From Nevskia sp. (GTDB lineage Bacteria; Pseudomonadota; Gammaproteobacteria; Nevskiales; Nevskiaceae), in contig JAUXYM010000096.1 in NCBI GenBank assembly GCA_030694365.1, forward strand, positions 1 to 64,000: a stretch of DNA of 64,000 nucleotides. The letters are read 5' to 3'. Positions within the stretch are counted from its first letter, which is position 1; each line of letters begins with the position of its first letter. The position numbers and the translations under genes were made by a program. Below the pieces are notes generated by a model. It worked only from the letters and a program-made list of their open reading frames with translations. It did not search any database and was not told the origin of the DNA. Positions 1 to 64,000 of the stretch are shown here, piece after piece.

Positions 1-2454
1 GAAGCGGCGCAGTTCAACGCACAGGCGCTACTGGCGGGCCGTCTCGCCGATGCCAATAGCCGCGAGCAGGCGCAGCGTCTGGCCGATCAACCGCTCGCCG
101 CCGAACAGGCGCGGCTGCTCGCCGGTCGTCAGCCCGAGCCGCCAGTCTCATTGACGCGCGATGTCGCAAGCCGCGCCACGCGGCCCGGCTCGCCGCTGTG
201 GGCCTTGATCGAATTCGATGACGCAACGGATGAAGCCGCGCGCGCCGGGCTGGAAGCCGGCTTGCAAGCTGCGGGCTTGCTCGATGCCTGGGTGACGCCG
301 GACGGTTCGGTGCTCGATGCGCAGACCTTTGATGCCCTGCTCAGCCCGCGCGCGCCCTGTCGCTCGAATCTCGGCCGCGTGCTGCGGGCCACGTCGAACG
401 CTGCGATCGACGCCGCGCGCATCGAAGCCCTGCTCGCCGGTATCGCTTGCGGCGAAGACGACGAAGGCAGTGCCGAAGCCTGGTTCTCGATGCGCGGCGA
501 CTACCGCCTCGGTCCGCTGGCCGGCCGTTGGGTCAAGCCGCAGGCCGAATTCATCGGGGCCACGGCACGCGAAGCGGCGCGGCTGAAACGGCTGGCCGAA
601 CTGGCGGCGCTGCGGGCGGAGATCGAAGCGGTCTTGCGGCAACTTGCCGAGGAGCGTCGCAGCCTCGTCGCGGCACAAGCCGCGGTCGCTGAGGAAATCG
701 CGCGCGCGCCAGGCGATGATGCCTTGCGCGCCGCATATGCGACCTACGCCGCGCGCAAGGCCAGTCACGATCAGGCGCAGGACGCCTTGGCCGTTGCGGC
801 AGCGGCGTTCGAGGCCGCCCGGCAGAAACTGCAACGCGCGCAGCGGGAACTGGAAGCCGATGCCTCCGACCTCAAGCTGCCAGCCGACGAAGATGCGCTG
901 TACGCGCTCGGGCTGGCCTTGCAGGCGTATCGGCTGGCGATCCAGGCGTTGCTGCAGGCGCAGCGCGAGTGGCTGCGCGCAGACCATGAGCACGCTGGGC
1001 AACAGGCGCGTGAGGCGAGTGCCGTGCAAGACCTCGCCAGCCGCGAAGCGGAGTGCCAAGCCAAGGGCTACGCCGAACGTGCAGCACGGGCCAGCCGCGA
1101 CGTGCTGCGCGAAACCCTCGGCGCGACAGTCGAGGCGCTGAAAGCGAAGTTGTCGACGCTCGTTCATGCCGTGGCCGACGGCGAAACCGCATTGCGGACC
1201 GCGCGCAAAACCGAATCCGACAGCGGCCGCAAACAGGCGGTCAGCCAGCAGCAACTGGCCGACAAGGAGCTGCGCCTTTCCGAACGCGCTGAGGCCCGCC
1301 GTGCCGCCGCCGCGCAACTCCAGGGCTTCGCTGAAACCGGACTGCTGGCAGTCGCTTTGCCGGAGCTTGAGCAGCCGGCCACCTGGCTGGTCGATGCCAC
1401 CTTGAATCTGGCGCGCCGCGTCGAGCAGCTGCTGGCGCAGGTCGATGCCGAAGAGGCCGACTGGGAGCGCATCCGCAACCAGGTCTCGAAGGACTACACC
1501 GAGCTTGGCAGTGCCTTGACCGCGCAGGGCGAACAGGCGGCGATGACCCAGAGCGACTACGGCTTTGTCGTCGAAGTGCGTTACCAGAACCGCGCCGAGC
1601 GGCCGGATACGCTGAGCTTGATTCTGGCCAGCGAAATCGAGCAGCGGCGCGGCATTCTCACGGCGCGCGAGCGCGAGGTGATGGAAAACCATTTGCAGGC
1701 GGAAGTCGCCGTGCATCTGCAAACGCTGCTGCGCGCGGCTGAGAGCCAAGTCGAGCGGATCAACCGGGAGCTGCACAAGCATCCGACCACCACCGGCGTG
1801 CGCTTTCGCCTGAGCTGGGAGCCGCAGCCGGAAGGCACGGCCGAGGCCGTGCAGGGCTTCGACAGCATGCGCAAGACCCTGATCAACCGGAGTATCGATG
1901 CCTGGTCGGCCGAGGATCGCCAGCAGGTCGGGGCCTTCCTGCAAGCGCGTACTGCCAGCGAGCGGACACAGGATCGCGGCGGCACCCTGGCCGAGCATCT
2001 GGCGGCGGCATTGGACTACCGCCGCTGGCATCGCTTCCGGGTGCAGCGTCAGCAGGATGGGCTGTGGAAGAAGCTGTCCGGCCCTGCGTCCAGCGGCGAG
2101 CGGGCGCTGAGCCTGACCGTGCCGCTGTTCGCGGCGGCATCGAGCCACTACGAAAGCTGCGAATCGCCGCAGGCACCACGCCTGGTGCTGCTCGACGAAG
2201 CCTTCGCCGGCATCGACGATGAAGCGCGTTCCCACTGCATGGCCCTGATCCGCGAATTCGATCTCGACTTCGTGATGACCAGCGAGCGCGAATGGGGCTG
2301 CTACGCGACGCTGCCCGGCGTGTCGATCTGCCAGTTGCTGCGCCAGGAAGGCATGGACGCCGTGTTCGTGTCGCGCTGGCTGTGGGATGGCCGTGCGCGG
2401 CAGGCGCTAGCCGATCCGGCGCGGCGGTATCCGCCGCCTGTTGCGCTCGAATGA
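1..2454 (+). CDS. Wadjet-type SMC ATPase (JetC-like, TIGR02680 family), 5' truncated by window edge
   Basis: The frame is open from base 1, so the N-terminal Walker A half lies outside the window and 817 codons of the C-terminal part are visible. Long Ala/Glu/Gln/Arg-rich heptad-like stretches (about nt 560-1740) look like SMC coiled coil. The C-terminal head keeps an SGERALSL signature near nt 2092 and a Walker B-like LVLLDEAFAGID near nt 2180. In the family this is the ATPase motor of a four-gene SMC complex (DUF2397, DUF2398, SMC, DUF2399) that restricts plasmids by extruding and cutting circular DNA. The stop overlaps the next gene's start (ATGA, 2451-2454), so the two are translationally coupled. 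The DUF2397 and DUF2398 partners should lie just upstream of base 1. Family assignment is from motif and neighbour memory. Confidence 0.82.
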   Translation, partial: EAAQFNAQALLAGRLADANSREQAQRLADQPLAAEQARLLAGRQPEPPVSLTRDVASRATRPGSPLWALIEFDDATDEAARAGLEAGLQAAGLLDAWVTPDGSVLDAQTFDALLSPRAPCRSNLGRVLRATSNAAIDAARIEALLAGIACGEDDEGSAEAWFSMRGDYRLGPLAGRWVKPQAEFIGATAREAARLKRLAELAALRAEIEAVLRQLAEERRSLVAAQAAVAEEIARAPGDDALRAAYATYAARKASHDQAQDALAVAAAAFEAARQKLQRAQRELEADASDLKLPADEDALYALGLALQAYRLAIQALLQAQREWLRADHEHAGQQAREASAVQDLASREAECQAKGYAERAARASRDVLRETLGATVEALKAKLSTLVHAVADGETALRTARKTESDSGRKQAVSQQQLADKELRLSERAEARRAAAAQLQGFAETGLLAVALPELEQPATWLVDATLNLARRVEQLLAQVDAEEADWERIRNQVSKDYTELGSALTAQGEQAAMTQSDYGFVVEVRYQNRAERPDTLSLILASEIEQRRGILTAREREVMENHLQAEVAVHLQTLLRAAESQVERINRELHKHPTTTGVRFRLSWEPQPEGTAEAVQGFDSMRKTLINRSIDAWSAEDRQQVGAFLQARTASERTQDRGGTLAEHLAAALDYRRWHRFRVQRQQDGLWKKLSGPASSGERALSLTVPLFAAASSHYESCESPQAPRLVLLDEAFAGIDDEARSHCMALIREFDLDFVMTSEREWGCYATLPGVSICQLLRQEGMDAVFVSRWLWDGRARQALADPARRYPPPVALE

Positions 2455-3698
2455 CCATCGATCTGCCGCGCCTGCAACGGCTGCTCGGCGGCGAAGAGAT
2501 GGTGATCCTGCGTGAGCGGCTTGCGGCGCGTTGTATGGATGGCCGCGATCACGCCGATGTTCGTTTGCTGTCGCGGCTGACGATCAAGGAATACAGCTGC
2601 CTCTGCGGCCTGCTTGGGAAGCCACCGAAAGCGACAGGGGATTCGTTGCGGCTGAGCTTGAACGAACTGGGCGCTGCGCTGCAGCGCGCCGGCCTCGCGC
2701 CATCGTTGCGAGCCGCGCTCGAACGTCTCGATGGTCCGCTACGCGATGAGAGGGCCGATCGTCTCGAGCGGCAGCGATCCTGGGCGAACTTGCTGGATGA
2801 CATCGCCGAACCGCGCCTGCACGACAGTCTTCGTCCGGCCGCCGCATTCGGCAGTTTCAAGCGCGCAGCGGGTAGCGATCTCGCTCGCGCCGCGCAATTG
2901 CTGGGGCAAGCGCAGCGGGTGATCGCAGCGCTGCCCGCTGCTGGCATGCCGCTGGCCTGGCTCGCCGCCCAGGCTGTTGGCGATGCCCATGCGCTCGACG
3001 CCGGCCGGCCGCTCGCAAGCCTGGTGCTGAACGCGCTGAAGCCGAACGTCGATGAGCAGCCCGAGGAATCGGTCCGCATCCGCTGGTCGCAGCTCGGCGT
3101 CACGGTCAACGAACTGGCGCGGCCGGTCTTGTCGCTGAACCTGGCCGCAGCGCCGGACTCAGCCATCGGCCGGATCATTGAAACAGCACGCCAGCACGGT
3201 GAGCCGCTGCATCTATCGCTGCGCACGTTGTTGCGTTCACCGCCGGACTGGCGCGTGGCCGAACGCCGGGTCTATGTCTGCGAGAACCCGAGCATCGTCG
3301 CGCTGGCGGCGGATCAACTGGGTGCCGCCTGCGCGCCGCTGGTCTGCACCGAAGGCATGCCGGCCGCCGCCCAGCAAGCGCTGCTCCGGCAGTTGCGCGA
3401 GGCCGGTGCGCAACTGCGCTACCACGGCGATTTCGATTGGCCGGGCATCGCCATCGGCAATTTCATGATCAGCCGCTTTGCAGCGCAGCCCTGGTGTTTC
3501 AGCGCGTCTGACTATCAGCCGCAAGCCGGCGGGCAGCGGCTCGTCGGGCCTGGTGTCAGCGCCTCCTGGGACTCGGCATTGGCGGCGGTCATGGCGGATG
3601 CCGATATCGCCGTTCATGAAGAAGCGGTGGTGGACCGCTTGTTGAGCACACTCGGCGGTGCCGGCGAGTCCGTTTCATCGTCCATGAACCTGTGCTGA
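2451..3698 (+). CDS. Wadjet-type Toprim nuclease subunit (JetD-like, TIGR02679/DUF2399)
   Basis: A 415-residue protein. The ATG at 2451 is chosen because it overlaps the SMC stop by four bases; longer in-frame starts would lie far inside the SMC gene. The C-terminal half has a topoisomerase VI A-like Toprim signature: Glu278 in VYVCENPSIVAL, then Asp327 and Asp329 in HGDFDWPG, the expected acidic metal-binding set. In related systems JetD is the DNA-cleaving subunit recruited by the SMC complex to circular plasmids. It is the last gene of the operon. A 190-base gap with its own promoter-like sequence separates it from the Fic gene downstream. Confidence 0.82.
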   Translation: MTIDLPRLQRLLGGEEMVILRERLAARCMDGRDHADVRLLSRLTIKEYSCLCGLLGKPPKATGDSLRLSLNELGAALQRAGLAPSLRAALERLDGPLRDERADRLERQRSWANLLDDIAEPRLHDSLRPAAAFGSFKRAAGSDLARAAQLLGQAQRVIAALPAAGMPLAWLAAQAVGDAHALDAGRPLASLVLNALKPNVDEQPEESVRIRWSQLGVTVNELARPVLSLNLAAAPDSAIGRIIETARQHGEPLHLSLRTLLRSPPDWRVAERRVYVCENPSIVALAADQLGAACAPLVCTEGMPAAAQQALLRQLREAGAQLRYHGDFDWPGIAIGNFMISRFAAQPWCFSASDYQPQAGGQRLVGPGVSASWDSALAAVMADADIAVHEEAVVDRLLSTLGGAGESVSSSMNLC

Positions 3699-3820
3699 CC
3701 CGCCCGATCATCGAGGGCCGCGAACGCGGCTGCCGAGTTCAAAACGATAGGGTAGGGCTTGTCGGCAGCAGCAGGGCAATACGCACGGTGGGACATGGAC
3801 ACTTTGAAAGCGAGCGGCGT

Positions 3821-3850
3821 TTTTTAAGATTGATAGGTAATTCTTAAAAA
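3821..3850. promoter_or_regulatory. AT-rich inverted repeat, probable operator of the Fic-SWIM operon
   Basis: Perfect 9-bp arms TTTTTAAGA (3821-3829) and TCTTAAAAA (3842-3850) flank a 12-base spacer. This AT-rich island in otherwise GC-rich DNA is centred about 55 bases upstream of the Fic start codon. The spacer contains a TTGATA -35-like box, so a dimeric repressor bound here would occlude RNA polymerase. Which protein binds is unknown. The Fic protein has a C-terminal winged-helix-like segment and could autoregulate, but that is inference. Confidence 0.55.
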
Positions 3851-3858
3851 GCTACGCT
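3830..3858 (+). promoter_or_regulatory. Predicted sigma-70 promoter for the Fic gene
   Basis: TTGATA (3830-3835, five of six to consensus) is followed 17 bases later by a weak -10, TACGCT (3853-3858). Transcription would start near 3865, giving a short leader before the GTG at 3890. The -35 lies between the arms of the inverted repeat. The -10 match is poor, so the call rests mainly on spacing and context. Confidence 0.35.
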
Positions 3859-3889
3859 AGCGTTCAAGATTTCCTGCGAGAGCGCGTCC

Positions 3890-5092
3890 GTGCAAGCCAG
3901 CGATTTCCAGACGTCGATTGCTGGACGCGTCGTCACTGCGCCGCAGGGCTATATCGCCTTCGTGCCAGCTCCGCTGCCGCCGACCATCATCTACACCCCG
4001 GCTTTGGTGCGGGCGATTTCCGAGGCCGATGCCGCCCTCAGCGAGCTGTCCGGCACCGGCCGTCTGCTACCGAATCCGCATGTGCTGATCGCCCCGTATG
4101 TCCGGCGCGAGGCGGTGCTGTCGTCGCGGATCGAAGGCACCCAGGCCAGCCTCACGGACTTGCTCGAAGCAGAAGCCGGTTTGACTCCTCCCAATACGCC
4201 ACTTTCGCCGCCAGACGATGTGCGCGAAGTCCGCAACTACATCGCCGCGCTTGAACACGGCATGAGTCTGCTGGGCGAACTGCCGCTGTCGCTGCGCCTG
4301 GTGCGGGAAGTCCACGCCAAGCTGCTGGATGGCGTGCGCGGCAATACCGCTACTCCGGGCGAGTTCCGTCGCAGCCAGAACTGGATCGGCCCGCCCGGCA
4401 GCACGCCAACCACGGCGCCGTATGTGCCGCCGCCAGTGCTGGAAATGAATGCGGCACTGGGTGAATGGGAGAAATTCCTGCACTGGCGCGGTGAGATGCC
4501 AGATCTTGTCCAATGTGCGCTGATTCACGAACACTTCGAAGCCATCCACCCGTTCCTTGACGGCAACGGCCGTGTCGGCAGGCTGCTGATCATGCTGTTT
4601 CTGATCGACCGAGGCCGCCTCAGCCAGCCGCTGCTGTACCTGTCCGAATTCATCGAACGCCATCGCCGCGAGTATTACGAATCCTTGAGCCGCATCCGCA
4701 CCCACGGCGACTGGCAAGGCTGGCTGATGTACTTCCTGAACGGCGTTCGCTGGAGCGCCGCCCGCGCCAGCCGGCAAGCGAAACAGTTACTGGACCTCCG
4801 TGAACAACTGCGCGCCACGCTTGAAGCCCTCCCTAAAGCTCTGCCGCTGGTCGATGTGCTGTTCACCAACCCTTACGTCAACCCGCCGCGTCTGCAGAAG
4901 CTGCTCGGCATCAGCGATCCGACCGCCCGCGTGATGATTGCCAAACTCGAAACGCTCGGCGTGCTGCGGGAAGTCACCGGACGTGCCTGGGGCAAACTGT
5001 GGTTGGCAGCAACGGTGCTGAAAGCCATTGAAGAGCCCGGCGAAGAACCTGTCGAACCGAACCCAGCGAGCCCAGTCCGCGATGAGCAGTGA
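3890..5092 (+). CDS. Fic family protein (class II, N-terminal inhibitory helix)
   Basis: A 400-residue Fic protein with a GTG start. The N-terminal region carries SSRIEG (Ser78 to Gly83), matching the [ST]xxxE[GN] inhibitory motif in which Glu82 would block ATP binding in the resting state. The core motif HPFLDGNGR begins at His220 and retains catalytic His, Asp and Arg, so it should be a competent AMP transferase. The C-terminal 80 residues look like a winged helix (LQKLLGISDPTARVMIAKLE). Such proteins modify protein hydroxyls with AMP; the target cannot be predicted. It overlaps the next gene by 11 bases and sits just downstream of a Wadjet operon, in what looks like an accessory stretch. 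Confidence 0.88.
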   Translation: MQASDFQTSIAGRVVTAPQGYIAFVPAPLPPTIIYTPALVRAISEADAALSELSGTGRLLPNPHVLIAPYVRREAVLSSRIEGTQASLTDLLEAEAGLTPPNTPLSPPDDVREVRNYIAALEHGMSLLGELPLSLRLVREVHAKLLDGVRGNTATPGEFRRSQNWIGPPGSTPTTAPYVPPPVLEMNAALGEWEKFLHWRGEMPDLVQCALIHEHFEAIHPFLDGNGRVGRLLIMLFLIDRGRLSQPLLYLSEFIERHRREYYESLSRIRTHGDWQGWLMYFLNGVRWSAARASRQAKQLLDLREQLRATLEALPKALPLVDVLFTNPYVNPPRLQKLLGISDPTARVMIAKLETLGVLREVTGRAWGKLWLAATVLKAIEEPGEEPVEPNPASPVRDEQ

Positions 5093-6851
5093 CCTTCGTT
5101 CCGGCCTATCGGCCAACACTGAACTCGATCTTTCCGCGCTGCGCGCCGATGCCGGCGAGGTCTACTGGAAGCGCGGCGAAGCCTATTTCCGGGGCGGCCA
5201 TGCCGAACTGTTGACCTGGGATGCGCTGCGCACCAGCGCTGTCGTTCGCGGCAGCGAGGATTACCACGTTGAACTGCGCTACGACTCCACGCGACTAGCG
5301 GCGGAGGCCTGGCGCTGCGCCTGCAACTGCCCGCTGGGTCAGGACGACGAAACCTGTAAGCACATCGTTGCTGCTGCCTTGAGCTGGCAGGCTGCGCTTG
5401 CCGGCGAGGCGATCGAACCGGCTGCCGTTGCGGGCGCACCGCCGCCGCTGGCCGCGTTCCTGCGGCAGCAATCCGCCGAGGTTCTGGCGGAGCGTCTGCT
5501 GTTGCTGGCCGAGGACTATGCCGAGGTTCATCGCAGCCTCCAGTTCTGGATGCAGACGGCGGCTGCCGACACCCCGCAGGCGCTGCGCAAGGCGCTGTCC
5601 GCGATGATCGGCTCGCCGGGCCATCTGGATTGGCGCGGCAGCACCGCCTTTGCGCGCCGGCTCGATCCCCTGTTCGAGCTGTTGCAGCGAACGCTCGCCA
5701 ATGACCCTGAGCGAGCGCTGGAATCCTGCGACTACGTGTTATCGCGCTTGCTGAAGATTTATGAGCGCGCCGACGATTCCAGCGGTGTCATCGGTGGCCG
5801 CGTCGCCGAACTGGCCGGGCTGCATGCCCGGGCCGCTGAGGCAGCGCCTGGCGATCCCGGCAAGCTCGCCGCCACGCTGCTCAAGCTGCAAGCGGTCGAC
5901 GACTGGGGCTTCTTCACGCTGGCTGACTACGCGCAAGCGCTCGGCAGTACCGGCCTTGAGCGCTACGGCAGCCAGCTGCGAAAACTCTGGAAGACCCTGC
6001 TGCCGGTGCCGAAGGAGGTTGAATTTCATATCGACTCCGACCGCATCCGCATCACCCGCTTGATGGCGCAATGGTTCGAGCAGCAAGCAGACGTCGATGG
6101 CTTGCTGGAGCTCAAGCTTGACGCCCTGAACAAGGCTTATGGTTATCTCGATCTCGCCCAGACCTGTCTCAAGCACGGCCGCGAGAAGGCCGCATTGGAC
6201 TGGGCCGAGCGCGGGCTGAAGGCGTTCCCGGCCGATACCCGGCTGCAAGTGCTGCTCGCCAGTTTTTATGAGCGCGATGGCCTTGTCGACGAGGCCTTGA
6301 AGCTGCGCTGGAACATGTTCCACACCTATCCAGCGCCCGAGCATTTCCTGGCGTTGAAGACCTCCGCCGGAGGCGGCTGGCCAGCCTGGCGCGATCGCGC
6401 GCTGGCAACCGTCAAGACCCGCGAAGTGCAGAACCAGCCGATGCCGTTGCGCCAGGGTCCGTTCAGCGGTTCCGACAGGCGACGGGTCAGCCTGCGCGTG
6501 CAATTGCATCTGGCTGAGGAGTGCCTGGCCGATGCGCTGGCCGCTGCCGCTGAAGGCCATTGCGAACTGCCGATTCTCGAACGCCTCGCCAAGGCGGTCG
6601 AACGAGACTTTCCAGATCAAGCCGTGGCGATCTACAACCGCCTGATTCCCGCGCGGCTGACCGTGAGCGCCAGCCGCTACGACGACATCGTCAAGCTGAT
6701 CCGGCGGCGAGCGCGGCTGGTTGAGACCGACGATGCCAGGGCCTTCGAAGCCGCCCTGCGCTTGCAGCACCGCGCCAAGCGCAATTTCATCAAACTGCTG
6801 GATACGCCGATGGCAGCGAATGTCACTTCCAGACGATCACCTTCCCGATGA
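5082..6851 (+). CDS. SWIM zinc-finger protein (COG4715-like)
   Basis: A 589-residue protein starting at ATG 5082, which overlaps the Fic stop by 11 bases; an upstream in-frame start at 5028 would overlap more and is less likely. The SWIM motif lies at Cys79-x-Cys81-x-Cys83 through Cys92-x-His94 (ending CKH) and should bind zinc and probably DNA or protein. The rest is predominantly helical with TPR-like stretches, for example ALDWAERGLKAFPADTRL in the second half. No enzymatic motif is visible. The overlap with the Fic gene suggests co-expression, and it could be the Fic target or regulator (inference). Molecular function is unknown for this family. Confidence 0.75.
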   Translation: MSSDLRSGLSANTELDLSALRADAGEVYWKRGEAYFRGGHAELLTWDALRTSAVVRGSEDYHVELRYDSTRLAAEAWRCACNCPLGQDDETCKHIVAAALSWQAALAGEAIEPAAVAGAPPPLAAFLRQQSAEVLAERLLLLAEDYAEVHRSLQFWMQTAAADTPQALRKALSAMIGSPGHLDWRGSTAFARRLDPLFELLQRTLANDPERALESCDYVLSRLLKIYERADDSSGVIGGRVAELAGLHARAAEAAPGDPGKLAATLLKLQAVDDWGFFTLADYAQALGSTGLERYGSQLRKLWKTLLPVPKEVEFHIDSDRIRITRLMAQWFEQQADVDGLLELKLDALNKAYGYLDLAQTCLKHGREKAALDWAERGLKAFPADTRLQVLLASFYERDGLVDEALKLRWNMFHTYPAPEHFLALKTSAGGGWPAWRDRALATVKTREVQNQPMPLRQGPFSGSDRRRVSLRVQLHLAEECLADALAAAAEGHCELPILERLAKAVERDFPDQAVAIYNRLIPARLTVSASRYDDIVKLIRRRARLVETDDARAFEAALRLQHRAKRNFIKLLDTPMAANVTSRRSPSR

Positions 6852-6905
6852 TCCTCCCGATGACCCACTTCATCGCCGAACCCATCCGCCTCTGAGCCCC
6901 TTTTC

Positions 6906-8045
6906 GTGAACACCAATATCCAGCCCTTCCATCTATCCATCCCCGAATCCCAACTCGTCGATCTGCGCCGCCGTCTGGAGCTGACCCGCTGGCCGAACCA
7001 GGAGCCGGTCGACGACTGGTCGCAGGGCGTGCCGCTGGCGCAGGCGAAGGCCTTGGTCGAGCACTGGCAGACGAAGTACGACTGGCGGCGCTGCGAAGCG
7101 ATGCTGAACGGCTTCGGCCAGTTCAGCACCGAGATCGACGGTGTTGCGATCCACTTCCTGCATGTGCGCTCGAAGCACGAAAACGCGATGCCGATGATCC
7201 TCAGCCACGGCTGGCCGGGTTCGGTGATCGAGTTCCACAAGGTGATCGGCCCGCTGACCGATCCGACCGCCCACGGCGGCCGCGCCGAGGATGCTTTCCA
7301 CCTGGTCATCCCCTCGCTGCCCGGCTTCGGCTTTTCCGGCAAGCCGACTACTGCCGGGTGGGGCGTGGAGAAGATCGCCAGCGTCTGGGCCGAGTTGATG
7401 AGCCGGCTCGGCTACCAGCATTACGTCGCCCAGGGCGGCGACTGGGGTGCGCTGGTCACCACCCAGCTCGGCAAGCTGCATCCGGCTGGACTGGCGGCGA
7501 TCCACGTCAATCTGCCGGTGGTATTGCCGGCCGATCTCGGCAGCCAGTTCAGCGCCGAGGAAGCGGCGATGCTCGGCGCGCTGCAGGACTACGACCGCTG
7601 GGATGGCGGCTACTCGAAGCAGCAGGCGACGCGGCCGCAGACGGTTGGCTACGGGCTGGCCGATTCGCCGTCCGGCCAGGCGGCCTGGATCTACGAAAAG
7701 TTCTGGAAGTGGATGGATTGCAGCGGCGATCCGCTGAGCGTGCTGGCGGCCGACGAGATCCTCGACAACGTGATGCTGTACTGGCTGAGCAACAGCGCCG
7801 CATCGTCGGCCCGCCTGTATTGGGAGAGCTTCCACGACGGCTTCATCGCCGTGCCGCTGGCGCTGCCGGTGGGCTGCAGCATCTTCGCCAAGGAGATCTA
7901 CTTGGCGCCGCGCAGTTGGGCCGAGCGCTGCATGTCGAAGCTGATCTACTGGAACGAAGTTGCCAAGGGCGGCCACTTCGCGGCATTCGAGCAGCCGGGG
8001 CTGTTCGTCGAGGAACTGCGCAACTGCTTCCGGCTGCTGCGCTAG
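6906..8045 (+). CDS. Epoxide hydrolase (EHN-type alpha/beta hydrolase)
   Basis: A 379-residue protein with a GTG start at 6906. The N-terminal about 105 residues match the EHN domain of microsomal-type epoxide hydrolases, including a tryptophan-rich patch around RRLELTRWPNQ. The alpha/beta hydrolase fold follows. HGWPG at His101 supplies the oxyanion hole, Asp179 in GGDWGA is the expected nucleophile, and His357 in KGGHFAAFE is the general base. It should hydrolyse epoxides to vicinal diols through a covalent ester; the substrate is unknown. It stands alone, 54 bases after the SWIM gene, with no clear operon partner. Confidence 0.88.
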   Translation: MNTNIQPFHLSIPESQLVDLRRRLELTRWPNQEPVDDWSQGVPLAQAKALVEHWQTKYDWRRCEAMLNGFGQFSTEIDGVAIHFLHVRSKHENAMPMILSHGWPGSVIEFHKVIGPLTDPTAHGGRAEDAFHLVIPSLPGFGFSGKPTTAGWGVEKIASVWAELMSRLGYQHYVAQGGDWGALVTTQLGKLHPAGLAAIHVNLPVVLPADLGSQFSAEEAAMLGALQDYDRWDGGYSKQQATRPQTVGYGLADSPSGQAAWIYEKFWKWMDCSGDPLSVLAADEILDNVMLYWLSNSAASSARLYWESFHDGFIAVPLALPVGCSIFAKEIYLAPRSWAERCMSKLIYWNEVAKGGHFAAFEQPGLFVEELRNCFRLLR

Positions 8046-8144
8046 CCGGGCATTTTCAAGCGGCCTGATCGCGGGCCGCGATGTATGGGAAAATCGCGCC
8101 CGTCCCGGCCTTCCACTGCTCCGGGCTGCGAGTCCTGCATCCGC

Positions 8145-8477
8145 ATGAGCACCCAGCGTCTGTACCGCGTCAGCTTCCAGAATCAGGGCCAGATCTTCGA
8201 GATCTACGCCCGCAGCGTCAGCCACGGTTCGATGCTGGGCTTCGTCGAGATCGAAAAGATCGTCTTCGGTGAAAAGTCGTCGATCCTCGTCGACCCGTCC
8301 GAGGAAAAGCTCAAGGCCGAGTTCGCCAACGTCATCCGCAGCTATGTGCCGGTACACGCGATCATCCGCATCGATCAGGTCGACAAGGCCGGTGCCGCGC
8401 GGATCAGCGCCAGCGGCGAGTCCGGCAAGGTCATGCCGTTCCCGGGTTCGACCTTCGGTGGCGACCATAAGCCCTAA
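8145..8477 (+). CDS. DUF1820 family protein
   Basis: A 110-residue protein starting at ATG 8145 (MSTQRLYRVSF); upstream in-frame codons lack family-like sequence. It matches the short DUF1820 family of Gammaproteobacteria, with recognisable segments SMLGFVEIEKIVFGEKSS and VHAIIRIDQVDK. It has no signal peptide, membrane segment or catalytic motif, and its function is not known. It lies 18 bases upstream of the metallo-hydrolase gene and probably shares its transcript. Confidence 0.78.
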   Translation: MSTQRLYRVSFQNQGQIFEIYARSVSHGSMLGFVEIEKIVFGEKSSILVDPSEEKLKAEFANVIRSYVPVHAIIRIDQVDKAGAARISASGESGKVMPFPGSTFGGDHKP

Positions 8478-8495
8478 GCCTGCCGGAGCCGTTTG

Positions 8496-9257
8496 ATGCG
8501 CTTCGCCTATCTCTGCAGCGGCAGCAAGGGCAACGCGCTGATCGTCGAGGCCGGCGATACCCGCGTGCTGCTCGACTGCGGCTTGCCGCTGGTCGAGGTC
8601 GACGCGCGCCTCGCCCGGCTCGGCCTCGCGGCGAGCGATCTGACCGCGATCGTCGTCACCCACGAGCACGGCGATCACATCGGCGGTGTCGCCCGGCTGG
8701 CGCGTCGCAACGCGCTGCCGGTCTGGCTGACGGCCGGCACGCGGGCGGCGTGGAAAGCGGCACCGGACGAATGGGTGCGGACCTTGAGCCCGCATCGGCC
8801 GATCACGCTCGGCGCACTCGACATCATTCCCTACCCGGTGCCGCACGATGCCCGCGAGCCCTGCCAGTACGTGTTCGGCCATCAGGGCCGCCGCATCGGC
8901 GTGCTGACCGATGCCGGCAGTGTCACGCCGCACATGCGCGAAGCCTTGAGCGGGCTGGACGCGCTGCTGCTGGAGTTCAACCACGATCGGGCGATGCTGA
9001 TGAACGGCCCGTATCCGTCGTTCCTCAAGCAGCGCGTGGTCGGCCCCAAGGGTCACCTGAGCAACGAGCAGGCCGCCGAGCTGCTCGGCAGTCTCGATAT
9101 CTCCCGGCTTCAGCACCTGGTGCTGACCCATCTTTCCGAAACCAACAACACCCCGGAACACGCGCTGGCTGCGGCTTCCGAAGTGCTCGGCGCAAGGCCC
9201 GACTGGCTGGTCTGCGCCCACCAGGACGCCGGTCTCGACTGGCGTCACGTCAACTGA
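8496..9257 (+). CDS. Metallo-beta-lactamase-fold hydrolase (YycJ/WalJ-like)
   Basis: A 253-residue protein. ATG 8496 is preferred over the adjacent TTG at 8493. The N-terminus has the [14 protein letters not shown] segment typical of YycJ-like proteins, then the zinc-binding HEHGDH motif (His56, His58, Asp60, His61). [13 protein letters not shown] and LTHLSETNN follow at later metal-ligand positions. Members are thought to be nucleases or DNA-metabolism phosphoesterases, but the substrate here is unproved. It ends 16 bases before the purL start and is probably co-transcribed with it. Confidence 0.82.
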
Positions 9258-11125
9258 GAGAGAGTTTTCTGGCATGAGTCTGCACATCCTGTCCGGTGGC
9301 ACCGCGTTGTCCGCGTTCCGCATCGAGCGGCTGCGCTTGAGTCTCGCGGCTCATGCTCCCGGCGTCTCCGGCCTGCGCGCTGTCGAGTTCTTCATGGTTA
9401 ATGCTGAAGGCGTCGACGAAGCCGCGCTGTGCCGGCTGCTCGATGCCACCACGGCAGCCCTGCCGACGGCCGACGCGATGCTCTACATCGTGCCGCGCCT
9501 CGGCACCTTGAGCCCTTGGGCGAGCAAGGCGACCGATATCGCCAAGGTCTGCGGCCTCGCTGGCGTGAAGCGAGTCGAACGTGGCCGTCTCTATCTGATT
9601 TCTGGGCTCGATGGCCTGAAGTCGCTGCCAGCCGCAGCGCTGGCCGATCTGCATGATCCGATGACCGAATCGGTGCTGACCACGGTTGCCGACCTGCAGC
9701 ACGTCTTCGCCAGCGGTACGCGCCGCAGCCTGCGCAGCGTTGATGTGCTGAGCGGCGGCCGCGAGGCGCTGGTCAACGCCAACCGCGACTGGGGCCTGGC
9801 GCTGTCGGCAGACGAGATCGACTACCTGGTCGCCCACTACACGGGCGCGGCCAAGAACCCGACCGACGCCGAGCTGATGATGTTCGCCCAGGTCAACAGC
9901 GAGCACTGCCGGCACAAGATCTTCAACGCCGAATTCACCGTTGATGGCCTGGTCCAGCCGGACTCGCTGTTCGGCATGATCAAGCTGACCTACCAGGCTT
10001 CGCCCGAAGGGGTGCTGTCCGCGTACAAGGACAATGCGTCGGTGATCGAAGGCCATCAGGCGATGCGCTTCTTCCCGGACAGCGACCGCGCCTGGCGCGA
10101 GCACGACGAGCCGGTGCACATCCTGATGAAGGTCGAGACCCACAACCATCCGACCGGCATCTCGCCGGCCGCAGGTGCTGCCACCGGCTCCGGCGGCGAA
10201 ATCCGCGACGAAGCGGCAACTGGCCGGGGCGGTCGCCCGAAGGCCGGCCTGTCCGGCTTCACGGTGTCGAACCTGCGGATTCCCGGCTTCGTCCAGCCCT
10301 GGGAACAGGATCTGGGCAAGCCGGCGCGCATCGCCAGCGCGCTGCAGATCATGCTCGACGGTCCGATCGGCGCGGCTGCGTACAGCAATGAATTCGGTCG
10401 CCCGGTGCTGAACGGCTACTTCCGCACCTACGAGCAGAAGCTGCCGGACGGCAGCATGCGCGGCTATCACAAGCCGATCATGATCGCCTGCGTCTACGTC
10501 AATATCCGCGGTAAGCACGTCGAAAATCTGGCGGTGGTCTAGGGCGCAAAACTGGTCGTGCTCGGCGGCCCGGCGATGCTGATCGGCCTCGGCGGCGGTG
10601 CCGCATCGTCGATGGCGACCGGCGCTTCGAGCGCCGAACTGGATTTCGCCTCGGTGCAGCGCGCCAACCCGGAACTGGAGCGGCGCTGCCAGGAAGTTGT
10701 CGACCAATGCTGGGCGCTTGGCGAGGACAACCCGATCCTGTCGATCCACGATGTCGGCGCTGGCGGCATCTCCAACGCCTTGCCGGAACTGGTGCACGCC
10801 GATGATCGCGGCGGCCATTTCAAGCTGCGCGATGTGCAGAGCGCCGATCCGGCGCTGAGCCCGATGGAAATCTGGTGCAACGAATCGCAGGAGCGTTATG
10901 TCCTGGCGATCGCGCCGGAATCGGTCGCCGTGATCCAGGCGATGTGCGAACGCGAGCGCTGCCCGTTCGCCGTGGTCGGCACCGCGACCGCCGTTCAGCA
11001 GTTGATCGTCGAAGACAGCGACGGCACCCGGCCGGTCGACATGCCGATGCCGCTGCTGCTCGGCAAGCCGCCGAAGATGCAGCGGGTGACGACCAGAAAG
11101 CCCGCGATCTACGCGCCGCTCGACT

Positions 11126-11237
11126 ACCCCCTCTCCCCCCGGGAGAGGGCTGGGGTGAGGGACGCTGGTGATTCGAATGCGCCCGCTGCGACTGACGGCG
11201 CTCCCTCATCCCAACCCTTCTCCCGAGGGGAGAAGGG
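11126..11237. repeat. Palindromic repeat inserted in frame within purL (first)
   Basis: Two hairpins form the ends: CCCTCTCCC...GGGAGAGGG at the left and CCCTTCTCCC-gag-GGGAGAAGGG at the right. Between them GGGGTGAGGG on the left pairs imperfectly with CCCTCATCCC on the right, making one long palindrome. It is translated as about residues 618-655 of PurL, a Pro/Arg/Ser-rich stretch with no counterpart in E. coli PurL as I remember it. It follows the [12 protein letters not shown] segment, in a region that varies between species. Architecture resembles the repeats at 32081, 42041 and 52263, but the sequence is a distinct variant. Confidence 0.85.
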
Positions 11238-12465
11238 CTTGAAAGCTTTCATCAAGGACGCCGCCGAGCGCGTGCTGAAGCTGCCGACCGTCGCCTCCAA
11301 GCAGTTCCTGATCACTATCGGTGATCGCACCGTCGGTGGCCTCACCGTTCGCGATCAGATGGTCGGCCCCTGGCAGACGCCGGTCGCCGATGTCGCCGTG
11401 ACCGCTACGGGTTTTGAAGCAACCACCGGTGAAGCGATGGCGATGGGTGAACGCCCGATGATCGCCCTGCTCGATGCTGCCGCCAGCGGCCGCATGGCGG
11501 TCGCCGAAGCGGTGCTGAACATCGCCGCTGCCCACATCAGCAAGCTGTCCGACATTCGCTTGTCGGCGAACTGGATGGCTGCCTGCGGCCAGGGCGATGA
11601 AGACGCGCGCCTGTTCGACGCGGTAGAGGCGATCGGCCGCGAGCTGTGCCCGGCGCTCGGTATCGCGATTCCGGTCGGCAAGGATTCGTTGTCGATGAAA
11701 TCTGTTTGGAAAGACGGGGTCTGTCAGGACACCGGCGAAACGAAAACCCAGACCTCGCCGCTGAGTCTGGTGATCACCGCGTTCGCGCCGGTCGCCGATG
11801 TCCGCAAGACGCTGACGCCGCAACTCAAGGCGGAGGCCGCGAGCCGCCTGATGCTGGTCGACCTCGGTGCCGGCAAGAACCGCCTCGGTGGCTCGGCGCT
11901 GGCGCAGGTATTCGGCGCGGTCGGCGACACGGCGCCGGATCTCGACGATCCCATGCGCCTGAAGGCCGCCTTCGACTGGCTGCAGACGATGAACGCGCAG
12001 GGCAAGTTGCTGGCCTATCACGACCGTTCCGACGGCGGCCTGTTCGCCACCCTGTGCGAAATGGCTTTCGCCGGCCGCAGCGGCATCGATGTCGCGCTCG
12101 ACGCGCTGGGCCCTGATCCGGTCGCAGCGCTGTTCAACGAAGAGCTTGGTTTTGTCGTCCAGTTGAAGCTCGCCGATGTCGACGCTGCCGTCGCCAGCGC
12201 CCGCGCTGCCGGTCTGTACGCCGGCCTGATCGGCGAGGCGAGTGCCGACGAAAAGATCAGCATTCACCACGGCGGCAAGATCGTGTTCAGCAACGAAGTC
12301 CAGACGCTCTACCGCAACTGGGCCGAGACTAGTCATCGCATCGCGTCCTTGCGCGACAACCCGGATTGCACGCGCGAGGAGTTCGATACAGCGGGCGACA
12401 TGGCCGATCCCGGCCTGAGCGTGCGTCTGAGCTTCGAGCCTTCGGTCGCCCCGGGGCTGCCGCCC

Positions 12466-12525
12466 GCTGGCTTGGTGTACGGAAGTGCCATTCAAGGCAC
12501 TTCCGTAAGCGCACTCCAAGCCAGC
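12466..12525. repeat. Palindromic repeat inserted in frame within purL (second)
   Basis: Outer arms GCTGGCTTGG (12466-12475) and CCAAGCCAGC (12516-12525) are perfect 10-bp complements. Inner arms ACGGAAGTGCC (12479-12489) and GGCACTTCCGT (12496-12506) are perfect 11-bp complements around a 6-base loop. The 60-base unit adds 20 residues (about 1065-1084) in the linker before the amidotransferase domain, which starts at [12 protein letters not shown]. Its sequence is unrelated to the first purL repeat. No other copy was found in this window by eye. Confidence 0.8.
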
Positions 12526-13335
12526 CCAAGAATCGGCAAGCGTCCGAAAGTCGCCGTGCTGCGCGAGCAGGGCGTCAACGGCCAGGTCGAGATGGCTTAC
12601 GGTTTCCACGCCGCCGGCTTCGATGCCGTCGACGTGCACATGAGCGACATCCTCGAAGGCCGCGTGCAGCTCGATGGCTTCGCCGGCTTCGCCGCAGCGG
12701 GCGGCTTCAGCTACGGCGACGTGCTTGGCGCGGGCCTCGGCTGGGCGCGCTCGATCCTGTTCAACGAACGCGCCCGCGACGAGTTCCAGCGCTTCCTGGC
12801 CAAGGATGATCGCTTCGCGCTCGGCGTCTGCAACGGCTGCCAGATGATGGCCGCACTCAAGGGCATCGTGCCGGGCGCCGAAGCCTGGCCGGCGTTCCGG
12901 CGCAATCGTTCGGAGCAGTTCGAAGCGCGCTGGTCGATGGTCGAGCTGACCGACAGCCGTTCGCTGTTCTTCCAGGGCATGGCCGGCACCCGCATGCCGA
13001 TCGCCATCGCCCACGGCGAAGGCCGCGCCGAGTTCGGCAATGCAGCAGATCAGGCCGCGTTGGAAGCAGCGGGTGGTATCGCGATGCGCTACATCGACAA
13101 CCGCGGCCGAGTCGCGACCCGCTACCCGGCAAACCCGAACGGCTCACCGGCCGGCATCGCTGCAGTCACCAACGCCGATGGCCGCGTGACCATCCTGATG
13201 CCGCACCCTGAACGGACCATCGCCGGAGTCTCAGGCTCGTTCTGGCCGCAGGCCTGCGACGGCAAGACGCCATGGTTCCGGATGTTCCAGAACGCGAGGG
13301 CGTTCGCGCGCTGAGCGGAAGCCGGGCGGTAACGA

Positions 13336-13365
13336 AAAACGGCGCGGATCACTCCGCGCCGTTTT
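13336..13365. terminator. Bidirectional terminator between purL and mlaA
   Basis: A perfect 13-bp stem, AAAACGGCGCGGA (13336-13348) and TCCGCGCCGTTTT (13353-13365), with a TCAC loop. It is flanked by an A-run on the left and T-rich sequence on the right, so it can terminate both convergent genes (purL on plus, mlaA on minus). Confidence 0.88.
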
Positions 13366-13379
13366 GTTTGCAGCGACGT

Positions 13380-14123
13380 TTATTTCTCGGCGGGTGCCGG
13401 GCTGGCCGACTCGTCATCCGGAAGCTCGAACTCTTCCAGCGGCGGATTTCCGTCGTAGATCAGATTCTGGCGCCGCTGCAGGTAGGCGGTGCGCACGAAC
13501 AGGTAGCGATCGAACTGCTGTTCCAGGATCGAATCAGCACTGAGGTAGTTGGCGCGGGTGTTGATGAGATTGGCGCCGGTCGCGCTGAGCGCATAAACGT
13601 CCTCGCTGCCACCGAGGTACCAGGCTGGCTTGGTTGGGATGTCGCCGACGAAGCCGATCAGATCGCGATTGGTGCTCGGGCCGAGCAGCGGCAGCATCAG
13701 ATACCAGCCTTCGCCAACGCCCCAGTAGCCGAGTGTCTGGCCGAAACCTTCGTCGTGGCTTTCCAGGCCCACTTCGCTGGCCACGTCGATGAAGCCGACC
13801 AGACCCGCCGTGCTGTTCAGCGCCAGACGGCCGAGATTCTTCGAAGCCTGCAGCAGCTTGCCCTGCAGCAAGGCGTTGACGATGTTGCGCGGCTCGTCGA
13901 GGTTGTCGAAAAAGTGGCTGACGCCGCTGCGGATCGGCGCCGGCGTGACATAGACATAACCCTTGGCGATCGGCCTGAGCGCGTACTTGTCGGCGGTTTC
14001 GTTGATCTTGAAGACGACACGGTTGACCGGTTCCAGCGGGTCCGCCGGATCGTCGGCCGGGCGATGGGCACAGCCGCTGACCAGCAGCGCCGCAAGTGCC
14101 AGCGAAATGCCTGCAAGCTTCAT
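13380..14123 (-). CDS. mlaA: Outer-membrane lipoprotein MlaA (VacJ)
   Basis: A 247-residue lipoprotein. The signal peptide ends in a VSGC lipobox (Cys18), followed by the MlaA core DPADPLEPVNRVVFKINE and LPLLGPSTNRDLIGFVGD. In the Mla pathway MlaA removes surface-exposed phospholipid from the outer leaflet and passes it to periplasmic MlaC for return to the inner membrane. The gene is the last of the mlaFEDCB-A run, 34 bases after mlaB, so all six components sit in one minus-strand cluster. The C-terminus is acidic and Pro/Ala-rich. A strong terminator lies just downstream. Confidence 0.93.
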   Translation of the reverse strand: MKLAGISLALAALLVSGCAHRPADDPADPLEPVNRVVFKINETADKYALRPIAKGYVYVTPAPIRSGVSHFFDNLDEPRNIVNALLQGKLLQASKNLGRLALNSTAGLVGFIDVASEVGLESHDEGFGQTLGYWGVGEGWYLMLPLLGPSTNRDLIGFVGDIPTKPAWYLGGSEDVYALSATGANLINTRANYLSADSILEQQFDRYLFVRTAYLQRRQNLIYDGNPPLEEFELPDDESASPAPAEK

Positions 14124-14157
14124 GAAACGCCCATCCCCGATGTTGGTGTTGTTGTGG

Positions 14158-14445
14158 TCAGTTGAAGCGCAACAGTGTGTCGAGCCCGAAGAAGCGCGAT
14201 AGCTCGATGAGCTGCGCCGGCGGATTGCGCAGTTGCAAGGGCTTGCCGAGCGCCTGGGCGCGACGGGTCAGCTCCAGCAGCAAGGCCAGGCCCGCCGAAT
14301 CGGCGCGGGTGACACCGGCAAGATCAAGCTCGCCGGCCGCAGCCAGTTCCCTGGCCTTGGCCAGCCATTGCGGCACGTGTTTGAAATCGAGGGCACCGTC
14401 AACGTGCATGCTGGCAGTCACGGGCGAATCAGCTGGCGCCGCCAT
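14158..14445 (-). CDS. mlaB: Mla STAS-domain protein MlaB
   Basis: A 95-residue single STAS domain with the conserved LDLAGVTRADSAGLALLLEL core, including the Ser in the D-S-A-G segment. MlaB binds the MlaF ATPase on the cytoplasmic side and is needed for activity of the MlaFEDB transporter. The ATG overlaps the 3' end of mlaC by 17 bases. An internal ATG 36 bases further on is possible but would remove the first strand. Position after mlaC matches the canonical order. Confidence 0.87.
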   Translation of the reverse strand: MAAPADSPVTASMHVDGALDFKHVPQWLAKARELAAAGELDLAGVTRADSAGLALLLELTRRAQALGKPLQLRNPPAQLIELSRFFGLDTLLRFN

Positions 14446-15064
14446 TCTTCTTGGCGGATTCGAGAAACTCGCCGCGTTCCATGCGTTCGATCACCGAGTC
14501 GAGGCCATTCTTCCTGATCTCGGCGTTGAGCTGGGTGCGGAAATTGGTGATCAGCGAGATGTTCTCGACGGCGATGTCGAACACCTTCCAGTCGCTGTCG
14601 ACATTGCGAACCCGGAAGCCGATCGCGTAGGCCTTGCCGCTGTCGGACTTCATCGTCGTGTTGACCAGTGCCGTCTTGTCGTTCTCGCCCAGGCGCACTG
14701 GCAGCCAGTCGATCTGGATCGAGTTGTAGTTGTCGAGCATGGCGTTGGCATAGGCCCGCACCATCATGTTCTTGAACGCGGCAGCGAAGCGGCTGCGTTG
14801 AGCGGCAGTCGCGGCCTTGTAGTTGGTAGCCAGCACCAACTGGGCGATGTAGGGCACATCAAAACGCGGCACCACCACTTCGTCGACCGCCTGGTAGAAC
14901 TTCGGCAGGTCGGCGCGGTAAGCCTTGTAGTTGGTCTGGATCAGCTTCTGCAACTGCTCGGTGGTGCCGCGCAGCGCGGTGTCCGGGGTGGCTTCTGCCG
15001 GGTTTGCGGCAAGGTGTGCGGCCAGGCCGAGGCCAAGGATCAGGGTCAGGAATTTCTTCAGCAT
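14429..15064 (-). CDS. mlaC: Periplasmic phospholipid-binding protein MlaC
   Basis: A 211-residue protein. The start is placed at ATG 15064 (MLKKFLTLILGLGLAAHLAA) because it begins a clean signal peptide; a longer frame to 15127 would put 21 non-secretory residues in front. The mature part is MlaC-like: an N-terminal TTEQLQKLIQTNY helix, then RSRFAAAFKNMMVRAYANAM and a VNTTMKS beta-sheet region that forms the lipid cavity. It shuttles phospholipid between MlaA and MlaFEDB. The stop lies inside the mlaB start region. Confidence 0.91.
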   Translation of the reverse strand: MLKKFLTLILGLGLAAHLAANPAEATPDTALRGTTEQLQKLIQTNYKAYRADLPKFYQAVDEVVVPRFDVPYIAQLVLATNYKAATAAQRSRFAAAFKNMMVRAYANAMLDNYNSIQIDWLPVRLGENDKTALVNTTMKSDSGKAYAIGFRVRNVDSDWKVFDIAVENISLITNFRTQLNAEIRKNGLDSVIERMERGEFLESAKKNGGAS

Positions 15065-15095
15065 GGGGCGCTCCAGCAGATGTGTAGCAATGAGT

Positions 15096-15644
15096 TCACT
15101 TCGCAGGAGCCGTGCCCGGCCCGTCAATCTTGCGGTCGGCTTTCGGCTCAGCGGGTTCTTCGGACTTCTTGGCGGCGGATGGTTCCTTCTGGGTGAACGA
15201 GGTCAGGAACTGGCCGATCAGGTTTTCCAGCACCAGCGCGGACTGGGTGAAAGCGATTTCGCTGCCGTTCTTCAAGGGCTCCGGATCGCCACCCGGTTCC
15301 AGACCGATGTACTGCTCGCCGAGCAGGCCGGAGGTCAGGATCTTCAGGTTCGAATCGCCGGGAATATTGTTGCGGCTGCCGTCGATTTCCATGGTCACCA
15401 CGGCCTGGAAGGTTTCCGGGTCGATACCGATGTCGCGTACCCGGCCGATCCGCACGCCGGACAGCTTCACCGAAGCGCCACGCGCGAGGCTGCCGGTGTT
15501 CTCGAATTTCGCGGTGATCTTGTAGCTGCTGCCGCTGTCGCCGACCGAATCGAGGCTGGCGACGCGAAAGGTCAGCACGAACACCGCCGCGATGCCGAGG
15601 CTCACGAAAAATCCGACCAGGAGTTCAAGGCTTCTTGATTGCAT
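15096..15644 (-). CDS. mlaD: MCE-domain phospholipid transport protein MlaD
   Basis: A 182-residue inner-membrane protein. One N-terminal membrane anchor (ELLVGFFVSLGIAAVFVLTF) is followed by a single MCE domain with the FENTGSLARGASVKLSGVRIG signature and LTSGLLGEQYIGLEPGG. MlaD hexamers form the periplasmic ring on MlaFE. The C-terminal about 40 residues are a Lys/Glu/Pro-rich, probably disordered tail. Gene order mlaE-mlaD-mlaC is conserved. Confidence 0.92.
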   Translation of the reverse strand: MQSRSLELLVGFFVSLGIAAVFVLTFRVASLDSVGDSGSSYKITAKFENTGSLARGASVKLSGVRIGRVRDIGIDPETFQAVVTMEIDGSRNNIPGDSNLKILTSGLLGEQYIGLEPGGDPEPLKNGSEIAFTQSALVLENLIGQFLTSFTQKEPSAAKKSEEPAEPKADRKIDGPGTAPAK

Positions 15645-15674
15645 GATGAGGGGTCCAGTCTGGTCTTGGGTTGC

Positions 15675-16439
15675 TTAACGGAACATGAAGGCGGTGAGCA
15701 CGAAGTCGAGCGCCAGGATCGCCAGCGACGACACCACCACGGTGGAGGTCGTGGCGCGCGAAACACCTTCGGAAGTCGGGGCGGCGTGATAGCCCTGGTA
15801 GACGGCGATCCAGCTGATCGCCAGGCCGAACACACTGGCCTTGATCAGCATGTCGCAGATGTCCCCGCCATGCATGGCCTGGTTGATCTGCGACCAGTAC
15901 GAGCCATCGTCGACGCCGAGCAGCTCCACACCGATGGCATGGCCGCCGGCAACGCCGATTGCCATCATCGAAAAGATCGATACCAGCAGCGGCATCGCGA
16001 TCAGGCCGGCGATGAAGCGCGGCGCGATCACCCGCTTGATCGGATCGACGGCCATCATTTCCATGCCGGCGAGCTGGTCGGTCGCTTTCATCAGGCCGAT
16101 CTCGGCAGCCAGCGCAGTGCCGGCACGGCCGGCGAACAGCAGGCCGGTGACTACCGGGCCGAGTTCGCGGACGATCGACAGCGCCACCAAGACGCCGAGG
16201 CTCGACGCCGCGCCGAAGTTCACCAGCGTGCGATAGCCCTGCAGCGCCAGCACCATGCCGATGAAACTGCCGGAAATGATGATGATGATCAGGCTCAGAT
16301 TGCCGACCGAATAGATCTGCTGGACGATCAGCCTCGGCCGCAGCAGCGCCCCAGGGATGGTCGCGAGTATGGTCAGCAGAAACAGGCTGGCCCGACCCAG
16401 CCCGCGCAGGCCCTCGGCGGCTGGCGTCAGAAAGCTCAT
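15675..16439 (-). CDS. mlaE: Mla permease MlaE
   Basis: A 254-residue polytopic inner-membrane protein of the MlaE/YrbE family. Membrane segments are evident at LSLIIIIISGSFIGMVLALQ and FIAGLIAMPLLVSIFSMMAI. The cytoplasmic coupling region reads AAEIGLMKATDQLAGMEMMA, characteristic of MlaE. It forms the dimeric transmembrane core of the phospholipid transporter. The start ATG overlaps the mlaF stop by four bases. Confidence 0.93.
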   Translation of the reverse strand: MSFLTPAAEGLRGLGRASLFLLTILATIPGALLRPRLIVQQIYSVGNLSLIIIIISGSFIGMVLALQGYRTLVNFGAASSLGVLVALSIVRELGPVVTGLLFAGRAGTALAAEIGLMKATDQLAGMEMMAVDPIKRVIAPRFIAGLIAMPLLVSIFSMMAIGVAGGHAIGVELLGVDDGSYWSQINQAMHGGDICDMLIKASVFGLAISWIAVYQGYHAAPTSEGVSRATTSTVVVSSLAILALDFVLTAFMFR

Positions 16440-17254
16440 GCGCGCCCCGCCATCAAGTCCTGCTCATAGGTCGTTGCCGACTTGTAGTGGAACGACACCG
16501 GGCCGTCCGCTTCACCGTTCAGGAACTGGCGAACCAAGGCCGATTTCGAGTTGCGGATTTGATCCGGCGAGCCGTGATCAAGTACCTTGCCGCCGGAGAC
16601 CACATAGACGTAATCGGCAATCTTCAGCACGTCCTCGACGTCGTGGGTGACGATCACCGAGGTCAGGCCGAGGGACTGGTTCAGGCCCTGGATCAGTCGG
16701 ATCAGCACGCCCATCGAGATCGGGTCCTGGCCGGTGAACGGCTCGTCGTACATGATCATGTCCGGCTCCAGCGCGATCGCCCGGGCCAGCGCCACACGCC
16801 GGCCCATGCCGCCGGAAATCTGCCCCGGATAGAGATCGGCGGCACCTCGTAGGCCGACCGCTTCCAGCTTCATCAGCACCAGATCGCGGATCATCGATTC
16901 CGGAAAACGCGTGTGCTCGCGCAGTGGAAAGGCGACGTTCTCGAATACCGTGAGATCAGTCAGCAGCGCGCCGCTCTGGAACAGCAGGCCCATGCGCTTG
17001 CGCAGCTCGAACAGTTCGCTGCGCGATTGCTGGTGAACGTTGATGCCGTCGAATTCGATGCTGCCGGCATCCGGCTTCCACTGGCCACCGATCAAGCGCA
17101 GCAAGGTGGTCTTGCCGGTACCGCTCGGACCGAGGATGGCCGTGACCTTGCCGCGCATGATGTCGATATCGATGCCGTCATAGATCACGCGCGGACCGAA
17201 CGCGAAGCGCAGCGATCGGACGCGGACCAGCGTGTCGGAGATGACTGTGTTCAT
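16436..17254 (-). CDS. mlaF: Mla transporter ATPase MlaF
   Basis: A 272-residue ABC ATPase with Walker A GPSGTGKTT, signature ISGGMGRRVALARA and Walker B MIMYDEPFTG followed by QDPISMG. The Q in FTGQDP and the MGRR in the signature are MlaF hallmarks. It powers phospholipid transport through MlaE. It is the first gene of the mla cluster; the 122-base gap between it and lipB is where the promoter should lie, though no clear -35/-10 pair stood out. Confidence 0.93.
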   Translation of the reverse strand: MNTVISDTLVRVRSLRFAFGPRVIYDGIDIDIMRGKVTAILGPSGTGKTTLLRLIGGQWKPDAGSIEFDGINVHQQSRSELFELRKRMGLLFQSGALLTDLTVFENVAFPLREHTRFPESMIRDLVLMKLEAVGLRGAADLYPGQISGGMGRRVALARAIALEPDMIMYDEPFTGQDPISMGVLIRLIQGLNQSLGLTSVIVTHDVEDVLKIADYVYVVSGGKVLDHGSPDQIRNSKSALVRQFLNGEADGPVSFHYKSATTYEQDLMAGRA

Positions 17255-17376
17255 CGAAACGGGCTATTGAGGGAGGGTTGAAACAGACTTGAAACTATAC
17301 GCGATGACTCCCGCATCGGACGCCGCGCGCCACGATTGGTTCCGTGCCGAGCGTCTGCACTCTATTGCCGCAGGGT

Positions 17377-18021
17377 TCAAAGCCGGGAGCGAAGTGCATC
17401 AACCAGATCGGTTTCGACGAGCGAGCAATCAGCTGGCCCACCGAGCTCGGCGACCTGGGTCATGCGCATGTCGAGCAGGCCGCAGGGGTTGATCCGGGTG
17501 AACGGTTCGAGGTCCATCGCCACGTTCAGCGACAGGCCGTGGTAGCTGCAGCCTCGGCTGATGCGTAGTCCGAGACTGCCGATCTTGCGGCTGCTCGGGT
17601 GCGTCTCGGTTCGGTCATCGTCGAACGCCCCGCTGACATAGACGCCCGGCGCGTCAGGCCGCGCTGCCGCCGTGATTCGGTAGCCGGCGAGCGTGGCGAT
17701 CATCGCGTCTTCCAGCCGGGTCACCAGCGCGCGGATGCCGTAGCCGCGCCGGGCGATATCGACCAGCACATAGATCACCACCTGGCCGGGCCCGTGATAG
17801 GTGACCTGGCCGCCGCGATTGCTCTGCACCACCGGAATGTCGCCGGGGTTCAGCAGATGCTCCGGCTTGCCGGCCTGGCCTTGGGTAAAGACGGGGGGAT
17901 GCTCGACCAGCCAGAGTTGATCCGGCGTTTCCGGCGTGCGCGCAGCGGTGAAGGCGCGCATCTCGTCGTAGACCGAGCTGTAGTCGCGCCGGCCGAGTGC
18001 CCGGACGGCGATCGCGTTCAC
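17377..18021 (-). CDS. lipB: Octanoyltransferase LipB
   Basis: A 214-residue enzyme that transfers octanoyl from acyl carrier protein to lipoyl domains. Key motifs are present: [11 protein letters not shown], the [11 protein letters not shown] core, and [18 protein letters not shown] with the catalytic Lys and Cys. The start is GTG at 18021; its GTGA overlaps the ybeD stop by four bases. It ends the long cell-wall gene run. No lipA is visible downstream, where the mla cluster begins. Confidence 0.93.
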
Positions 18022-18296
18022 AGCGCCAGGATCACGCCCGGATCGCCGGTCACCGCCTTGATCACGCGGTCGAGCTGCTCGGCGTCGTCGGCGGTGAAGT
18101 TCAGGGTCAGCCCGAGGTACTTGCCGCCGCTGGACAGCCGGCGCGAGGTGGTGATCGCAGCGCCCGGCACCAGCAGCGCTTGCACGGCTTGCGTGATCCG
18201 CGTGGCGGTTTCCTCATCCGGACGGATGAAGATCTTCAACGGAAACTCGCAAGGGTAGACGAGCCCCACCGGTGCCTTCGGATCGACCTCGCTCAT
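18018..18296 (-). CDS. ybeD: DUF493 family protein YbeD
   Basis: A 92-residue protein of the UPF0250/DUF493 family. The conserved [12 protein letters not shown] and [10 protein letters not shown] segments indicate a small ferredoxin-like (ACT-like) fold. The biochemical role is unknown. The gene almost always sits between dacA and lipB, as here, and overlaps lipB by four bases, suggesting a link to lipoate metabolism or the preceding envelope genes. Confidence 0.88.
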
Positions 18297-18345
18297 GCCT
18301 GCTTGCTTCTCTGGAAACTGGAAACCACCAACTGGCGACTGCTGC

Positions 18346-19524
18346 TCAGAACCCGATCCACAGCTTGATCTGGTCGATCAGGCGACGCCAGAAACCACCG
18401 CTCTTGACCTCGGTCAGCGCGACCAGGTCGACGGTCTTCACCGGCTTGCCGTCGACGCTGATCGTGGCCTTGCCGAGCACGGTGCCCGGCGCGATCGGCG
18501 CAATGGCGCGCGGTGCCATTTCCGACTGCACCTGCATGGTGTCCTTCGAGCCGCGCGGAAAAGTCAGGCGCAGCGGTTCCAGGGTGCCGACCTGGACCTC
18601 GCGGGCAGCACCCTTGTAGACCTTGAGGGTGCCGACCGCTGCCGCCGGGCCGAACAGGCTGGCGGTCTCGTAGAAGCGGAAGCCCCAGTTCAGCAGTTCC
18701 AGGCTGGCCTGCTCGCGGTAGGCCCAGCTCTTGGCACCCATCACGGCGGAAATCAGGCGGCGGCCATCGCGGGTCGCCGAGGTCAGCAGGCAGTAGCCGG
18801 CGGCACTGGTATGGCCGGTCTTGATGCCGTCGACGCTCGGATCCTTGTTCAGCAGGCCGTTGCGGTTTTCCTGGGCGTGGTCGATGCCGTACTTGAACGA
18901 GCGCTCCGAGTACATCTTGTAGTACTCGGGAAACTCGCGGATCAGCGCGCGGCCGAGGGTCGCCAGATCGCGGGCGGTGGTGTAGTGCTCCGGATCGGGC
19001 AGGCCGCTGGCGTCGACGAAATGGCTGTTGCTCATGCCGAGCTTCTTGGCCGCGTCGTTCATCAGGTCGGCGAAGGCTTCCTCGCTGCCGGCCAGATGCT
19101 CGGCCAGCGCGATCGACGCATCGTTGCCGGAGACGATGATGATGCCTCTGAGCAGATCCTCGATCTTCACCCGGCTGCCCAAGGTCAGGAACATCCGCGA
19201 TTCGCTGGAATCCTTGCCCTGGCGCCAGGCTTTTTCACTGATCAGCGCGGTGTCGTCGAGCTTCAGACGGCCCTTGCGGATTTCGTCGAAAGCGACGTAG
19301 GTGGTCAGCACCTTGGTGATCGACGCCGGCTCGACCTTGGCATCCGGATTATTGCCGGCGAGCAGTTCACCACTGTCGAAATCGAGCAGCGCGTAGGACT
19401 TCGATTCAATCGCCGGCGCTTCCGGGATGGTCACGGCGGCATGCAGCGGAGCGACGGCCATCACGGCCATCGTGGTCGTCGCAGCGAGAAGCAGATTGCG
19501 GGCAAAACGGAACGGGTGATTCAT
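18346..19524 (-). CDS. dacA: D-alanyl-D-alanine carboxypeptidase (PBP5/6 type)
   Basis: A 392-residue low-molecular-mass penicillin-binding protein. The start is ATG 19524, which begins a signal peptide ending PLHAA; an in-frame start at 19551 adds nine residues. The active-site triad of motifs is complete: SITK (Ser-x-x-Lys), SGN and KTG in DGIKTGHTSAAG. A C-terminal beta domain and an amphipathic membrane-anchoring tail (FWRRLIDQIKLWIGF) follow. It trims terminal D-Ala from peptidoglycan pentapeptides on the outer face of the inner membrane. dacA rather than dacC is chosen by position. Confidence 0.92.
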   Translation of the reverse strand: MNHPFRFARNLLLAATTTMAVMAVAPLHAAVTIPEAPAIESKSYALLDFDSGELLAGNNPDAKVEPASITKVLTTYVAFDEIRKGRLKLDDTALISEKAWRQGKDSSESRMFLTLGSRVKIEDLLRGIIIVSGNDASIALAEHLAGSEEAFADLMNDAAKKLGMSNSHFVDASGLPDPEHYTTARDLATLGRALIREFPEYYKMYSERSFKYGIDHAQENRNGLLNKDPSVDGIKTGHTSAAGYCLLTSATRDGRRLISAVMGAKSWAYREQASLELLNWGFRFYETASLFGPAAAVGTLKVYKGAAREVQVGTLEPLRLTFPRGSKDTMQVQSEMAPRAIAPIAPGTVLGKATISVDGKPVKTVDLVALTEVKSGGFWRRLIDQIKLWIGF

Positions 19525-19629
19525 CCGGGAATTCGAGTTGAGCTTGAACAAATGACAGGGGGCGGGCCCGGACGGCGTGGTCCGAGCGAGGAAATGGTAG
19601 CGCAGCAGGTCCGATGACGCAGCGCAGCA

Positions 19630-20610
19630 TCATTCGCTGACCGGGATCGACCGGGTCTCGCCGTCGGCGAGCTTGCGGCGCATCGCCTCCAGCGCCGCCG
19701 GATCGGCGAACGGGCCGACCAGTACCCGGTACTGCCACTGGCCATCGCGGGTCTCGCTTTTCATCAGCAGCGGCCTGATGCCGGCAATCGCCAGATGCTC
19801 GCGGAAGGTCGCGGCGTTGCGGGAATCGCTGAACGAACCGGCCTGCAGGAAGCGTGGCTGGATCTTGAGGGCCACCTGCAGGGTAACGGGCGGCCCCGGC
19901 GGCAGCGGCTTCGCTTCGGCGACCGCCGCCGTCCGCGCTGCCGCAGCCGACGGCTTGGACGCCACCAGCGTGCGGCCGGCGGCGTCGACCACTTCCAGCT
20001 CCACTTCGCCGGAGCCGCCGCCGATGATGCCGATGCGATGCGCCGCCGAGTAGCTCAGGTCAACGATGCGACCCTGATGGAATGGGCCACGATCGTTGAT
20101 CCGGACGACCACGCTCTTGCCGTTCTCCAGATTGGTGACCCGGGCGTAGGTCGGAATCGGCAGCGTCTTGTGCGCGCCACTCATCGCGAACATGTCGTAG
20201 GTCTCGCCGCTGGAGGTGCGCCGGCCGTGGAACTTCTTGCCGTACCAGGAGGCGTGGCCGCGTTCCTTGAAACCGGCGGCGTCCTGCAGCACGTCGTAGT
20301 GGACGCCGAACACTTCGTAGGATTCCGGGTTGCCGTAGCGGCTCTTCTCGACCGACTCGGGCACGGCATCGGGAATGTCGCCGACATTGGCCGGAATCTC
20401 GTTCGCTGCCGGCGGGCGATCCTTTTCAGCGGCCGGTGCCGGCGGCAGGGCCGGCGTCCGGTTCGCCGGTATCCGGGGCGGTAGCTTCTGGGCGAGCGGC
20501 GGACTGCGCGGTACAGGGGCCGGTTCGGGCACCGGATATCGCGGTGCCTGGCTGGCGCAGGCGGTCAGCAGTAGCGCCGAGGCACCGAGCAGCGCCTTCC
20601 AGACCCTCAT
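19630..20610 (-). CDS. rlpA: Septal ring lytic transglycosylase RlpA
   Basis: A 326-residue lipoprotein. The LLTAC lipobox (Cys18) is followed by a Pro-rich linker, then a double-psi beta-barrel (HASWYGKKFHGRRTSSGE ... VVRINDRGPFHQGRIVDLSY) with the catalytic Asp in NDRGPF. A C-terminal SPOR domain (FLQAGSFSDSRNAATF ... YRVLVGPF) binds denuded glycan at the septum. It cleaves glycan strands lacking stem peptides. It overlaps mltB by four bases. Confidence 0.91.
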   Translation of the reverse strand: MRVWKALLGASALLLTACASQAPRYPVPEPAPVPRSPPLAQKLPPRIPANRTPALPPAPAAEKDRPPAANEIPANVGDIPDAVPESVEKSRYGNPESYEVFGVHYDVLQDAAGFKERGHASWYGKKFHGRRTSSGETYDMFAMSGAHKTLPIPTYARVTNLENGKSVVVRINDRGPFHQGRIVDLSYSAAHRIGIIGGGSGEVELEVVDAAGRTLVASKPSAAAARTAAVAEAKPLPPGPPVTLQVALKIQPRFLQAGSFSDSRNAATFREHLAIAGIRPLLMKSETRDGQWQYRVLVGPFADPAALEAMRRKLADGETRSIPVSE

Positions 20611-21653
20611 CTTGCCGCGCTCTCGGACTGCGCTTCAGCCAGAGAACTGGCGAGCTGGGTGACCGCCATCGCGTAAAAGACACGCGGGTTGTAAGTCTGA
20701 ATCACGTAGAAATTCGGCAGCGCGATCCAGTATTCAGTGGTCTGGCCCCGGCGCAGTTGCACCAGGCCGGCGGGCATCTCGTCGGGCAGGGCGATCGCCG
20801 GCTGCACGCCGGCTGCGCGCAGGCTGGCGATGGTCTGATCGGCGAATTTTCCGTTATGCGGAAAGCCTTCGGCCGGGTTGCTGGTGGCGGTGGCCGGCAC
20901 CACCAGCGGTTCGCCGCGATGCCAGACGCGCTTCGGGTCGTAGCGGGTCAGATAGTGGGCGATGCTGCCGATCGCGTCGGGGCCGCTCCACAGATCGCGC
21001 TTGCCGTCGTTGTCGTAGTCCAGCGCCAGCCAGCGGTAGTTGCTCGGCATGAACTGCGCATAGCCCATCGCCCCGGCGTAGGAGCCGAGCAGCTCAGCCG
21101 GCTTGCGGCTGGCGTCGCGGGCAAAGGCAAAGAATTCGGTCAGCTCGGAAAAGAAGAACGGCGCACGGCGCGGATGATCGAAGCCCTGGGTGGCGAGCGC
21201 ATCGAGCACCCGGTACTTGCCGGAATAGGTGCCGTACTTGGTTTCCACGCCCATGATCGCGGCGACCACCGTCGGCGGCACGCCGAACTCGGCTTCGGCG
21301 CGGGCGAACCATTCGGCGTTGTCGCGCAGGTAGCGGACACCGTTGGCGATGTTGCGGGCGTTGACGTGGATCGGCAGGTAGGCGTTCCAGTCCGGCAGGT
21401 AATTCGGCTGGTCCTCGGGTTTCGGGCCGCCGGCTTCCTTGTTGTTGACCTCTTTCTCGATCAGCTTCGGCAGCTTCTTGGCGTCATCGAGCGCGGCTTT
21501 GACCACGTCGAGATCCTCGGCGGAAAAGCCGTAGTCGTCGTGCAGTGTCTTCAGCAGCAGCGGTGTTTTCGGGTGGTGGGCGTAGTCGGCCGTCGCCGTG
21601 CCGGCGAGCAGTGCCAAGGAAAGTGACAGGCGTGGAAGGAGTCGTTTCAGCAT
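20607..21653 (-). CDS. mltB: Membrane-bound lytic murein transglycosylase B
   Basis: A 348-residue SLT family 3 lytic transglycosylase. ATG 21653 is used; the TTG one codon upstream is less likely. An N-terminal signal peptide (LSLSLALLAGTATA) has no lipobox, so this is a soluble periplasmic form. The catalytic glutamate is in IMGVETKYGTYSG, followed by GAMGYAQFMPSNYRW and an EF-hand-like DYDNDGKRDLW. It cleaves between MurNAc and GlcNAc to form anhydromuropeptides. It lies directly downstream of rodA. Confidence 0.91.
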   Translation of the reverse strand: MLKRLLPRLSLSLALLAGTATADYAHHPKTPLLLKTLHDDYGFSAEDLDVVKAALDDAKKLPKLIEKEVNNKEAGGPKPEDQPNYLPDWNAYLPIHVNARNIANGVRYLRDNAEWFARAEAEFGVPPTVVAAIMGVETKYGTYSGKYRVLDALATQGFDHPRRAPFFFSELTEFFAFARDASRKPAELLGSYAGAMGYAQFMPSNYRWLALDYDNDGKRDLWSGPDAIGSIAHYLTRYDPKRVWHRGEPLVVPATATSNPAEGFPHNGKFADQTIASLRAAGVQPAIALPDEMPAGLVQLRRGQTTEYWIALPNFYVIQTYNPRVFYAMAVTQLASSLAEAQSESAAR

Positions 21654-21663
21654 CAAGGGCTCC

Positions 21664-22794
21664 TCAGTTGGAGAGCAGTTTGCGGTGCGTGTAGACCGAC
21701 ATCAGCATGCCGAAGCCAGCCAGCAAGGTGACTGCCGAGGTGCCGCCGAAGCTCACCAGCGGCAGTGGCACACCGACCACCGGCAGCAGGCCGATGACCA
21801 TGCCCATGTTGATGAACACGTAGATGAAGAAGGTCATCGCCAGCGAGCCGGCCAGCAGGCGCTGGAAGCTGTCCTGGCCACGAAGCGCGATGTACAGGCC
21901 GCGACCGACGATCGCCGCGTAGAGCGCCATCAGCACCGCCTCACCGAGCAGGCCGAGTTCCTCGGAATAGACCGCGAAGATGAAATCGGTATGCGATTCC
22001 GGCAGGAAATCGAGCTTCGCCTGGGTACCGGCCAGCCAGCCCTTGCCGAACAGGCCGCCGGAGCCGATGGCGATCTTCGACTGGGTGATGTGATAGCCGG
22101 TGCCGAGCGGATCGCGTTCCGGATCGAGAAAGGTCAGCACCCGGTTCTTCTGGTAGTCGTGCAGTTTCAGCCAGAGCAGCGGTGCCGCTGCGGCCATCGC
22201 CACGATCACCGCCAGAATCCAGCGGATGCCCAGGCCCCCGAAATACAGCGCCAGCACCCCGGCTGCCAGCACCAGCATCGCGGTGCCGAGATCGGGCTGC
22301 ATGGCGATCAGCACGGTCGGCCCGCCGATGATCGCCAGGGTGATCAGGATGGTCGACAGCTTCGGCGGCAGCGACCGCGTATGCAGCCAGGCAGCCACCG
22401 CCATCGGCATCGCCAGCTTGAGGATTTCCGAAGGCTGGAAGCGCAGCACGCCGAGATCGAGCCAGCGCTGCGCACCCTTGGCGTGATCGCCGAGCAGCAG
22501 CACCGCGAACAGCATCACCACGCCGAAGCCGTACAACCAGGGCGCTGCGGCGCGATAGAACTCGGGCGGCGCCTGGGCGGCGACGACCATCACCGCGAAG
22601 CCGATGCCGAGACGCTCCGCCTGATTCATGACCACGGCCATCGAATGGCCGCTGGCCGAGTACTGCACCAGCAGGCCGACCACGCCGAGCACCAGCAGCA
22701 GCAGCAGCAGCCACAAGTCGATGTGCACACGGATCAGCCGGTCTGCGAGGCTGAAGGACTGGTTCGGCGCACGGCTGATGACCGAGGTATTCAT
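21664..22794 (-). CDS. rodA: Rod-shape peptidoglycan glycosyltransferase RodA
   Basis: A 376-residue SEDS protein with about ten membrane segments. Diagnostic motifs are AQRWLDLGVLRFQPSE, GGPTVLIAMQPDLGTA (the functional Asp in QPDLG) and LPLVSFGGTS near the end. It polymerises lipid II with PBP2 for lateral wall synthesis. It overlaps mrdA by four bases, consistent with stoichiometric production of the RodA-PBP2 pair. Confidence 0.94.
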   Translation of the reverse strand: MNTSVISRAPNQSFSLADRLIRVHIDLWLLLLLLVLGVVGLLVQYSASGHSMAVVMNQAERLGIGFAVMVVAAQAPPEFYRAAAPWLYGFGVVMLFAVLLLGDHAKGAQRWLDLGVLRFQPSEILKLAMPMAVAAWLHTRSLPPKLSTILITLAIIGGPTVLIAMQPDLGTAMLVLAAGVLALYFGGLGIRWILAVIVAMAAAAPLLWLKLHDYQKNRVLTFLDPERDPLGTGYHITQSKIAIGSGGLFGKGWLAGTQAKLDFLPESHTDFIFAVYSEELGLLGEAVLMALYAAIVGRGLYIALRGQDSFQRLLAGSLAMTFFIYVFINMGMVIGLLPVVGVPLPLVSFGGTSAVTLLAGFGMLMSVYTHRKLLSN

Positions 22795-24806
22795 CGGGGC
22801 GTCGCCGCAGGTGGCGGCGTGGCAGGAGGCGGCTCCTCATCATCTGCCGGCACGCCTTCCTCGGCTTCCAGTGCCGGGTCGGCCACCGCTGCGGCTGCGG
22901 CCGCAGCGGTGGCCGCCGGATCGGCGTCGTAGAGCACCTTGCCGAGCAGGTACTGATCCATGATCTGGCGGGCAACCGGTGCCGCCACCGAGCCGCCATG
23001 GCCGGCGTGCTCGGCGATCACGGCAATGGCGATGCGCGGTGCATCGACCGGCGCGAAAGCGATGAACAAGGCGTGATCACGCAGATGCTTCGGCGTCGAG
23101 TCGAAGGTCGGGGCAACCTTCTCGTCCTGCTTCAGGCCCACCACCTGGGCGGTGCCGGTCTTGCCGGCCGAGCTGTACGGCGCGTCCTTGAACGCGCGAT
23201 AGGCGGTGCCGCCGGGAAACATGGTCACCAGCTGCATCGCATGAATCACTCGCTCCTGAAGATCGGTGCTCTGGCCGGTCAGCGCCGGCAGCGCTTCGGG
23301 CGCGACACCGGAGATGGCCCCGGTGGCCTGATCGGCGATCGCGTGCAGCACATGCGGCTTGAAGCCTAAGCCGCGCATCGCCAGGCGGGCGGTGCCTTGG
23401 GCGAGCTGCAGCGGCGTCGTCGTCAGATAGCCCTGGCCGATGCCGAGGCTCAGCGTTTCGCCCGGAAACCAGACCTGCTTGTAGACGCGGCGCTTCCATT
23501 CCTTCGACGGCAGCAGGCCGCCTTTCTCGTTCGGCACGTCGACGCCGGTCGGCTTGCCGAAACCGAACTGGCCGAGGATTTCGTCGATGCGATCGATGCC
23601 GAGATTCATCGCCGCCTGGTAGAAGTAGATGTCGCAGGACTTGGCGATGGCGCTGTCGAGATTGACCGAGCCGTGGCCCTGGCGCTTGTGGCAGCGGTAC
23701 TTGCGCGAGTTGCCGGGCAGGGTCATCGAGCCCGAGCAGTAGATCGCGGTATCCGGCGTCACGGTCTTGAAGTTCAGCGCTGCGGTGGCCATGAACGGCT
23801 TGATCGTCGAACCCGGTGGATAGGTGCCGAGCAGCGCGCGGTTGTACAGCGGCCGGCTCTTGTCTTCAAGCAGGCCGCGATAGCTGGCGGCGTCGATGCC
23901 TTCGACGAACAGCTTCGGGTCGTAGCCGGGCTTCGACACCAGCGCCAGGATTTCGCCATTGCGCGGGTCGATCGCCACCACTGCGCCATCGAGATCGCCG
24001 AGTGCTTTCTCGGCGACTAGCTGCAACTGGGCGTCGAGGCTCATGTACAGGTTCTGGCCGGAGCTGCCGGGCCGCGATTCGAGTTCGCGCAGCGGTCGGC
24101 CGGCGGCATTGGCTTCGACAATCTTGGTGCCCGGCGCGCCTCTGAGCAGATCCTCGTGGCTGCGCTCGACACCGGCCTTGCCGATCTGCGACAGGCCTTC
24201 GTAGTCGGCAGCTTCGAGCTTGGCGTAATCGGCTTCGCTGATGCCGCCGACATAGCCGACGACATGCGCCGCGCTCTCGCCGAGCGGATAGTCGCGGACC
24301 AGGCCGGCGTTGACTTCCACGCCTTCGAAATCGAAGCGGTTGAGTTGGTAGCGCGCCACTTCCTCGGGCGTCAGGTTCGATCGCAAGGTGACGCTGCGAT
24401 AGCGCGGCCCCTTGCGCATGCGCTCCTTGAAGCGGGCGATGTCCTGATCGCTCAGGCGTACATAGGCCTTCAGGCGTTCGAGCGTGTCGTTGAGATTGCG
24501 CACCCGCTCGGGCGTGATGTCGAGCACGAAGCTCGGCAGGTTCTGCGCCAGCAAGGTCCCGTTGCGGTCGTAGATCAGACCTCTGACCGGCGCGATCGGC
24601 GTCAGCCGCATGCGGTTGTCGTCGGCGCGCGTCGAGTAGTAATCGTGGCGGACCAGTTGCAGATCGATCAGCCTGGCGGCGATCAGGCCGATCATCAGCA
24701 GGCACAGGATGGCTGCGAAGACGACGCGGCCAGTGAAGGTGCGCTTTTCCTCGTAGAGGTTCTTGATCGCGTCGAAACCGCTGCGCGACGAGCCTAATGC
24801 GCTCAT
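22791..24806 (-). CDS. mrdA: Penicillin-binding protein 2
   Basis: A 671-residue class B PBP. One N-terminal membrane anchor (VVFAAILCLLMIGLIAARL) precedes a pedestal domain and the transpeptidase with YPPGSTIKPFM (Ser-Thr-Ile-Lys), KSCD at the SxN position and SSAGKTGTAQV. It crosslinks peptidoglycan during elongation with RodA. The start is fixed at ATG 24806, the third of three ATGAGCGC copies and the only one in this frame. The C-terminus carries an unusual Ala-run and an acidic Pro-rich tail after the catalytic domain, probably disordered. Confidence 0.94.
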   Translation of the reverse strand: MSALGSSRSGFDAIKNLYEEKRTFTGRVVFAAILCLLMIGLIAARLIDLQLVRHDYYSTRADDNRMRLTPIAPVRGLIYDRNGTLLAQNLPSFVLDITPERVRNLNDTLERLKAYVRLSDQDIARFKERMRKGPRYRSVTLRSNLTPEEVARYQLNRFDFEGVEVNAGLVRDYPLGESAAHVVGYVGGISEADYAKLEAADYEGLSQIGKAGVERSHEDLLRGAPGTKIVEANAAGRPLRELESRPGSSGQNLYMSLDAQLQLVAEKALGDLDGAVVAIDPRNGEILALVSKPGYDPKLFVEGIDAASYRGLLEDKSRPLYNRALLGTYPPGSTIKPFMATAALNFKTVTPDTAIYCSGSMTLPGNSRKYRCHKRQGHGSVNLDSAIAKSCDIYFYQAAMNLGIDRIDEILGQFGFGKPTGVDVPNEKGGLLPSKEWKRRVYKQVWFPGETLSLGIGQGYLTTTPLQLAQGTARLAMRGLGFKPHVLHAIADQATGAISGVAPEALPALTGQSTDLQERVIHAMQLVTMFPGGTAYRAFKDAPYSSAGKTGTAQVVGLKQDEKVAPTFDSTPKHLRDHALFIAFAPVDAPRIAIAVIAEHAGHGGSVAAPVARQIMDQYLLGKVLYDADPAATAAAAAAAVADPALEAEEGVPADDEEPPPATPPPAATPR

Positions 24807-24834
24807 TTATGGGCGCTCATGCCTGGGCGCTCAT
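24801..24834 (-). repeat. 14-bp tandem triplication of the mreD stop/mrdA start junction
   Basis: Read on the minus strand, ATGAGCGC occurs three times with starts at 24834, 24820 and 24806, spaced exactly 14 bases. The mreD stop TGA overlaps the first ATG. The frame from the first ATG encodes MSAQA and stops at a TGA overlapping the second ATG. That frame encodes MSAHK and stops at a TGA overlapping the third ATG, the mrdA start. The three ATGs lie in three different frames. Confidence 0.85.
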
Positions 24835-25322
24835 GGCAGGCGCATCTGGTTGCGCCGCGCGCGGCGGCTGCGGATCGAATCGAACAGGCCGGCGACCAGC
24901 GGCCAGACCAGCGTCGTCGACAGGATCGGCAGCCAGCGCAGGTTGGTGTCGGCGGCGTGCCGGGTCAGGCCGTCGATCCAGAACATCAGGAACACATCAA
25001 GCGCCCAGATCGGTGCCAGCGCCAGCGCTATCTGCCAGCCTGAAAACAGGATCAAGGTGCCGCGCAGCCGGCGGATCAGGAACGCCACCACCACCAGCCC
25101 CAGCGCGTGCTGGCCGAGCGCGGCATTGAGCAGCACATCGCAGCACAGGCCCAGCACCCAGGCGGCGGCGATGGCCGGCGAATTCGGCGCGTACAGCGCC
25201 CAGTAGCCGATCACCAGCAGCGGCCAGGCGGGCCGGGCCAGCGCCGCCCAGTCCGGCAATTGCACGATCTGCAAGGTTAGCGCCAGCAGCAGGCTGCCGA
25301 TAAAGACCAGCGCGCCGTTCAT
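24831..25322 (-). CDS. mreD: Rod shape-determining protein MreD
   Basis: A 163-residue integral membrane protein of the elongasome with about five hydrophobic segments, such as LVFIGSLLLALTLQIVQL at the N-terminus (start MNGALVF) and LALAPIWALDVFLMFWIDGL. It has a basic C-terminal tail. MreD bridges MreC to other elongation proteins; its sequence is poorly conserved, so the call leans on topology and position between mreC and mrdA. The start overlaps the mreC stop by four bases. Confidence 0.88.
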   Translation of the reverse strand: MNGALVFIGSLLLALTLQIVQLPDWAALARPAWPLLVIGYWALYAPNSPAIAAAWVLGLCCDVLLNAALGQHALGLVVVAFLIRRLRGTLILFSGWQIALALAPIWALDVFLMFWIDGLTRHAADTNLRWLPILSTTLVWPLVAGLFDSIRSRRARRNQMRLP

Positions 25323-26263
25323 GGCACCACCGCCTGTTTCGGCGCCTTCGCCGGCGGTTTGGCGGGCAGGTCGATCGGCACCTGCACCGGCGCTTCGCCG
25401 GGCGCCGACGAGGGCAGTACCCGTTCGCTCCAGACCAGCAGCGCCTGGCGGCCCTGATTCAACTGCGCCTTCGGGTAGGCGATCGCTTCCATGAAGCTTT
25501 CACCGCCGGCGTGGCGCAACTCGTGGATCTCGCCGACTGGATAGCCGGCCGGAAAGCGGCCGCCGAGGCCCGACGAGACCAGCAGATCGCCGACCTTGAC
25601 GTCGGCATTGCCGGGCAGATAGGGCAGCGACAGGCCGTGGCCGTCACCGCGGCCGAGCGCGATCGTCTGCAGGCCGGTGCGGTTGATCTCCACCGGAATG
25701 CCGTGATCGGGATCGGTGATCAGCAGCGCCACCGACGATCCGGGATTGACCTGCACCACCTGACCCATGATGCCGTAGGCATCGAGCACCGCCTGGCCGC
25801 GATAGACGCCGTCGCGTTCGCCCTTGTTGAGCACGATCTGATGGCGGTACGGATCCTGGCTGGTGGCGAGAATCTCGGCGATCAGCACGCGGTCTTCGAG
25901 GGCGCTGGACGAGGCCAGCAATTCGCGGATGCGGCCGTTCTCGGCTTCCAGCGAGGCCAGGCGCAGCAGTCGCGCATCCTGCTGCAGCAAGCGATCGCGC
26001 AGTTCGCGATTTTCGTTGCGCAGCAGTTCGCGGGTATGGAAGTAGTCGACGCTGTTCGACACGTTGGCCGGCGACGCCGCCAGCCACATCACCGGCGTCA
26101 GCGCCCATGACAGCCATTGGCGCAGGGGTTCGAGCCGACTGCCACGGTTCTCGGCCACCATCAGGGTGATCGACAGGGTCACGAAGAGCACCAGCTTCAG
26201 CCCCAGCACGGGGCCGCGCGAGGATTGAGAATTGCGCGAGGAGTCGCTAAGCGTGGTGTTCAA
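25319..26263 (-). CDS. mreC: Rod shape-determining protein MreC
   Basis: A 314-residue bitopic periplasmic protein. One membrane segment (VLGLKLVLFVTLSITLMVAE) precedes a coiled coil (RELLRNENRELRDRLLQQDA) and the MreC beta-barrel core with QDPYRHQIVLNKGERDG and GVYRGQAVLDAYGIMGQV. MreC activates PBP2-RodA. A Pro/Ala-rich C-terminal tail extends beyond the core. About 200 bases with a terminator separate it from mreB, so mreB may be partly uncoupled from mreCD. Confidence 0.92.
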   Translation of the reverse strand: MNTTLSDSSRNSQSSRGPVLGLKLVLFVTLSITLMVAENRGSRLEPLRQWLSWALTPVMWLAASPANVSNSVDYFHTRELLRNENRELRDRLLQQDARLLRLASLEAENGRIRELLASSSALEDRVLIAEILATSQDPYRHQIVLNKGERDGVYRGQAVLDAYGIMGQVVQVNPGSSVALLITDPDHGIPVEINRTGLQTIALGRGDGHGLSLPYLPGNADVKVGDLLVSSGLGGRFPAGYPVGEIHELRHAGGESFMEAIAYPKAQLNQGRQALLVWSERVLPSSAPGEAPVQVPIDLPAKPPAKAPKQAVVP

Positions 26264-26408
26264 GGGCCGGGCGCAGGTTCAGCGGGGCGTCCGCACCGGG
26301 TGCGGGAATCGCGGAAGAATAGGGTGCAAGTGCCGGGGCGACAACCGCTTTTCGCCGGAATCGTGCAGAAAACCCGGCTTTAGCCCTGGTTATCGGCTGC
26401 CCTGACGA

Positions 26409-26432
26409 AAAAGCCCCGGACCATGCCGGGGC
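26409..26432 (-). terminator. Terminator downstream of mreB
   Basis: Stem GCCCCGG (26413-26419) and CCGGGGC (26426-26432) with a 6-base loop. On the minus strand the stem is followed by a short T-run (complement of AAAAA at 26408-26412), the form of an intrinsic terminator 30 bases after the mreB stop. Partial read-through would still feed mreCD. Confidence 0.68.
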
Positions 26433-26462
26433 GTTCCGAGAAAGCGGCAAGCCGGCAAAGCT

Positions 26463-27790
<1,328 letters not shown>

Positions 27791-28078
27791 ATGAGTCTGA
27801 GTCCCGAACAAATCCGCCAGGTTGCCCAACTGGCGCGCTTGCAACTGAACCCCGAGCAGGTCGAGCCCTACGCGCGGCAGCTATCGAACATTCTGGAGAT
27901 GGTCGATCGGCTGTCGTCGGTCGACACCGCCAAGGTCTCGCCGATGGCGCATCCGCTGGACATGGTTCAGCGCCTGCGCGCCGATGCGATCACCGAAGCC
28001 GATCGCCGCGACGACTACCAGGCCATCGCCCCGGAAACCCAGGACGGCCTGTACCTGGTGCCGAAAGTCCTCGAGTAA
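27791..28078 (+). CDS. gatC: Aspartyl/glutamyl-tRNA amidotransferase subunit C
   Basis: A 95-residue GatC. The ATG at 27791 gives the standard N-terminus MSLSPEQIRQVAQLARL. The later segment VSPMAHPLDMVQRLRADAI and C-terminal APETQDGLYLVPKVLE match the family. It wraps around GatA and GatB and stabilises the complex, which amidates misacylated Glu-tRNA(Gln) and/or Asp-tRNA(Asn). gatCAB are consecutive on the plus strand. No Shine-Dalgarno precedes the start; a four-codon frame ends at an ATGA overlap with it. Confidence 0.93.
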   Translation: MSLSPEQIRQVAQLARLQLNPEQVEPYARQLSNILEMVDRLSSVDTAKVSPMAHPLDMVQRLRADAITEADRRDDYQAIAPETQDGLYLVPKVLE

Positions 28079-28138
28079 ACGCCGCGCGCTTCGCCGCCGG
28101 CCCCGCCGCACCTCATTCGCGACAAGCCCCCGACACCC

Positions 28139-29599
28139 ATGCATACCCTGACCATTGCCCAGCTTGCGGCAGGCCTGCGCGAGAAGAAGTTCTCGTCGCG
28201 GGAACTGACCCAGCACTACCTGAAGCGCATCGATGCCTTTGATGGCGCGCTGAACTCGTTCGTGACCATCACTGCCGAGCGCGCGCTTGCGCAGGCCGAC
28301 GCCGCCGACGCCCGTCTCGCCGCCGGTGATGCCGGCATCCTGACCGGCATCCCGCTCGGCCAGAAGGACATCTTCTGCACCCAGGGCGTGCGCACCGCCA
28401 GCGGCTCGAAGATGCTCGACAGCTTCATCGCCCCGTATGACGCGACCATCGTCGAGAAGCTCGACGCGGCCGGCATGGTCATGCTCGGCAAGCTGAACAT
28501 GGACGAGTTCGCGATGGGCTCGTCGAACGAAACCTCGTTCTACGGCCCGGTCTGCAATCCCTGGGACAAGACCCGCGTGCCCGGCGGTTCCAGCGGTGGC
28601 TCGGTCGCCTGCGTCGCGGCGGGCCTGGCCCCGGTCGCCACCGCGACCGACACCGGCGGCTCGATTCGCCAGCCTGCCGCGCTGACCAACCTGACCGGCA
28701 TCAAGCCGACCTACGGCCGGGTGTCGCGCTACGGCATGATCGCCTTCGCATCGAGCCTCGATCAGGCTGGCGTCGTCGCCCGCTCCGCCGAAGATGCGGC
28801 CCACGTGCTGCAGGCGATGTCCGGCTTCGATCCCAAGGATTCGACCAGCGTCGAGCGCCCGGTCGATGACCTGCTATCGGGTCTGGGTCAGTCAATCAAG
28901 GGCCTGACCATCGGTCTGCCGAAAGAGTATTTCGCCGATGGCATGTCGGCTGGCGTCCGCGAGCGGATCGAGCAGGCGATCGCCACGCTGACCCAGCTTG
29001 GCGCCAACTTCAAGGAAATCTCGCTGCCGAATTCGCCGCTCAGCGTGCCGACCTATTACGTCGTCGCCCCGGCCGAAGCCAGCTCGAACCTCGCCCGCTT
29101 CGACGGCGTGCGCTACGGCCATCGCGCCGAGGGTGCGAAGTCGCTGGAAGAACTCTACAAGCGCAGCCGCGGCGAAGGCTTCGGCGCCGAAGTGCAGCGC
29201 CGCATCATGATCGGCACCTATGTGCTGAGCCACGGCTACTACGACGCCTACTACCTGCAGGCCCAGAAAGTCCGCCGGCTGATCTACGACGACTTCAAGC
29301 GCGCCTTTGCTGACGGCATCGATCTGGTCTTGAGCCCGACCGCCACCGATGTCGCCTTCAAGTTCGGCGAGAACAGCGACGATCCGGTCGCCATGTACCT
29401 GAACGACATCTACACCATCGCCGCCAACCTGGCCGGCATCCCGGCGATGAGCCTGCCCTGCGGCTTCGTCGACGGTTTGCCGACCGGCTTCCAGCTGATG
29501 GGCAACTTCTTCGCCGAGGCGCGGATGCTGAACGTCGCCCACCAGTACCAGCAGGCCACCGACTTCCACCAGCAGTGGCCGACGGAGTACGCCTCATGA
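28139..29599 (+). CDS. gatA: Glutamyl-tRNA(Gln) amidotransferase subunit A
   Basis: A 486-residue amidase-signature enzyme that releases ammonia from glutamine for GatB. The Ser-cisSer-Lys triad is intact: Lys76 in GQKDIF, Ser151 in the GGSSGGS loop and Ser175 in [10 protein letters not shown]. The region ending [16 protein letters not shown] is also typical. It lies 60 bases after gatC and its stop overlaps the gatB start by four bases (ATGA). Confidence 0.96.
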
Positions 29600-31044
29600 T
29601 CATCCCCGCCGGCTGGGAAGCCGTCATCGGCCTCGAAGTGCACTGCCAGCTGTCGACGCAGTCGAAGATTTTCTCCGGATCGGCGATCGCCTACGGTGCC
29701 GCCCCGAACAGCCAGGCTTCGCCGATCGACCTCGGCATGCCGGGCATGCTGCCGGTGCTGAATGTCGACGCGGTCAAGAAGGCGGTGACCTTTGGCCTGT
29801 CGGTCAGCGCCAAGATCGCTGATCGCAGCGTCTTCGCGCGCAAGCATTACTTCTATCCGGATCTGCCGAAGGGCTACCAGATCTCGCAGTACGAGCTGCC
29901 GATCGTTTACGAAGGCCATCTCGATATCGAGATGGAAGACGGAACCACGAAGCGCATCGGCATCACCCGTGCGCACCTGGAAGAGGACGCCGGCAAGTCG
30001 GTGCATGAAGGCTTCCAGAAGTCGTCCGGCATCGATCTCAATCGCGCCGGCACGCCGCTGATCGAGATTGTCTCCGAGCCGGACCTGCGCACCGCGCAGG
30101 AAGCAGTCGCCTATCTGAAAAAGCTGCATCAGCTGGTCGTCTACCTCGGGATCTGCGACGGCAACATGCAGGAAGGCTCATTCCGCTGCGATGCCAACGT
30201 GTCGGTGCGCAAGATCGGTGCGCCGAAGTTCGGCACCCGCACCGAGACCAAGAACGTCAACTCGTTCCGCTATGTCGAAAAGGCCATCGAGTACGAGATC
30301 GAACGCCAGATCGAAGTGATCGAGGCCGGCGGCAGCATTCGCCAGGAAACCCGGTTGTTCAACCCGGACACCGGCGAAACCAAGGCGATGCGGTCGAAGG
30401 AAGACGCCAACGATTACCGCTATTTCCCGGATCCGGATCTGCTGCCGGTGGTCTGCACGCAGGACTACATCGACGCTATCCGCAAGTCGCTGCCCGAGCT
30501 GCCTGAGCCTAAGCGCGCGCGCTTCGTCGCCGAGTTCGGTCTGTCCGACTACGACGCCAAGACCTTGACCTCGTCGCGCGAACTGGCGGCCTACTACGAA
30601 GCCGTGGTTACCGCTTCTGGCGCGGAAGCCAAGCTGTGCGCGAACTGGGTGGCTACCGATCTGCTCGGCGCGCTGAACAAGATGAGCAAGGGCATCGAGG
30701 AATCGCCGATCACCGCAGTTGCCTTTGCCGCCTTGCTCAAGCGCATCGCCGACAAGACCATCAACGGCAAGATCGCCAAGGACGTGTTCGAAGCGATGGT
30801 GGCCGGCGAAGGCTCGGCGGACGAGATCATCCAGGCCAAGGGCCTGGTTCAGGTCACCGACGAGTCGGCGATCATCGCTGCGATCGACGACGTGATCGCA
30901 AAGAATCCGCAGCAGCTCGCCGATTACCGCGGCGGCAAGGACAAGCTGTACGGCTTCTTCGTCGGCCAGGCGATGAAGGCGACCCAGGGCAAGGCCAACC
31001 CGGATGCGCTGAACCGTCTGCTCAAGGAACGCCTGGCGGGCTGA
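29596..31044 (+). CDS. gatB: Aspartyl/glutamyl-tRNA amidotransferase subunit B
   Basis: A 482-residue subunit that binds the misacylated tRNA, phosphorylates its carboxylate and amidates it with ammonia from GatA. ATG 29596 is chosen for the ATGA overlap with gatA; an upstream in-frame codon at 29575 lies inside gatA. Family motifs are [41 protein letters not shown] and the C-terminal YqeY-like tail. A palindromic repeat follows the stop. Confidence 0.96.
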
Positions 31045-31053
31045 TTCGAATCC

Positions 31054-31142
31054 CGTCATTCCCGCGCAGGCGGGAATCCAGTTCTCCGCCGCCAGCGATG
31101 CGCGACGGGCAAAACTGGATCCCCGCCTGCGCGAGGATGACG
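31054..31142. repeat. Dispersed palindromic repeat, family B, copy 1
   Basis: Starts CGTCATTCCCGCGCAGGCGG and ends with a near-complementary CCGCCTGCGCGAGGATGACG, with AATCCAGTT paired to AACTGGAT inside; the roughly 30-base centre is not conserved. A second copy lies at 53228-53310. It sits between gatB and hslO and can form a long hairpin, so it may also act as a transcript end. Confidence 0.82.
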
Positions 31143-31182
31143 TCTTGTTTCCGGTACTGAATCACCTCAAGCAGCTTTCGCC

Positions 31183-32061
31183 ATGAACCAGTTGATCCCG
31201 TTCCAGTTCGACAACCACATCGCCCACGGTGCCTTCGTGGTCATCGATACCGGCGCTGCCGAGATGCTCGACATGCGCGCCTACCATCCGGCGGTGCGTA
31301 GCCTGGTCGCCCAGACCATGGCGGCGATGCCGCTGCTGGCGACGCACTCGCGCTTCGAAGGGCGCATCAACCTGCAGTTCCAAGGCGAGCGGGCGGTCAA
31401 GCTGCTGGTCGCCCAGGTGGTGCAGCGCGAAGGCGCGCCGCTGACCGTCCGCGCGATGGCCAAGGCGGCGCCGCAGATCGATGGCAGCTATGCCGAACTG
31501 CTCAGCGACGGCGTGCTGGCCCTGATGCTAGAGCCTGCCGATGACGCGCAACCGAGCCGTCAGGCGATGGTGCCGATCGATGGCGACAGTCTCAGCGAAT
31601 CGCTGGAAGGCTATTTCGCTCAGAGCGAACAGTTGCCGACCTTGATCCGCCTTGGTGCGACGGCTGATCGCGTGGTCGGCTTCATGCTGCAGCGCCTGCC
31701 GCTGGAGCACAGCAAGGTGACCGAGGAAGCCTGGGAGCATCTGGCGATACTCGCCGGTACCTTGAACGCGGATGAACTGCTGAGTGCCGAGCCGGAAACG
31801 CTGATGCTCCGCCTGTTCGCCAACGAGGATTGGCGGCTGCAGGAAGCGCAGCCGGTCAGCATCGCCTGCCGTTGCTCGCGCGAAGGCATTTCGCTGCTGC
31901 TGCTGTCGCTGGGCCGCGACGAGGTCGACACGATCGTTGCCGAGCAGGGCAAGGTCGAAATCACCTGCGAGTTCTGCGGCCGCGATTACGTCTATTCACG
32001 CAGCGATGCGGCGACCTTGTTTGTCGCCGAGAAAAATGAGCAGTCGGTGTTGAAGCATTGA
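31183..32061 (+). CDS. hslO: Hsp33 redox-regulated chaperone
   Basis: A 292-residue Hsp33. The zinc-binding redox switch is complete: Cys229-x-Cys231 (CRCS) and Cys262-x-x-Cys265 (CEFC). Under oxidation these cysteines form disulfides, zinc is lost and the C-terminal region unfolds into an active holdase. The N-terminal core includes RAYHPAVRSLVAQTMAAMPL and GRINLQFQGERAVKLLVAQV. It lies 41 bases after the family B repeat. Confidence 0.93.
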   Translation: MNQLIPFQFDNHIAHGAFVVIDTGAAEMLDMRAYHPAVRSLVAQTMAAMPLLATHSRFEGRINLQFQGERAVKLLVAQVVQREGAPLTVRAMAKAAPQIDGSYAELLSDGVLALMLEPADDAQPSRQAMVPIDGDSLSESLEGYFAQSEQLPTLIRLGATADRVVGFMLQRLPLEHSKVTEEAWEHLAILAGTLNADELLSAEPETLMLRLFANEDWRLQEAQPVSIACRCSREGISLLLLSLGRDEVDTIVAEQGKVEITCEFCGRDYVYSRSDAATLFVAEKNEQSVLKH

Positions 32062-32080
32062 TTCCGCGCTGCCTTGCTTG

Positions 32081-32186
32081 GCTCCCTTCCCCGCGTGCGG
32101 GGGAGGGCTGGGGTGGGGGCGTTGGACGGCGGCGCTCACTTCAACCGCCCCCATCCCAACCTTCCCCCGCGAGCGGGGGAAGGAGC
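32081..32186. repeat. Dispersed palindromic repeat, family A, copy 1
   Basis: Two GC-rich hairpins, CCCTTCCCCGCGTGCGGGGG and CTTCCCCCGCGAGCGGGGGA, flank a centre whose edges GGGGTGGGGGCG and CGCCCCCATCCC also pair. Related copies lie at 42041-42146 and 52263-52369, with a divergent one inside purL. The right tip ends GGGGGAAGGAGC and supplies the AGGAG ahead of the next gene. Confidence 0.85.
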
Positions 32187-32194
32187 AAAACGCT

Positions 32195-32656
32195 GTGATC
32201 GTCCCGAAATACGAGGTCGCCTCCTCCCGCATTCCGCTTGCCGGCAAGGGTCTGTTGCTCGACGAAGCCGTGGCCAAGGGTCGGGTGATCGTGGCACCCG
32301 ACAACATCCACACGGTCTGGCCGGAAGCCAAGCTGCGCCAGTATCCGGCCGATTCGATCGAAGCCGAATCCAGCGTGCGCTGGTTCGAGGACTGGTATTC
32401 GCTGACGCCGGAATGGTCGGACGAGTGCTACGTCAACCACAGCTTCGCGCCGACCGCGCTCTGGCATCTCGGTTTCATCTTCGCCGGCAGTGATTTGCCG
32501 GCCGGCACCGAGATCACCGTCGATTACCAACTGGTGATCGGCAGCGGCGAAGTGATGCCGTTCAGGGATTCGATCACCGGCCGCGAGATCATCGGCCTGC
32601 CCTGGGTCGAGAATCTCCAGAGGTCGGCGAACGCGTTGCTGACACTGTTGCGCTGA
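32195..32656 (+). CDS. SET-domain protein (putative lysine methyltransferase)
   Basis: A 153-residue protein. The start is GTG 32195, because AGGAG at 32181-32185 lies nine bases upstream; in-frame codons further 5' would translate the repeat. The compact SET-like fold shows SSRIPLAGKGLLLDEAVAKG at the N-terminus, the core VNHSFAPTALW and the downstream EITVDYQ. The NHS and Tyr positions bind S-adenosylmethionine and the target lysine in SET enzymes. No pre- or post-SET zinc region is present. Substrate unknown. Its ribosome-binding site is contributed by the family A repeat. Confidence 0.72.
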   Translation: MIVPKYEVASSRIPLAGKGLLLDEAVAKGRVIVAPDNIHTVWPEAKLRQYPADSIEAESSVRWFEDWYSLTPEWSDECYVNHSFAPTALWHLGFIFAGSDLPAGTEITVDYQLVIGSGEVMPFRDSITGREIIGLPWVENLQRSANALLTLLR

Positions 32657-32693
32657 TCCAGCGCGCAGGCGCTGATCGCTCACGAAAAAGACC

Positions 32694-32709
32694 CGCCGAT
32701 TTATCGGCG
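32694..32709 (-). terminator. Terminator hairpin for the protease gene (minus strand)
   Basis: CGCCGA (32694-32699) and TCGGCG (32704-32709) form a short stem with a TTTA loop. On the minus strand it is followed by GGTCTTTTTCG, an intrinsic-terminator tail. It is the second hairpin after the protease stop. Confidence 0.55.
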
Positions 32710-32750
32710 AGCCTGGCTGCTGCGAACGCTTTCGTCCCTGACGGTAGTAG

Positions 32751-32785
32751 GGGTACAGCCGAGCGGCCTTCGCCCGGCTGTACCC
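32751..32785. terminator. Strong hairpin between the convergent SET and protease genes
   Basis: Perfect 11-bp arms GGGTACAGCCG (32751-32761) and CGGCTGTACCC (32775-32785) with a 13-base GC-rich loop, nine bases beyond the protease stop. It lacks a T-run, so it may stabilise the transcript end rather than terminate alone. Confidence 0.5.
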
Positions 32786-32793
32786 CGGTCTCC

Positions 32794-35700
32794 TCAGATA
32801 CCCGTACCGCTCAACTGCACGACTGTCGGACTGGTCGGTGCGTTGGTGGTGATCGTGATGGTCCCTTGCCGAAGCCCCTTTGCCGTGGGCTTGAAGCGGC
32901 CCGTAAGCGTGCAGGATGAGCCCGGGTTGAGGGTACGAGGGCAATTGCTGGTGCCGGTGAAATCGCCGGTCAGCCGAATCGACAGTATTTCCAGAGCTGC
33001 AGTGCCGCTACTGGTTATGGTCAGTGGGCGGTCCGGGCTCGTCGAACCGACCGCCACATTGCCGAAGTTGAAACTGGAAACATTGGTGCGGATACCCGGT
33101 GCGTTCGGCGAGGTGTCGTCATTGACGATGGTGCCTACGCCCTGGGCATCGCCGATGGTCAGGCCGACGGGGCTTGACAGTTTGACGAAGAACGTCTCAT
33201 TCGGCTCGAACGTGGTGTCGCCGTTGACGACGACGCTCTGCGTGCGGCTGGTCTGGCCCGGCGAGAACGTGGTGGTACCGGAGCGGCGCACGTAGTCGAC
33301 ACCTTCGGTGGCCGTGCCAGCGGTGGTTGCAAAGCGCACCGATGTCGTTGTGGCAGACGGCACCGACAGCGTCATCGTGAACGTTGCGTTGCGCGTGCCA
33401 CCATTACCTTCCGAGACGCTGACATCGTTGACACGGACAGATGGCGTCGTGCCGCTGGCAGGCGCATTGCAGACCACCGGCGTGACGCTCAGCGAGAAGG
33501 CGCGGACGCTGCCGATATCGGCTGGCCCCGAATCCTGCGCCCGCAGCTGCCAGGTGCCGTTGGCAGTGCGGCCGTCGAAGCTCGAAAGCGGAGCGGATGG
33601 CTTGAAGCTGCCGGTGAACGGTGCCTGCGCTGCGGCGACGGTCTGGATGCCCGGCCCGGCGCTTTCATCGTCCAGTGCGGTCTGGCAGAAGTTGACGCCG
33701 CCGCCGCCGGCATTGCTGATGACCGGCACCACGGTGCCATCCGGGGACACCAGGCTGATCGCCAGATCGGCGACGTAGGTGTGATCGATACCGACGGCCG
33801 TCGAAGCGGCGGTGTCACTGCATCTGGCACCGTCGATCTTCAGATTGACGTCGCCGACCGCGCCGGAAATGCCTGATACCGCCAACGGCACATCGATCGC
33901 CGCGCCCTGGTCGGGAATCGCCACCGGCGCGCCGGCGTAGGTGAACGTCGAGGGGCTGCCGAGTCCGCCGGTGCCACTGGCGAAGGCAACCGTCTGCGGG
34001 CTGTTGGCACCAACGTAGGTCAGGTTCTGCGAGAAGTTGATCGGGCTGCCACAGGGAAATGCGGTTTCGACCCGGAACACGTACGTCGTCGCATTACTGG
34101 CCGATGCCGATGGCGCCAGATTCGGATACCTCGAATTGGCATTGGTGATCGTCACGCTGGGCGAAGGGCTGCTCAGCGTGCTGTTGATCGACGCCGCGGA
34201 CGCAGCGCCGATGTTGGTCAGCGGCAGGCTGATCGACCAGGTTTCGTTCGGCTCGATGACCCCATCGCCATCACCGCTGATCTGGGTGTAGACCGCCGTG
34301 CCGGCCACGAGGAACGGCTGCGGTGTGGCGCCGGCCGCCTGCAGCGCCGGCAGCGGCATGACGATGCCGAAGCCGGTGGTGCGATCGACGCCCGGTGCTT
34401 CGATGTCGATCGCCGTGCTGGTCAGGAAGTTGCGCACCTGCACCGGCGTCAGCGACGGCACGCCGGATTTCAGCAGCGCGGCGATCGCCGCCGCATGCGG
34501 AGCGGCGGCCGAGGTGCCGAAGAACGGGTTGAAGCCGGGTGCCGAGGTGGATACGCCATCGGCCGCCGTGATCACCGGCTGCTGGCGGACGACACCGCCG
34601 GTGGACGTGCGATTGCCCGGTGTCAGTTCAGTGCCGGTCGGGCCGAGGATGATGCGGCGCGGACCATCGGAGCTGAAGCTTTCCGAGGCGTTGGCGGCGG
34701 TGAACGCGTTCGGGAACGGGCCGACCGGCGGCACGTTGTCGAAGCGGATCGGCCCGGCCGGGGTCGCTGCCACGCCATAGCCATCAGCGGTGGCGCTGTG
34801 ACCGCGGGTCACACCGGAGGTCGACAGCGCGGCAGTGATGGTGCCGCGCAAGGTGCTCAGATGGAACATCGGCGGGCTGCTGCTGCCGGTCGCGAAGCGA
34901 ACGACGGCCAGACGCTGACCGGCGGCAATCGGGCTGACTCGCTCATAGGCGCGGTCGTCGCCGCCGACGCCGTTCTGGCGCGTGGTACTGGCCTGGACGA
35001 TGGCGGTTGCCGAACTGTTGAGCAGATACAGATCGTAGTCGGTGGACGCGGTGCCACCGGTGAGGTCGTAATTCTCGGCCCAGATGATCAGCGCGCCGGA
35101 CGATGAAGCGCCGGTGACCTGGATCGATTGACCGCCATCGCCGAAATCGTGGACCACGCCGATCGGCGTGGGCTGCGGGCTGGGCCGGAAATCGCCTTCC
35201 CAGGTGCCGGAAGTGTTGTCGCTCTTGTTGCCGGAATTGCCGGCCGACGAGAAATACAGCACGCCGGCGGCAGTGGCGGCGTTCACCGCCCGGGCAACGA
35301 CGCCGTCCTGGAACACGTTCTCGTCGAAATACAGAACGTCGTCGACGATGATGTTGCAGCGACCCCTGGTCGGGTCGGCAAGATCGCGGATGTTCTGGGC
35401 GAAGCTGGCTTCGCTGTTGAACGCAGTGGCAAAGCCCAGGGTGGCGCTGGGCGCGAGGTCGTGGATGATTTCCAGCATCGCCGTGCCTTCGTCGCCGCTG
35501 CCGGCCTGGCCGGGCAGCACGTCGACCGCCGGCAGATCGCCGGAGGCCTGCGAGGCAGCCAGCGAGTTGACGCCGTCGGACAGCGCGCAAACCTTGACGC
35601 CGGCACCGGAGGCACCGAACGAGCCGCGTGCTTGATCGGCCGCGTGGGCCTTGTCGCCTTCGGAAACATTGATGACGTTGGTCTGCGCTTCGACCGCTTC

Positions 35701-36207
35701 CTGGACCAGCGTCACCTGCTTGAGCCCGGCCAGGATCATCAGATCACTGAGACGGACTTTGGCGCGGAGGGTCTTGTATTCGACAGCGGTGGACTTCGGC
35801 GACACCAGCACGGCGCCGATTTCCGACAGCTTGCGCAGCACCACGGCCGCGTCCTCGCGATCGGTGATGCCGATATCGACACTGACGCGACCATCCTTGC
35901 CGGCCTTCAGATACTGGTATTCCGGCAACTGGGCCAGCCGTGCATCACTGCGCTGCTTGAGCGTGGCCATGAACAGCGCCGAGTCGAGCTTGCCCTCGAT
36001 GGCCGATTTCCCGCTCCTGATCTGCTGCAGCACCGCGATCTGCGCCTGTGCACTGGCCTGCATCGTCACCGGCGCGGGTTGTGCTCCTGCGGTGCCGGAC
36101 AGCAACAGCCCGGTCGCCAGCAAGCTGACCCTCAAGCGGTGCGCCGTCAGCGTCGACCACATCCGGCCTGCTTTCCGATCGGTGTTCCGATCTTTTTTCT
36201 GTTTCAT
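32794..36207 (-). CDS. Large secreted subtilase with a sedolisin-like active site
   Basis: A 1,137-residue exported protease. ATG 36207 is chosen because GGGGGAG lies just upstream. A signal peptide ends GTAGAQPA. The peptidase domain (about 200-590) has Asp211 in CALSDGVN, Glu240 in GDEGTAML where subtilisins have the catalytic His, an Asp-Asp in IIVDDVLYF, and the nucleophile in GTSAAAPHAAAI. This Ser-Glu-Asp pattern matches the S53-like (sedolisin-type) subgroup. After it come a P/proprotein-convertase-like domain (about 735-880), a Calx-beta domain (GTATEGVDYVRRSGTTTFSPG) and a C-terminal choice-of-anchor-D-like domain (NFGNVAVGSTS). It is probably secreted or surface-held. It is a single-gene unit with its own hairpins downstream. 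Confidence 0.85.
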   Translation of the reverse strand: MKQKKDRNTDRKAGRMWSTLTAHRLRVSLLATGLLLSGTAGAQPAPVTMQASAQAQIAVLQQIRSGKSAIEGKLDSALFMATLKQRSDARLAQLPEYQYLKAGKDGRVSVDIGITDREDAAVVLRKLSEIGAVLVSPKSTAVEYKTLRAKVRLSDLMILAGLKQVTLVQEAVEAQTNVINVSEGDKAHAADQARGSFGASGAGVKVCALSDGVNSLAASQASGDLPAVDVLPGQAGSGDEGTAMLEIIHDLAPSATLGFATAFNSEASFAQNIRDLADPTRGRCNIIVDDVLYFDENVFQDGVVARAVNAATAAGVLYFSSAGNSGNKSDNTSGTWEGDFRPSPQPTPIGVVHDFGDGGQSIQVTGASSSGALIIWAENYDLTGGTASTDYDLYLLNSSATAIVQASTTRQNGVGGDDRAYERVSPIAAGQRLAVVRFATGSSSPPMFHLSTLRGTITAALSTSGVTRGHSATADGYGVAATPAGPIRFDNVPPVGPFPNAFTAANASESFSSDGPRRIILGPTGTELTPGNRTSTGGVVRQQPVITAADGVSTSAPGFNPFFGTSAAAPHAAAIAALLKSGVPSLTPVQVRNFLTSTAIDIEAPGVDRTTGFGIVMPLPALQAAGATPQPFLVAGTAVYTQISGDGDGVIEPNETWSISLPLTNIGAASAASINSTLSSPSPSVTITNANSRYPNLAPSASASNATTYVFRVETAFPCGSPINFSQNLTYVGANSPQTVAFASGTGGLGSPSTFTYAGAPVAIPDQGAAIDVPLAVSGISGAVGDVNLKIDGARCSDTAASTAVGIDHTYVADLAISLVSPDGTVVPVISNAGGGGVNFCQTALDDESAGPGIQTVAAAQAPFTGSFKPSAPLSSFDGRTANGTWQLRAQDSGPADIGSVRAFSLSVTPVVCNAPASGTTPSVRVNDVSVSEGNGGTRNATFTMTLSVPSATTTSVRFATTAGTATEGVDYVRRSGTTTFSPGQTSRTQSVVVNGDTTFEPNETFFVKLSSPVGLTIGDAQGVGTIVNDDTSPNAPGIRTNVSSFNFGNVAVGSTSPDRPLTITSSGTAALEILSIRLTGDFTGTSNCPRTLNPGSSCTLTGRFKPTAKGLRQGTITITTNAPTSPTVVQLSGTGI

Positions 36208-36562
36208 GCCTGCTCCCCCAATATCGATCTGTTTCCTGGTGGCGTTGAACGCCATTCAGAACGTCATTCAAAACCGCGGATGCGCGGCGGCTTGGCCCAT
36301 TCCACGAACTGCCAGTCAACGGTCGTTCATTGAACTGCCAGCGACACCTGCACGACGAGTGAGTTGCTATTGCGACTTGTGGGCTCGATCGTACTGCGCC
36401 TTCCACGCTTCAACCATCACACCCCGTGGAATCAGCCACCAACAGGGAGTCGCAGGGGGCGGAACGAGGAATGGCAGGCTGCAGGTGCAGGCCAGCGGGC
36501 TGAGCGGATCATCCCGCCACAGCAAGCGCTCAGCCCTGACTCGATCCCGGCTCAGCCCCAGT
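36208..36562. other. Gene-free region upstream of the protease
   Basis: A 355-base stretch with no supportable gene. It should contain the minus-strand promoter of the protease gene, but no clear -35/-10 pair was seen. At its left end (36550-36578) GCTCAGCCC and GGGCTGAGC form a 9-bp stem spanning the 3' end of the neighbouring lipoprotein gene, a possible transcript end. Confidence 0.4.
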
Positions 36563-36985
36563 TCAACCCGGGCTGAGCGGTCTCAGCACATCGCGCTGCT
36601 TGCGCAAGGCTTCGTAATCAGCTTCCAGCGCCCGCTGTTCGGCGATGGTGCGTGCGTATTCGGCCTTGCGTTCGGCCACGTAGAGCAGACCGGGTCCGTT
36701 GATCTTGTCGTGCTGGCTGCTGTCGGCTTTCTGCAGCGCCGCATCGGCAACGGCGATTTCGGCCGGTACCCGGGCCGCCAGTTCCGGATCGCTGCGCAGG
36801 GTCAGCAGGATCGCGCGAATGCGGGCGACGGCGGCGGTCGATGGCTCGACTGCCGATTCCGGCAGTTCCGCACCCGGCGTGAAGATCGGCAGGCCGATCG
36901 ACGACAAGCTGACGCCGCTGCAGGCCGACAGCCCGAGCAAGATGCCGAACATCAGCATGGTCAAGCGATGGCGAGGCGAGTTCAT
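36563..36985 (-). CDS. Small lipoprotein with coiled coil (DUF4398-like)
   Basis: A 140-residue predicted lipoprotein: a signal peptide with LSAC lipobox (Cys22), then a Pro/Ser-rich linker and a helical domain (AAVARIRAILLTLRSDPELA ... AERKAEYARTIAEQRALEAD). It is the second of a pair of overlapping lipoprotein genes (ATGA overlap at 36982-36985). Such pairs often precede OmpA-family genes, but none follows here. Function unknown; possibly an envelope spacer or stress lipoprotein. Confidence 0.72.
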   Translation of the reverse strand: MNSPRHRLTMLMFGILLGLSACSGVSLSSIGLPIFTPGAELPESAVEPSTAAVARIRAILLTLRSDPELAARVPAEIAVADAALQKADSSQHDKINGPGLLYVAERKAEYARTIAEQRALEADYEALRKQRDVLRPLSPG

Positions 36986-37389
36986 GGCGTGACTCCCGTG
37001 GCCGGCGACTGCAGCGTCTCGATATCGCGCTTCAGCGACAGGGTCAGTGCCGCCAGACGCGAGCGTTCGGCGCGGGCGATGCCGAGTTCGGCATCGGCCT
37101 TGGCGCGGGCGGCATACCAGCGCGAAGTGGCTTCGGTTTCCTTGGACCCGCTGGCGGCGCGGGCACGGGCCAGATTGTCGCGGGCAGCTTTCCAGGAGGC
37201 GGCGTCGTAGTCGCCGATGCGCGCGCGCTCGGCACGGGCGACCGCGGTTTCGGCCTCGGTCAGCGATTCACCGGGCTTGGCATTGCGGCCGGCGCAGGCG
37301 CTGAGGCCGAGCAGGATCAGCAGTGCTGCCATGGCGGCGACCCGACGGAGGGGATGAGGTTCAGCGTTATCGATCATCGTTGAGTTCAT
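36982..37389 (-). CDS. DUF4398-family lipoprotein
   Basis: A 135-residue predicted lipoprotein. ATG 37389 (MNSTMIDNAEPHP) is preferred because longer in-frame extensions are not signal-like; ATG 37377 is an alternative. The lipobox is LSAC. The mature part is a helical DUF4398-like domain rich in Ala, Arg and Glu (AETAVARAERARIGDYDAAS, KADAELGIARAERSRLAALT). It overlaps the next lipoprotein gene by four bases. Its promoter must lie in the 116 bases between it and the divergent DUF1295 gene. Confidence 0.75.
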   Translation of the reverse strand: MNSTMIDNAEPHPLRRVAAMAALLILLGLSACAGRNAKPGESLTEAETAVARAERARIGDYDAASWKAARDNLARARAASGSKETEATSRWYAARAKADAELGIARAERSRLAALTLSLKRDIETLQSPATGVTP

Positions 37390-37505
37390 ATTGAAGGCTC
37401 GGGACGCCGGTGTCCCAGGTACTGCCCCGCTTGTTTCCAAGGTCATCCGAATCAGCCATCGCGCCGTAAACTGCCAAGTACCGCATTGATTCACCTCCAG
37501 ATCCG

Positions 37506-38288
37506 ATGACTCCTGTTCTTGCTGCAATCTCCGGCCTTGCCATCGTCGCATCCGTGCTCGCCGTAGTCTGGGCGATCCAGATCAGAACCCGCAATGCAGG
37601 CATGGTCGACCCGGTGTGGTCGTGGAGTCTGGGCTTTCTGGCTGTCTGGTATGCAATTTTCGGGACTGCCCCAGGCGAGACACGGCTGCTGCTGGGTCTG
37701 CTCGGCGGCCTCTGGGGTTTTCGCCTCGGCAGCCATCTGTACTTCCGTAACGCCGGCAAGCCCGAAGACGCGCGCTACGCGAAGTTCCGCCGCCAATGGG
37801 GCGCGTCGGTGAACCTGAAGATGTTCGGCTTCTTCCAGTTCCAGGCGCTGATTGCCTGGCTGCTGTCGGTCGGCTTTCTGGTGGTAGCGTATCGGGATGG
37901 CAACGCCACTGTCCCCTTGATGGCACTTGGCGCACTGATCTGGGTCACCGCCGTCGCCGGTGAGGGCGTTGCCGACTGGCAGATGGAACGCTTCAAGGCC
38001 GATCCTTCAAGCAAGGGCCAGGTCTGTCAGCGCGGCCTCTGGCGCTATTCCCGGCACCCGAACTATTTCTTCGAATCGATGCACTGGCTCGCCTACGTGC
38101 CGCTGGCGATCGGCACCGGCCTGTGGTGGGTGGCAATCATCCCCGCCGCGATCATGGCCTGGCTGCTGCTGAAGATGTCCGGCGTGCCGATCCTCGAAGC
38201 GCACATGGTCCAGTCGCGCCCCGGCTATGCCGACTACATGCGCACCACCAGCGTGTTCATTCCCTGGCCGCCGAGAAGCAGTGGCTAG
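37506..38288 (+). CDS. DUF1295 membrane protein (steroid 5-alpha-reductase-like)
   Basis: A 260-residue polytopic membrane protein with six or seven hydrophobic segments. The C-terminal GLWRYSRHPNYFFESMHWLA motif is diagnostic of DUF1295 and related NAD(P)H-dependent membrane reductases. These genes commonly lie next to cyclopropane-fatty-acid-synthase-like methyltransferases, as here, suggesting a role in modifying unsaturated or methylated membrane acyl chains (inference). The stop codon TAG falls inside the first copy of a 15-base repeat, so the last residues (SSG) are repeat-encoded. Confidence 0.82.
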   Translation: MTPVLAAISGLAIVASVLAVVWAIQIRTRNAGMVDPVWSWSLGFLAVWYAIFGTAPGETRLLLGLLGGLWGFRLGSHLYFRNAGKPEDARYAKFRRQWGASVNLKMFGFFQFQALIAWLLSVGFLVVAYRDGNATVPLMALGALIWVTAVAGEGVADWQMERFKADPSSKGQVCQRGLWRYSRHPNYFFESMHWLAYVPLAIGTGLWWVAIIPAAIMAWLLLKMSGVPILEAHMVQSRPGYADYMRTTSVFIPWPPRSSG

Positions 38289-38444
38289 TGGCTCGTGTTC
38301 AGTGGCCAGTCAAAGCCACAAAAGCAGTGGCTAGTGGTCAGTGGCCAGTGGTCAGTCAAAAGCCACGCCGCACTGCTTCGCTTTTCAGCTTTTCAGCTTT
38401 TCAGCTTTTCACTAGCCACTAACCACCAGCCACTAGCCACTGCT
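38277..38444. repeat. Cluster of short direct and inverted repeats upstream of the cfa-like gene
   Basis: AGCAGTGGCTAGTGG occurs at 38277-38291 and 38323-38337, and its exact reverse complement at 38430-38444. Variants such as TCAGTGGCCAGTGG lie between them. Three perfect 8-base CTTTTCAG units plus one variant form a tandem array at 38381-38412. The region can fold into a large hairpin and begins inside the DUF1295 stop codon. It has no coding potential. Confidence 0.85.
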
Positions 38445-38448
38445 TCCC

Positions 38449-39507
38449 ATGAACGTCATCGATCTTTGCGAAAAAGGCCTGATCCCGGATTCCCTGTCGC
38501 GCTGGGGTATGCGCAGCTTGATGAAGCGGCGTCTGGTCGACGAGGCGAACCAGGACGGCGAAGTGCGCAGTCAGCGCTTCAATGCCTTTCTCGATGAGCT
38601 GCGCGCCAGCCCGATCGCGGTCGAAACCGGCGCCGCCAACGAGCAGCATTACGAAGTGCCGGCGGCGTTCTTCCATGCCCATCTTGGCCCACGGCTGAAG
38701 TATTCCTGCTGCCTGTATCCCACCGGCCGCGAGACGCTCGGCGAAGCCAGCGACGCCATGCTTTCGCTGTATGCCGAGCGCGCCGGCTTGAAGGACGGCA
38801 TGCGCATCCTCGATCTCGGTTGCGGCTGGGGTTCCTTGAGCCTGTGGCTGGCCGGGAAATACCCGAATGCGCAGATCGTCGGCCTGTCGAATTCGCACGG
38901 CCAGCGCGAGTACATCGAAGCCCGCGCCAGGGAGCGCGGCTTCGGCAACTTGACCATCATCACCGGCAACATCGTGACTCATGAATTTCCGGCGACGGCG
39001 CAGACCGGGGCGCTGATCGAGCCCGGCTTCGATCGGGTGATGTCGATCGAGATGTTCGAGCACATGAAGAATTACGGCCTGCTGCTGGAAAAGATCAGCC
39101 GCTGGATGAAGCCGGACGCCAAGCTGTTCGTCCACATCTTCGTCCACAAGGTGCTCGCCTATCACTTCGAGGTGAAAGGCCAGGACGACTGGATGTCGAA
39201 ATACTTCTTCACCGGCGGCACCATGCCGAGCGAAAACCTGCTGCTGAATTTCCAGGACCATGTCGCGCTGGAACGCCAGTGGTGGGTCGACGGCCGGCAC
39301 TACGAGAAAACCTCGAACCACTGGCTCGCCGAGATGGACGCCCACAAGGACGAAATCCTGAAGATCTTCCAGGCTGGCTACAGCAAGGAGCAGGCACCGA
39401 TCTGGGTGCAGCGCTGGCGAATGTTCTACATGGCCGTCGCCGAACTGTTCGGCTATGCCGACGGCAACGAATGGGGCGTCGGCCACTACCTGTTCACCAA
39501 GCGCTGA
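38449..39507 (+). CDS. Cyclopropane-fatty-acid-synthase-like methyltransferase
   Basis: A 352-residue SAM-dependent methyltransferase of the CFA/mycolic acid synthase type. The SAM-binding motif is ILDLGCGWGSLSLWLA; QHYEVPAAFF near the N-terminus, VMSIEMFEHM and the C-terminal WVQRWRMFYMAVAELFGY are also characteristic. It methylates unsaturated acyl chains of membrane phospholipids. It is slightly shorter than E. coli Cfa. With the DUF1295 partner it could make a cyclopropane or another methyl-branched lipid; which product cannot be told. Confidence 0.84.
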   Translation: MNVIDLCEKGLIPDSLSRWGMRSLMKRRLVDEANQDGEVRSQRFNAFLDELRASPIAVETGAANEQHYEVPAAFFHAHLGPRLKYSCCLYPTGRETLGEASDAMLSLYAERAGLKDGMRILDLGCGWGSLSLWLAGKYPNAQIVGLSNSHGQREYIEARARERGFGNLTIITGNIVTHEFPATAQTGALIEPGFDRVMSIEMFEHMKNYGLLLEKISRWMKPDAKLFVHIFVHKVLAYHFEVKGQDDWMSKYFFTGGTMPSENLLLNFQDHVALERQWWVDGRHYEKTSNHWLAEMDAHKDEILKIFQAGYSKEQAPIWVQRWRMFYMAVAELFGYADGNEWGVGHYLFTKR

Positions 39508-39601
39508 GCATGGCGCTGCCGCCGGCCGAGGCCTACACGGCAGCGGAATTCGGCGTCGCTCGCGTGGCCCCATCTGCACCTCCCCGGAAACCCTGCCTGC
39601 A

Positions 39602-40345
39602 ATGAAAACCGTTGCTGCCTTGTTGCTCCTTGCGGCCGTTGCTACGGCTGCCGCTGCACCGGTCGATCATCGTTTCCGTGGCTACGCCTACGACCTGAAA
39701 TCGAACCAGTACCTGTACACCGAAGTGCATCGCCAGAAGCTCGACGGCCTGCGCTGGATCGACGGCACGATCAATTACTTCGATCCCGCCGGCAACAAGA
39801 TCGCCGCCAAGACCTTGGACCTGCGCGCCGATCCGCTGATCCCGGTGTTCAAGCTGGAAATCTTCAAGGAGGGCTATGTCGAAGCGATCACCGACGTGCA
39901 GGCTGATCGCTACACGATGCTGAAAACCTCCGACGGCAAGACCCAGACCAAGGTGATCACCAAGACGCCGGGCATGGGGGCCGACTCCGGTTTTCACAGC
40001 GCCATCGTCGCCAACTTCGACAAGCTGCAGGCAGGCGAGACGATGAAGTTCCAGTTCGGCGTCGCCGGCCAGCTCGATACCTACAGCTTCCGCTGCAAGA
40101 AGGTTGCTGACGCCACGTTCGATGGCAAGCCGGCGATCAAGCTGCTGGTCGAGCCGGATTCGCTGCTGCGGCTGTTCGTCGACCGACTCGATCTGACTTA
40201 CGAAGTGAAAACACGGTATCTGCTGGAGTATCGCGGCGTCTCCAACATGCACGATCCGGCGACAGGCAAGGCCTACAATGTCCGCATCGTTTACACGGAC
40301 ACGCCGCCGAAAGATGCGCCCGCCAATCTTCCGCCGCTGGAATAG
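39602..40345 (+). CDS. Secreted protein of unknown function
   Basis: A 247-residue protein with a signal peptide (AALLLLAAVATAAAA, cleavage near APVDH). The mature part is beta-rich with no motif I recognise; segments include RFRGYAYDLKSNQYLYTEVH and LTYEVKTRYLLEYRGVSNMH. It lies 94 bases after the methyltransferase gene and may be part of the same envelope-lipid cluster. ATG 39602 is used because it begins the signal peptide. Function not assigned. Confidence 0.72.
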   Translation: MKTVAALLLLAAVATAAAAPVDHRFRGYAYDLKSNQYLYTEVHRQKLDGLRWIDGTINYFDPAGNKIAAKTLDLRADPLIPVFKLEIFKEGYVEAITDVQADRYTMLKTSDGKTQTKVITKTPGMGADSGFHSAIVANFDKLQAGETMKFQFGVAGQLDTYSFRCKKVADATFDGKPAIKLLVEPDSLLRLFVDRLDLTYEVKTRYLLEYRGVSNMHDPATGKAYNVRIVYTDTPPKDAPANLPPLE

Positions 40346-40544
40346 CGCGCTCGGCTTCATCCTGTTGCTGGTGATCGCCCTGGCCCAGACAGCTGCGCGC
40401 GCCGACGACAGCAATACCGCCGTCGAGGATGCCCTGAAGCTGGCCGCCTCACGCCAAGCGCCGGTGATCGTCGAGCTGGATGCCAACTCACCAACCGGCG
40501 CCCGCTGGATGCAGCAATGGACGATCAAGGGCTTGCCCAGCTGA
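40314..40544 (+). CDS. Small putative exported protein
   Basis: A 76-residue frame starting at ATG 40314, overlapping the preceding gene by 32 bases. It begins with a basic N-terminus and a hydrophobic stretch (LGFILLLVIALAQTAARADD) like a signal peptide, then about 45 residues with no recognised motif. It fills an otherwise gene-free gap of about 270 bases before purU. It may be real but could be spurious in high-GC DNA. Confidence 0.4.
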   Translation: MRPPIFRRWNSALGFILLLVIALAQTAARADDSNTAVEDALKLAASRQAPVIVELDANSPTGARWMQQWTIKGLPS

Positions 40545-40613
40545 TGCCGCCGGCCACCAGCTCGGCCGCATTCCGCGCGGCCCCGAACCGACACCTCTTC
40601 ATCGCTGATCTTC

Positions 40614-41480
<867 letters not shown>

Positions 41481-41491
41481 GAATTCTGACT

Positions 41492-42025
41492 ATGGCCGCC
41501 ACGATGAAGACCGGGCTGAAAGCGAAAGCCGTCGGCCTGCTGACCAGCCTGCTATACCGCAACGCAGCGCTATTCCGGCTGCGCATGAACCTGTATCCAC
41601 CGTACCTCGGTGCCGGCATCCGGGTGGCGCGGGTCAGCCGGGACTTCCGCGAAATCGACGTCGCGCTGCACCGTCAACCGGGCAACGCCAATGCCTTCGG
41701 CACCCATTTCGGCGGCAGCCTGTACGCCATGGTCGATCCGTTCTATTGCCTGCAGTTCTTCGCCGCGCTCGGCCCGGATTACCTGGTCTGGGACAAGTCG
41801 GCAAAGATCGAATTCGTACGTCCCGGCAAGGGCACGGTGACCGCCAGGTTCCGCATCACCGACGCCGATATCGAAGCCGCGAAGGCAGCCACCGCCAGCG
41901 GTGCCAAGTACCTGCCGGTGTTCACCGTCGAGGTGCTGGATGCGAAGGGCGAGCTGGTAGCGACGGTTACCAAGGAGCTGTACATCCGCCGCAAAGCGGA
42001 GCGGAAGGTGAAGGCAGCCGGCTGA
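41492..42025 (+). CDS. DUF4442 hotdog-fold protein (thioesterase-like)
   Basis: A 177-residue protein with a hotdog-fold pattern: NAFGTHFGGSLYAMVDPFYC (central helix with a conserved His-x-x-Gly-Gly) and WDKSAKIEFVRPGKGTVTAR (beta-sheet). This matches DUF4442, thought to act on acyl-CoA or acyl-ACP thioesters; the substrate is unknown. It starts 11 bases after purU and is followed by a family A repeat, likely the end of the transcript. Confidence 0.78.
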   Translation: MAATMKTGLKAKAVGLLTSLLYRNAALFRLRMNLYPPYLGAGIRVARVSRDFREIDVALHRQPGNANAFGTHFGGSLYAMVDPFYCLQFFAALGPDYLVWDKSAKIEFVRPGKGTVTARFRITDADIEAAKAATASGAKYLPVFTVEVLDAKGELVATVTKELYIRRKAERKVKAAG

Positions 42026-42040
42026 TTCCAGAGCTTGAAG

Positions 42041-42146
42041 CCCTCCCCCGCATGCGGGGGAGGGTTGGGAGGCGGCGTTTGAACCTGCGACGCGGCTAGT
42101 CGCGATGCCCCCATCCCGACCTTCCCCCGCTTGCGGGGGAAGGAGC
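42041..42146. repeat. Dispersed palindromic repeat, family A, copy 2
   Basis: Hairpins CCCTCCCCCGCATGCGGGGG (left) and CTTCCCCCGCTTGCGGGGGA (right) flank a centre whose edges GGTTGGGAGGCG and GATGCCCCCATCCC also pair. It lies between the convergent DUF4442 and acyl-CoA synthetase genes and ends in the same GGGGGAAGGAGC tip as copy 1. Confidence 0.85.
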
Positions 42147-42154
42147 AAGGCGGA

Positions 42155-43813
42155 TCAGTCTTCCCAATAAACCTTGGCCTTGCGATCCGCTTCGAGCTTG
42201 CCGAGCAGTTCCAGATAGCGCTTTTCGATCTCGTTGCGGCGCACTTTCATGGTCGGTGTCATCAGGCTGTTGTCGATCGTCCAGGCATCCCTGGTGACGA
42301 CGATCTTGCAGATTTCTTCGTGTGGCTCCAGCGTTTCATTGACTGCGTTCATGGTCGCGATCAGCCCGGCTTCGATCTGCTCACGCGGTAGCTTGCGGGC
42401 ATCGGCATTCAGGGATAGCACCAGCATCGGCTGGTACAGGCCGGAGCCGACCAGGCACATCTGCTCGACCGCGGTGTTGGTGCCGAACTTGCCCTCGATC
42501 GGTGCCGGGCTGACGTACTTGCCCTTCAGCGTCTTGAAGATTTCCTTGACCCGGCCGGTGATGAACAGATAGCCGTCGGCGTCGATATGGCCTTTGTCGC
42601 CGGTGCGCAGCCAGCCATCGGCGGTGAACAGTTCGGCGGTCTTTTCCGGATCCTTGTAATAGCCCGGGGTGTTGCCGTCGTGCTTGCACTGGATCTCGCC
42701 GTCTTCGGCGATGCGCAGGCCGGCGTCGATGTAGGGCTTGCCGATCGAGCCGACCTTGTTCTGGCCCGGCAGATTGAGGCTGGCGTAGATCGAGTTCTCG
42801 GTCATGCCGTAGCCCTGGAGCACGTCGATGCCGAGCTTGGCGAACCATTCGATGATCGGCCGTGGCAAGGGTGCGGCGCCGGAAATCACCAGCCAGGCGC
42901 GATCGAGGCCGAGGCCCTTGCGGATCTTGCGGCGGATGAAGCCGGAGACGATCGGGATCGACAGCAGGCGATTGATCTTGGCCTGCGGCAGCTTCTTCAG
43001 GATGCCGCCCTGGATGCGGCTGTAGACCAGCGGCACGCCGTAGAAGCGGGTCGGGCGGACCATCGCCAGGGTCTGCGGCAGCTTTTCCAGTTCTTCGAGA
43101 AAATGCACCTGCGCCAGCAGATAGAGGCTGGCGGTCTCGACCGCGCCGCGTTCGAAGGCGTGGGCCAGCGGCAGATAGGACAGGAAGTGCTCGCCGCTGG
43201 CAACCGGCGGCTGGTCTCTGAGCACGCCGGCGACAGTGAACGCCAGATTGCGCGCGGTGATGATCACGCCCTTCGGATTGCCGGTGGTGCCGGAGGTGTA
43301 GATCAGGCTCCAGACGTCATCGAGCCCGCGCTCCACCGGCTTCGCCAGCGGCACATTGGCGGCGATCAGCGGGTCCCAGTTCTGCGCGCAGGCGGCAACG
43401 CCCGGGTAGGGCAGCGCGATGCGGACGATCTCGGCTGGCAGAGCGGCGAGGAAGCCGGCGGCGTCCGGCATCGGGCCGATGAACGCGGCCTTGATACCGG
43501 CGTGGCCGGCGATGAAGCGCACCGCGTCCTCGCTCTGCTTCGGGTACAGGCCGACGCCGATCAGGCCGGCAAGGCCGCAGGCGAAATCGGCCATGAACCA
43601 GTGCGCGTTGTTCATGCCGGTGATGCCAACCGCATCGCCCGGCTTCAGGCCCATCGCGATCAAGGCCGAGGCCATGCGCCTGGCCTGCTCGGCCACTTCG
43701 GCCCAGGTGTAGCTGCGCCAGATGCCGTTCACCGGCTGGTGCAGATAGGGCTCGTTCGGCGTTTCGGCAGCACGCTTGAGGAGCTGTTGCACCGGGTTCG
43801 GTAGCTGGGACAT
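42155..43813 (-). CDS. Long-chain fatty-acid/acyl-CoA synthetase (AMP-binding)
   Basis: A 552-residue ANL-superfamily ligase. The P-loop YTSGTTGNPKGV, the RFYGVPLVYSRIQGGI region and the later GDKGHIDADGYLFITGRVKE (A8 hinge) are clear. It resembles the long-chain acyl-CoA synthetase branch; substrate choice is not predictable. The C-terminal lysine region is present near PTMKVRRNEIEKRY. It is monocistronic on the minus strand and divergent from the propeller gene. Confidence 0.88.
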   Translation of the reverse strand: MSQLPNPVQQLLKRAAETPNEPYLHQPVNGIWRSYTWAEVAEQARRMASALIAMGLKPGDAVGITGMNNAHWFMADFACGLAGLIGVGLYPKQSEDAVRFIAGHAGIKAAFIGPMPDAAGFLAALPAEIVRIALPYPGVAACAQNWDPLIAANVPLAKPVERGLDDVWSLIYTSGTTGNPKGVIITARNLAFTVAGVLRDQPPVASGEHFLSYLPLAHAFERGAVETASLYLLAQVHFLEELEKLPQTLAMVRPTRFYGVPLVYSRIQGGILKKLPQAKINRLLSIPIVSGFIRRKIRKGLGLDRAWLVISGAAPLPRPIIEWFAKLGIDVLQGYGMTENSIYASLNLPGQNKVGSIGKPYIDAGLRIAEDGEIQCKHDGNTPGYYKDPEKTAELFTADGWLRTGDKGHIDADGYLFITGRVKEIFKTLKGKYVSPAPIEGKFGTNTAVEQMCLVGSGLYQPMLVLSLNADARKLPREQIEAGLIATMNAVNETLEPHEEICKIVVTRDAWTIDNSLMTPTMKVRRNEIEKRYLELLGKLEADRKAKVYWED

Positions 43814-43985
43814 GGGCAGTTCTCGCGGTTAGGTACAGTTGTGCGCGCAGATGCTAACAAACGGATCGTGCTGACGTTTCAGGCACAAAACGCCAGCGCG
43901 GACTTGCCATCCGTGTTGGCTGCGATGAGCGGGTGATCCATGAAACCATGCGGCTCGACCCGCGTGCCCGACTTCGGAAGTCCTG

Positions 43986-45134
43986 ATGAAAAAGCTGTTG
44001 ATCGCTGTACTGCTGAGCCTCTTCCTCGCGCTGCTCTTTCTGTGGCTTACGCCGACGAACGTCGATCCGGTGGCCTGGGTGGTGCCGGTCGCGCCGAAAC
44101 TTGAAGGCCCCTATGCGCCGAACTCGATCCTGAAGGACGCGCAGCGTCTGCTGCTCGGGGTCGGTCACGGCCCGGAAGGGGTGGCGGTCGACGCCAGCGG
44201 CGCGGTCTACACCGGCTATGAGGACGGCCGCATCGTCCGCCTGGCACCGGCAGGGGATCGCTATCGCGAATTCGCCAACACCGGCGGCCGGCCGTTAGGG
44301 CTGGTGGCCGAAGCCGATGGCAGCCTGCTGGTCGCCGACTCTGCCAAGGGCTTGCTGAGCGTCAGCCCGGATGGCGCGATCACCACCCTGAGCCTGAGCG
44401 CCGGCGGCGTGCCGCTGGGCTTCGCCGATGATGTCGATCACAAGGGCGGCACCCTGGCGTTCTTCACCGACGCGTCGACGAAATTCCCCAATCCCCATTA
44501 CCTGCTCGATGTGCTCGAACATCGCCCGCATGGCCGGGTGATCGTCCAGGACCTTGCGAAGCAGCAGTCCGCCACCGTGATCGAGGATCTGTACTTCGCC
44601 AACGGCATTGCCGTCGGTCCCGATGGTGAATGGCTGCTGGTCGCCGAGACCGCTGCCTACCGGATCACCCGCGTCTGGCTGAAAGGACCGAAGGCCGGTA
44701 CTCGCGAGGTGTTTGCCGACGAGCTGCCGGGCTTCCCGGACAACCTGAGCTTCAACGGCCGTGACCGCATCTGGGTGGCGCTGCCGAGTCTCCGCGATCC
44801 GATGCTCGATGCCTTGAGTCAGTGGCCGCGGGTCCGCCGGCTGCTGGCGAACCTGCCGCAGCCGGTGCAGGACCTGCTGAGCTTTCACGGCACGCCGCAG
44901 GCGTTCGTGCTCGGCTTCGATCTCGACGGCAAGTTGATCGCCAACCTGCAGTACCGGGCCGACGATGCTTACGCGCCGATCATGAGCGTCGAGGAACACG
45001 GGCCCTGGCTGTACTTCGGCTCGTTGTCGCAGCCTTCGATCGCCCGTCTGCCGCTGGAACTCGCGGTGCCTGGCAGTGCTCCGCCACCCGGTGGATGGCG
45101 GCAGACGCCGGCGATTCCACGCCACGGCGACTGA
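43986..45134 (+). CDS. Strictosidine-synthase/SMP-30-like beta-propeller, membrane-anchored
   Basis: A 382-residue protein with an N-terminal signal anchor (LLIAVLLSLFLALLFLWL) and a six-bladed propeller. Diagnostic segments are GHGPEGVAVDASGAVYTGYE, GRPLGLVAEADGSLLVADS, FANGIAVGPDGEWLLVAE and LPGFPDNLSFNGRDRIWVAL, typical of the strictosidine-synthase/APMAP group. Such proteins act as lactonases or esterases on hydrophobic substrates; the exact reaction is unknown. It precedes the DUF1302/DUF1329/MMPL lipid cluster. Confidence 0.85.
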   Translation: MKKLLIAVLLSLFLALLFLWLTPTNVDPVAWVVPVAPKLEGPYAPNSILKDAQRLLLGVGHGPEGVAVDASGAVYTGYEDGRIVRLAPAGDRYREFANTGGRPLGLVAEADGSLLVADSAKGLLSVSPDGAITTLSLSAGGVPLGFADDVDHKGGTLAFFTDASTKFPNPHYLLDVLEHRPHGRVIVQDLAKQQSATVIEDLYFANGIAVGPDGEWLLVAETAAYRITRVWLKGPKAGTREVFADELPGFPDNLSFNGRDRIWVALPSLRDPMLDALSQWPRVRRLLANLPQPVQDLLSFHGTPQAFVLGFDLDGKLIANLQYRADDAYAPIMSVEEHGPWLYFGSLSQPSIARLPLELAVPGSAPPPGGWRQTPAIPRHGD

Positions 45135-45227
45135 GTCTGATCAGACCTCTGTGCAGGCTGCACAAAATTTTCACCAGGCCGTTGAGCCGGCGAATGCTGC
45201 AGTCTGTCGGGTCAGCAATTTGCGTCG

Positions 45228-45255
45228 TTGCATTTGTGCAAGCAGGGCGTATACC
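45228..45255 (+). promoter_or_regulatory. Predicted promoter of the DUF1302-DUF1329-Ycf48-MMPL cluster
   Basis: TTGCAT (45228-45233) and TATACC (45250-45255) are separated by 16 bases. Near it are two short inverted repeats, GTGCAggcTGCAC (about 45153) and TTGCAtttgTGCAA overlapping the -35, which could be regulator sites. The leader before the ATG at 45408 would be about 145 bases. Confidence 0.35.
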
Positions 45256-45407
45256 TAAGGTCGTCAGGCCAGCCACAGCGTCGCGGCAGATCTGATCGGA
45301 ATCGTTTCGCGTGACTGGCAAAAGCCGGCAACGGGCGATCGACACATAACGGCATATGCCGACTCGCGACCGACACTAGATCGGCGCAGGTGCACGAGGA
45401 GGAGACG

Positions 45408-47345
45408 ATGAAAATGAATGATCCTGTAATGGGATACGGGCGCGTTCGCCCGGCGTTCCTGACCCGACGCGTTGCCGTCACCGCTTTTGCTGCGGCGATC
45501 ACCACGATGATCAGCGCGGCACCGGCGCTGGCCTTCCAGTTCGAAGCTGGCCCGGTCAAGGGCAACCTCGACAACACGGTCTCCTACGGCCTGCTGATGC
45601 GCGCCCAGGGACGTGACGACAGCCTGGTCGGCATCGCCAACGGCGGCACCGCCCGCAACGTCAACGGCGACGACGGCAACCTCAACTACAAGGCGGGCGA
45701 GATCGTCAATCAGATTTTCCGCGCCACTCACGAACTCGAACTGAAGTACGGCGAAAACGTCGGCGTGTTCGTCCGCGCATCGGAATTCTTCGATGTCCAG
45801 GTTGCCAACGATCTCGAAAAATTCGGCCCGCGTGGCCGCGACCGGTTGCAGATGCACTGGGAACTGCTCGATGCCTTCCTGAGCGTCAGCGGCAAGCCGT
45901 TCGGCGATCGCAGCAGCAATGTCCGTATCGGCAACCAGGTGCTCAACTGGGGCGAATCGACCTTCATCCCGAACGGCATCAACGTCACCAATCCGCTCGA
46001 CATCCTGCGCCTGCGCGCCCCGGGTGCGGAACTGCGCGAAGCGCTGCGGCCGACGCCGATGCTGTCGTTCTCCCAGGAACTGACCGATTCCCTGACCGCC
46101 GAGGCCTATGTGCAGGCGCGCTTCGACAACGTCCTGATCGATCCGCGCGGCTCCTACTTCTCGACCACCGACATCGTCAGCGACGACGGCAATCGGGCGG
46201 TGATCGGTTTCGGCCGGCGCGATGATGATTTCAGCGGCAACCCGATCCCGCCGACCAACCCGGCGTTCCCGACCACCCAGGCGCTCGGGCTCGGGCCGTT
46301 CGATCCGGCTGCCAGCATCTGGGTGCCGCGTACCGGCGTCCGCGACCGTCCCAACGGCTTCGGCCAGTTCGGCGCGGCGACCCGCTATCTGGCCGACTGG
46401 CTGGGCTCCACCGAGTTCGGCCTCTACTACCTGTACTACCACTCGCGGACGCCGATGGTGTCGGCGGTGAAGAAGAGCGGCACGCCCGGCACCGGCACCA
46501 CGTCGATCCTGACCCCGACGCCGCTTGCCGGCCCAACCGGCCAGAACGGTACGGCGGCCTACTTCACCGAGTACCCGAAGAACATCCATCTGATCGGCCT
46601 GTCGTTCAACACCCAGTTGCCGAGTGGCACGGCGCTGCAGGGCGAGTACAGCTACCGCGCGAACGTGCCGTTGCAGCGCGCGGCCACCGAAGTGCTGTTC
46701 GCCGCCGTTGGCCTGCCATCCAATCTGGCACCGAATCCGGCCGACATCGCGGACGGTGCCGAAGTGCGCGGCTGGAAGCGGGTCAAGGCGCATCAGATCC
46801 AGACCACGGCGACCCATCTGGTGCCGACCATCCTCGGTGCCCATCAGCTGTCGCTGGTCGGCGAAGTCGGCTACGTCTTCCTCGATCTGCCGGGCAATGT
46901 GCTGTTCGATGGGCCGGGTGCCGGCCTGCCGGCGCTGACGGCGGCATCGGGATCATCTGGCGGCTCGGTGCAGAACGGCGGCTACCTCACCCAGCATTCC
47001 TGGGGCTACCGCGCCGTCGCCCGTCTCGACTACCTGAGCCTGATCGGCGCGATCAACATGTCGCCGCGTGTGGTCTTCTCGCACGACGTCAAGGGTGTCA
47101 GCCCGACCTTCAATGAAGGCGCGCAGGCAGTCACCGTCGGCCTGAACTTCAATTACCAGCAGCTCTACACGGTGGATGTCTCGTACACCTCGTTCTTCGG
47201 TGGACGGGAGTACTGCGGGTCCGACGATCCGGTCGTGGTCGCCTCCAACGGTGCCGCCGCCGGTCAGCCGCTCAGCTACTGCACCGCTGCCAATCCGCTG
47301 AAGGACCGCGACTTCATCGCCCTGACAATGACTTACGCGTTCTGA
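45408..47345 (+). CDS. DUF1302 outer-membrane protein
   Basis: A 645-residue protein. ATG 45408 follows a strong GAGGAGGAG; a few in-frame codons upstream have weaker context. A signal peptide ends ISAAPALAFQFE. The mature protein has the DUF1302 pattern: QFEAGPVKGNLDNTVSYGL, IGNQVLNWGESTFIPNGINV, and a C-terminal aromatic residue (LTMTYAF) expected of beta-barrels. DUF1302 proteins are predicted outer-membrane barrels that with DUF1329 and an MMPL permease move hydrophobic compounds, as seen in hydrocarbon- and lipid-degrading bacteria. First gene of the cluster. Confidence 0.87.
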   Translation: MKMNDPVMGYGRVRPAFLTRRVAVTAFAAAITTMISAAPALAFQFEAGPVKGNLDNTVSYGLLMRAQGRDDSLVGIANGGTARNVNGDDGNLNYKAGEIVNQIFRATHELELKYGENVGVFVRASEFFDVQVANDLEKFGPRGRDRLQMHWELLDAFLSVSGKPFGDRSSNVRIGNQVLNWGESTFIPNGINVTNPLDILRLRAPGAELREALRPTPMLSFSQELTDSLTAEAYVQARFDNVLIDPRGSYFSTTDIVSDDGNRAVIGFGRRDDDFSGNPIPPTNPAFPTTQALGLGPFDPAASIWVPRTGVRDRPNGFGQFGAATRYLADWLGSTEFGLYYLYYHSRTPMVSAVKKSGTPGTGTTSILTPTPLAGPTGQNGTAAYFTEYPKNIHLIGLSFNTQLPSGTALQGEYSYRANVPLQRAATEVLFAAVGLPSNLAPNPADIADGAEVRGWKRVKAHQIQTTATHLVPTILGAHQLSLVGEVGYVFLDLPGNVLFDGPGAGLPALTAASGSSGGSVQNGGYLTQHSWGYRAVARLDYLSLIGAINMSPRVVFSHDVKGVSPTFNEGAQAVTVGLNFNYQQLYTVDVSYTSFFGGREYCGSDDPVVVASNGAAAGQPLSYCTAANPLKDRDFIALTMTYAF

Positions 47346-47363
47346 AGGCCAGGAGCCCCAAAC

Positions 47364-48695
47364 ATGAAACCCATTCGACTCAAGACTTCCCTGATCGCCG
47401 CCGCATTCGGCGTGATGGCCGCGTTTTCCGCTGCTGCCGAGGAATTCACCGCCACCGGTGCCGAAGTTGCCGGCAATGCCGCTGGCACCATTCCCGCCTG
47501 GACCGGCGAAGTGCTGAAAGCCCCGGCGGGTGCCAAGCCCGGCATTCTCTATCCGGATCCATTCGCTTCCGAAAAGCCGACGCTGACGATCACCGCAGCG
47601 AACGCCGAGGAGCACAAGGCCCATCTCACCGCCGGCCAGCTGGCGATCTTCAAGAAGTATCCGAACTACAAGATCAACGTCTATCCCAGCCACCGCACCG
47701 GCGTCTTCCCGCAGGGCTACTACGACGAGACCAAGGCCAATGCCGGCAAGGCCAAGCTGTCGGATGGCGGCAACGGCGTGCTCGGGGTCAGCGGCGGCCT
47801 GCCGTTCCCGCAACCGAAGAACGGCAGCGAAGCGATCTGGAACTCGCTGACCCGCTATCGCGGCGAGACCTACGGCACCGACAACATGCAGTTCGCGGTC
47901 ACCCGCGGTGGCGATTTCACGCCGGTGCGCTTCCAGTACCTGATCGACTACAACTTCAGCGCACTCGGCAAGAAGCCGGCGGACCGCGAAGACAACCTGC
48001 TGTTCTACTTCCTGCAGCGGATCGTCGCCCCGGCGCGTCTGGCCGGTTCGGTGCTGCTGGTCCACGAGCCGCTGGATCAGACCAAGGTGTTCCGCTCGGC
48101 CTGGACCTACAACCCCGGCCAGCGCCGCGTCCGTCAGGCACCGAATGTCGCCTATGACAACCCGGGCACGGCGGCCGATGGCCTGCGCACCAACGATGAC
48201 TTCGCGCTCTACAACGGTGCCACCGATCGCTATGACTTCGAACTGGTCGGCAAGCGGGAGATCTACATCCCGTACAACAGCTACAAGCTGTCCAGTGGTG
48301 CCAAGCAGGAAGACATCGTGCGGCCCGGCTTCCTCAATCCGGACCTCACCCGCTACGAACTGCACCGCGTCTGGGTGGTCGACAGCAAGCTCAGGAAGGG
48401 CACCTCGCACCTGTACGCGCGGCGCACCTTCTACCTCGACGAGGACACCTGGCTGCCGGCGCTGGTCGACAAGTACGACGGCCGTGGCGAGCTGTTCCGC
48501 ACCGGCGAGTTCCACTCGATCCAGCTCTGGGACGTGCCGATGACCTACGGCACCACCGAAGTCCATTCCGACCTGCAGTCGGGCCGCTACCTGGCGCTGG
48601 GCGTGCGCACCGGCGACGACAAGATGTACGTGCCGACCAAGCTGACGGTTGCCGACTTCACGCCGGCCAGCTTGCGCGAATCGGGCGTCCGCTGA
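47364..48695 (+). CDS. DUF1329 periplasmic protein (LolA-like fold)
   Basis: A 443-residue exported protein with a signal peptide (IAAAFGVMAAFSAAAEEF). DUF1329 hallmarks include NYKINVYPSHRTGVFPQGYY, a QRRVRQAPNVAYDNPGTAAD region and FYLDEDTWLPALVDKYDGRG. The fold is LolA/LppX-like, suggesting a periplasmic carrier of lipid or another hydrophobic ligand between the MMPL permease and DUF1302 porin. It follows DUF1302 by 18 bases. Confidence 0.87.
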   Translation: MKPIRLKTSLIAAAFGVMAAFSAAAEEFTATGAEVAGNAAGTIPAWTGEVLKAPAGAKPGILYPDPFASEKPTLTITAANAEEHKAHLTAGQLAIFKKYPNYKINVYPSHRTGVFPQGYYDETKANAGKAKLSDGGNGVLGVSGGLPFPQPKNGSEAIWNSLTRYRGETYGTDNMQFAVTRGGDFTPVRFQYLIDYNFSALGKKPADREDNLLFYFLQRIVAPARLAGSVLLVHEPLDQTKVFRSAWTYNPGQRRVRQAPNVAYDNPGTAADGLRTNDDFALYNGATDRYDFELVGKREIYIPYNSYKLSSGAKQEDIVRPGFLNPDLTRYELHRVWVVDSKLRKGTSHLYARRTFYLDEDTWLPALVDKYDGRGELFRTGEFHSIQLWDVPMTYGTTEVHSDLQSGRYLALGVRTGDDKMYVPTKLTVADFTPASLRESGVR

Positions 48696-48729
48696 GCGGC
48701 GACGCGCAAGTCCTTGCAGTAACGGACAC

Positions 48730-48758
48730 CAGGGCCGACGGATCTTCCGCCGGCCCTG
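48730..48758 (+). terminator. Hairpin after the DUF1329 gene
   Basis: CAGGGCCG-A-CGGA (48730-48742) pairs with TCCG-C-CGGCCCTG (48746-48758), with one mismatch and a three-base loop, followed by TTGGTTT. It could partly terminate transcription before the Ycf48 gene; the short T-run makes this uncertain. Confidence 0.45.
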
Positions 48759-48796
48759 TTGGTTTCGACCTTTAAACGAACAATGAGAGAACGGCG

Positions 48797-49837
48797 ATGC
48801 GCAAGCCGCAACGATTGATCGTGGCCTCCCTGCTGGGCGCAGGCGCGCTCGCGGTGGCCGCGCAAGTGAATGCGCAGAATCCGGCGGCGGACGCCGAGCC
48901 CGCCGCAGCCACGGCAGCTAGCGCAGCGCCGGCGAAACCGGTGCCGCTATCGGTCGCCGGGCCGGTGGCGAAGTCGACCGTCGAACGCCTGCTGCTGAAC
49001 GATGCGGCGCGCGTAGGCCAGCGCATCGTCGCGGTCGGCGAGCACGGCTACACAATCAGCTCCGACGATGAGGGTGCCACCTGGCAGCGCGCCGCCGGCC
49101 TGCGCCGGACCATGCTGACCAAGGTCGCTTTCGTCGATGACAAGACCGGCTGGCTCGTCGGCCACGACGGCCTGATCGCCGCGACTGACGATGGCGGCGC
49201 GACCTGGAAGGAACAGCGCTACGCCCCGGCCGACGAGGCCCCCTTGCTCGGCGTGTTCGCTCGCGATGCCTCGAATGCGATCGCCGTCGGTGCCTATGGC
49301 CTGTACCTGGAAACCAGCGACGGCGGCAGCACCTGGACCGCTCGCAAGATCGCCCTAGGTGACGACGACCGCCACCTCAACGCGATCACCGCTTTCGGTG
49401 CCGGCAAGCTGGCGATCGTCGGTGAATCGGGCAGCGTGCTGATCTCCGCCGACCAGGGCGCGACCTGGGCGGCCGCCACGCCGCCCTATGAAGGCTCGTA
49501 CTTCGGTGCGCTGGCGATCGGCAAGGAGGCTTTGATGATCTACGGCCTGCGCGGCCAGGCTTTCGTCACGGCTGATGCGGGCGCGACCTGGACGGCAGCC
49601 GTAGGCTCTGGCCCCGTTACCCTGCTTGGCGGCGGCGTGGCCGCCGATGGCAGCGTGACCCTGGTCGGCTCGGCAGGATCGGTGCGGATCAGCCGCGATG
49701 CCGGCAAGACCTTCGCGCCGCTCGCCCCATCGAAGATTGCGGCGTTCTCGACGGCACTGCCGCTGGACGCCACGCACGCACTGCTGTTCGGCGAAGCCGG
49801 CACCAGCGTTCTTGATCTCGCAGGAGCCGCCCAATGA
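48797..49837 (+). CDS. Ycf48-like beta-propeller protein with Asp-box repeats
   Basis: A 346-residue exported protein with a signal peptide (LLGAGALAVAAQVNAQ). Multiple Asp-boxes (SSDDEGATW, ATDDGGATW, TSDGGSTW, SADQGATW, TADAGATW, SRDAGKTF) define a seven-bladed-type BNR propeller like photosystem II assembly factor Ycf48. In heterotrophs this family is found with DUF1302, DUF1329 and MMPL genes, presumably as a periplasmic scaffold of the lipid transporter. Its stop overlaps the permease start by four bases. Confidence 0.85.
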   Translation: MRKPQRLIVASLLGAGALAVAAQVNAQNPAADAEPAAATAASAAPAKPVPLSVAGPVAKSTVERLLLNDAARVGQRIVAVGEHGYTISSDDEGATWQRAAGLRRTMLTKVAFVDDKTGWLVGHDGLIAATDDGGATWKEQRYAPADEAPLLGVFARDASNAIAVGAYGLYLETSDGGSTWTARKIALGDDDRHLNAITAFGAGKLAIVGESGSVLISADQGATWAAATPPYEGSYFGALAIGKEALMIYGLRGQAFVTADAGATWTAAVGSGPVTLLGGGVAADGSVTLVGSAGSVRISRDAGKTFAPLAPSKIAAFSTALPLDATHALLFGEAGTSVLDLAGAAQ

Positions 49838-52248
49838 GCCCGATCCCGCGCAAGACCACGGCCGACCTGCCACGCATCGAAGGGCCGCTCGGTGGGGTGA
49901 TCCAGGGCTTGTCGAACCTGCTGTTCAACAACCGCGCGCTGATGCTCGGCATCTTCGCGGCGCTGACCGTGTTCCTCGCCTGGTCGGCGAGCGGGCTGAA
50001 AGTCGACGCCGGGTTCAAGAAGATGATCCCGCTCGAACATCCGTACATGAAGACGTTCACGGACTACGAGCAGACCTTCGGCGGTGCCAATCGCATCATC
50101 GTCGCGCTGATCCGCGAGCCGGTCGAAGGCCAGACCACGACGATCTTCGACAAGGCCTTCATGGCCACGCTCAAGGCGGCGACCGACGATCTGTTCTACA
50201 TCAAGGGTGTCGACCGCCCGACCGTGCAATCGCTGTTCACCCCGAACGTGCGCTTCATCGAGATCGTCGAAGGCGGCTTCGCCGGCGGCAACGTCATCCC
50301 GGCCACCTTCCAGGGCGAGCCGGAAGATCTGGAGACGGTGCGCCGCAACGTCCAGAAAGCCGGTCTGGTCGGCCGCCTGGTCTCCAACGATCTGCGCGGC
50401 GCGTTGATCCGCGCTGACCTGCTCGTCGTCGATCCGGAAACCGGCGAAAAACTGAACTACCCGCGCATCGCAGCGGAGCTGGAAGCGCTGCGCGCCAAGT
50501 ACCAGAAGGACGGCGTCACGGTGCATGTCATCGGCTTCGCCAAAGCGGTCGGCGACATCACCGCCGGTGCCAAAGGCGTGATCGCCTTCTTCGGCATTGC
50601 CTTCGTGATCACCGCATTGCTGCTGCTCTGGTACACCAAGTCCGCGAAGCTGACCGGGGTGGCGCTGGTCTGCGCGCTGCTGCCGGTGTTGTGGCTGCTC
50701 GGCACCTTGCCGCTGGCCGGTTATGGCATCGATCCGCTATCGATCCTGGTGCCATTCCTGATCTTCTCGATCGGCTGCAGCCACGCCGTGCAGATGACCA
50801 ATGCCTGGAAGGACGCGATCGCCGACGGCTTCGATTCCACCGATGCTTCGCGCTTCGCGTTCTCGCAGTTGTTCATTCCGGGCACCCTGGCGCTGGTCAC
50901 CAATGCGCTCGGCTTTCTGGTGATCATGCTGATCAAGATCGACATCGTCCGCGAGCTGGGCATCACCGCCACGCTCGGCGTCAGCTTGATGATCATCACC
51001 AACAAGATGGTGCTGCCGATTCTGCTGACCTATTTGCACATCGATCAGAAGACGCTAGCTGCCAAGCAGGCGCAGGAGAAAAGCTTCGAGCCGATCTGGC
51101 ACGCCTGCTCGCACTTCGCCGAGCGCCGCACGGCGGTCTGGGCGATCGCCGGCAGCGTCGTGCTGCTGGTCATCGGTATCGCGCTGGCGCGCGGGCAGAA
51201 GGTGGGCGATCTCGGTTCGGGCCTGCCGGAGCTGCGCGAGGACTCCCGCTACAACCGCGACAACGCGGCGATCACCAGCAATTTCAAGATCGGCGTCGAT
51301 GTGATTTCGATCGTCGTCCAGACCCATGACATCGACGGTGCCTGCACCGATCACCGGGTGATGGATGCGATGGATGCCTTCGACTGGCGGATGAAGAACG
51401 TCGATGGCATCGCCAGCGCGATGTCGCTGCCGAGCATGGCCAAGATCGTCAATTCCGGCTTCAACGAAGGCTCGCTGCGCTGGCGAGTGCTGGCGCGCAA
51501 TCGTGACGTGCTCGCCCAGGCGGTGACGCCGATCGACACCGGCACCGGTCTTTTGAACTCGGACTGTTCGGCGATGCAGATGCTGTTCTTCACCAGCGAT
51601 CATCAAGGCGAAACCCTGGCCCACATCGTCCAGTCGGTGAAAGACTGGAACACCGAGTTCAAGGCACCCGGCAGCGAATTCGCCGAAATTGCCCCGCTGG
51701 TCGAGTTCAAGCTGGCTTCCGGTAATGCCGGTGTGATGGCGGCGACCAATGAAGCGGTCGAGGCAGCCGACAAGCACGAGCTGGCGGCGATCTTCGGTGC
51801 CATCACCCTGATGTGCCTGCTGACCTTCCGCTCGTTCGGTGCGACGCTGTGCATCATCCTGCCGCTGGCACTGGTATCGCTGTTGAACAATGCCTTGATG
51901 GCGGTGCTCGGCATCGGCCTGAAGGTGTCGACCCTGCCGGTGGTCGCACTCGGCGTCGGTGTCGGCGTCGACTACGGCATCTACCTGTACGACCGCATCG
52001 AAGTGCATCTGCACCACGGCAAGACCCTGGTCGAAGCTTTCTTCATCGCGCTGCAGGAACGTGGTGCCGCCGCGGCGTTCACCGCGGTGACCATGAGCCT
52101 TGGCGTGGCGACCTGGGCGTTCTCGGCGCTGAAGTTCCAGGCCGATATGGGCCTGCTGCTGAGCTTCATGTTCCTGGTCAACATGCTCGGCGCGCTGATT
52201 CTGCTGCCGTCGCTGCTGGCGTTTTTCGTCAAGGAGAAGAAGGCTTGA
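49834..52248 (+). CDS. MMPL/RND-superfamily permease
   Basis: An 804-residue inner-membrane protein with two repeated halves, each with one segment, a periplasmic domain (VDAGFKKMIPLEHPYMKTFT) and a five-helix cluster. The sterol-sensing-like RND core shows FLIFSIGCSHAVQMTNAWKD in the first half and GVGVGVDYGIYLYDRIE in the second, where Asp and Gly residues handle protons. It should export a hydrophobic compound to the periplasmic partners encoded upstream. A family A repeat follows the stop. Confidence 0.88.
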   Translation: MSPIPRKTTADLPRIEGPLGGVIQGLSNLLFNNRALMLGIFAALTVFLAWSASGLKVDAGFKKMIPLEHPYMKTFTDYEQTFGGANRIIVALIREPVEGQTTTIFDKAFMATLKAATDDLFYIKGVDRPTVQSLFTPNVRFIEIVEGGFAGGNVIPATFQGEPEDLETVRRNVQKAGLVGRLVSNDLRGALIRADLLVVDPETGEKLNYPRIAAELEALRAKYQKDGVTVHVIGFAKAVGDITAGAKGVIAFFGIAFVITALLLLWYTKSAKLTGVALVCALLPVLWLLGTLPLAGYGIDPLSILVPFLIFSIGCSHAVQMTNAWKDAIADGFDSTDASRFAFSQLFIPGTLALVTNALGFLVIMLIKIDIVRELGITATLGVSLMIITNKMVLPILLTYLHIDQKTLAAKQAQEKSFEPIWHACSHFAERRTAVWAIAGSVVLLVIGIALARGQKVGDLGSGLPELREDSRYNRDNAAITSNFKIGVDVISIVVQTHDIDGACTDHRVMDAMDAFDWRMKNVDGIASAMSLPSMAKIVNSGFNEGSLRWRVLARNRDVLAQAVTPIDTGTGLLNSDCSAMQMLFFTSDHQGETLAHIVQSVKDWNTEFKAPGSEFAEIAPLVEFKLASGNAGVMAATNEAVEAADKHELAAIFGAITLMCLLTFRSFGATLCIILPLALVSLLNNALMAVLGIGLKVSTLPVVALGVGVGVDYGIYLYDRIEVHLHHGKTLVEAFFIALQERGAAAAFTAVTMSLGVATWAFSALKFQADMGLLLSFMFLVNMLGALILLPSLLAFFVKEKKA

Positions 52249-52262
52249 TCGAATTTTGCTGG

Positions 52263-52369
52263 TCCCCTTCCCCCGCTCGCGGGGGAAGGTCGGGATGGGG
52301 GGCGTTTGGCCGTTGCGCTGAATTCAACCGCCCCCACCCCAGCCCTCCCCCGCATGCGGGGGAGGGAGC
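52263..52369. repeat. Dispersed palindromic repeat, family A, copy 3
   Basis: Hairpins CCCTTCCCCCGCTCGCGGGG (left) and CCCTCCCCCGCATGCGGGGG (right) flank a centre whose edges GGGATGGGGGGCG and CGCCCCCACCCC pair. It lies between the MMPL and 2OG-dioxygenase genes. The right tip reads GGGGGAGGGAGC, close to copies 1 and 2. Confidence 0.85.
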
Positions 52370-52446
52370 ACGACGCGCTTTGTGATCCGACCATCTCGGC
52401 ACCTTCCGTCACGGCACCACGCGTTCGCGGATAATCCGCGTCCGCC

Positions 52447-53199
52447 ATGAGCCTCGCACCGCCCCGTCCTGCTGTGATCGCCTTGCCGTCGCCGGCCAGG
52501 CTGCGGGCGGCGATCGCGGCCGAGGGCTATGCCTTTGTCGCCGGTGCCGCGATGCAAGGCGCGCTGTTGTCAGCCGGTTCGCTCGCCGACTGGGCTGCGT
52601 TCAGCAGCAGCTGGAACGAGCTCGCGCTCGATGCCTTCATGGCCGATGGCGGTCGCTATCGCCGCCGTCGCCATGCGGTGTATGCGATCGAAGCCGGCGG
52701 CACGCTGGCGCGCGAGGCTCATCAGCCGCACTGGCAAGGGCTCGAATACAACCCGCTGAACGGCGGTGTCGCGCGCTGGTTCGAGCCGGTGCGCGAGGCG
52801 ATCGGCGCGGGTGCCAGCATCGCCACGATCCTGCGCTGGTGCACAGGCCTGTTCGGGCGGCTGTCGCCGGAGGTCGCTGCCTGGCGAGTCGAAGTCCACC
52901 AGTTCCGCATCGAAGCCGGCCCCGGCATCGCCGGCCAGCCGACGCCGGAAGGCGCGCATCGCGATGGCGTCGATCACGTGCTGGTGCTGATGATTCACCG
53001 GCAGAACATCGCCGAAGGTACGACAACGATCATCGATGCGGATGGCAATACGCTCGGCAGCTTCACCCTCACCGAAGCCTTCGACGCTGCCCTCGTCGAC
53101 GACGCCCGCGTGCGCCACGGCGTGACGCCGGTGGAAGCGCTGGACGCGAGCCAGCCGGCTTATCGCGATGTGCTGGTGGTGACCTTCAAGCGGCGCTGA
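52447..53199 (+). CDS. 2-oxoglutarate/Fe(II) dioxygenase family protein
   Basis: A 250-residue enzyme of the 2OG-Fe dioxygenase family (PF10014-like). The facial triad is visible as His171-x-Asp173 in GAHRDGVD and His224 in RVRHGVTP, with an Arg near the end for 2OG. Members hydroxylate free amino acids such as isoleucine or leucine; the substrate here is unknown. It stands alone between a family A repeat and a family B repeat. Confidence 0.8.
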   Translation: MSLAPPRPAVIALPSPARLRAAIAAEGYAFVAGAAMQGALLSAGSLADWAAFSSSWNELALDAFMADGGRYRRRRHAVYAIEAGGTLAREAHQPHWQGLEYNPLNGGVARWFEPVREAIGAGASIATILRWCTGLFGRLSPEVAAWRVEVHQFRIEAGPGIAGQPTPEGAHRDGVDHVLVLMIHRQNIAEGTTTIIDADGNTLGSFTLTEAFDAALVDDARVRHGVTPVEALDASQPAYRDVLVVTFKRR

Positions 53200-53227
53200 G
53201 CGTTTTCCCTTCGCATCTGCAAACACT

Positions 53228-53310
53228 CGTCATTCCCGCGTAGGCGGGAATCCAGTTCTCATGCGGCGCGCTAAGGCCAAAACTGGATCCCCGCCTGCGC
53301 GGGGATGACG
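53228..53310. repeat. Dispersed palindromic repeat, family B, copy 2
   Basis: CGTCATTCCCGCGTAGGCGG at the left and CCGCCTGCGCGGGGATGACG at the right form long complementary arms, with AATCCAGTT and AACTGGATC inside. Arms match copy 1 at 31054-31142 almost base for base; the centre differs. It lies just after the dioxygenase stop. Confidence 0.85.
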
Positions 53311-53347
53311 GGCTTTTGTGTATCTGCGCTCGGGCCCAGATCCGCTC

Positions 53348-53839
53348 TCAGACCAGGTCGCTGTGCTGCGGCACCGGCTGGCCTTCGTCAAAGAACGCCA
53401 TCGATACCGAGTTCAGGCAGTAGCGCAGGCCGCTCGGCCGCGGGCCATCGTTGAACACGTGGCCGAGGTGGCCGTCGCAGCGCTGGCAGCGCACTTCGGT
53501 GCGGACCATGCCGTAGCTGCGATCGGTGATGTTACGGATATGGGCCGCATCGAAAGGCTCGAAAAAGCTCGGCCAGCCGGTGCCGGAATCGAACTTGGTG
53601 TTCGAGCGGAACAGCGGCAGGCCGCATAGCCGGCAGGCGTAGGTGCCGGCTTTCTTGTTGTCGACGAAGTGGCCGCAGAAGGCGCGCTCGGTGCCGTGCT
53701 CGAGCAGCACGCGGTGCTCCTCGGCGTTCAAGGATTGCGCCAGCTCGGTCTTCAGCGCGGGGCTCAAGGGCCGCAGATCGTAGCCGCTGGGCGACGGCGG
53801 GACCGGAGGATTGACGATGACGGGTTCTGGTTTGGCCAT
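53348..53839 (-). CDS. msrB: Peptide-methionine (R)-S-oxide reductase
   Basis: A 163-residue MsrB. ATG 53839 (MAKPEPVIV) is the natural start; a longer in-frame extension runs into msrA. Two zinc CxxC pairs are present (CRLCG and CQRCDGHLGHVF), as are SGTGWPSFF and the catalytic cysteine in LRYCLNSVSM. It reduces R-methionine sulfoxide in proteins or free. It forms a pair with msrA, 34 bases upstream. Confidence 0.93.
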   Translation of the reverse strand: MAKPEPVIVNPPVPPSPSGYDLRPLSPALKTELAQSLNAEEHRVLLEHGTERAFCGHFVDNKKAGTYACRLCGLPLFRSNTKFDSGTGWPSFFEPFDAAHIRNITDRSYGMVRTEVRCQRCDGHLGHVFNDGPRPSGLRYCLNSVSMAFFDEGQPVPQHSDLV

Positions 53840-53873
53840 GATTGATTTCCAAATCGATTGATTGTTCGGGGGA

Positions 53874-54503
53874 TTACTTGCGGAGGTAGTCGGCGAACTT
53901 GTGTTCGAGCTTGTCGACCTTCGGCAGCGCCACGCCGGCGATGTACGGCTGGCCAGGATTCCGCAGCGCGTAGTCCTGGTGATAGACCTCGGCGGTGAAG
54001 AACTCCTCCAGCGGCACCAGCGCGGTGACGATGGGGCTGTGGAACACTTTTGCGGCTTCGAGCTGGGCGATGTAGGCGGCGGCCACGTCGCGCTCGGCGT
54101 CATCGTGGACGAAGATCGCCGAGCGGTACTGGCGGCCGCGGTCGTTGCCCTGGCGGTCGAGCGTGGTTGGATCGTGGGCGACCGCGAACAGCACTTTCAG
54201 CAGCGCACCGTAGCTGATCACGGCCGGGTCGTAGACGATCTTGACGACTTCGGCGTGGTCGGTGCGGCCGCTGCAGACCGCTTCGTAGTTGGCGCTGTCG
54301 GCACTGCCGCCGGCATAGCCGGAAATGACTTCGGATACGCCGTCGAGGCGCTCGAACACCGCTTCCACGCACCAGAAGCAGCCGGCCGCGAAGACGGCTT
54401 CCTGCGGCCCATCGGTGGTCGGGCTCAGATCGCGGGCCGGGTCGGGAAAACCGGAATGGTCGGCGCGCCTGGCGGCGGCGGGAAGATCACAGACGATGTT
54501 CAT
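53874..54503 (-). CDS. msrA: Peptide-methionine (S)-S-oxide reductase
   Basis: A 209-residue MsrA. ATG 54503 is supported by CCCTCC just upstream on the minus strand; an in-frame start at 54602 would add 33 untypical residues. The catalytic motif is AGCFWCVEAVFERLDGV, with the expected GYAGG and downstream NDRGRQYRSAIF. It reduces S-methionine sulfoxide and is followed by msrB, so both stereoisomers are covered by one transcript. Confidence 0.93.
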   Translation of the reverse strand: MNIVCDLPAAARRADHSGFPDPARDLSPTTDGPQEAVFAAGCFWCVEAVFERLDGVSEVISGYAGGSADSANYEAVCSGRTDHAEVVKIVYDPAVISYGALLKVLFAVAHDPTTLDRQGNDRGRQYRSAIFVHDDAERDVAAAYIAQLEAAKVFHSPIVTALVPLEEFFTAEVYHQDYALRNPGQPYIAGVALPKVDKLEHKFADYLRK

Positions 54504-54670
54504 GGAGGGCTCGCTTGGGGGTTTGGAGTCGGAGGCAATGGCGGCGGCATCAGCGGCACGGCCGAAGTCTGCGGACCAGCGGGTATTGAGGCAGCGGATC
54601 ATGCGCCAATCGTCCGGCCGCGACCGGCAAGCTGTCTGCGCCGGGCCGTTCCGGATTCATGGCCGATCCT

Positions 54671-55099
<429 letters not shown>

Positions 55100-55378
55100 C
55101 GTTCACTCCCGAATGACTACAGGTGAGGGCAAGGTGGGGCGGCCGCAAGTGAATGCAAGGCAGCCGATCACGTGGGGCCCAAAACGAATGTTACCGGCCG
55201 GTACGGAGCCGTGGAGCATCATCCGACCGGATTCCTCCGAGGACGTACCCTCGTCGTCACGCGCGTCGCGGCGGCGGCCTGAGCCCTTCGGCGGAAGCGC
55301 TGACGCCTTGCTGCAACATCGCTGGCGCATGGTTCTTGCTTGAACACTTGCCTGTGGAAACCGGCTAAAGTCAAGACC

Positions 55379-55966
55379 ATGATGCCCTCGATCCTCAAGC
55401 TCGATATTGGTGGGATGCCGGTCGGCTGGATCCGTTGGCAGACTGCCGCGACGCTCTACGCACGTGACTGCGTGCGTTGGGAAGCCGGTGCCGAGCAATT
55501 CATCATCCACGGCGGCACCAATGGCCGTACCGGCTTGCCGTCGGAGCTGCGCATCGGCTCGATCATCGCGGTGGCCGATCGTTCGCGCCGCTACAGCGGC
55601 GGCAACGCGCCGCTGTTGACCAACCGCACCCTGTTCCAGCGCGATCGCAACCTCTGCCTGTACTGTGGCCGGCTGTTCTCGCCGAACGATCTGACCCGCG
55701 ACCACATCATCCCGGCCTCGCGCGGCGGCGACAGCATCTGGGAAAACTGCGTGACCGCCTGCCGCAACTGCAACCAGTACAAGGACGACCGCACGCCCGA
55801 AGAAGCCGGCATGAAGCTTCTGGCGGTGCCGTACATCCCGAACCTGGCCCAGTACCTGATCCTGTCGAACCGACGGATCCTGGCCGACCAGATGGAATTC
55901 CTGCTGGCTTATGCGCGCAAGAAGGTTCCATGTAAGCCGCTAAATAGGTCCGTCATTGCTAATTAG
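55379..55966 (+). CDS. HNH endonuclease
   Basis: A 195-residue HNH nuclease starting at ATG 55379 (an ATG one codon later is also possible). The HNH core is CLYCGRLFSPNDLTRDHIIP (first CxxC and the Asp-His), then SRGGDSIWENCVTACRNCNQ with the second CxxC. It could cleave DNA as a house-keeping or mobile nuclease. The last 15 residues or so run into the AT-richer sequence that follows and may be a foreign junction. Function not specific. Confidence 0.82.
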   Translation: MMPSILKLDIGGMPVGWIRWQTAATLYARDCVRWEAGAEQFIIHGGTNGRTGLPSELRIGSIIAVADRSRRYSGGNAPLLTNRTLFQRDRNLCLYCGRLFSPNDLTRDHIIPASRGGDSIWENCVTACRNCNQYKDDRTPEEAGMKLLAVPYIPNLAQYLILSNRRILADQMEFLLAYARKKVPCKPLNRSVIAN

Positions 55967-56459
55967 CTGCGTCTTGGGGCTAATTGGTTTGCGAAAGACC
56001 CGGCCGGTAAATCAATCACTTACGCAGATCTGAGTAAGCGGGCCGCTGGAACCACAACCGAATTGCTCCTTCCACCCACGCGAACCACTCGACGTGGAAC
56101 CGCTCGTCCCCGCCCGGCAGGGGAACGCTTGGAACGGCCAAGCCCCTTGCGGCATCAGGCACGGCTTCCGATCGGTTCGGAACCAGATGATCCGATCGAC
56201 TGGGCGTCCTTGGATAGAAACGTCGAAGCGAACTGCTCGCGTAGAGGAACAGACAGTCGGCGAGTTTTTAGGCAGAACGGCAGAACCCAAAGCCGAAAGT
56301 TTTCAGTAGAAGGAAACTCGAACACAGGTAGCGGGAACTGGAAGGATAAGGTCTTCGGGTAGATCAGGACCGCGCCACCCTTTCCGGCAAGATAACTTTG
56401 CCCGTAATGCGGCTTGATTGATCTTTGCCAGCGCATTGAAACCGCTCCTTCACGCCGCG
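55967..56459. other. Gene-free, AT-richer region with palindromes
   Basis: A 493-base region with no supportable gene and lower GC than its surroundings. It contains a perfect palindrome GCTAATTAGC (55958-55967, overlapping the HNH stop) and a 20-base near-perfect palindrome CTTACgCAGATCTGaGTAAG at 56019-56038. Short frames up to about 100 codons occur on both strands but look like no protein I recognise. It could be a decayed insertion or an integration scar. Confidence 0.5.
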
Positions 56460-58715
56460 CTATCTGCGAACCGGCACATCAATGCTGCTGCCGCTATACC
56501 AGCGGATCGTCAACGGCTTCCTGGCGTCGCGAGCGGTCTCTTCCTTGACGTCCTTGCCGGAGCCGAGATTGAGCTGCTGGTCGGGCCGCTTGTTGACGCC
56601 GAGCACCAGCACGATCCGGCTGCCGGCCGTGAGCTTGCGGCTGGTCAGGCGCTCGATGGTGAACGGCAGTTGCTGGCGTTTGCCTGCGACCAGCAGCCGG
56701 CGACGGGTTCGGTCCTTGGCATAGCTCGCGCGGAACTCGTAGGGATCGAATAGCTGGAGGTAGGTGCCGCCGGCCAGCAACTCGTAGACCGTGATTTTCA
56801 GATCGACGTCCTGCTTGTTGACCTTCAGATCCAGCTTGCCGCTTAGTTGGCCGCTGATTTCCAGCGGCTGCTGCAGCGGTTCGCTCGAGTAGACGACGGC
56901 GTTTTCCGCCAGCAGGTTCTTGCTCATCACTTCCGATGGCGGAATCGTGAGGTCCTTGCGATCGGAGAAGTCGACGGTCTGCTCGGCGTAGCTGTCCGCC
57001 GACGCGGGGCGTTCGGCCAGACGGCGGCGCTCGTTCGGCGCGCCTGCGTCGAGAAAGTATCGCTGCGGGGCATTGGCCATCGCGGCGATCGACGGCGCGT
57101 GGCGCCATTGGTTGGCGCCCATCACCTGGTAGTTGATCCGGTCTTTCAGTAGCGCCGGCTTGGGCGCGTTCTTGAAAATGGAATCGAACCATTGATAACG
57201 CAGTTCCCGCAAATTGGTCTGCGCGACGGCATCCAGCAGGTAGCCTTTCAAGTCCGGCGCCGGAGCGTCCTGCGCGACGTTGTCGTCGTAGGGGCCGATC
57301 AGCAAAGTGTGATTGGCTTTGGCGTTGTAGCGCACGTGCTCGCTGAAGGTGTAGAGCGCGCCGGCATCGCCGCCGTAGTAGCCGGCCAGGGTCAATACCG
57401 GGATATTGACCCTGGCGAACTGCTTGCGGAACGGGATCAGCTTCTGCCAGTAACGATCGTAGCTAGGGTGATCCAGCCACTCGTCGAAGGCGCGGTTCGG
57501 CGGCGCGTAGCGGCGATCCAGATCGCGGTAACGCTTGCCGCTGGTGAACCAGGTCTGATCCAGCAGTCGCCAGACCATGTCGTCTGTGCTCGGCGGGGCC
57601 AGGCCTGGTTTGAGGGGCGGCAAGGTATTGAATTGCGCCCAGCGATACGCCGAGTTGCGGACGATGTTGCCGCTCATCGGGAAATCGATGCCCGGCGCGG
57701 ACGCGAAGCTGGTGGCGATGGCCTTGAGGGCTTTGGGCGGACGCTTGGCGACGGCCCAGGCAGCCGAGCCGCTATCGGTGCCGCCGACCATGCCGACCCG
57801 GCCGTCGCTCCAGCTCTGCTTGGCGATCCAGTTGATCACCGCGCGCGCATCTTCGCCGTCGTGAGTGAACGGGGTGACCGCATTCGGGTTGTTGCTTCGC
57901 TTGCCGCGCGTGTACGCCACCACGCCGACATAGCCGTGCGCCGCCGCTTCGCGCGCTGAATCCTGAGTGATGTGGATGCTGAATTCGAGCAGGGTAGGCA
58001 ATGGAATCGAAGCGCCCTTGGGGCGGATCACCACCGCCTGGATCCGCCGCCCGCCTGAGGTCTTGATCGTCACCTGCTCGTCGGCGATGTAGCGACGCCC
58101 GCCGTCCTCGGAATCGAGCGCTTCGATCAGCGGGCTGAAGCTGCGATAGGCGTCGAAGGACAGGTAAGTCCAGATCAGATCCACCGCCTGGGTGAAGTCG
58201 ACGCTGCCCTTGGCGCGGTATTGATCGAAGGACTTCTGCAAGGCCTGCTCGAACACCGAGCGCGGCGTCTCCAGCCAGACCGTCACCGCATGCGCGTCGC
58301 GATCGTTGAGCCGCGGCACCACTTCCTTGAAGGCCTGCTTGAAGGCATTGGCGAACGGCAGGCCGCTGGTGGTCTCGATGGACCTTGCCCGCGCGTAGAT
58401 GTCGTAGAGCACGGCCTTGTCGACCGGGCGCGGCAGGTTCGATGGACGCTGCCGCGCCTGCAGCGACAGCCGCGTGTCATAGGCCGCCGTGTAGTCACCG
58501 GCGACCAGTTGCAGCGCGGCGAGGTTGGTCAGATAGCGGTCGATATCGCGCTCTTCGTAGACCGGCAGGATGCGAGTCGCGAGATCGCGCATCGCCGCGG
58601 GCGCTGAAGCGTCGTTGGCGGTCGGCGGCGGGCGGAACTCGAATTCCTGCGCCATCGCCACACAAGGCAGCCAGCTCATCAACCACAGCAGACTCAGCCA
58701 GGAGATTCGCTTCAC
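56460..58715 (-). CDS. CocE/NonD (S15)-family hydrolase with substituted active site
   Basis: A 751-residue exported protein (signal peptide ends SWLPCVAMAQ). The overall S15 pattern is clear: VTIKTSGGRRIQAVVIRPKG, GYVGVVAYTRGKRSNNPNA, APGIDFPM and a C-terminal beta-jellyroll. The usual nucleophile loop GGSYxG reads GGTDSG (Thr313 in place of Ser), the usual GYYD reads GYYGGD (Gly448 in place of Asp), and the usual GPYDH reads GPYDD (Asp478 in place of His). Comparison is from memory of the family. The protein may be inactive, binding-only or use shifted residues. It overlaps the ABC gene by four bases and is last in the glycosidase operon. Confidence 0.8.
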   Translation of the reverse strand: MKRISWLSLLWLMSWLPCVAMAQEFEFRPPPTANDASAPAAMRDLATRILPVYEERDIDRYLTNLAALQLVAGDYTAAYDTRLSLQARQRPSNLPRPVDKAVLYDIYARARSIETTSGLPFANAFKQAFKEVVPRLNDRDAHAVTVWLETPRSVFEQALQKSFDQYRAKGSVDFTQAVDLIWTYLSFDAYRSFSPLIEALDSEDGGRRYIADEQVTIKTSGGRRIQAVVIRPKGASIPLPTLLEFSIHITQDSAREAAAHGYVGVVAYTRGKRSNNPNAVTPFTHDGEDARAVINWIAKQSWSDGRVGMVGGTDSGSAAWAVAKRPPKALKAIATSFASAPGIDFPMSGNIVRNSAYRWAQFNTLPPLKPGLAPPSTDDMVWRLLDQTWFTSGKRYRDLDRRYAPPNRAFDEWLDHPSYDRYWQKLIPFRKQFARVNIPVLTLAGYYGGDAGALYTFSEHVRYNAKANHTLLIGPYDDNVAQDAPAPDLKGYLLDAVAQTNLRELRYQWFDSIFKNAPKPALLKDRINYQVMGANQWRHAPSIAAMANAPQRYFLDAGAPNERRRLAERPASADSYAEQTVDFSDRKDLTIPPSEVMSKNLLAENAVVYSSEPLQQPLEISGQLSGKLDLKVNKQDVDLKITVYELLAGGTYLQLFDPYEFRASYAKDRTRRRLLVAGKRQQLPFTIERLTSRKLTAGSRIVLVLGVNKRPDQQLNLGSGKDVKEETARDARKPLTIRWYSGSSIDVPVRR

Positions 58716-60520
58716 GGCCGGTCACTTCCGGGAACTGGATGCGGTATTTCCGGTGCCGCCTTGACCAGATGCAGCACGCGGGAGAACAGACGGTTGCCGG
58801 TCTCCGCAGCCTTGCCGATGTGGACGATGCTGGTCGTCGACAGCTCGTGAGTCAGCACGTCGATGACCCGCTCGAGCGACTCGTCCTCGAGCATGCTCAA
58901 GGCCTCATCCATCACCAGCCAGGAAGGTGATTGCAGCAGCACGCGCGAGAACGCCAGACACATCTGATCCTCGTGACTCAGCTCGCGATCCCAGCGCCGC
59001 TCGGCATCGAGCAGCGGCACCAGCCGCTCCAGCCCCAGGCGCTTGAGCGCGTGCTCGCAGGTGCTGTGCGCGAAGCTGTCAGCCGCCAGCGGGTAGGCGA
59101 GCACTTCGCGCAAGCTGCCGCTGGGCAGGTAAGGCGTGCCGCGCGGCATGTACAGGATCGGCTCGTCCGCCGGACGCGTGATCTCGCCGACGCCCCAGGG
59201 CCACAAGCCGGCGAGGGCGCGGAACAGCAGGGTCTTGCCGGTGCCGGCGGTGCCCAGGATCAGCACCCGCTCTCCGGTTCGGACGACGACGTTGGCCTGG
59301 TCCAGCCGATCACGTCCCGGTGCCGATTCGACCTCGAGTCCGGCGATGCTCATCGAGCCGCTGGCGCCGTCGGTATAGGTGATGCGGCTCGCGTAGCGAA
59401 CCATCTCGGCATTCGCGGTCAAGGCTTCGCGGAAGCCGGCGACGCGCAGCAGAGTGGCGCGCCACTCGGCGATGGTGCCGAAGTTGTCGACGAACCAGCG
59501 CAGCGCCTGCTGCGCCTGGGTGAACGCGGCGGCAGCCATCATCATGCCGCCGAAGGAAATCTTGCCGGTCAGATAGAGCGGCGCGGCGATCAGGATCGGC
59601 GCCACCAGAGTGGTCCAGCCGAAGCCGGCGGTGACCCAGGTCAGGTGGGTCCAGCCGCGCACCAGGCGGCGCATCGCCGCCATCACGTCGCCCAGATGGC
59701 GTTCGACGCGACGCTTCTCATCGGCCTCGCCGGCGGCGAGCGAGATGCCGTCCAGGTGTTCGTTGATGCGCACCAGCGCGAAGCGCAACTCGCCTTCGCG
59801 CGAGTAGCGATCGGCATTGCGCGCGATCAGGCTGCGCCCGACCCAGTAACTCAGCAGCGAGCCGGTGCCGGCATACAGGATCGCCGCCCAGACCATGAAG
59901 CCGGGCACCGCGTAGTCGATGCCGCCGATGCGGATGCTGAAGTCCGCCGAGATGCCCCAAAGGATGCCGGAGAACGAAATGAACAGGATCGAGGCCTGCA
60001 GCAGACCGGCGCCGAGATCGGTCGACAGGTCGCACATCTTCTGCGCGTCTTCGGTCATCCGCTGATCGGGATTGACGCCCATCGGCCCTGCGGTGGACAG
60101 CCAGAACGCGCGGCGCGGCAGCATCCAGTGGCCGACCAGATCGCGCACCACGCCTTCCCGCAGCTTGATCTTCAAGCTCTCCAGCACCCAGCGCTGAAAG
60201 ACGTTGAGCACCAGCAATAACGCGGCGATCATGAAGAACACGCCGAGCTGGACCAGGAACTCGCGCAGGTCGCGACGCGACAGCGCGTCGTAGAACGGCT
60301 TGTTCCAGCGATTGAGCACGATCTGCCCATAGGAGGTGGCGATGATCACCACCAGCAGGCTGCCCATCAGAACCTTGAGCGAGCGCCCGACCGACGACGC
60401 GAACAGCGCCCGCCGCAAGGTGCCGAGCTGACGGAGCACGCCCGAGCGGGCACCAGCCTCGGCCGCCAGGGCTGCGGCATCGGCGGCGCTGTCCTTAATG
60501 GTCCTGCCCCAAGGCCGCAC
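58712..60520 (-). CDS. SbmA/YddA-type ABC transporter (permease-ATPase fusion)
   Basis: A protein of about 600 residues with an SbmA_BacA-like membrane domain (GQIVLNRWNKPFYDALSRRD is diagnostic) and a C-terminal ATPase. The start is uncertain: GTG 60520 gives a 26-base overlap with the GH15 gene; other in-frame codons further up are weaker. Walker A GTAGTGKT is intact. The signature reads LSHEDQ instead of LSxGEQ, the D-loop region SMLE instead of SALD, and the switch-histidine position in HIGKAAETG is Lys. ATP turnover may therefore be altered. It sits between GH15 and the S15-like gene and may import or export an oligosaccharide or peptide (inference). Confidence 0.78.
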   Translation of the reverse strand: MRPWGRTIKDSAADAAALAAEAGARSGVLRQLGTLRRALFASSVGRSLKVLMGSLLVVIIATSYGQIVLNRWNKPFYDALSRRDLREFLVQLGVFFMIAALLLVLNVFQRWVLESLKIKLREGVVRDLVGHWMLPRRAFWLSTAGPMGVNPDQRMTEDAQKMCDLSTDLGAGLLQASILFISFSGILWGISADFSIRIGGIDYAVPGFMVWAAILYAGTGSLLSYWVGRSLIARNADRYSREGELRFALVRINEHLDGISLAAGEADEKRRVERHLGDVMAAMRRLVRGWTHLTWVTAGFGWTTLVAPILIAAPLYLTGKISFGGMMMAAAAFTQAQQALRWFVDNFGTIAEWRATLLRVAGFREALTANAEMVRYASRITYTDGASGSMSIAGLEVESAPGRDRLDQANVVVRTGERVLILGTAGTGKTLLFRALAGLWPWGVGEITRPADEPILYMPRGTPYLPSGSLREVLAYPLAADSFAHSTCEHALKRLGLERLVPLLDAERRWDRELSHEDQMCLAFSRVLLQSPSWLVMDEALSMLEDESLERVIDVLTHELSTTSIVHIGKAAETGNRLFSRVLHLVKAAPEIPHPVPGSDRP

Positions 60521-61823
60521 GCCGGGCAGCGATGCAGGAGATGAAGGCGGCGTAGCTCCAGGCCAGATGTTTGGCCGAGGTTTGCCGACCGTTGTCCTGA
60601 TCGAATTGTTCGGACAGCGCGCCACTCGCCGGCGTCCAGGCGCGCACCGTCTCCAGGTAGGCATCGCCGCGTGCGATCCAGTGCGCGGCCTGGTCCGATT
60701 TCATCGCCGCACGAAAGCAGAACTCCGAAGCACCCAGGGTCGAGAAGTAGTAGGCGCCGCCCGAGTAATAGACATCGCCCGGATAGCGGCCCATCGCCGG
60801 GCCTCGATCCGCCGGGCGATTGCGGTTGATCGCATAAAGCCCGTCGAACAGGGTTTCAAGACGCGCCAGAGTCGCCTGCATGCGCGGGTCGGCTACCGAG
60901 TGCTTTTGATCGCCGGCTTCGACATGGATGGCCGCGAGGATCACCGCGATATCCAGTTCCTTCGACGAGCGTTCTCCGGACGTGAGCGTCCGCGATCGGT
61001 AGCAATTTTCTTCGGCGAGCCAGAAGCCATCCAGGGCTTTGACGAGCATCGAAGCCTCTGCACGACAGCACAGCGCCAGCCCGGGCTCAGCCTGCGACTC
61101 GAACCAACCGGCACCCTGCTCAAGTGCTGCGGCCGATACTCTCAGCGTGTAGTAGTGCAGCCCGTTTTCCTCTTCCCAGATGTCGAAAGACGGCTCGTGG
61201 CAATGGTGCAAGGTGAAGTCGAGATTGGCGCGAATCAGCGCAGCGAGATCGGCACTGACGGCGGGCGCAAGCTCAACATCACGCGCCCAGCGCATCAAGG
61301 CCAGCGCTTGCAGCGGCGGACCATCGTGCTGCGGCCGTGCCCACTTGGAGATGTCCAGGCTGCCATCGGGATTGACCCGGGTTTCGGCGAACGCGGCATC
61401 ACCATGCACAGCGGCGAGATCGTCGTCTTCCCGGATGAACTTCAGGAAATCCGGAGCGACGCCATCGCGCCGCGTCGGCGATGCCGCCAGTGCGCGCCCG
61501 TCCAGCTTCTGCAGCGACAGACCAAAGCGCAGGAAGTCGGCGAACTGCTGAAGCGCCTCGGGCCCGACCACGCCCTCGAGAAACAGCAGGCGCAACGCGT
61601 CGATCACCACCGCCGAATCGCGGTACCAGTGAAAGAAATAATCCGGGTCCGGATCGTAGGCGCCGAGCACCGATGAGGCGATGATGCTGCCCTTGACCGG
61701 ACGCACCGTCTGGCCGAAACCCGGCCGCGTCTTGACCAGATCGACCGCCGACACGCTGTTCAGCATCGCGTTTGCCGCGTAGGCCGCCTGGCGATCCAGC
61801 CACTGATGAAAGCGCTCCGTCAC
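60495..61823 (-). CDS. Glycoside hydrolase family 15 (glucoamylase-like)
   Basis: A 442-residue (alpha/alpha)6 enzyme. GTG 61823 is chosen for its GTGA overlap with the GH144 stop; longer frames have a non-family N-terminus. Family landmarks are DYFFHWYRDSAVVIDALRLL, HDGPPLQALALMRWARDVEL, SFDIWEEENG (catalytic acid Glu) and GALSEQFDQDNG (catalytic base Glu). It lacks the starch-binding domain of fungal glucoamylases and shows no signal peptide. GH15 releases glucose from non-reducing ends; linkage preference here is unknown. Confidence 0.85.
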   Translation of the reverse strand: MTERFHQWLDRQAAYAANAMLNSVSAVDLVKTRPGFGQTVRPVKGSIIASSVLGAYDPDPDYFFHWYRDSAVVIDALRLLFLEGVVGPEALQQFADFLRFGLSLQKLDGRALAASPTRRDGVAPDFLKFIREDDDLAAVHGDAAFAETRVNPDGSLDISKWARPQHDGPPLQALALMRWARDVELAPAVSADLAALIRANLDFTLHHCHEPSFDIWEEENGLHYYTLRVSAAALEQGAGWFESQAEPGLALCCRAEASMLVKALDGFWLAEENCYRSRTLTSGERSSKELDIAVILAAIHVEAGDQKHSVADPRMQATLARLETLFDGLYAINRNRPADRGPAMGRYPGDVYYSGGAYYFSTLGASEFCFRAAMKSDQAAHWIARGDAYLETVRAWTPASGALSEQFDQDNGRQTSAKHLAWSYAAFISCIAARRAALGQDH

Positions 61824-63154
61824 GGAGCGGCTCCCGCTACCAGATGCGGGCTGCTGAAGCCCAGCCGGCGCAGGCCGGTCTGCACTTCGGGCACGCTCAT
61901 GAACAGCTTCCATAGCAGGCCCGTGCGATGGTTTTCCATCATCACCACGATGGGCCCCTGGTCGATCGCCAGAAAGGTGTCGGCGGTCCAATCGTGCTGC
62001 TCGTTGAAGGCGTCGACGAAGCCATAGCGCTTCCAGATCTTGTCGCCGTGCTCGCGCAGGAAATAACGCAGCGTTGCCATGACTTCGTTGGGCGCATAGG
62101 GCAGGCTCGCCAGCGCCGCAGTCGGCGTGATGGTGCCGTTGTCGTTGTCAGGCGCATGCGCCGAGTAGCCGGCATGATCGTCGCTGGCGGTCAGGCCCCA
62201 GCAGGTCTCGCCATAGCCCTTGAAGCGATGCGGATTGGCAATGCAGTGCGCGCGATTGATCTGCACATGCCGGCAGTTCAGATCCCAGTAATCGGCATAG
62301 CGATCCTTCAGGTCGCGCGGATCGAGGCCGCAGAACGAGTAATGCGTGAAGAACAGCGGCCCGCCATAAGGCATGCCCAGCGGCAGCTTGATCCCGTAAT
62401 AGGAACTGCCATTGAGAAAGCCCCGGCCTGCGGCAAAGCCCTGGTGGTAGACGACGGGATCAATCGGATAGCGCCTGGACCCCGCCGCCAGCACGTAGGT
62501 GACCAGGCACTCGTTCCAGCCACGAATCTCGTGATTCATCGCCCAGCCGTTGTTCGGGCTCCAGTGCCAGTACAGCAGCTTGCGGCCGCCTTGCGTGTAC
62601 CAGTCCCACTCGACTTCGTCGCTGATCCAGTTGATGCGGTCGCGCAGCTTCTTTTCGGCTGGCGTATCGCGCTGGAAATATTGGCGCGCGCACAGCAGGC
62701 CCATCACCAGGAACGAGGTTTCGACCAGATCGCCCGCGTCATCCTTGCGGCTGAAAGCGATGGTGGCGCCGGTGCGGCCGTTCATGAAGTGCGGGAACGC
62801 GCCGTGGTAGCAAGTTGCGCGCACCAGCACGTCGAGCATGCTGGTCAGGCGATCCAGTGCTGCTTCGCGGCTCACCCAGCCGCGCTCTACCGCGACGATG
62901 ATCGCCATCACGCCGAAGCCTGAGCCCCCCGTGGTAATCAGATCATCGGACGATCCAACTCTCGGCGGCGAGCAGTCGGGTGCAAGACCGCTGACCGGAT
63001 GCGCGCCCTGCCAGAAGAAATCGAAAGTCTGACGCTGGACCTGCTCCAGCAGCGCCTCGTCTGGCAGCGCTGCAAGCGCCGCACCTGATCGTTCGGCCAC
63101 CGCTGCATGGCGATGAGGTGCTTGGGCACTCTTGATATTTTCCGCTGTCACCAT
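61820..63154 (-). CDS. GH144-like glycosidase (glycoamylase-like domain)
   Basis: A 444-residue protein. ATG 63154 is preceded by AGGAGG, so longer frames are rejected. The C-terminal part is the PF10091-type glycoamylase-like domain of GH144 endo-beta-1,2-glucanases: TGGSGFGVMAIIVAVERGWV, YWHWSPNNGWAMNHEIRGWN, CWGLTASDDHAGYSAHAP and FLAIDQGPIVVMMENHRTGL. GH144 cleaves beta-1,2-glucan to sophoro-oligosaccharides; related domains also occur in cyclic glucan synthases. No signal peptide is evident. First gene of the minus-strand operon, divergent from GH3. Confidence 0.82.
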   Translation of the reverse strand: MVTAENIKSAQAPHRHAAVAERSGAALAALPDEALLEQVQRQTFDFFWQGAHPVSGLAPDCSPPRVGSSDDLITTGGSGFGVMAIIVAVERGWVSREAALDRLTSMLDVLVRATCYHGAFPHFMNGRTGATIAFSRKDDAGDLVETSFLVMGLLCARQYFQRDTPAEKKLRDRINWISDEVEWDWYTQGGRKLLYWHWSPNNGWAMNHEIRGWNECLVTYVLAAGSRRYPIDPVVYHQGFAAGRGFLNGSSYYGIKLPLGMPYGGPLFFTHYSFCGLDPRDLKDRYADYWDLNCRHVQINRAHCIANPHRFKGYGETCWGLTASDDHAGYSAHAPDNDNGTITPTAALASLPYAPNEVMATLRYFLREHGDKIWKRYGFVDAFNEQHDWTADTFLAIDQGPIVVMMENHRTGLLWKLFMSVPEVQTGLRRLGFSSPHLVAGAAP

Positions 63155-63305
63155 GAGGCCTCCTGATTGCCCTTCTTTGATTGCACGGATTCTGACGGCA
63201 TTGGCTGATCCGGGTGCATCTATCGCGCCTGACAGGCTCGCTGCCCATTCATTCTGGCGACCTATCATGGCCAAGCCCCGAAACACTTCCAGAAAGGACT
63301 GATTG

Positions 63306-64000
63306 ATGAGCCGTATCGACAAGCTGCTGGCCCAGATGACGCTCGAAGAGAAACTCGGCCAGCTGACCATGACCGCCTCCAGCTATGCGGTGACCGGCCC
63401 GATCATCGCCGGTGACTCGACCGATTCGATCGCCGACGGCACCCTCGGCAATCTGTTGAACATGGTCGGTTCCGGTCCGACGCACGAGATGCAGCGACTG
63501 GCGGTGGAAAAATCGCGCCTGGGCATTCCGCTGCTGATCGGCCTTGATGTGATCCACGGCCATCGCACTTTGTTCCCGATCCCGCTGGCGGAGATGGCGC
63601 TGTTCGATCCGCGGGCCTGGGAGCTGACCGCGCGAGAGGCCGCCGCCGAAGCCGCCGCCGACGGCCTGGCGATGACCTTCAACCCGATGCTCGATGTCTC
63701 CCGCGATCCGCGTTGGGGCCGCACCGCCGAAGGCCCGGGCGAAGACCCCTGGCTCGGCGCGCGACTGGCCGAGGCCAAGGTCCGCGGCTTCCAGACCGCC
63801 GATCTCGCCCGCCCTGATGCGCTCGCCGCCTGCGCCAAGCATTTCTGCGCCTATGGGCCGGTGATGGCCGGGCGCGAGTACGCGTCGGTGGACATCTCCG
63901 AACGCACCCTGCACGAGGTGCACCTGCCGCCGTTCGAAGCGGCGGTGGCCGCCGGCGTCGCTTCGATCATGCCGGCGTTCACCGATCTGAACGGCATCCC
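63306..64000 (+). CDS. GH3 beta-glucosidase, 3' truncated by window end
   Basis: The N-terminal 231 codons of a GH3 enzyme; the nucleophile region and second domain lie beyond base 64000. Features are LLAQMTLEEKLGQLTMTASS, the GLDVIHGHRTLFPIPLAEMA segment, DPRWGRTAEGPGEDPWL and AKHFCAYGPVMAGREYASVD, as in BglX-type enzymes. No signal peptide precedes MSRIDKLL, so it may act inside the cell. It should release glucose from beta-linked oligosaccharides, such as those made by the GH144 neighbour. The 151 bases between the two starts must hold both promoters. Confidence 0.9.
   Translation, partial: MSRIDKLLAQMTLEEKLGQLTMTASSYAVTGPIIAGDSTDSIADGTLGNLLNMVGSGPTHEMQRLAVEKSRLGIPLLIGLDVIHGHRTLFPIPLAEMALFDPRAWELTAREAAAEAAADGLAMTFNPMLDVSRDPRWGRTAEGPGEDPWLGARLAEAKVRGFQTADLARPDALAACAKHFCAYGPVMAGREYASVDISERTLHEVHLPPFEAAVAAGVASIMPAFTDLNGI

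Follow-up and report, generated by a model that had tools for sequence, protein, structure and literature searches.

The window, that is, the whole stretch of 64,000 nucleotides of Nevskia sp. DNA that we analysed, comes from contig C98 of a 3.08-Mb draft assembly in 124 contigs and carries near its end a cassette of five genes, whose starts we refined from those of homologues and from ribosome-binding sites. Four of them follow one another on the minus strand: a beta-1,2-glucanase-like enzyme of family GH144 (61820..63154; ATG at 63154 preceded by AGGAGG), a GH15 glucoamylase-like enzyme (60495..61823; GTG start at 61823), an SbmA/YddA/Rv1819c-type ABC transporter composed of a transmembrane domain and a degenerate ATPase domain (58712..60520; most likely starting at GTG 60520 within an open frame that reaches up to 60664), and an S15/CocE-like secreted protein of 751 aa (56460..58715; GTG start at 58715). 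They face a plus-strand GH3 beta-glucosidase gene (ATG at 63306), which is cut by the end of the window: its N-terminal part occupies 63306..64000, the whole protein of ~715 aa ends at contig position 65450, and the contig continues to 69,891. The families and orientations that the original prediction had given to these five genes were all confirmed by Pfam and NCBIfam. The predicted chain of overlaps facing GH3 also held for the four minus-strand genes, with one correction: GH144 and GH15 overlap by GTGA and GH15 and the transporter by 26 bases, and the overlap between the transporter and the S15-like gene, described before as ATGA, is also GTGA. The divergent intergenic region between GH144 and GH3 (151 bases, 63155..63305) presumably holds promoters in both directions; a search for operators in it yielded nothing convincing, the short imperfect palindromes at the gene starts being unshared among relatives.

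Regulators or porins, which the original prediction suggested looking for past position 64000, were not seen in the 5.9 kb beyond the window, where the open reading frames following GH3, examined by eye, correspond to acyl-CoA thioesterase-like, RmuC-like, and small repeat-rich proteins. The contig ends there with two adjoining related genes for secreted-looking proteins with GGTTGGTTSGTT repeats (L002:18547-19892, contig positions 68546-69891, outside the window). Neither was a SusC/SusD pair, the criterion for a Sus-type polysaccharide utilisation locus, present among the open reading frames of C98:50000-69891 or, by eye, in the other flanks, and no outer-membrane receptor linked to the cassette was seen. 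Scanning the window for Rfam families and tRNA genes gave no matches. On the other side of the cassette, and unrelated to it, a Pfam-confirmed MsrA gene and an MsrB-like frame adjoin a glyoxalase-family gene (window positions 53348-55099).

The GH144 protein served as query in a scan of 84,980 species genomes, which was followed by tblastn searches with all five proteins. Recurrent separation of these genes in relatives had been named as evidence against a common locus; the outcome was the opposite, the genes being kept together and the same set recurring across genera and classes. The complete block, GH3(-)|GH144>GH15>ABC>S15, was found in Nevskia, Solimonas, Panacagrimonas, Variovorax, and Methylibium. 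A variant lacking an S15 match, GH3(-)|ABC>GH144>GH15, occurs in Methylocapsa L054 and in L008 and L041, and L050 shows it as far as its contig reaches; Labrys lacks GH15 and has ABC>GH144. In the family to which the window belongs, GH144 and GH15 are both carried by the identical 15 of 58 genomes, with the transporter and S15-like genes adjoining, and GH15 never occurs without GH144. Under independence, such identical genome sets would have a probability of 3e-14, a value that is indicative only because related genomes are not independent. GH15 was present in two of the 201 sampled genomes of the Variovorax family, and the newly seen one has the whole block. Two further genomes of the window's own family (G036, L100 7077-13375; G047, L101 6397-12723) contain only a reduced module, GH3|ABC>S15, and no close GH144 or GH15 anywhere else; what the transporter carries in that module may therefore be smaller or of another kind. 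Being recurrent across families and classes, the arrangement is far beyond chance, and the cassette is a real conserved unit. Its patchy occurrence and the persistence of its genes side by side therefore indicate an accessory cassette, kept together in the soil and water bacteria that host it.

None of the three glycosidases has a signal-like N-terminus, in agreement with the original prediction that they lack signal peptides. In GH3, the N-terminal domain is present, and the full-length protein is similar to 3u48 (606 bits), 5xxl (579 bits; presumably the structure of BT_3567), and Lin1840 (500 bits), its relatives being JMB19063, 5xxl, and Lin1840. Both Lin1840 and the Bacteroides thetaiotaomicron GH3 enzyme BT_3567 are active on beta-1,2-oligoglucosides (PMC12369401). 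The nearest structures to the GH144 protein, which contains the PF10091 domain, are 4gl3, the endo-beta-1,2-glucanase CpSGL, and BDI_3064, with scores of 470 bits for CpSGL, 418 for BDI_3064, and 183 for XcSGL. Residues D135, D139, E142, and E211, catalytically important in CpSGL (PMC12102758), have equivalents in the window GH144 and throughout the aligned cassette copies. The GH144-clan glucanases assayed to date are specific for beta-1,2-glucan (PMC12102758), and the family also includes exo-type, sophorose-releasing enzymes, so that the cassette enzyme may be endo- or exo-acting. The GH15 protein has a short glucoamylase-like domain (PF00723) with both catalytic Glu motifs, WEE and SEQ, conserved. 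By alignment, the catalytic residues of GH144 and GH15 are intact, and the sequences of GH144 and GH3 agree with a beta-1,2-glucan chemistry.

The presence of GH15 bears on which form of the glucan is used. Beta-1,2-glucan alone requires no alpha-glucosidase. Its alpha-1,6-cyclised form, which Ralstonia, Xanthomonas, and Cereibacter make as their osmoregulated periplasmic glucan, requires three activities for its breakdown: GH144 would supply the beta-1,2-glucanase, GH3 the beta-glucosidase, and GH15, provided that it is specific for alpha-1,6 linkages, the alpha-1,6-glucosidase. Such glucans, of 13, 16, and 18 units, are known from Ralstonia solanacearum, Xanthomonas campestris, and Cereibacter sphaeroides (PMC11842490), and the one of Xanthomonas is produced by an OpgD enzyme (PMC11228985). 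A GH13 alpha-glucosidase gene adjoins the cassette in 16 of 20 Variovorax loci (within L010-L030 and L048), directly behind GH3 on the same strand in L023 and L029 and mostly convergent with the S15-like gene elsewhere. All these enzymes have a Val after the nucleophile Asp (motif GFRVDV), which in that GH13 group is characteristic of activity on alpha-1,6 bonds (PMC5074314); they lend independent support, without being proof, to an alpha-1,6 role. The GH15 enzyme itself resembles a glucoamylase and possibly prefers alpha-1,4 bonds; its subsite residues do not decide the matter.

The transporter is a YddA/Rv1819c/SbmA-type fusion matched by the Pfam SbmA_BacA family, whose transmembrane domain aligns with SbmA with an hhalign probability of 97.7 (23% identity over 297 columns). 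It is homologous to both SbmA and Rv1819c, which are importers; this group imports bulky hydrophilic molecules. These relatives and the glycosidases devoid of signal peptides suggest import as the direction of transport. Among 39 cassette copies, which include the duplicates L105 and L106 of L031 and L006, the Q-loop Gln and the H-loop His are lost in 38 (replaced by Arg and by Ser, Arg, Lys, or Ala, respectively), the glycines of the LSGGQ signature are gone in all, and in 30 another residue stands in place of the Walker A Gly that precedes Lys; the Walker A Lys persists in 37 and the Walker B Asp in 38. Rv1819c and five PF06472 paralogues encoded elsewhere in cassette genomes (L107-L110, L116) keep both Q and H. 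The exception is Methylocapsa L054, in which Q and H are kept and the Walker Lys is not; it is placed close to the root of the cassette clade, which suggests that the ATPase decayed after recruitment of the transporter. From these alignments the loss of ATPase motifs is clear, and transport without ATP hydrolysis is an idea that we favour slightly less than its opposite. The glutamate ladder of SbmA is partly present, the equivalents of E193, E276, E287, and E378 being acidic in 39/39 copies and those of E203 and E269 absent, so that the transporter may act in the style of SbmA. Classification as a true SLiPT was ruled out by the non-conserved E203 and the presence of an ATPase domain. According to a 2026 study of SbmA, SLiPTs derive from YddA-like ABC transporters after loss of the ATPase (PMC13316013). 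Compared with SbmA/BacA (SLiPT) and YddA/BclA/Rv1819c, the cassette protein thus shares a homologous transmembrane domain and four of six acidic ladder positions; it differs from SbmA/BacA in retaining an ATPase domain, with Q-loop, H-loop, and signature lost, and in lacking equivalents of E203 and E269. In E. coli K-12, sbmA is followed by yaiW, encoding a surface lipoprotein (L119:1640-3967), a loose parallel to a transporter with an exported partner.

The S15-like protein begins with a signal peptide (cleavage MKRISWLSLLWLMSWLPCVAMA/Q), followed by an N-terminal helical domain, an alpha/beta-hydrolase domain, and a C-terminal jelly roll. Its fold and domain order match those of S15/CocE hydrolases, cocaine esterase being the nearest and PepX-type enzymes far behind; the predicted structure, of moderate quality (pLDDT 67.8, pTM 0.48), served for fold assignment only. 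When the triad positions were located by alignment to Ser117, Asp259, and His287 of CocE, Ser and His proved lost in each of 34 cassette-linked copies (L105 and L106, second copies of L031 and L006, included) and Asp in 33: Ser is replaced by Gly, Thr, or Asp, Asp by Gly or Ala (L007 keeps Asp), and His by Ala, Asp, or others. The triad Ser-Asp-His is intact in two relatives that are not linked to a cassette, L102 (41% identical) and L121 (32% identical); L121 was the one further match in a class-wide search for S15 relatives in 369 genomes. The cassette protein therefore differs from CocE/NonD and S15 hydrolases, with which it has fold and domain order in common, by its missing Ser-Asp-His triad, by an extra N-terminal helical domain of ~180 residues, and by its linkage to the cassette. 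Loss of the aligned catalytic triad in otherwise well-conserved proteins suggests that a role different from hydrolysis was selected for. The simplest candidate is binding, and we propose the protein tentatively as a binding partner, a role that is perhaps a little less probable than some other. A function as deacylase of succinylated glucan was dropped, the triad being absent.

These observations support the originally predicted glucan-processing unit, for whose substrate an internal or an imported origin had been left open, in a form with import and cytoplasmic hydrolysis, the identity of the substrate being what we infer. The missing triad of the S15-like protein, the degenerate ATPase domain of the transporter, and a rationale for GH15 are additions to that prediction. 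Beta-1,2-glucan is probably that substrate; for its alpha-1,6-cyclised form in particular, we see about even chances. The cassette would then import a beta-1,2-glucan with an alpha linkage, most likely the alpha-1,6-cyclised one, and hydrolyse it in the cytoplasm to glucose, a scheme that as a whole has an equal prospect of being right or wrong. In such a pathway, the secreted triad-less S15/CocE-like protein would bind periplasmic glucan and hand it over to the SbmA/Rv1819c-type transporter, which, given its eroded ATPase motifs, would import it while depending hardly or not at all on the hydrolysis of ATP. GH144 would open and shorten the beta-1,2 chain, GH3, as expected from its family, would take beta-1,2-linked glucose off the non-reducing end, and GH15, aided in Variovorax by GH13, would remove the alpha-linked glucose otherwise blocking the beta-acting enzymes. 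A stronger version, in which a new type of glycan importer, formed by an SbmA/YddA-type transporter with a non-hydrolysing structural or regulatory ATPase remnant and a glycan-binding hydrolase relative, delivers cyclic glucans of 13-18 units whole to the cytoplasm, seems rather unlikely. Several facts count against the import of cyclised glucan: the reduced modules L100 and L101, the Labrys locus without GH15, the lack of a linked outer-membrane receptor among those seen, the capacity of most cassette genomes to make their own periplasmic glucan, and the possible alpha-1,4 preference of GH15.

That capacity raises the question of whose glucan is degraded. MdoG-family (OpgG/OpgD) genes occur in G000 and in 18 of 21 tested genomes, so recycling of the cell's own osmoregulated periplasmic glucan, in which the Opg product would be brought back through the inner membrane and broken down once superfluous, is a real rival, the more so as the enzymes fit the same chemistry and such retrieval agrees with the lack of a linked outer-membrane receptor. 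Synthesis of periplasmic glucan is widespread, whereas the cassette is patchy (15/58 genomes in its family, 2/201 sampled in that of Variovorax), and one Variovorax (L017) has the cassette and no MdoG match. The patchiness and this MdoG-less genome argue mildly for scavenging, and we consider own-glucan recycling unlikely.

Two other readings give the transporter a different cargo. It might serve a broader salvage of oligosaccharides, in which beta-glucosides, beta-1,2 or other, are processed by GH144 and GH3 and alpha-1,4 malto-oligosaccharides by GH15, as the glucoamylase-type motifs kept in GH15 and the existence of GH3|ABC>S15 without GH144 and GH15 would allow. If GH15 had an alpha-1,4 role of its own, however, it would not be expected to occur in the family solely in the company of GH144, and in Variovorax the GH13 beside the cassette carries the Val that is characteristic of activity on alpha-1,6 bonds; together these points make this salvage improbable. 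Peptides are imported by SbmA (PMC13316013) and the S15 family includes X-Pro dipeptidyl peptidases, so that the transporter and the S15-like protein could also be imagined to import a glycoconjugate, such as a glycosylated peptide, from which the glycosidases strip the sugars. This we regard as very improbable, given that the S15-like protein is closest in sequence and fold to cocaine esterase, with PepX-type enzymes far behind, that no peptidase is linked to the cassette, and that the tested GH144-clan glucanases act specifically on beta-1,2-glucan (PMC12102758).

Intracellular use of beta-1,2-oligosaccharides by means of beta-1,2-specific glycosidases and an ABC transporter is known from Listeria innocua (lin1839-1841) and Streptomyces griseus (SGR_2422-2427) (PMC12369401). 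Those clusters encode an ABC importer of canonical type together with its solute-binding protein, in contrast with the SbmA/YddA-type transporter with degenerate ATPase, the S15-like secreted protein, and the GH15 enzyme of the cassette. Bacteroidota loci, for example those of Chitinophaga (L032-L082), resemble the cassette in having GH144 beside GH3, but their stretches contain no homologue of GH15, the transporter, or the S15-like protein, except for a partial S15-like match of 33% in L077. Many of these Bacteroidota loci contain two adjoining GH144-family genes with GH3 nearby. Literature searches that combined GH144 with either GH15 or Variovorax, in which coverage of subscription papers was poor, returned no description of the cassette, and no described breakdown pathway for alpha-1,6-cyclised beta-1,2-glucan was found in the literature searched. 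Xanthomonas campestris needs this glucan to infect model plants (PMC11842490). If the cassette degrades it, soil and plant-associated bacteria would be a source of enzymes to detect and degrade the cyclised glucan. Moreover, an uptake system with two parts that are degenerate yet conserved makes the proposed origin of proton-driven SbmA-like transporters from YddA-like ABC transporters testable (PMC13316013) and, if it is indeed a new importer, the cassette system would represent a surviving intermediate stage in the proposed transition from an ABC transporter to proton-driven SbmA.
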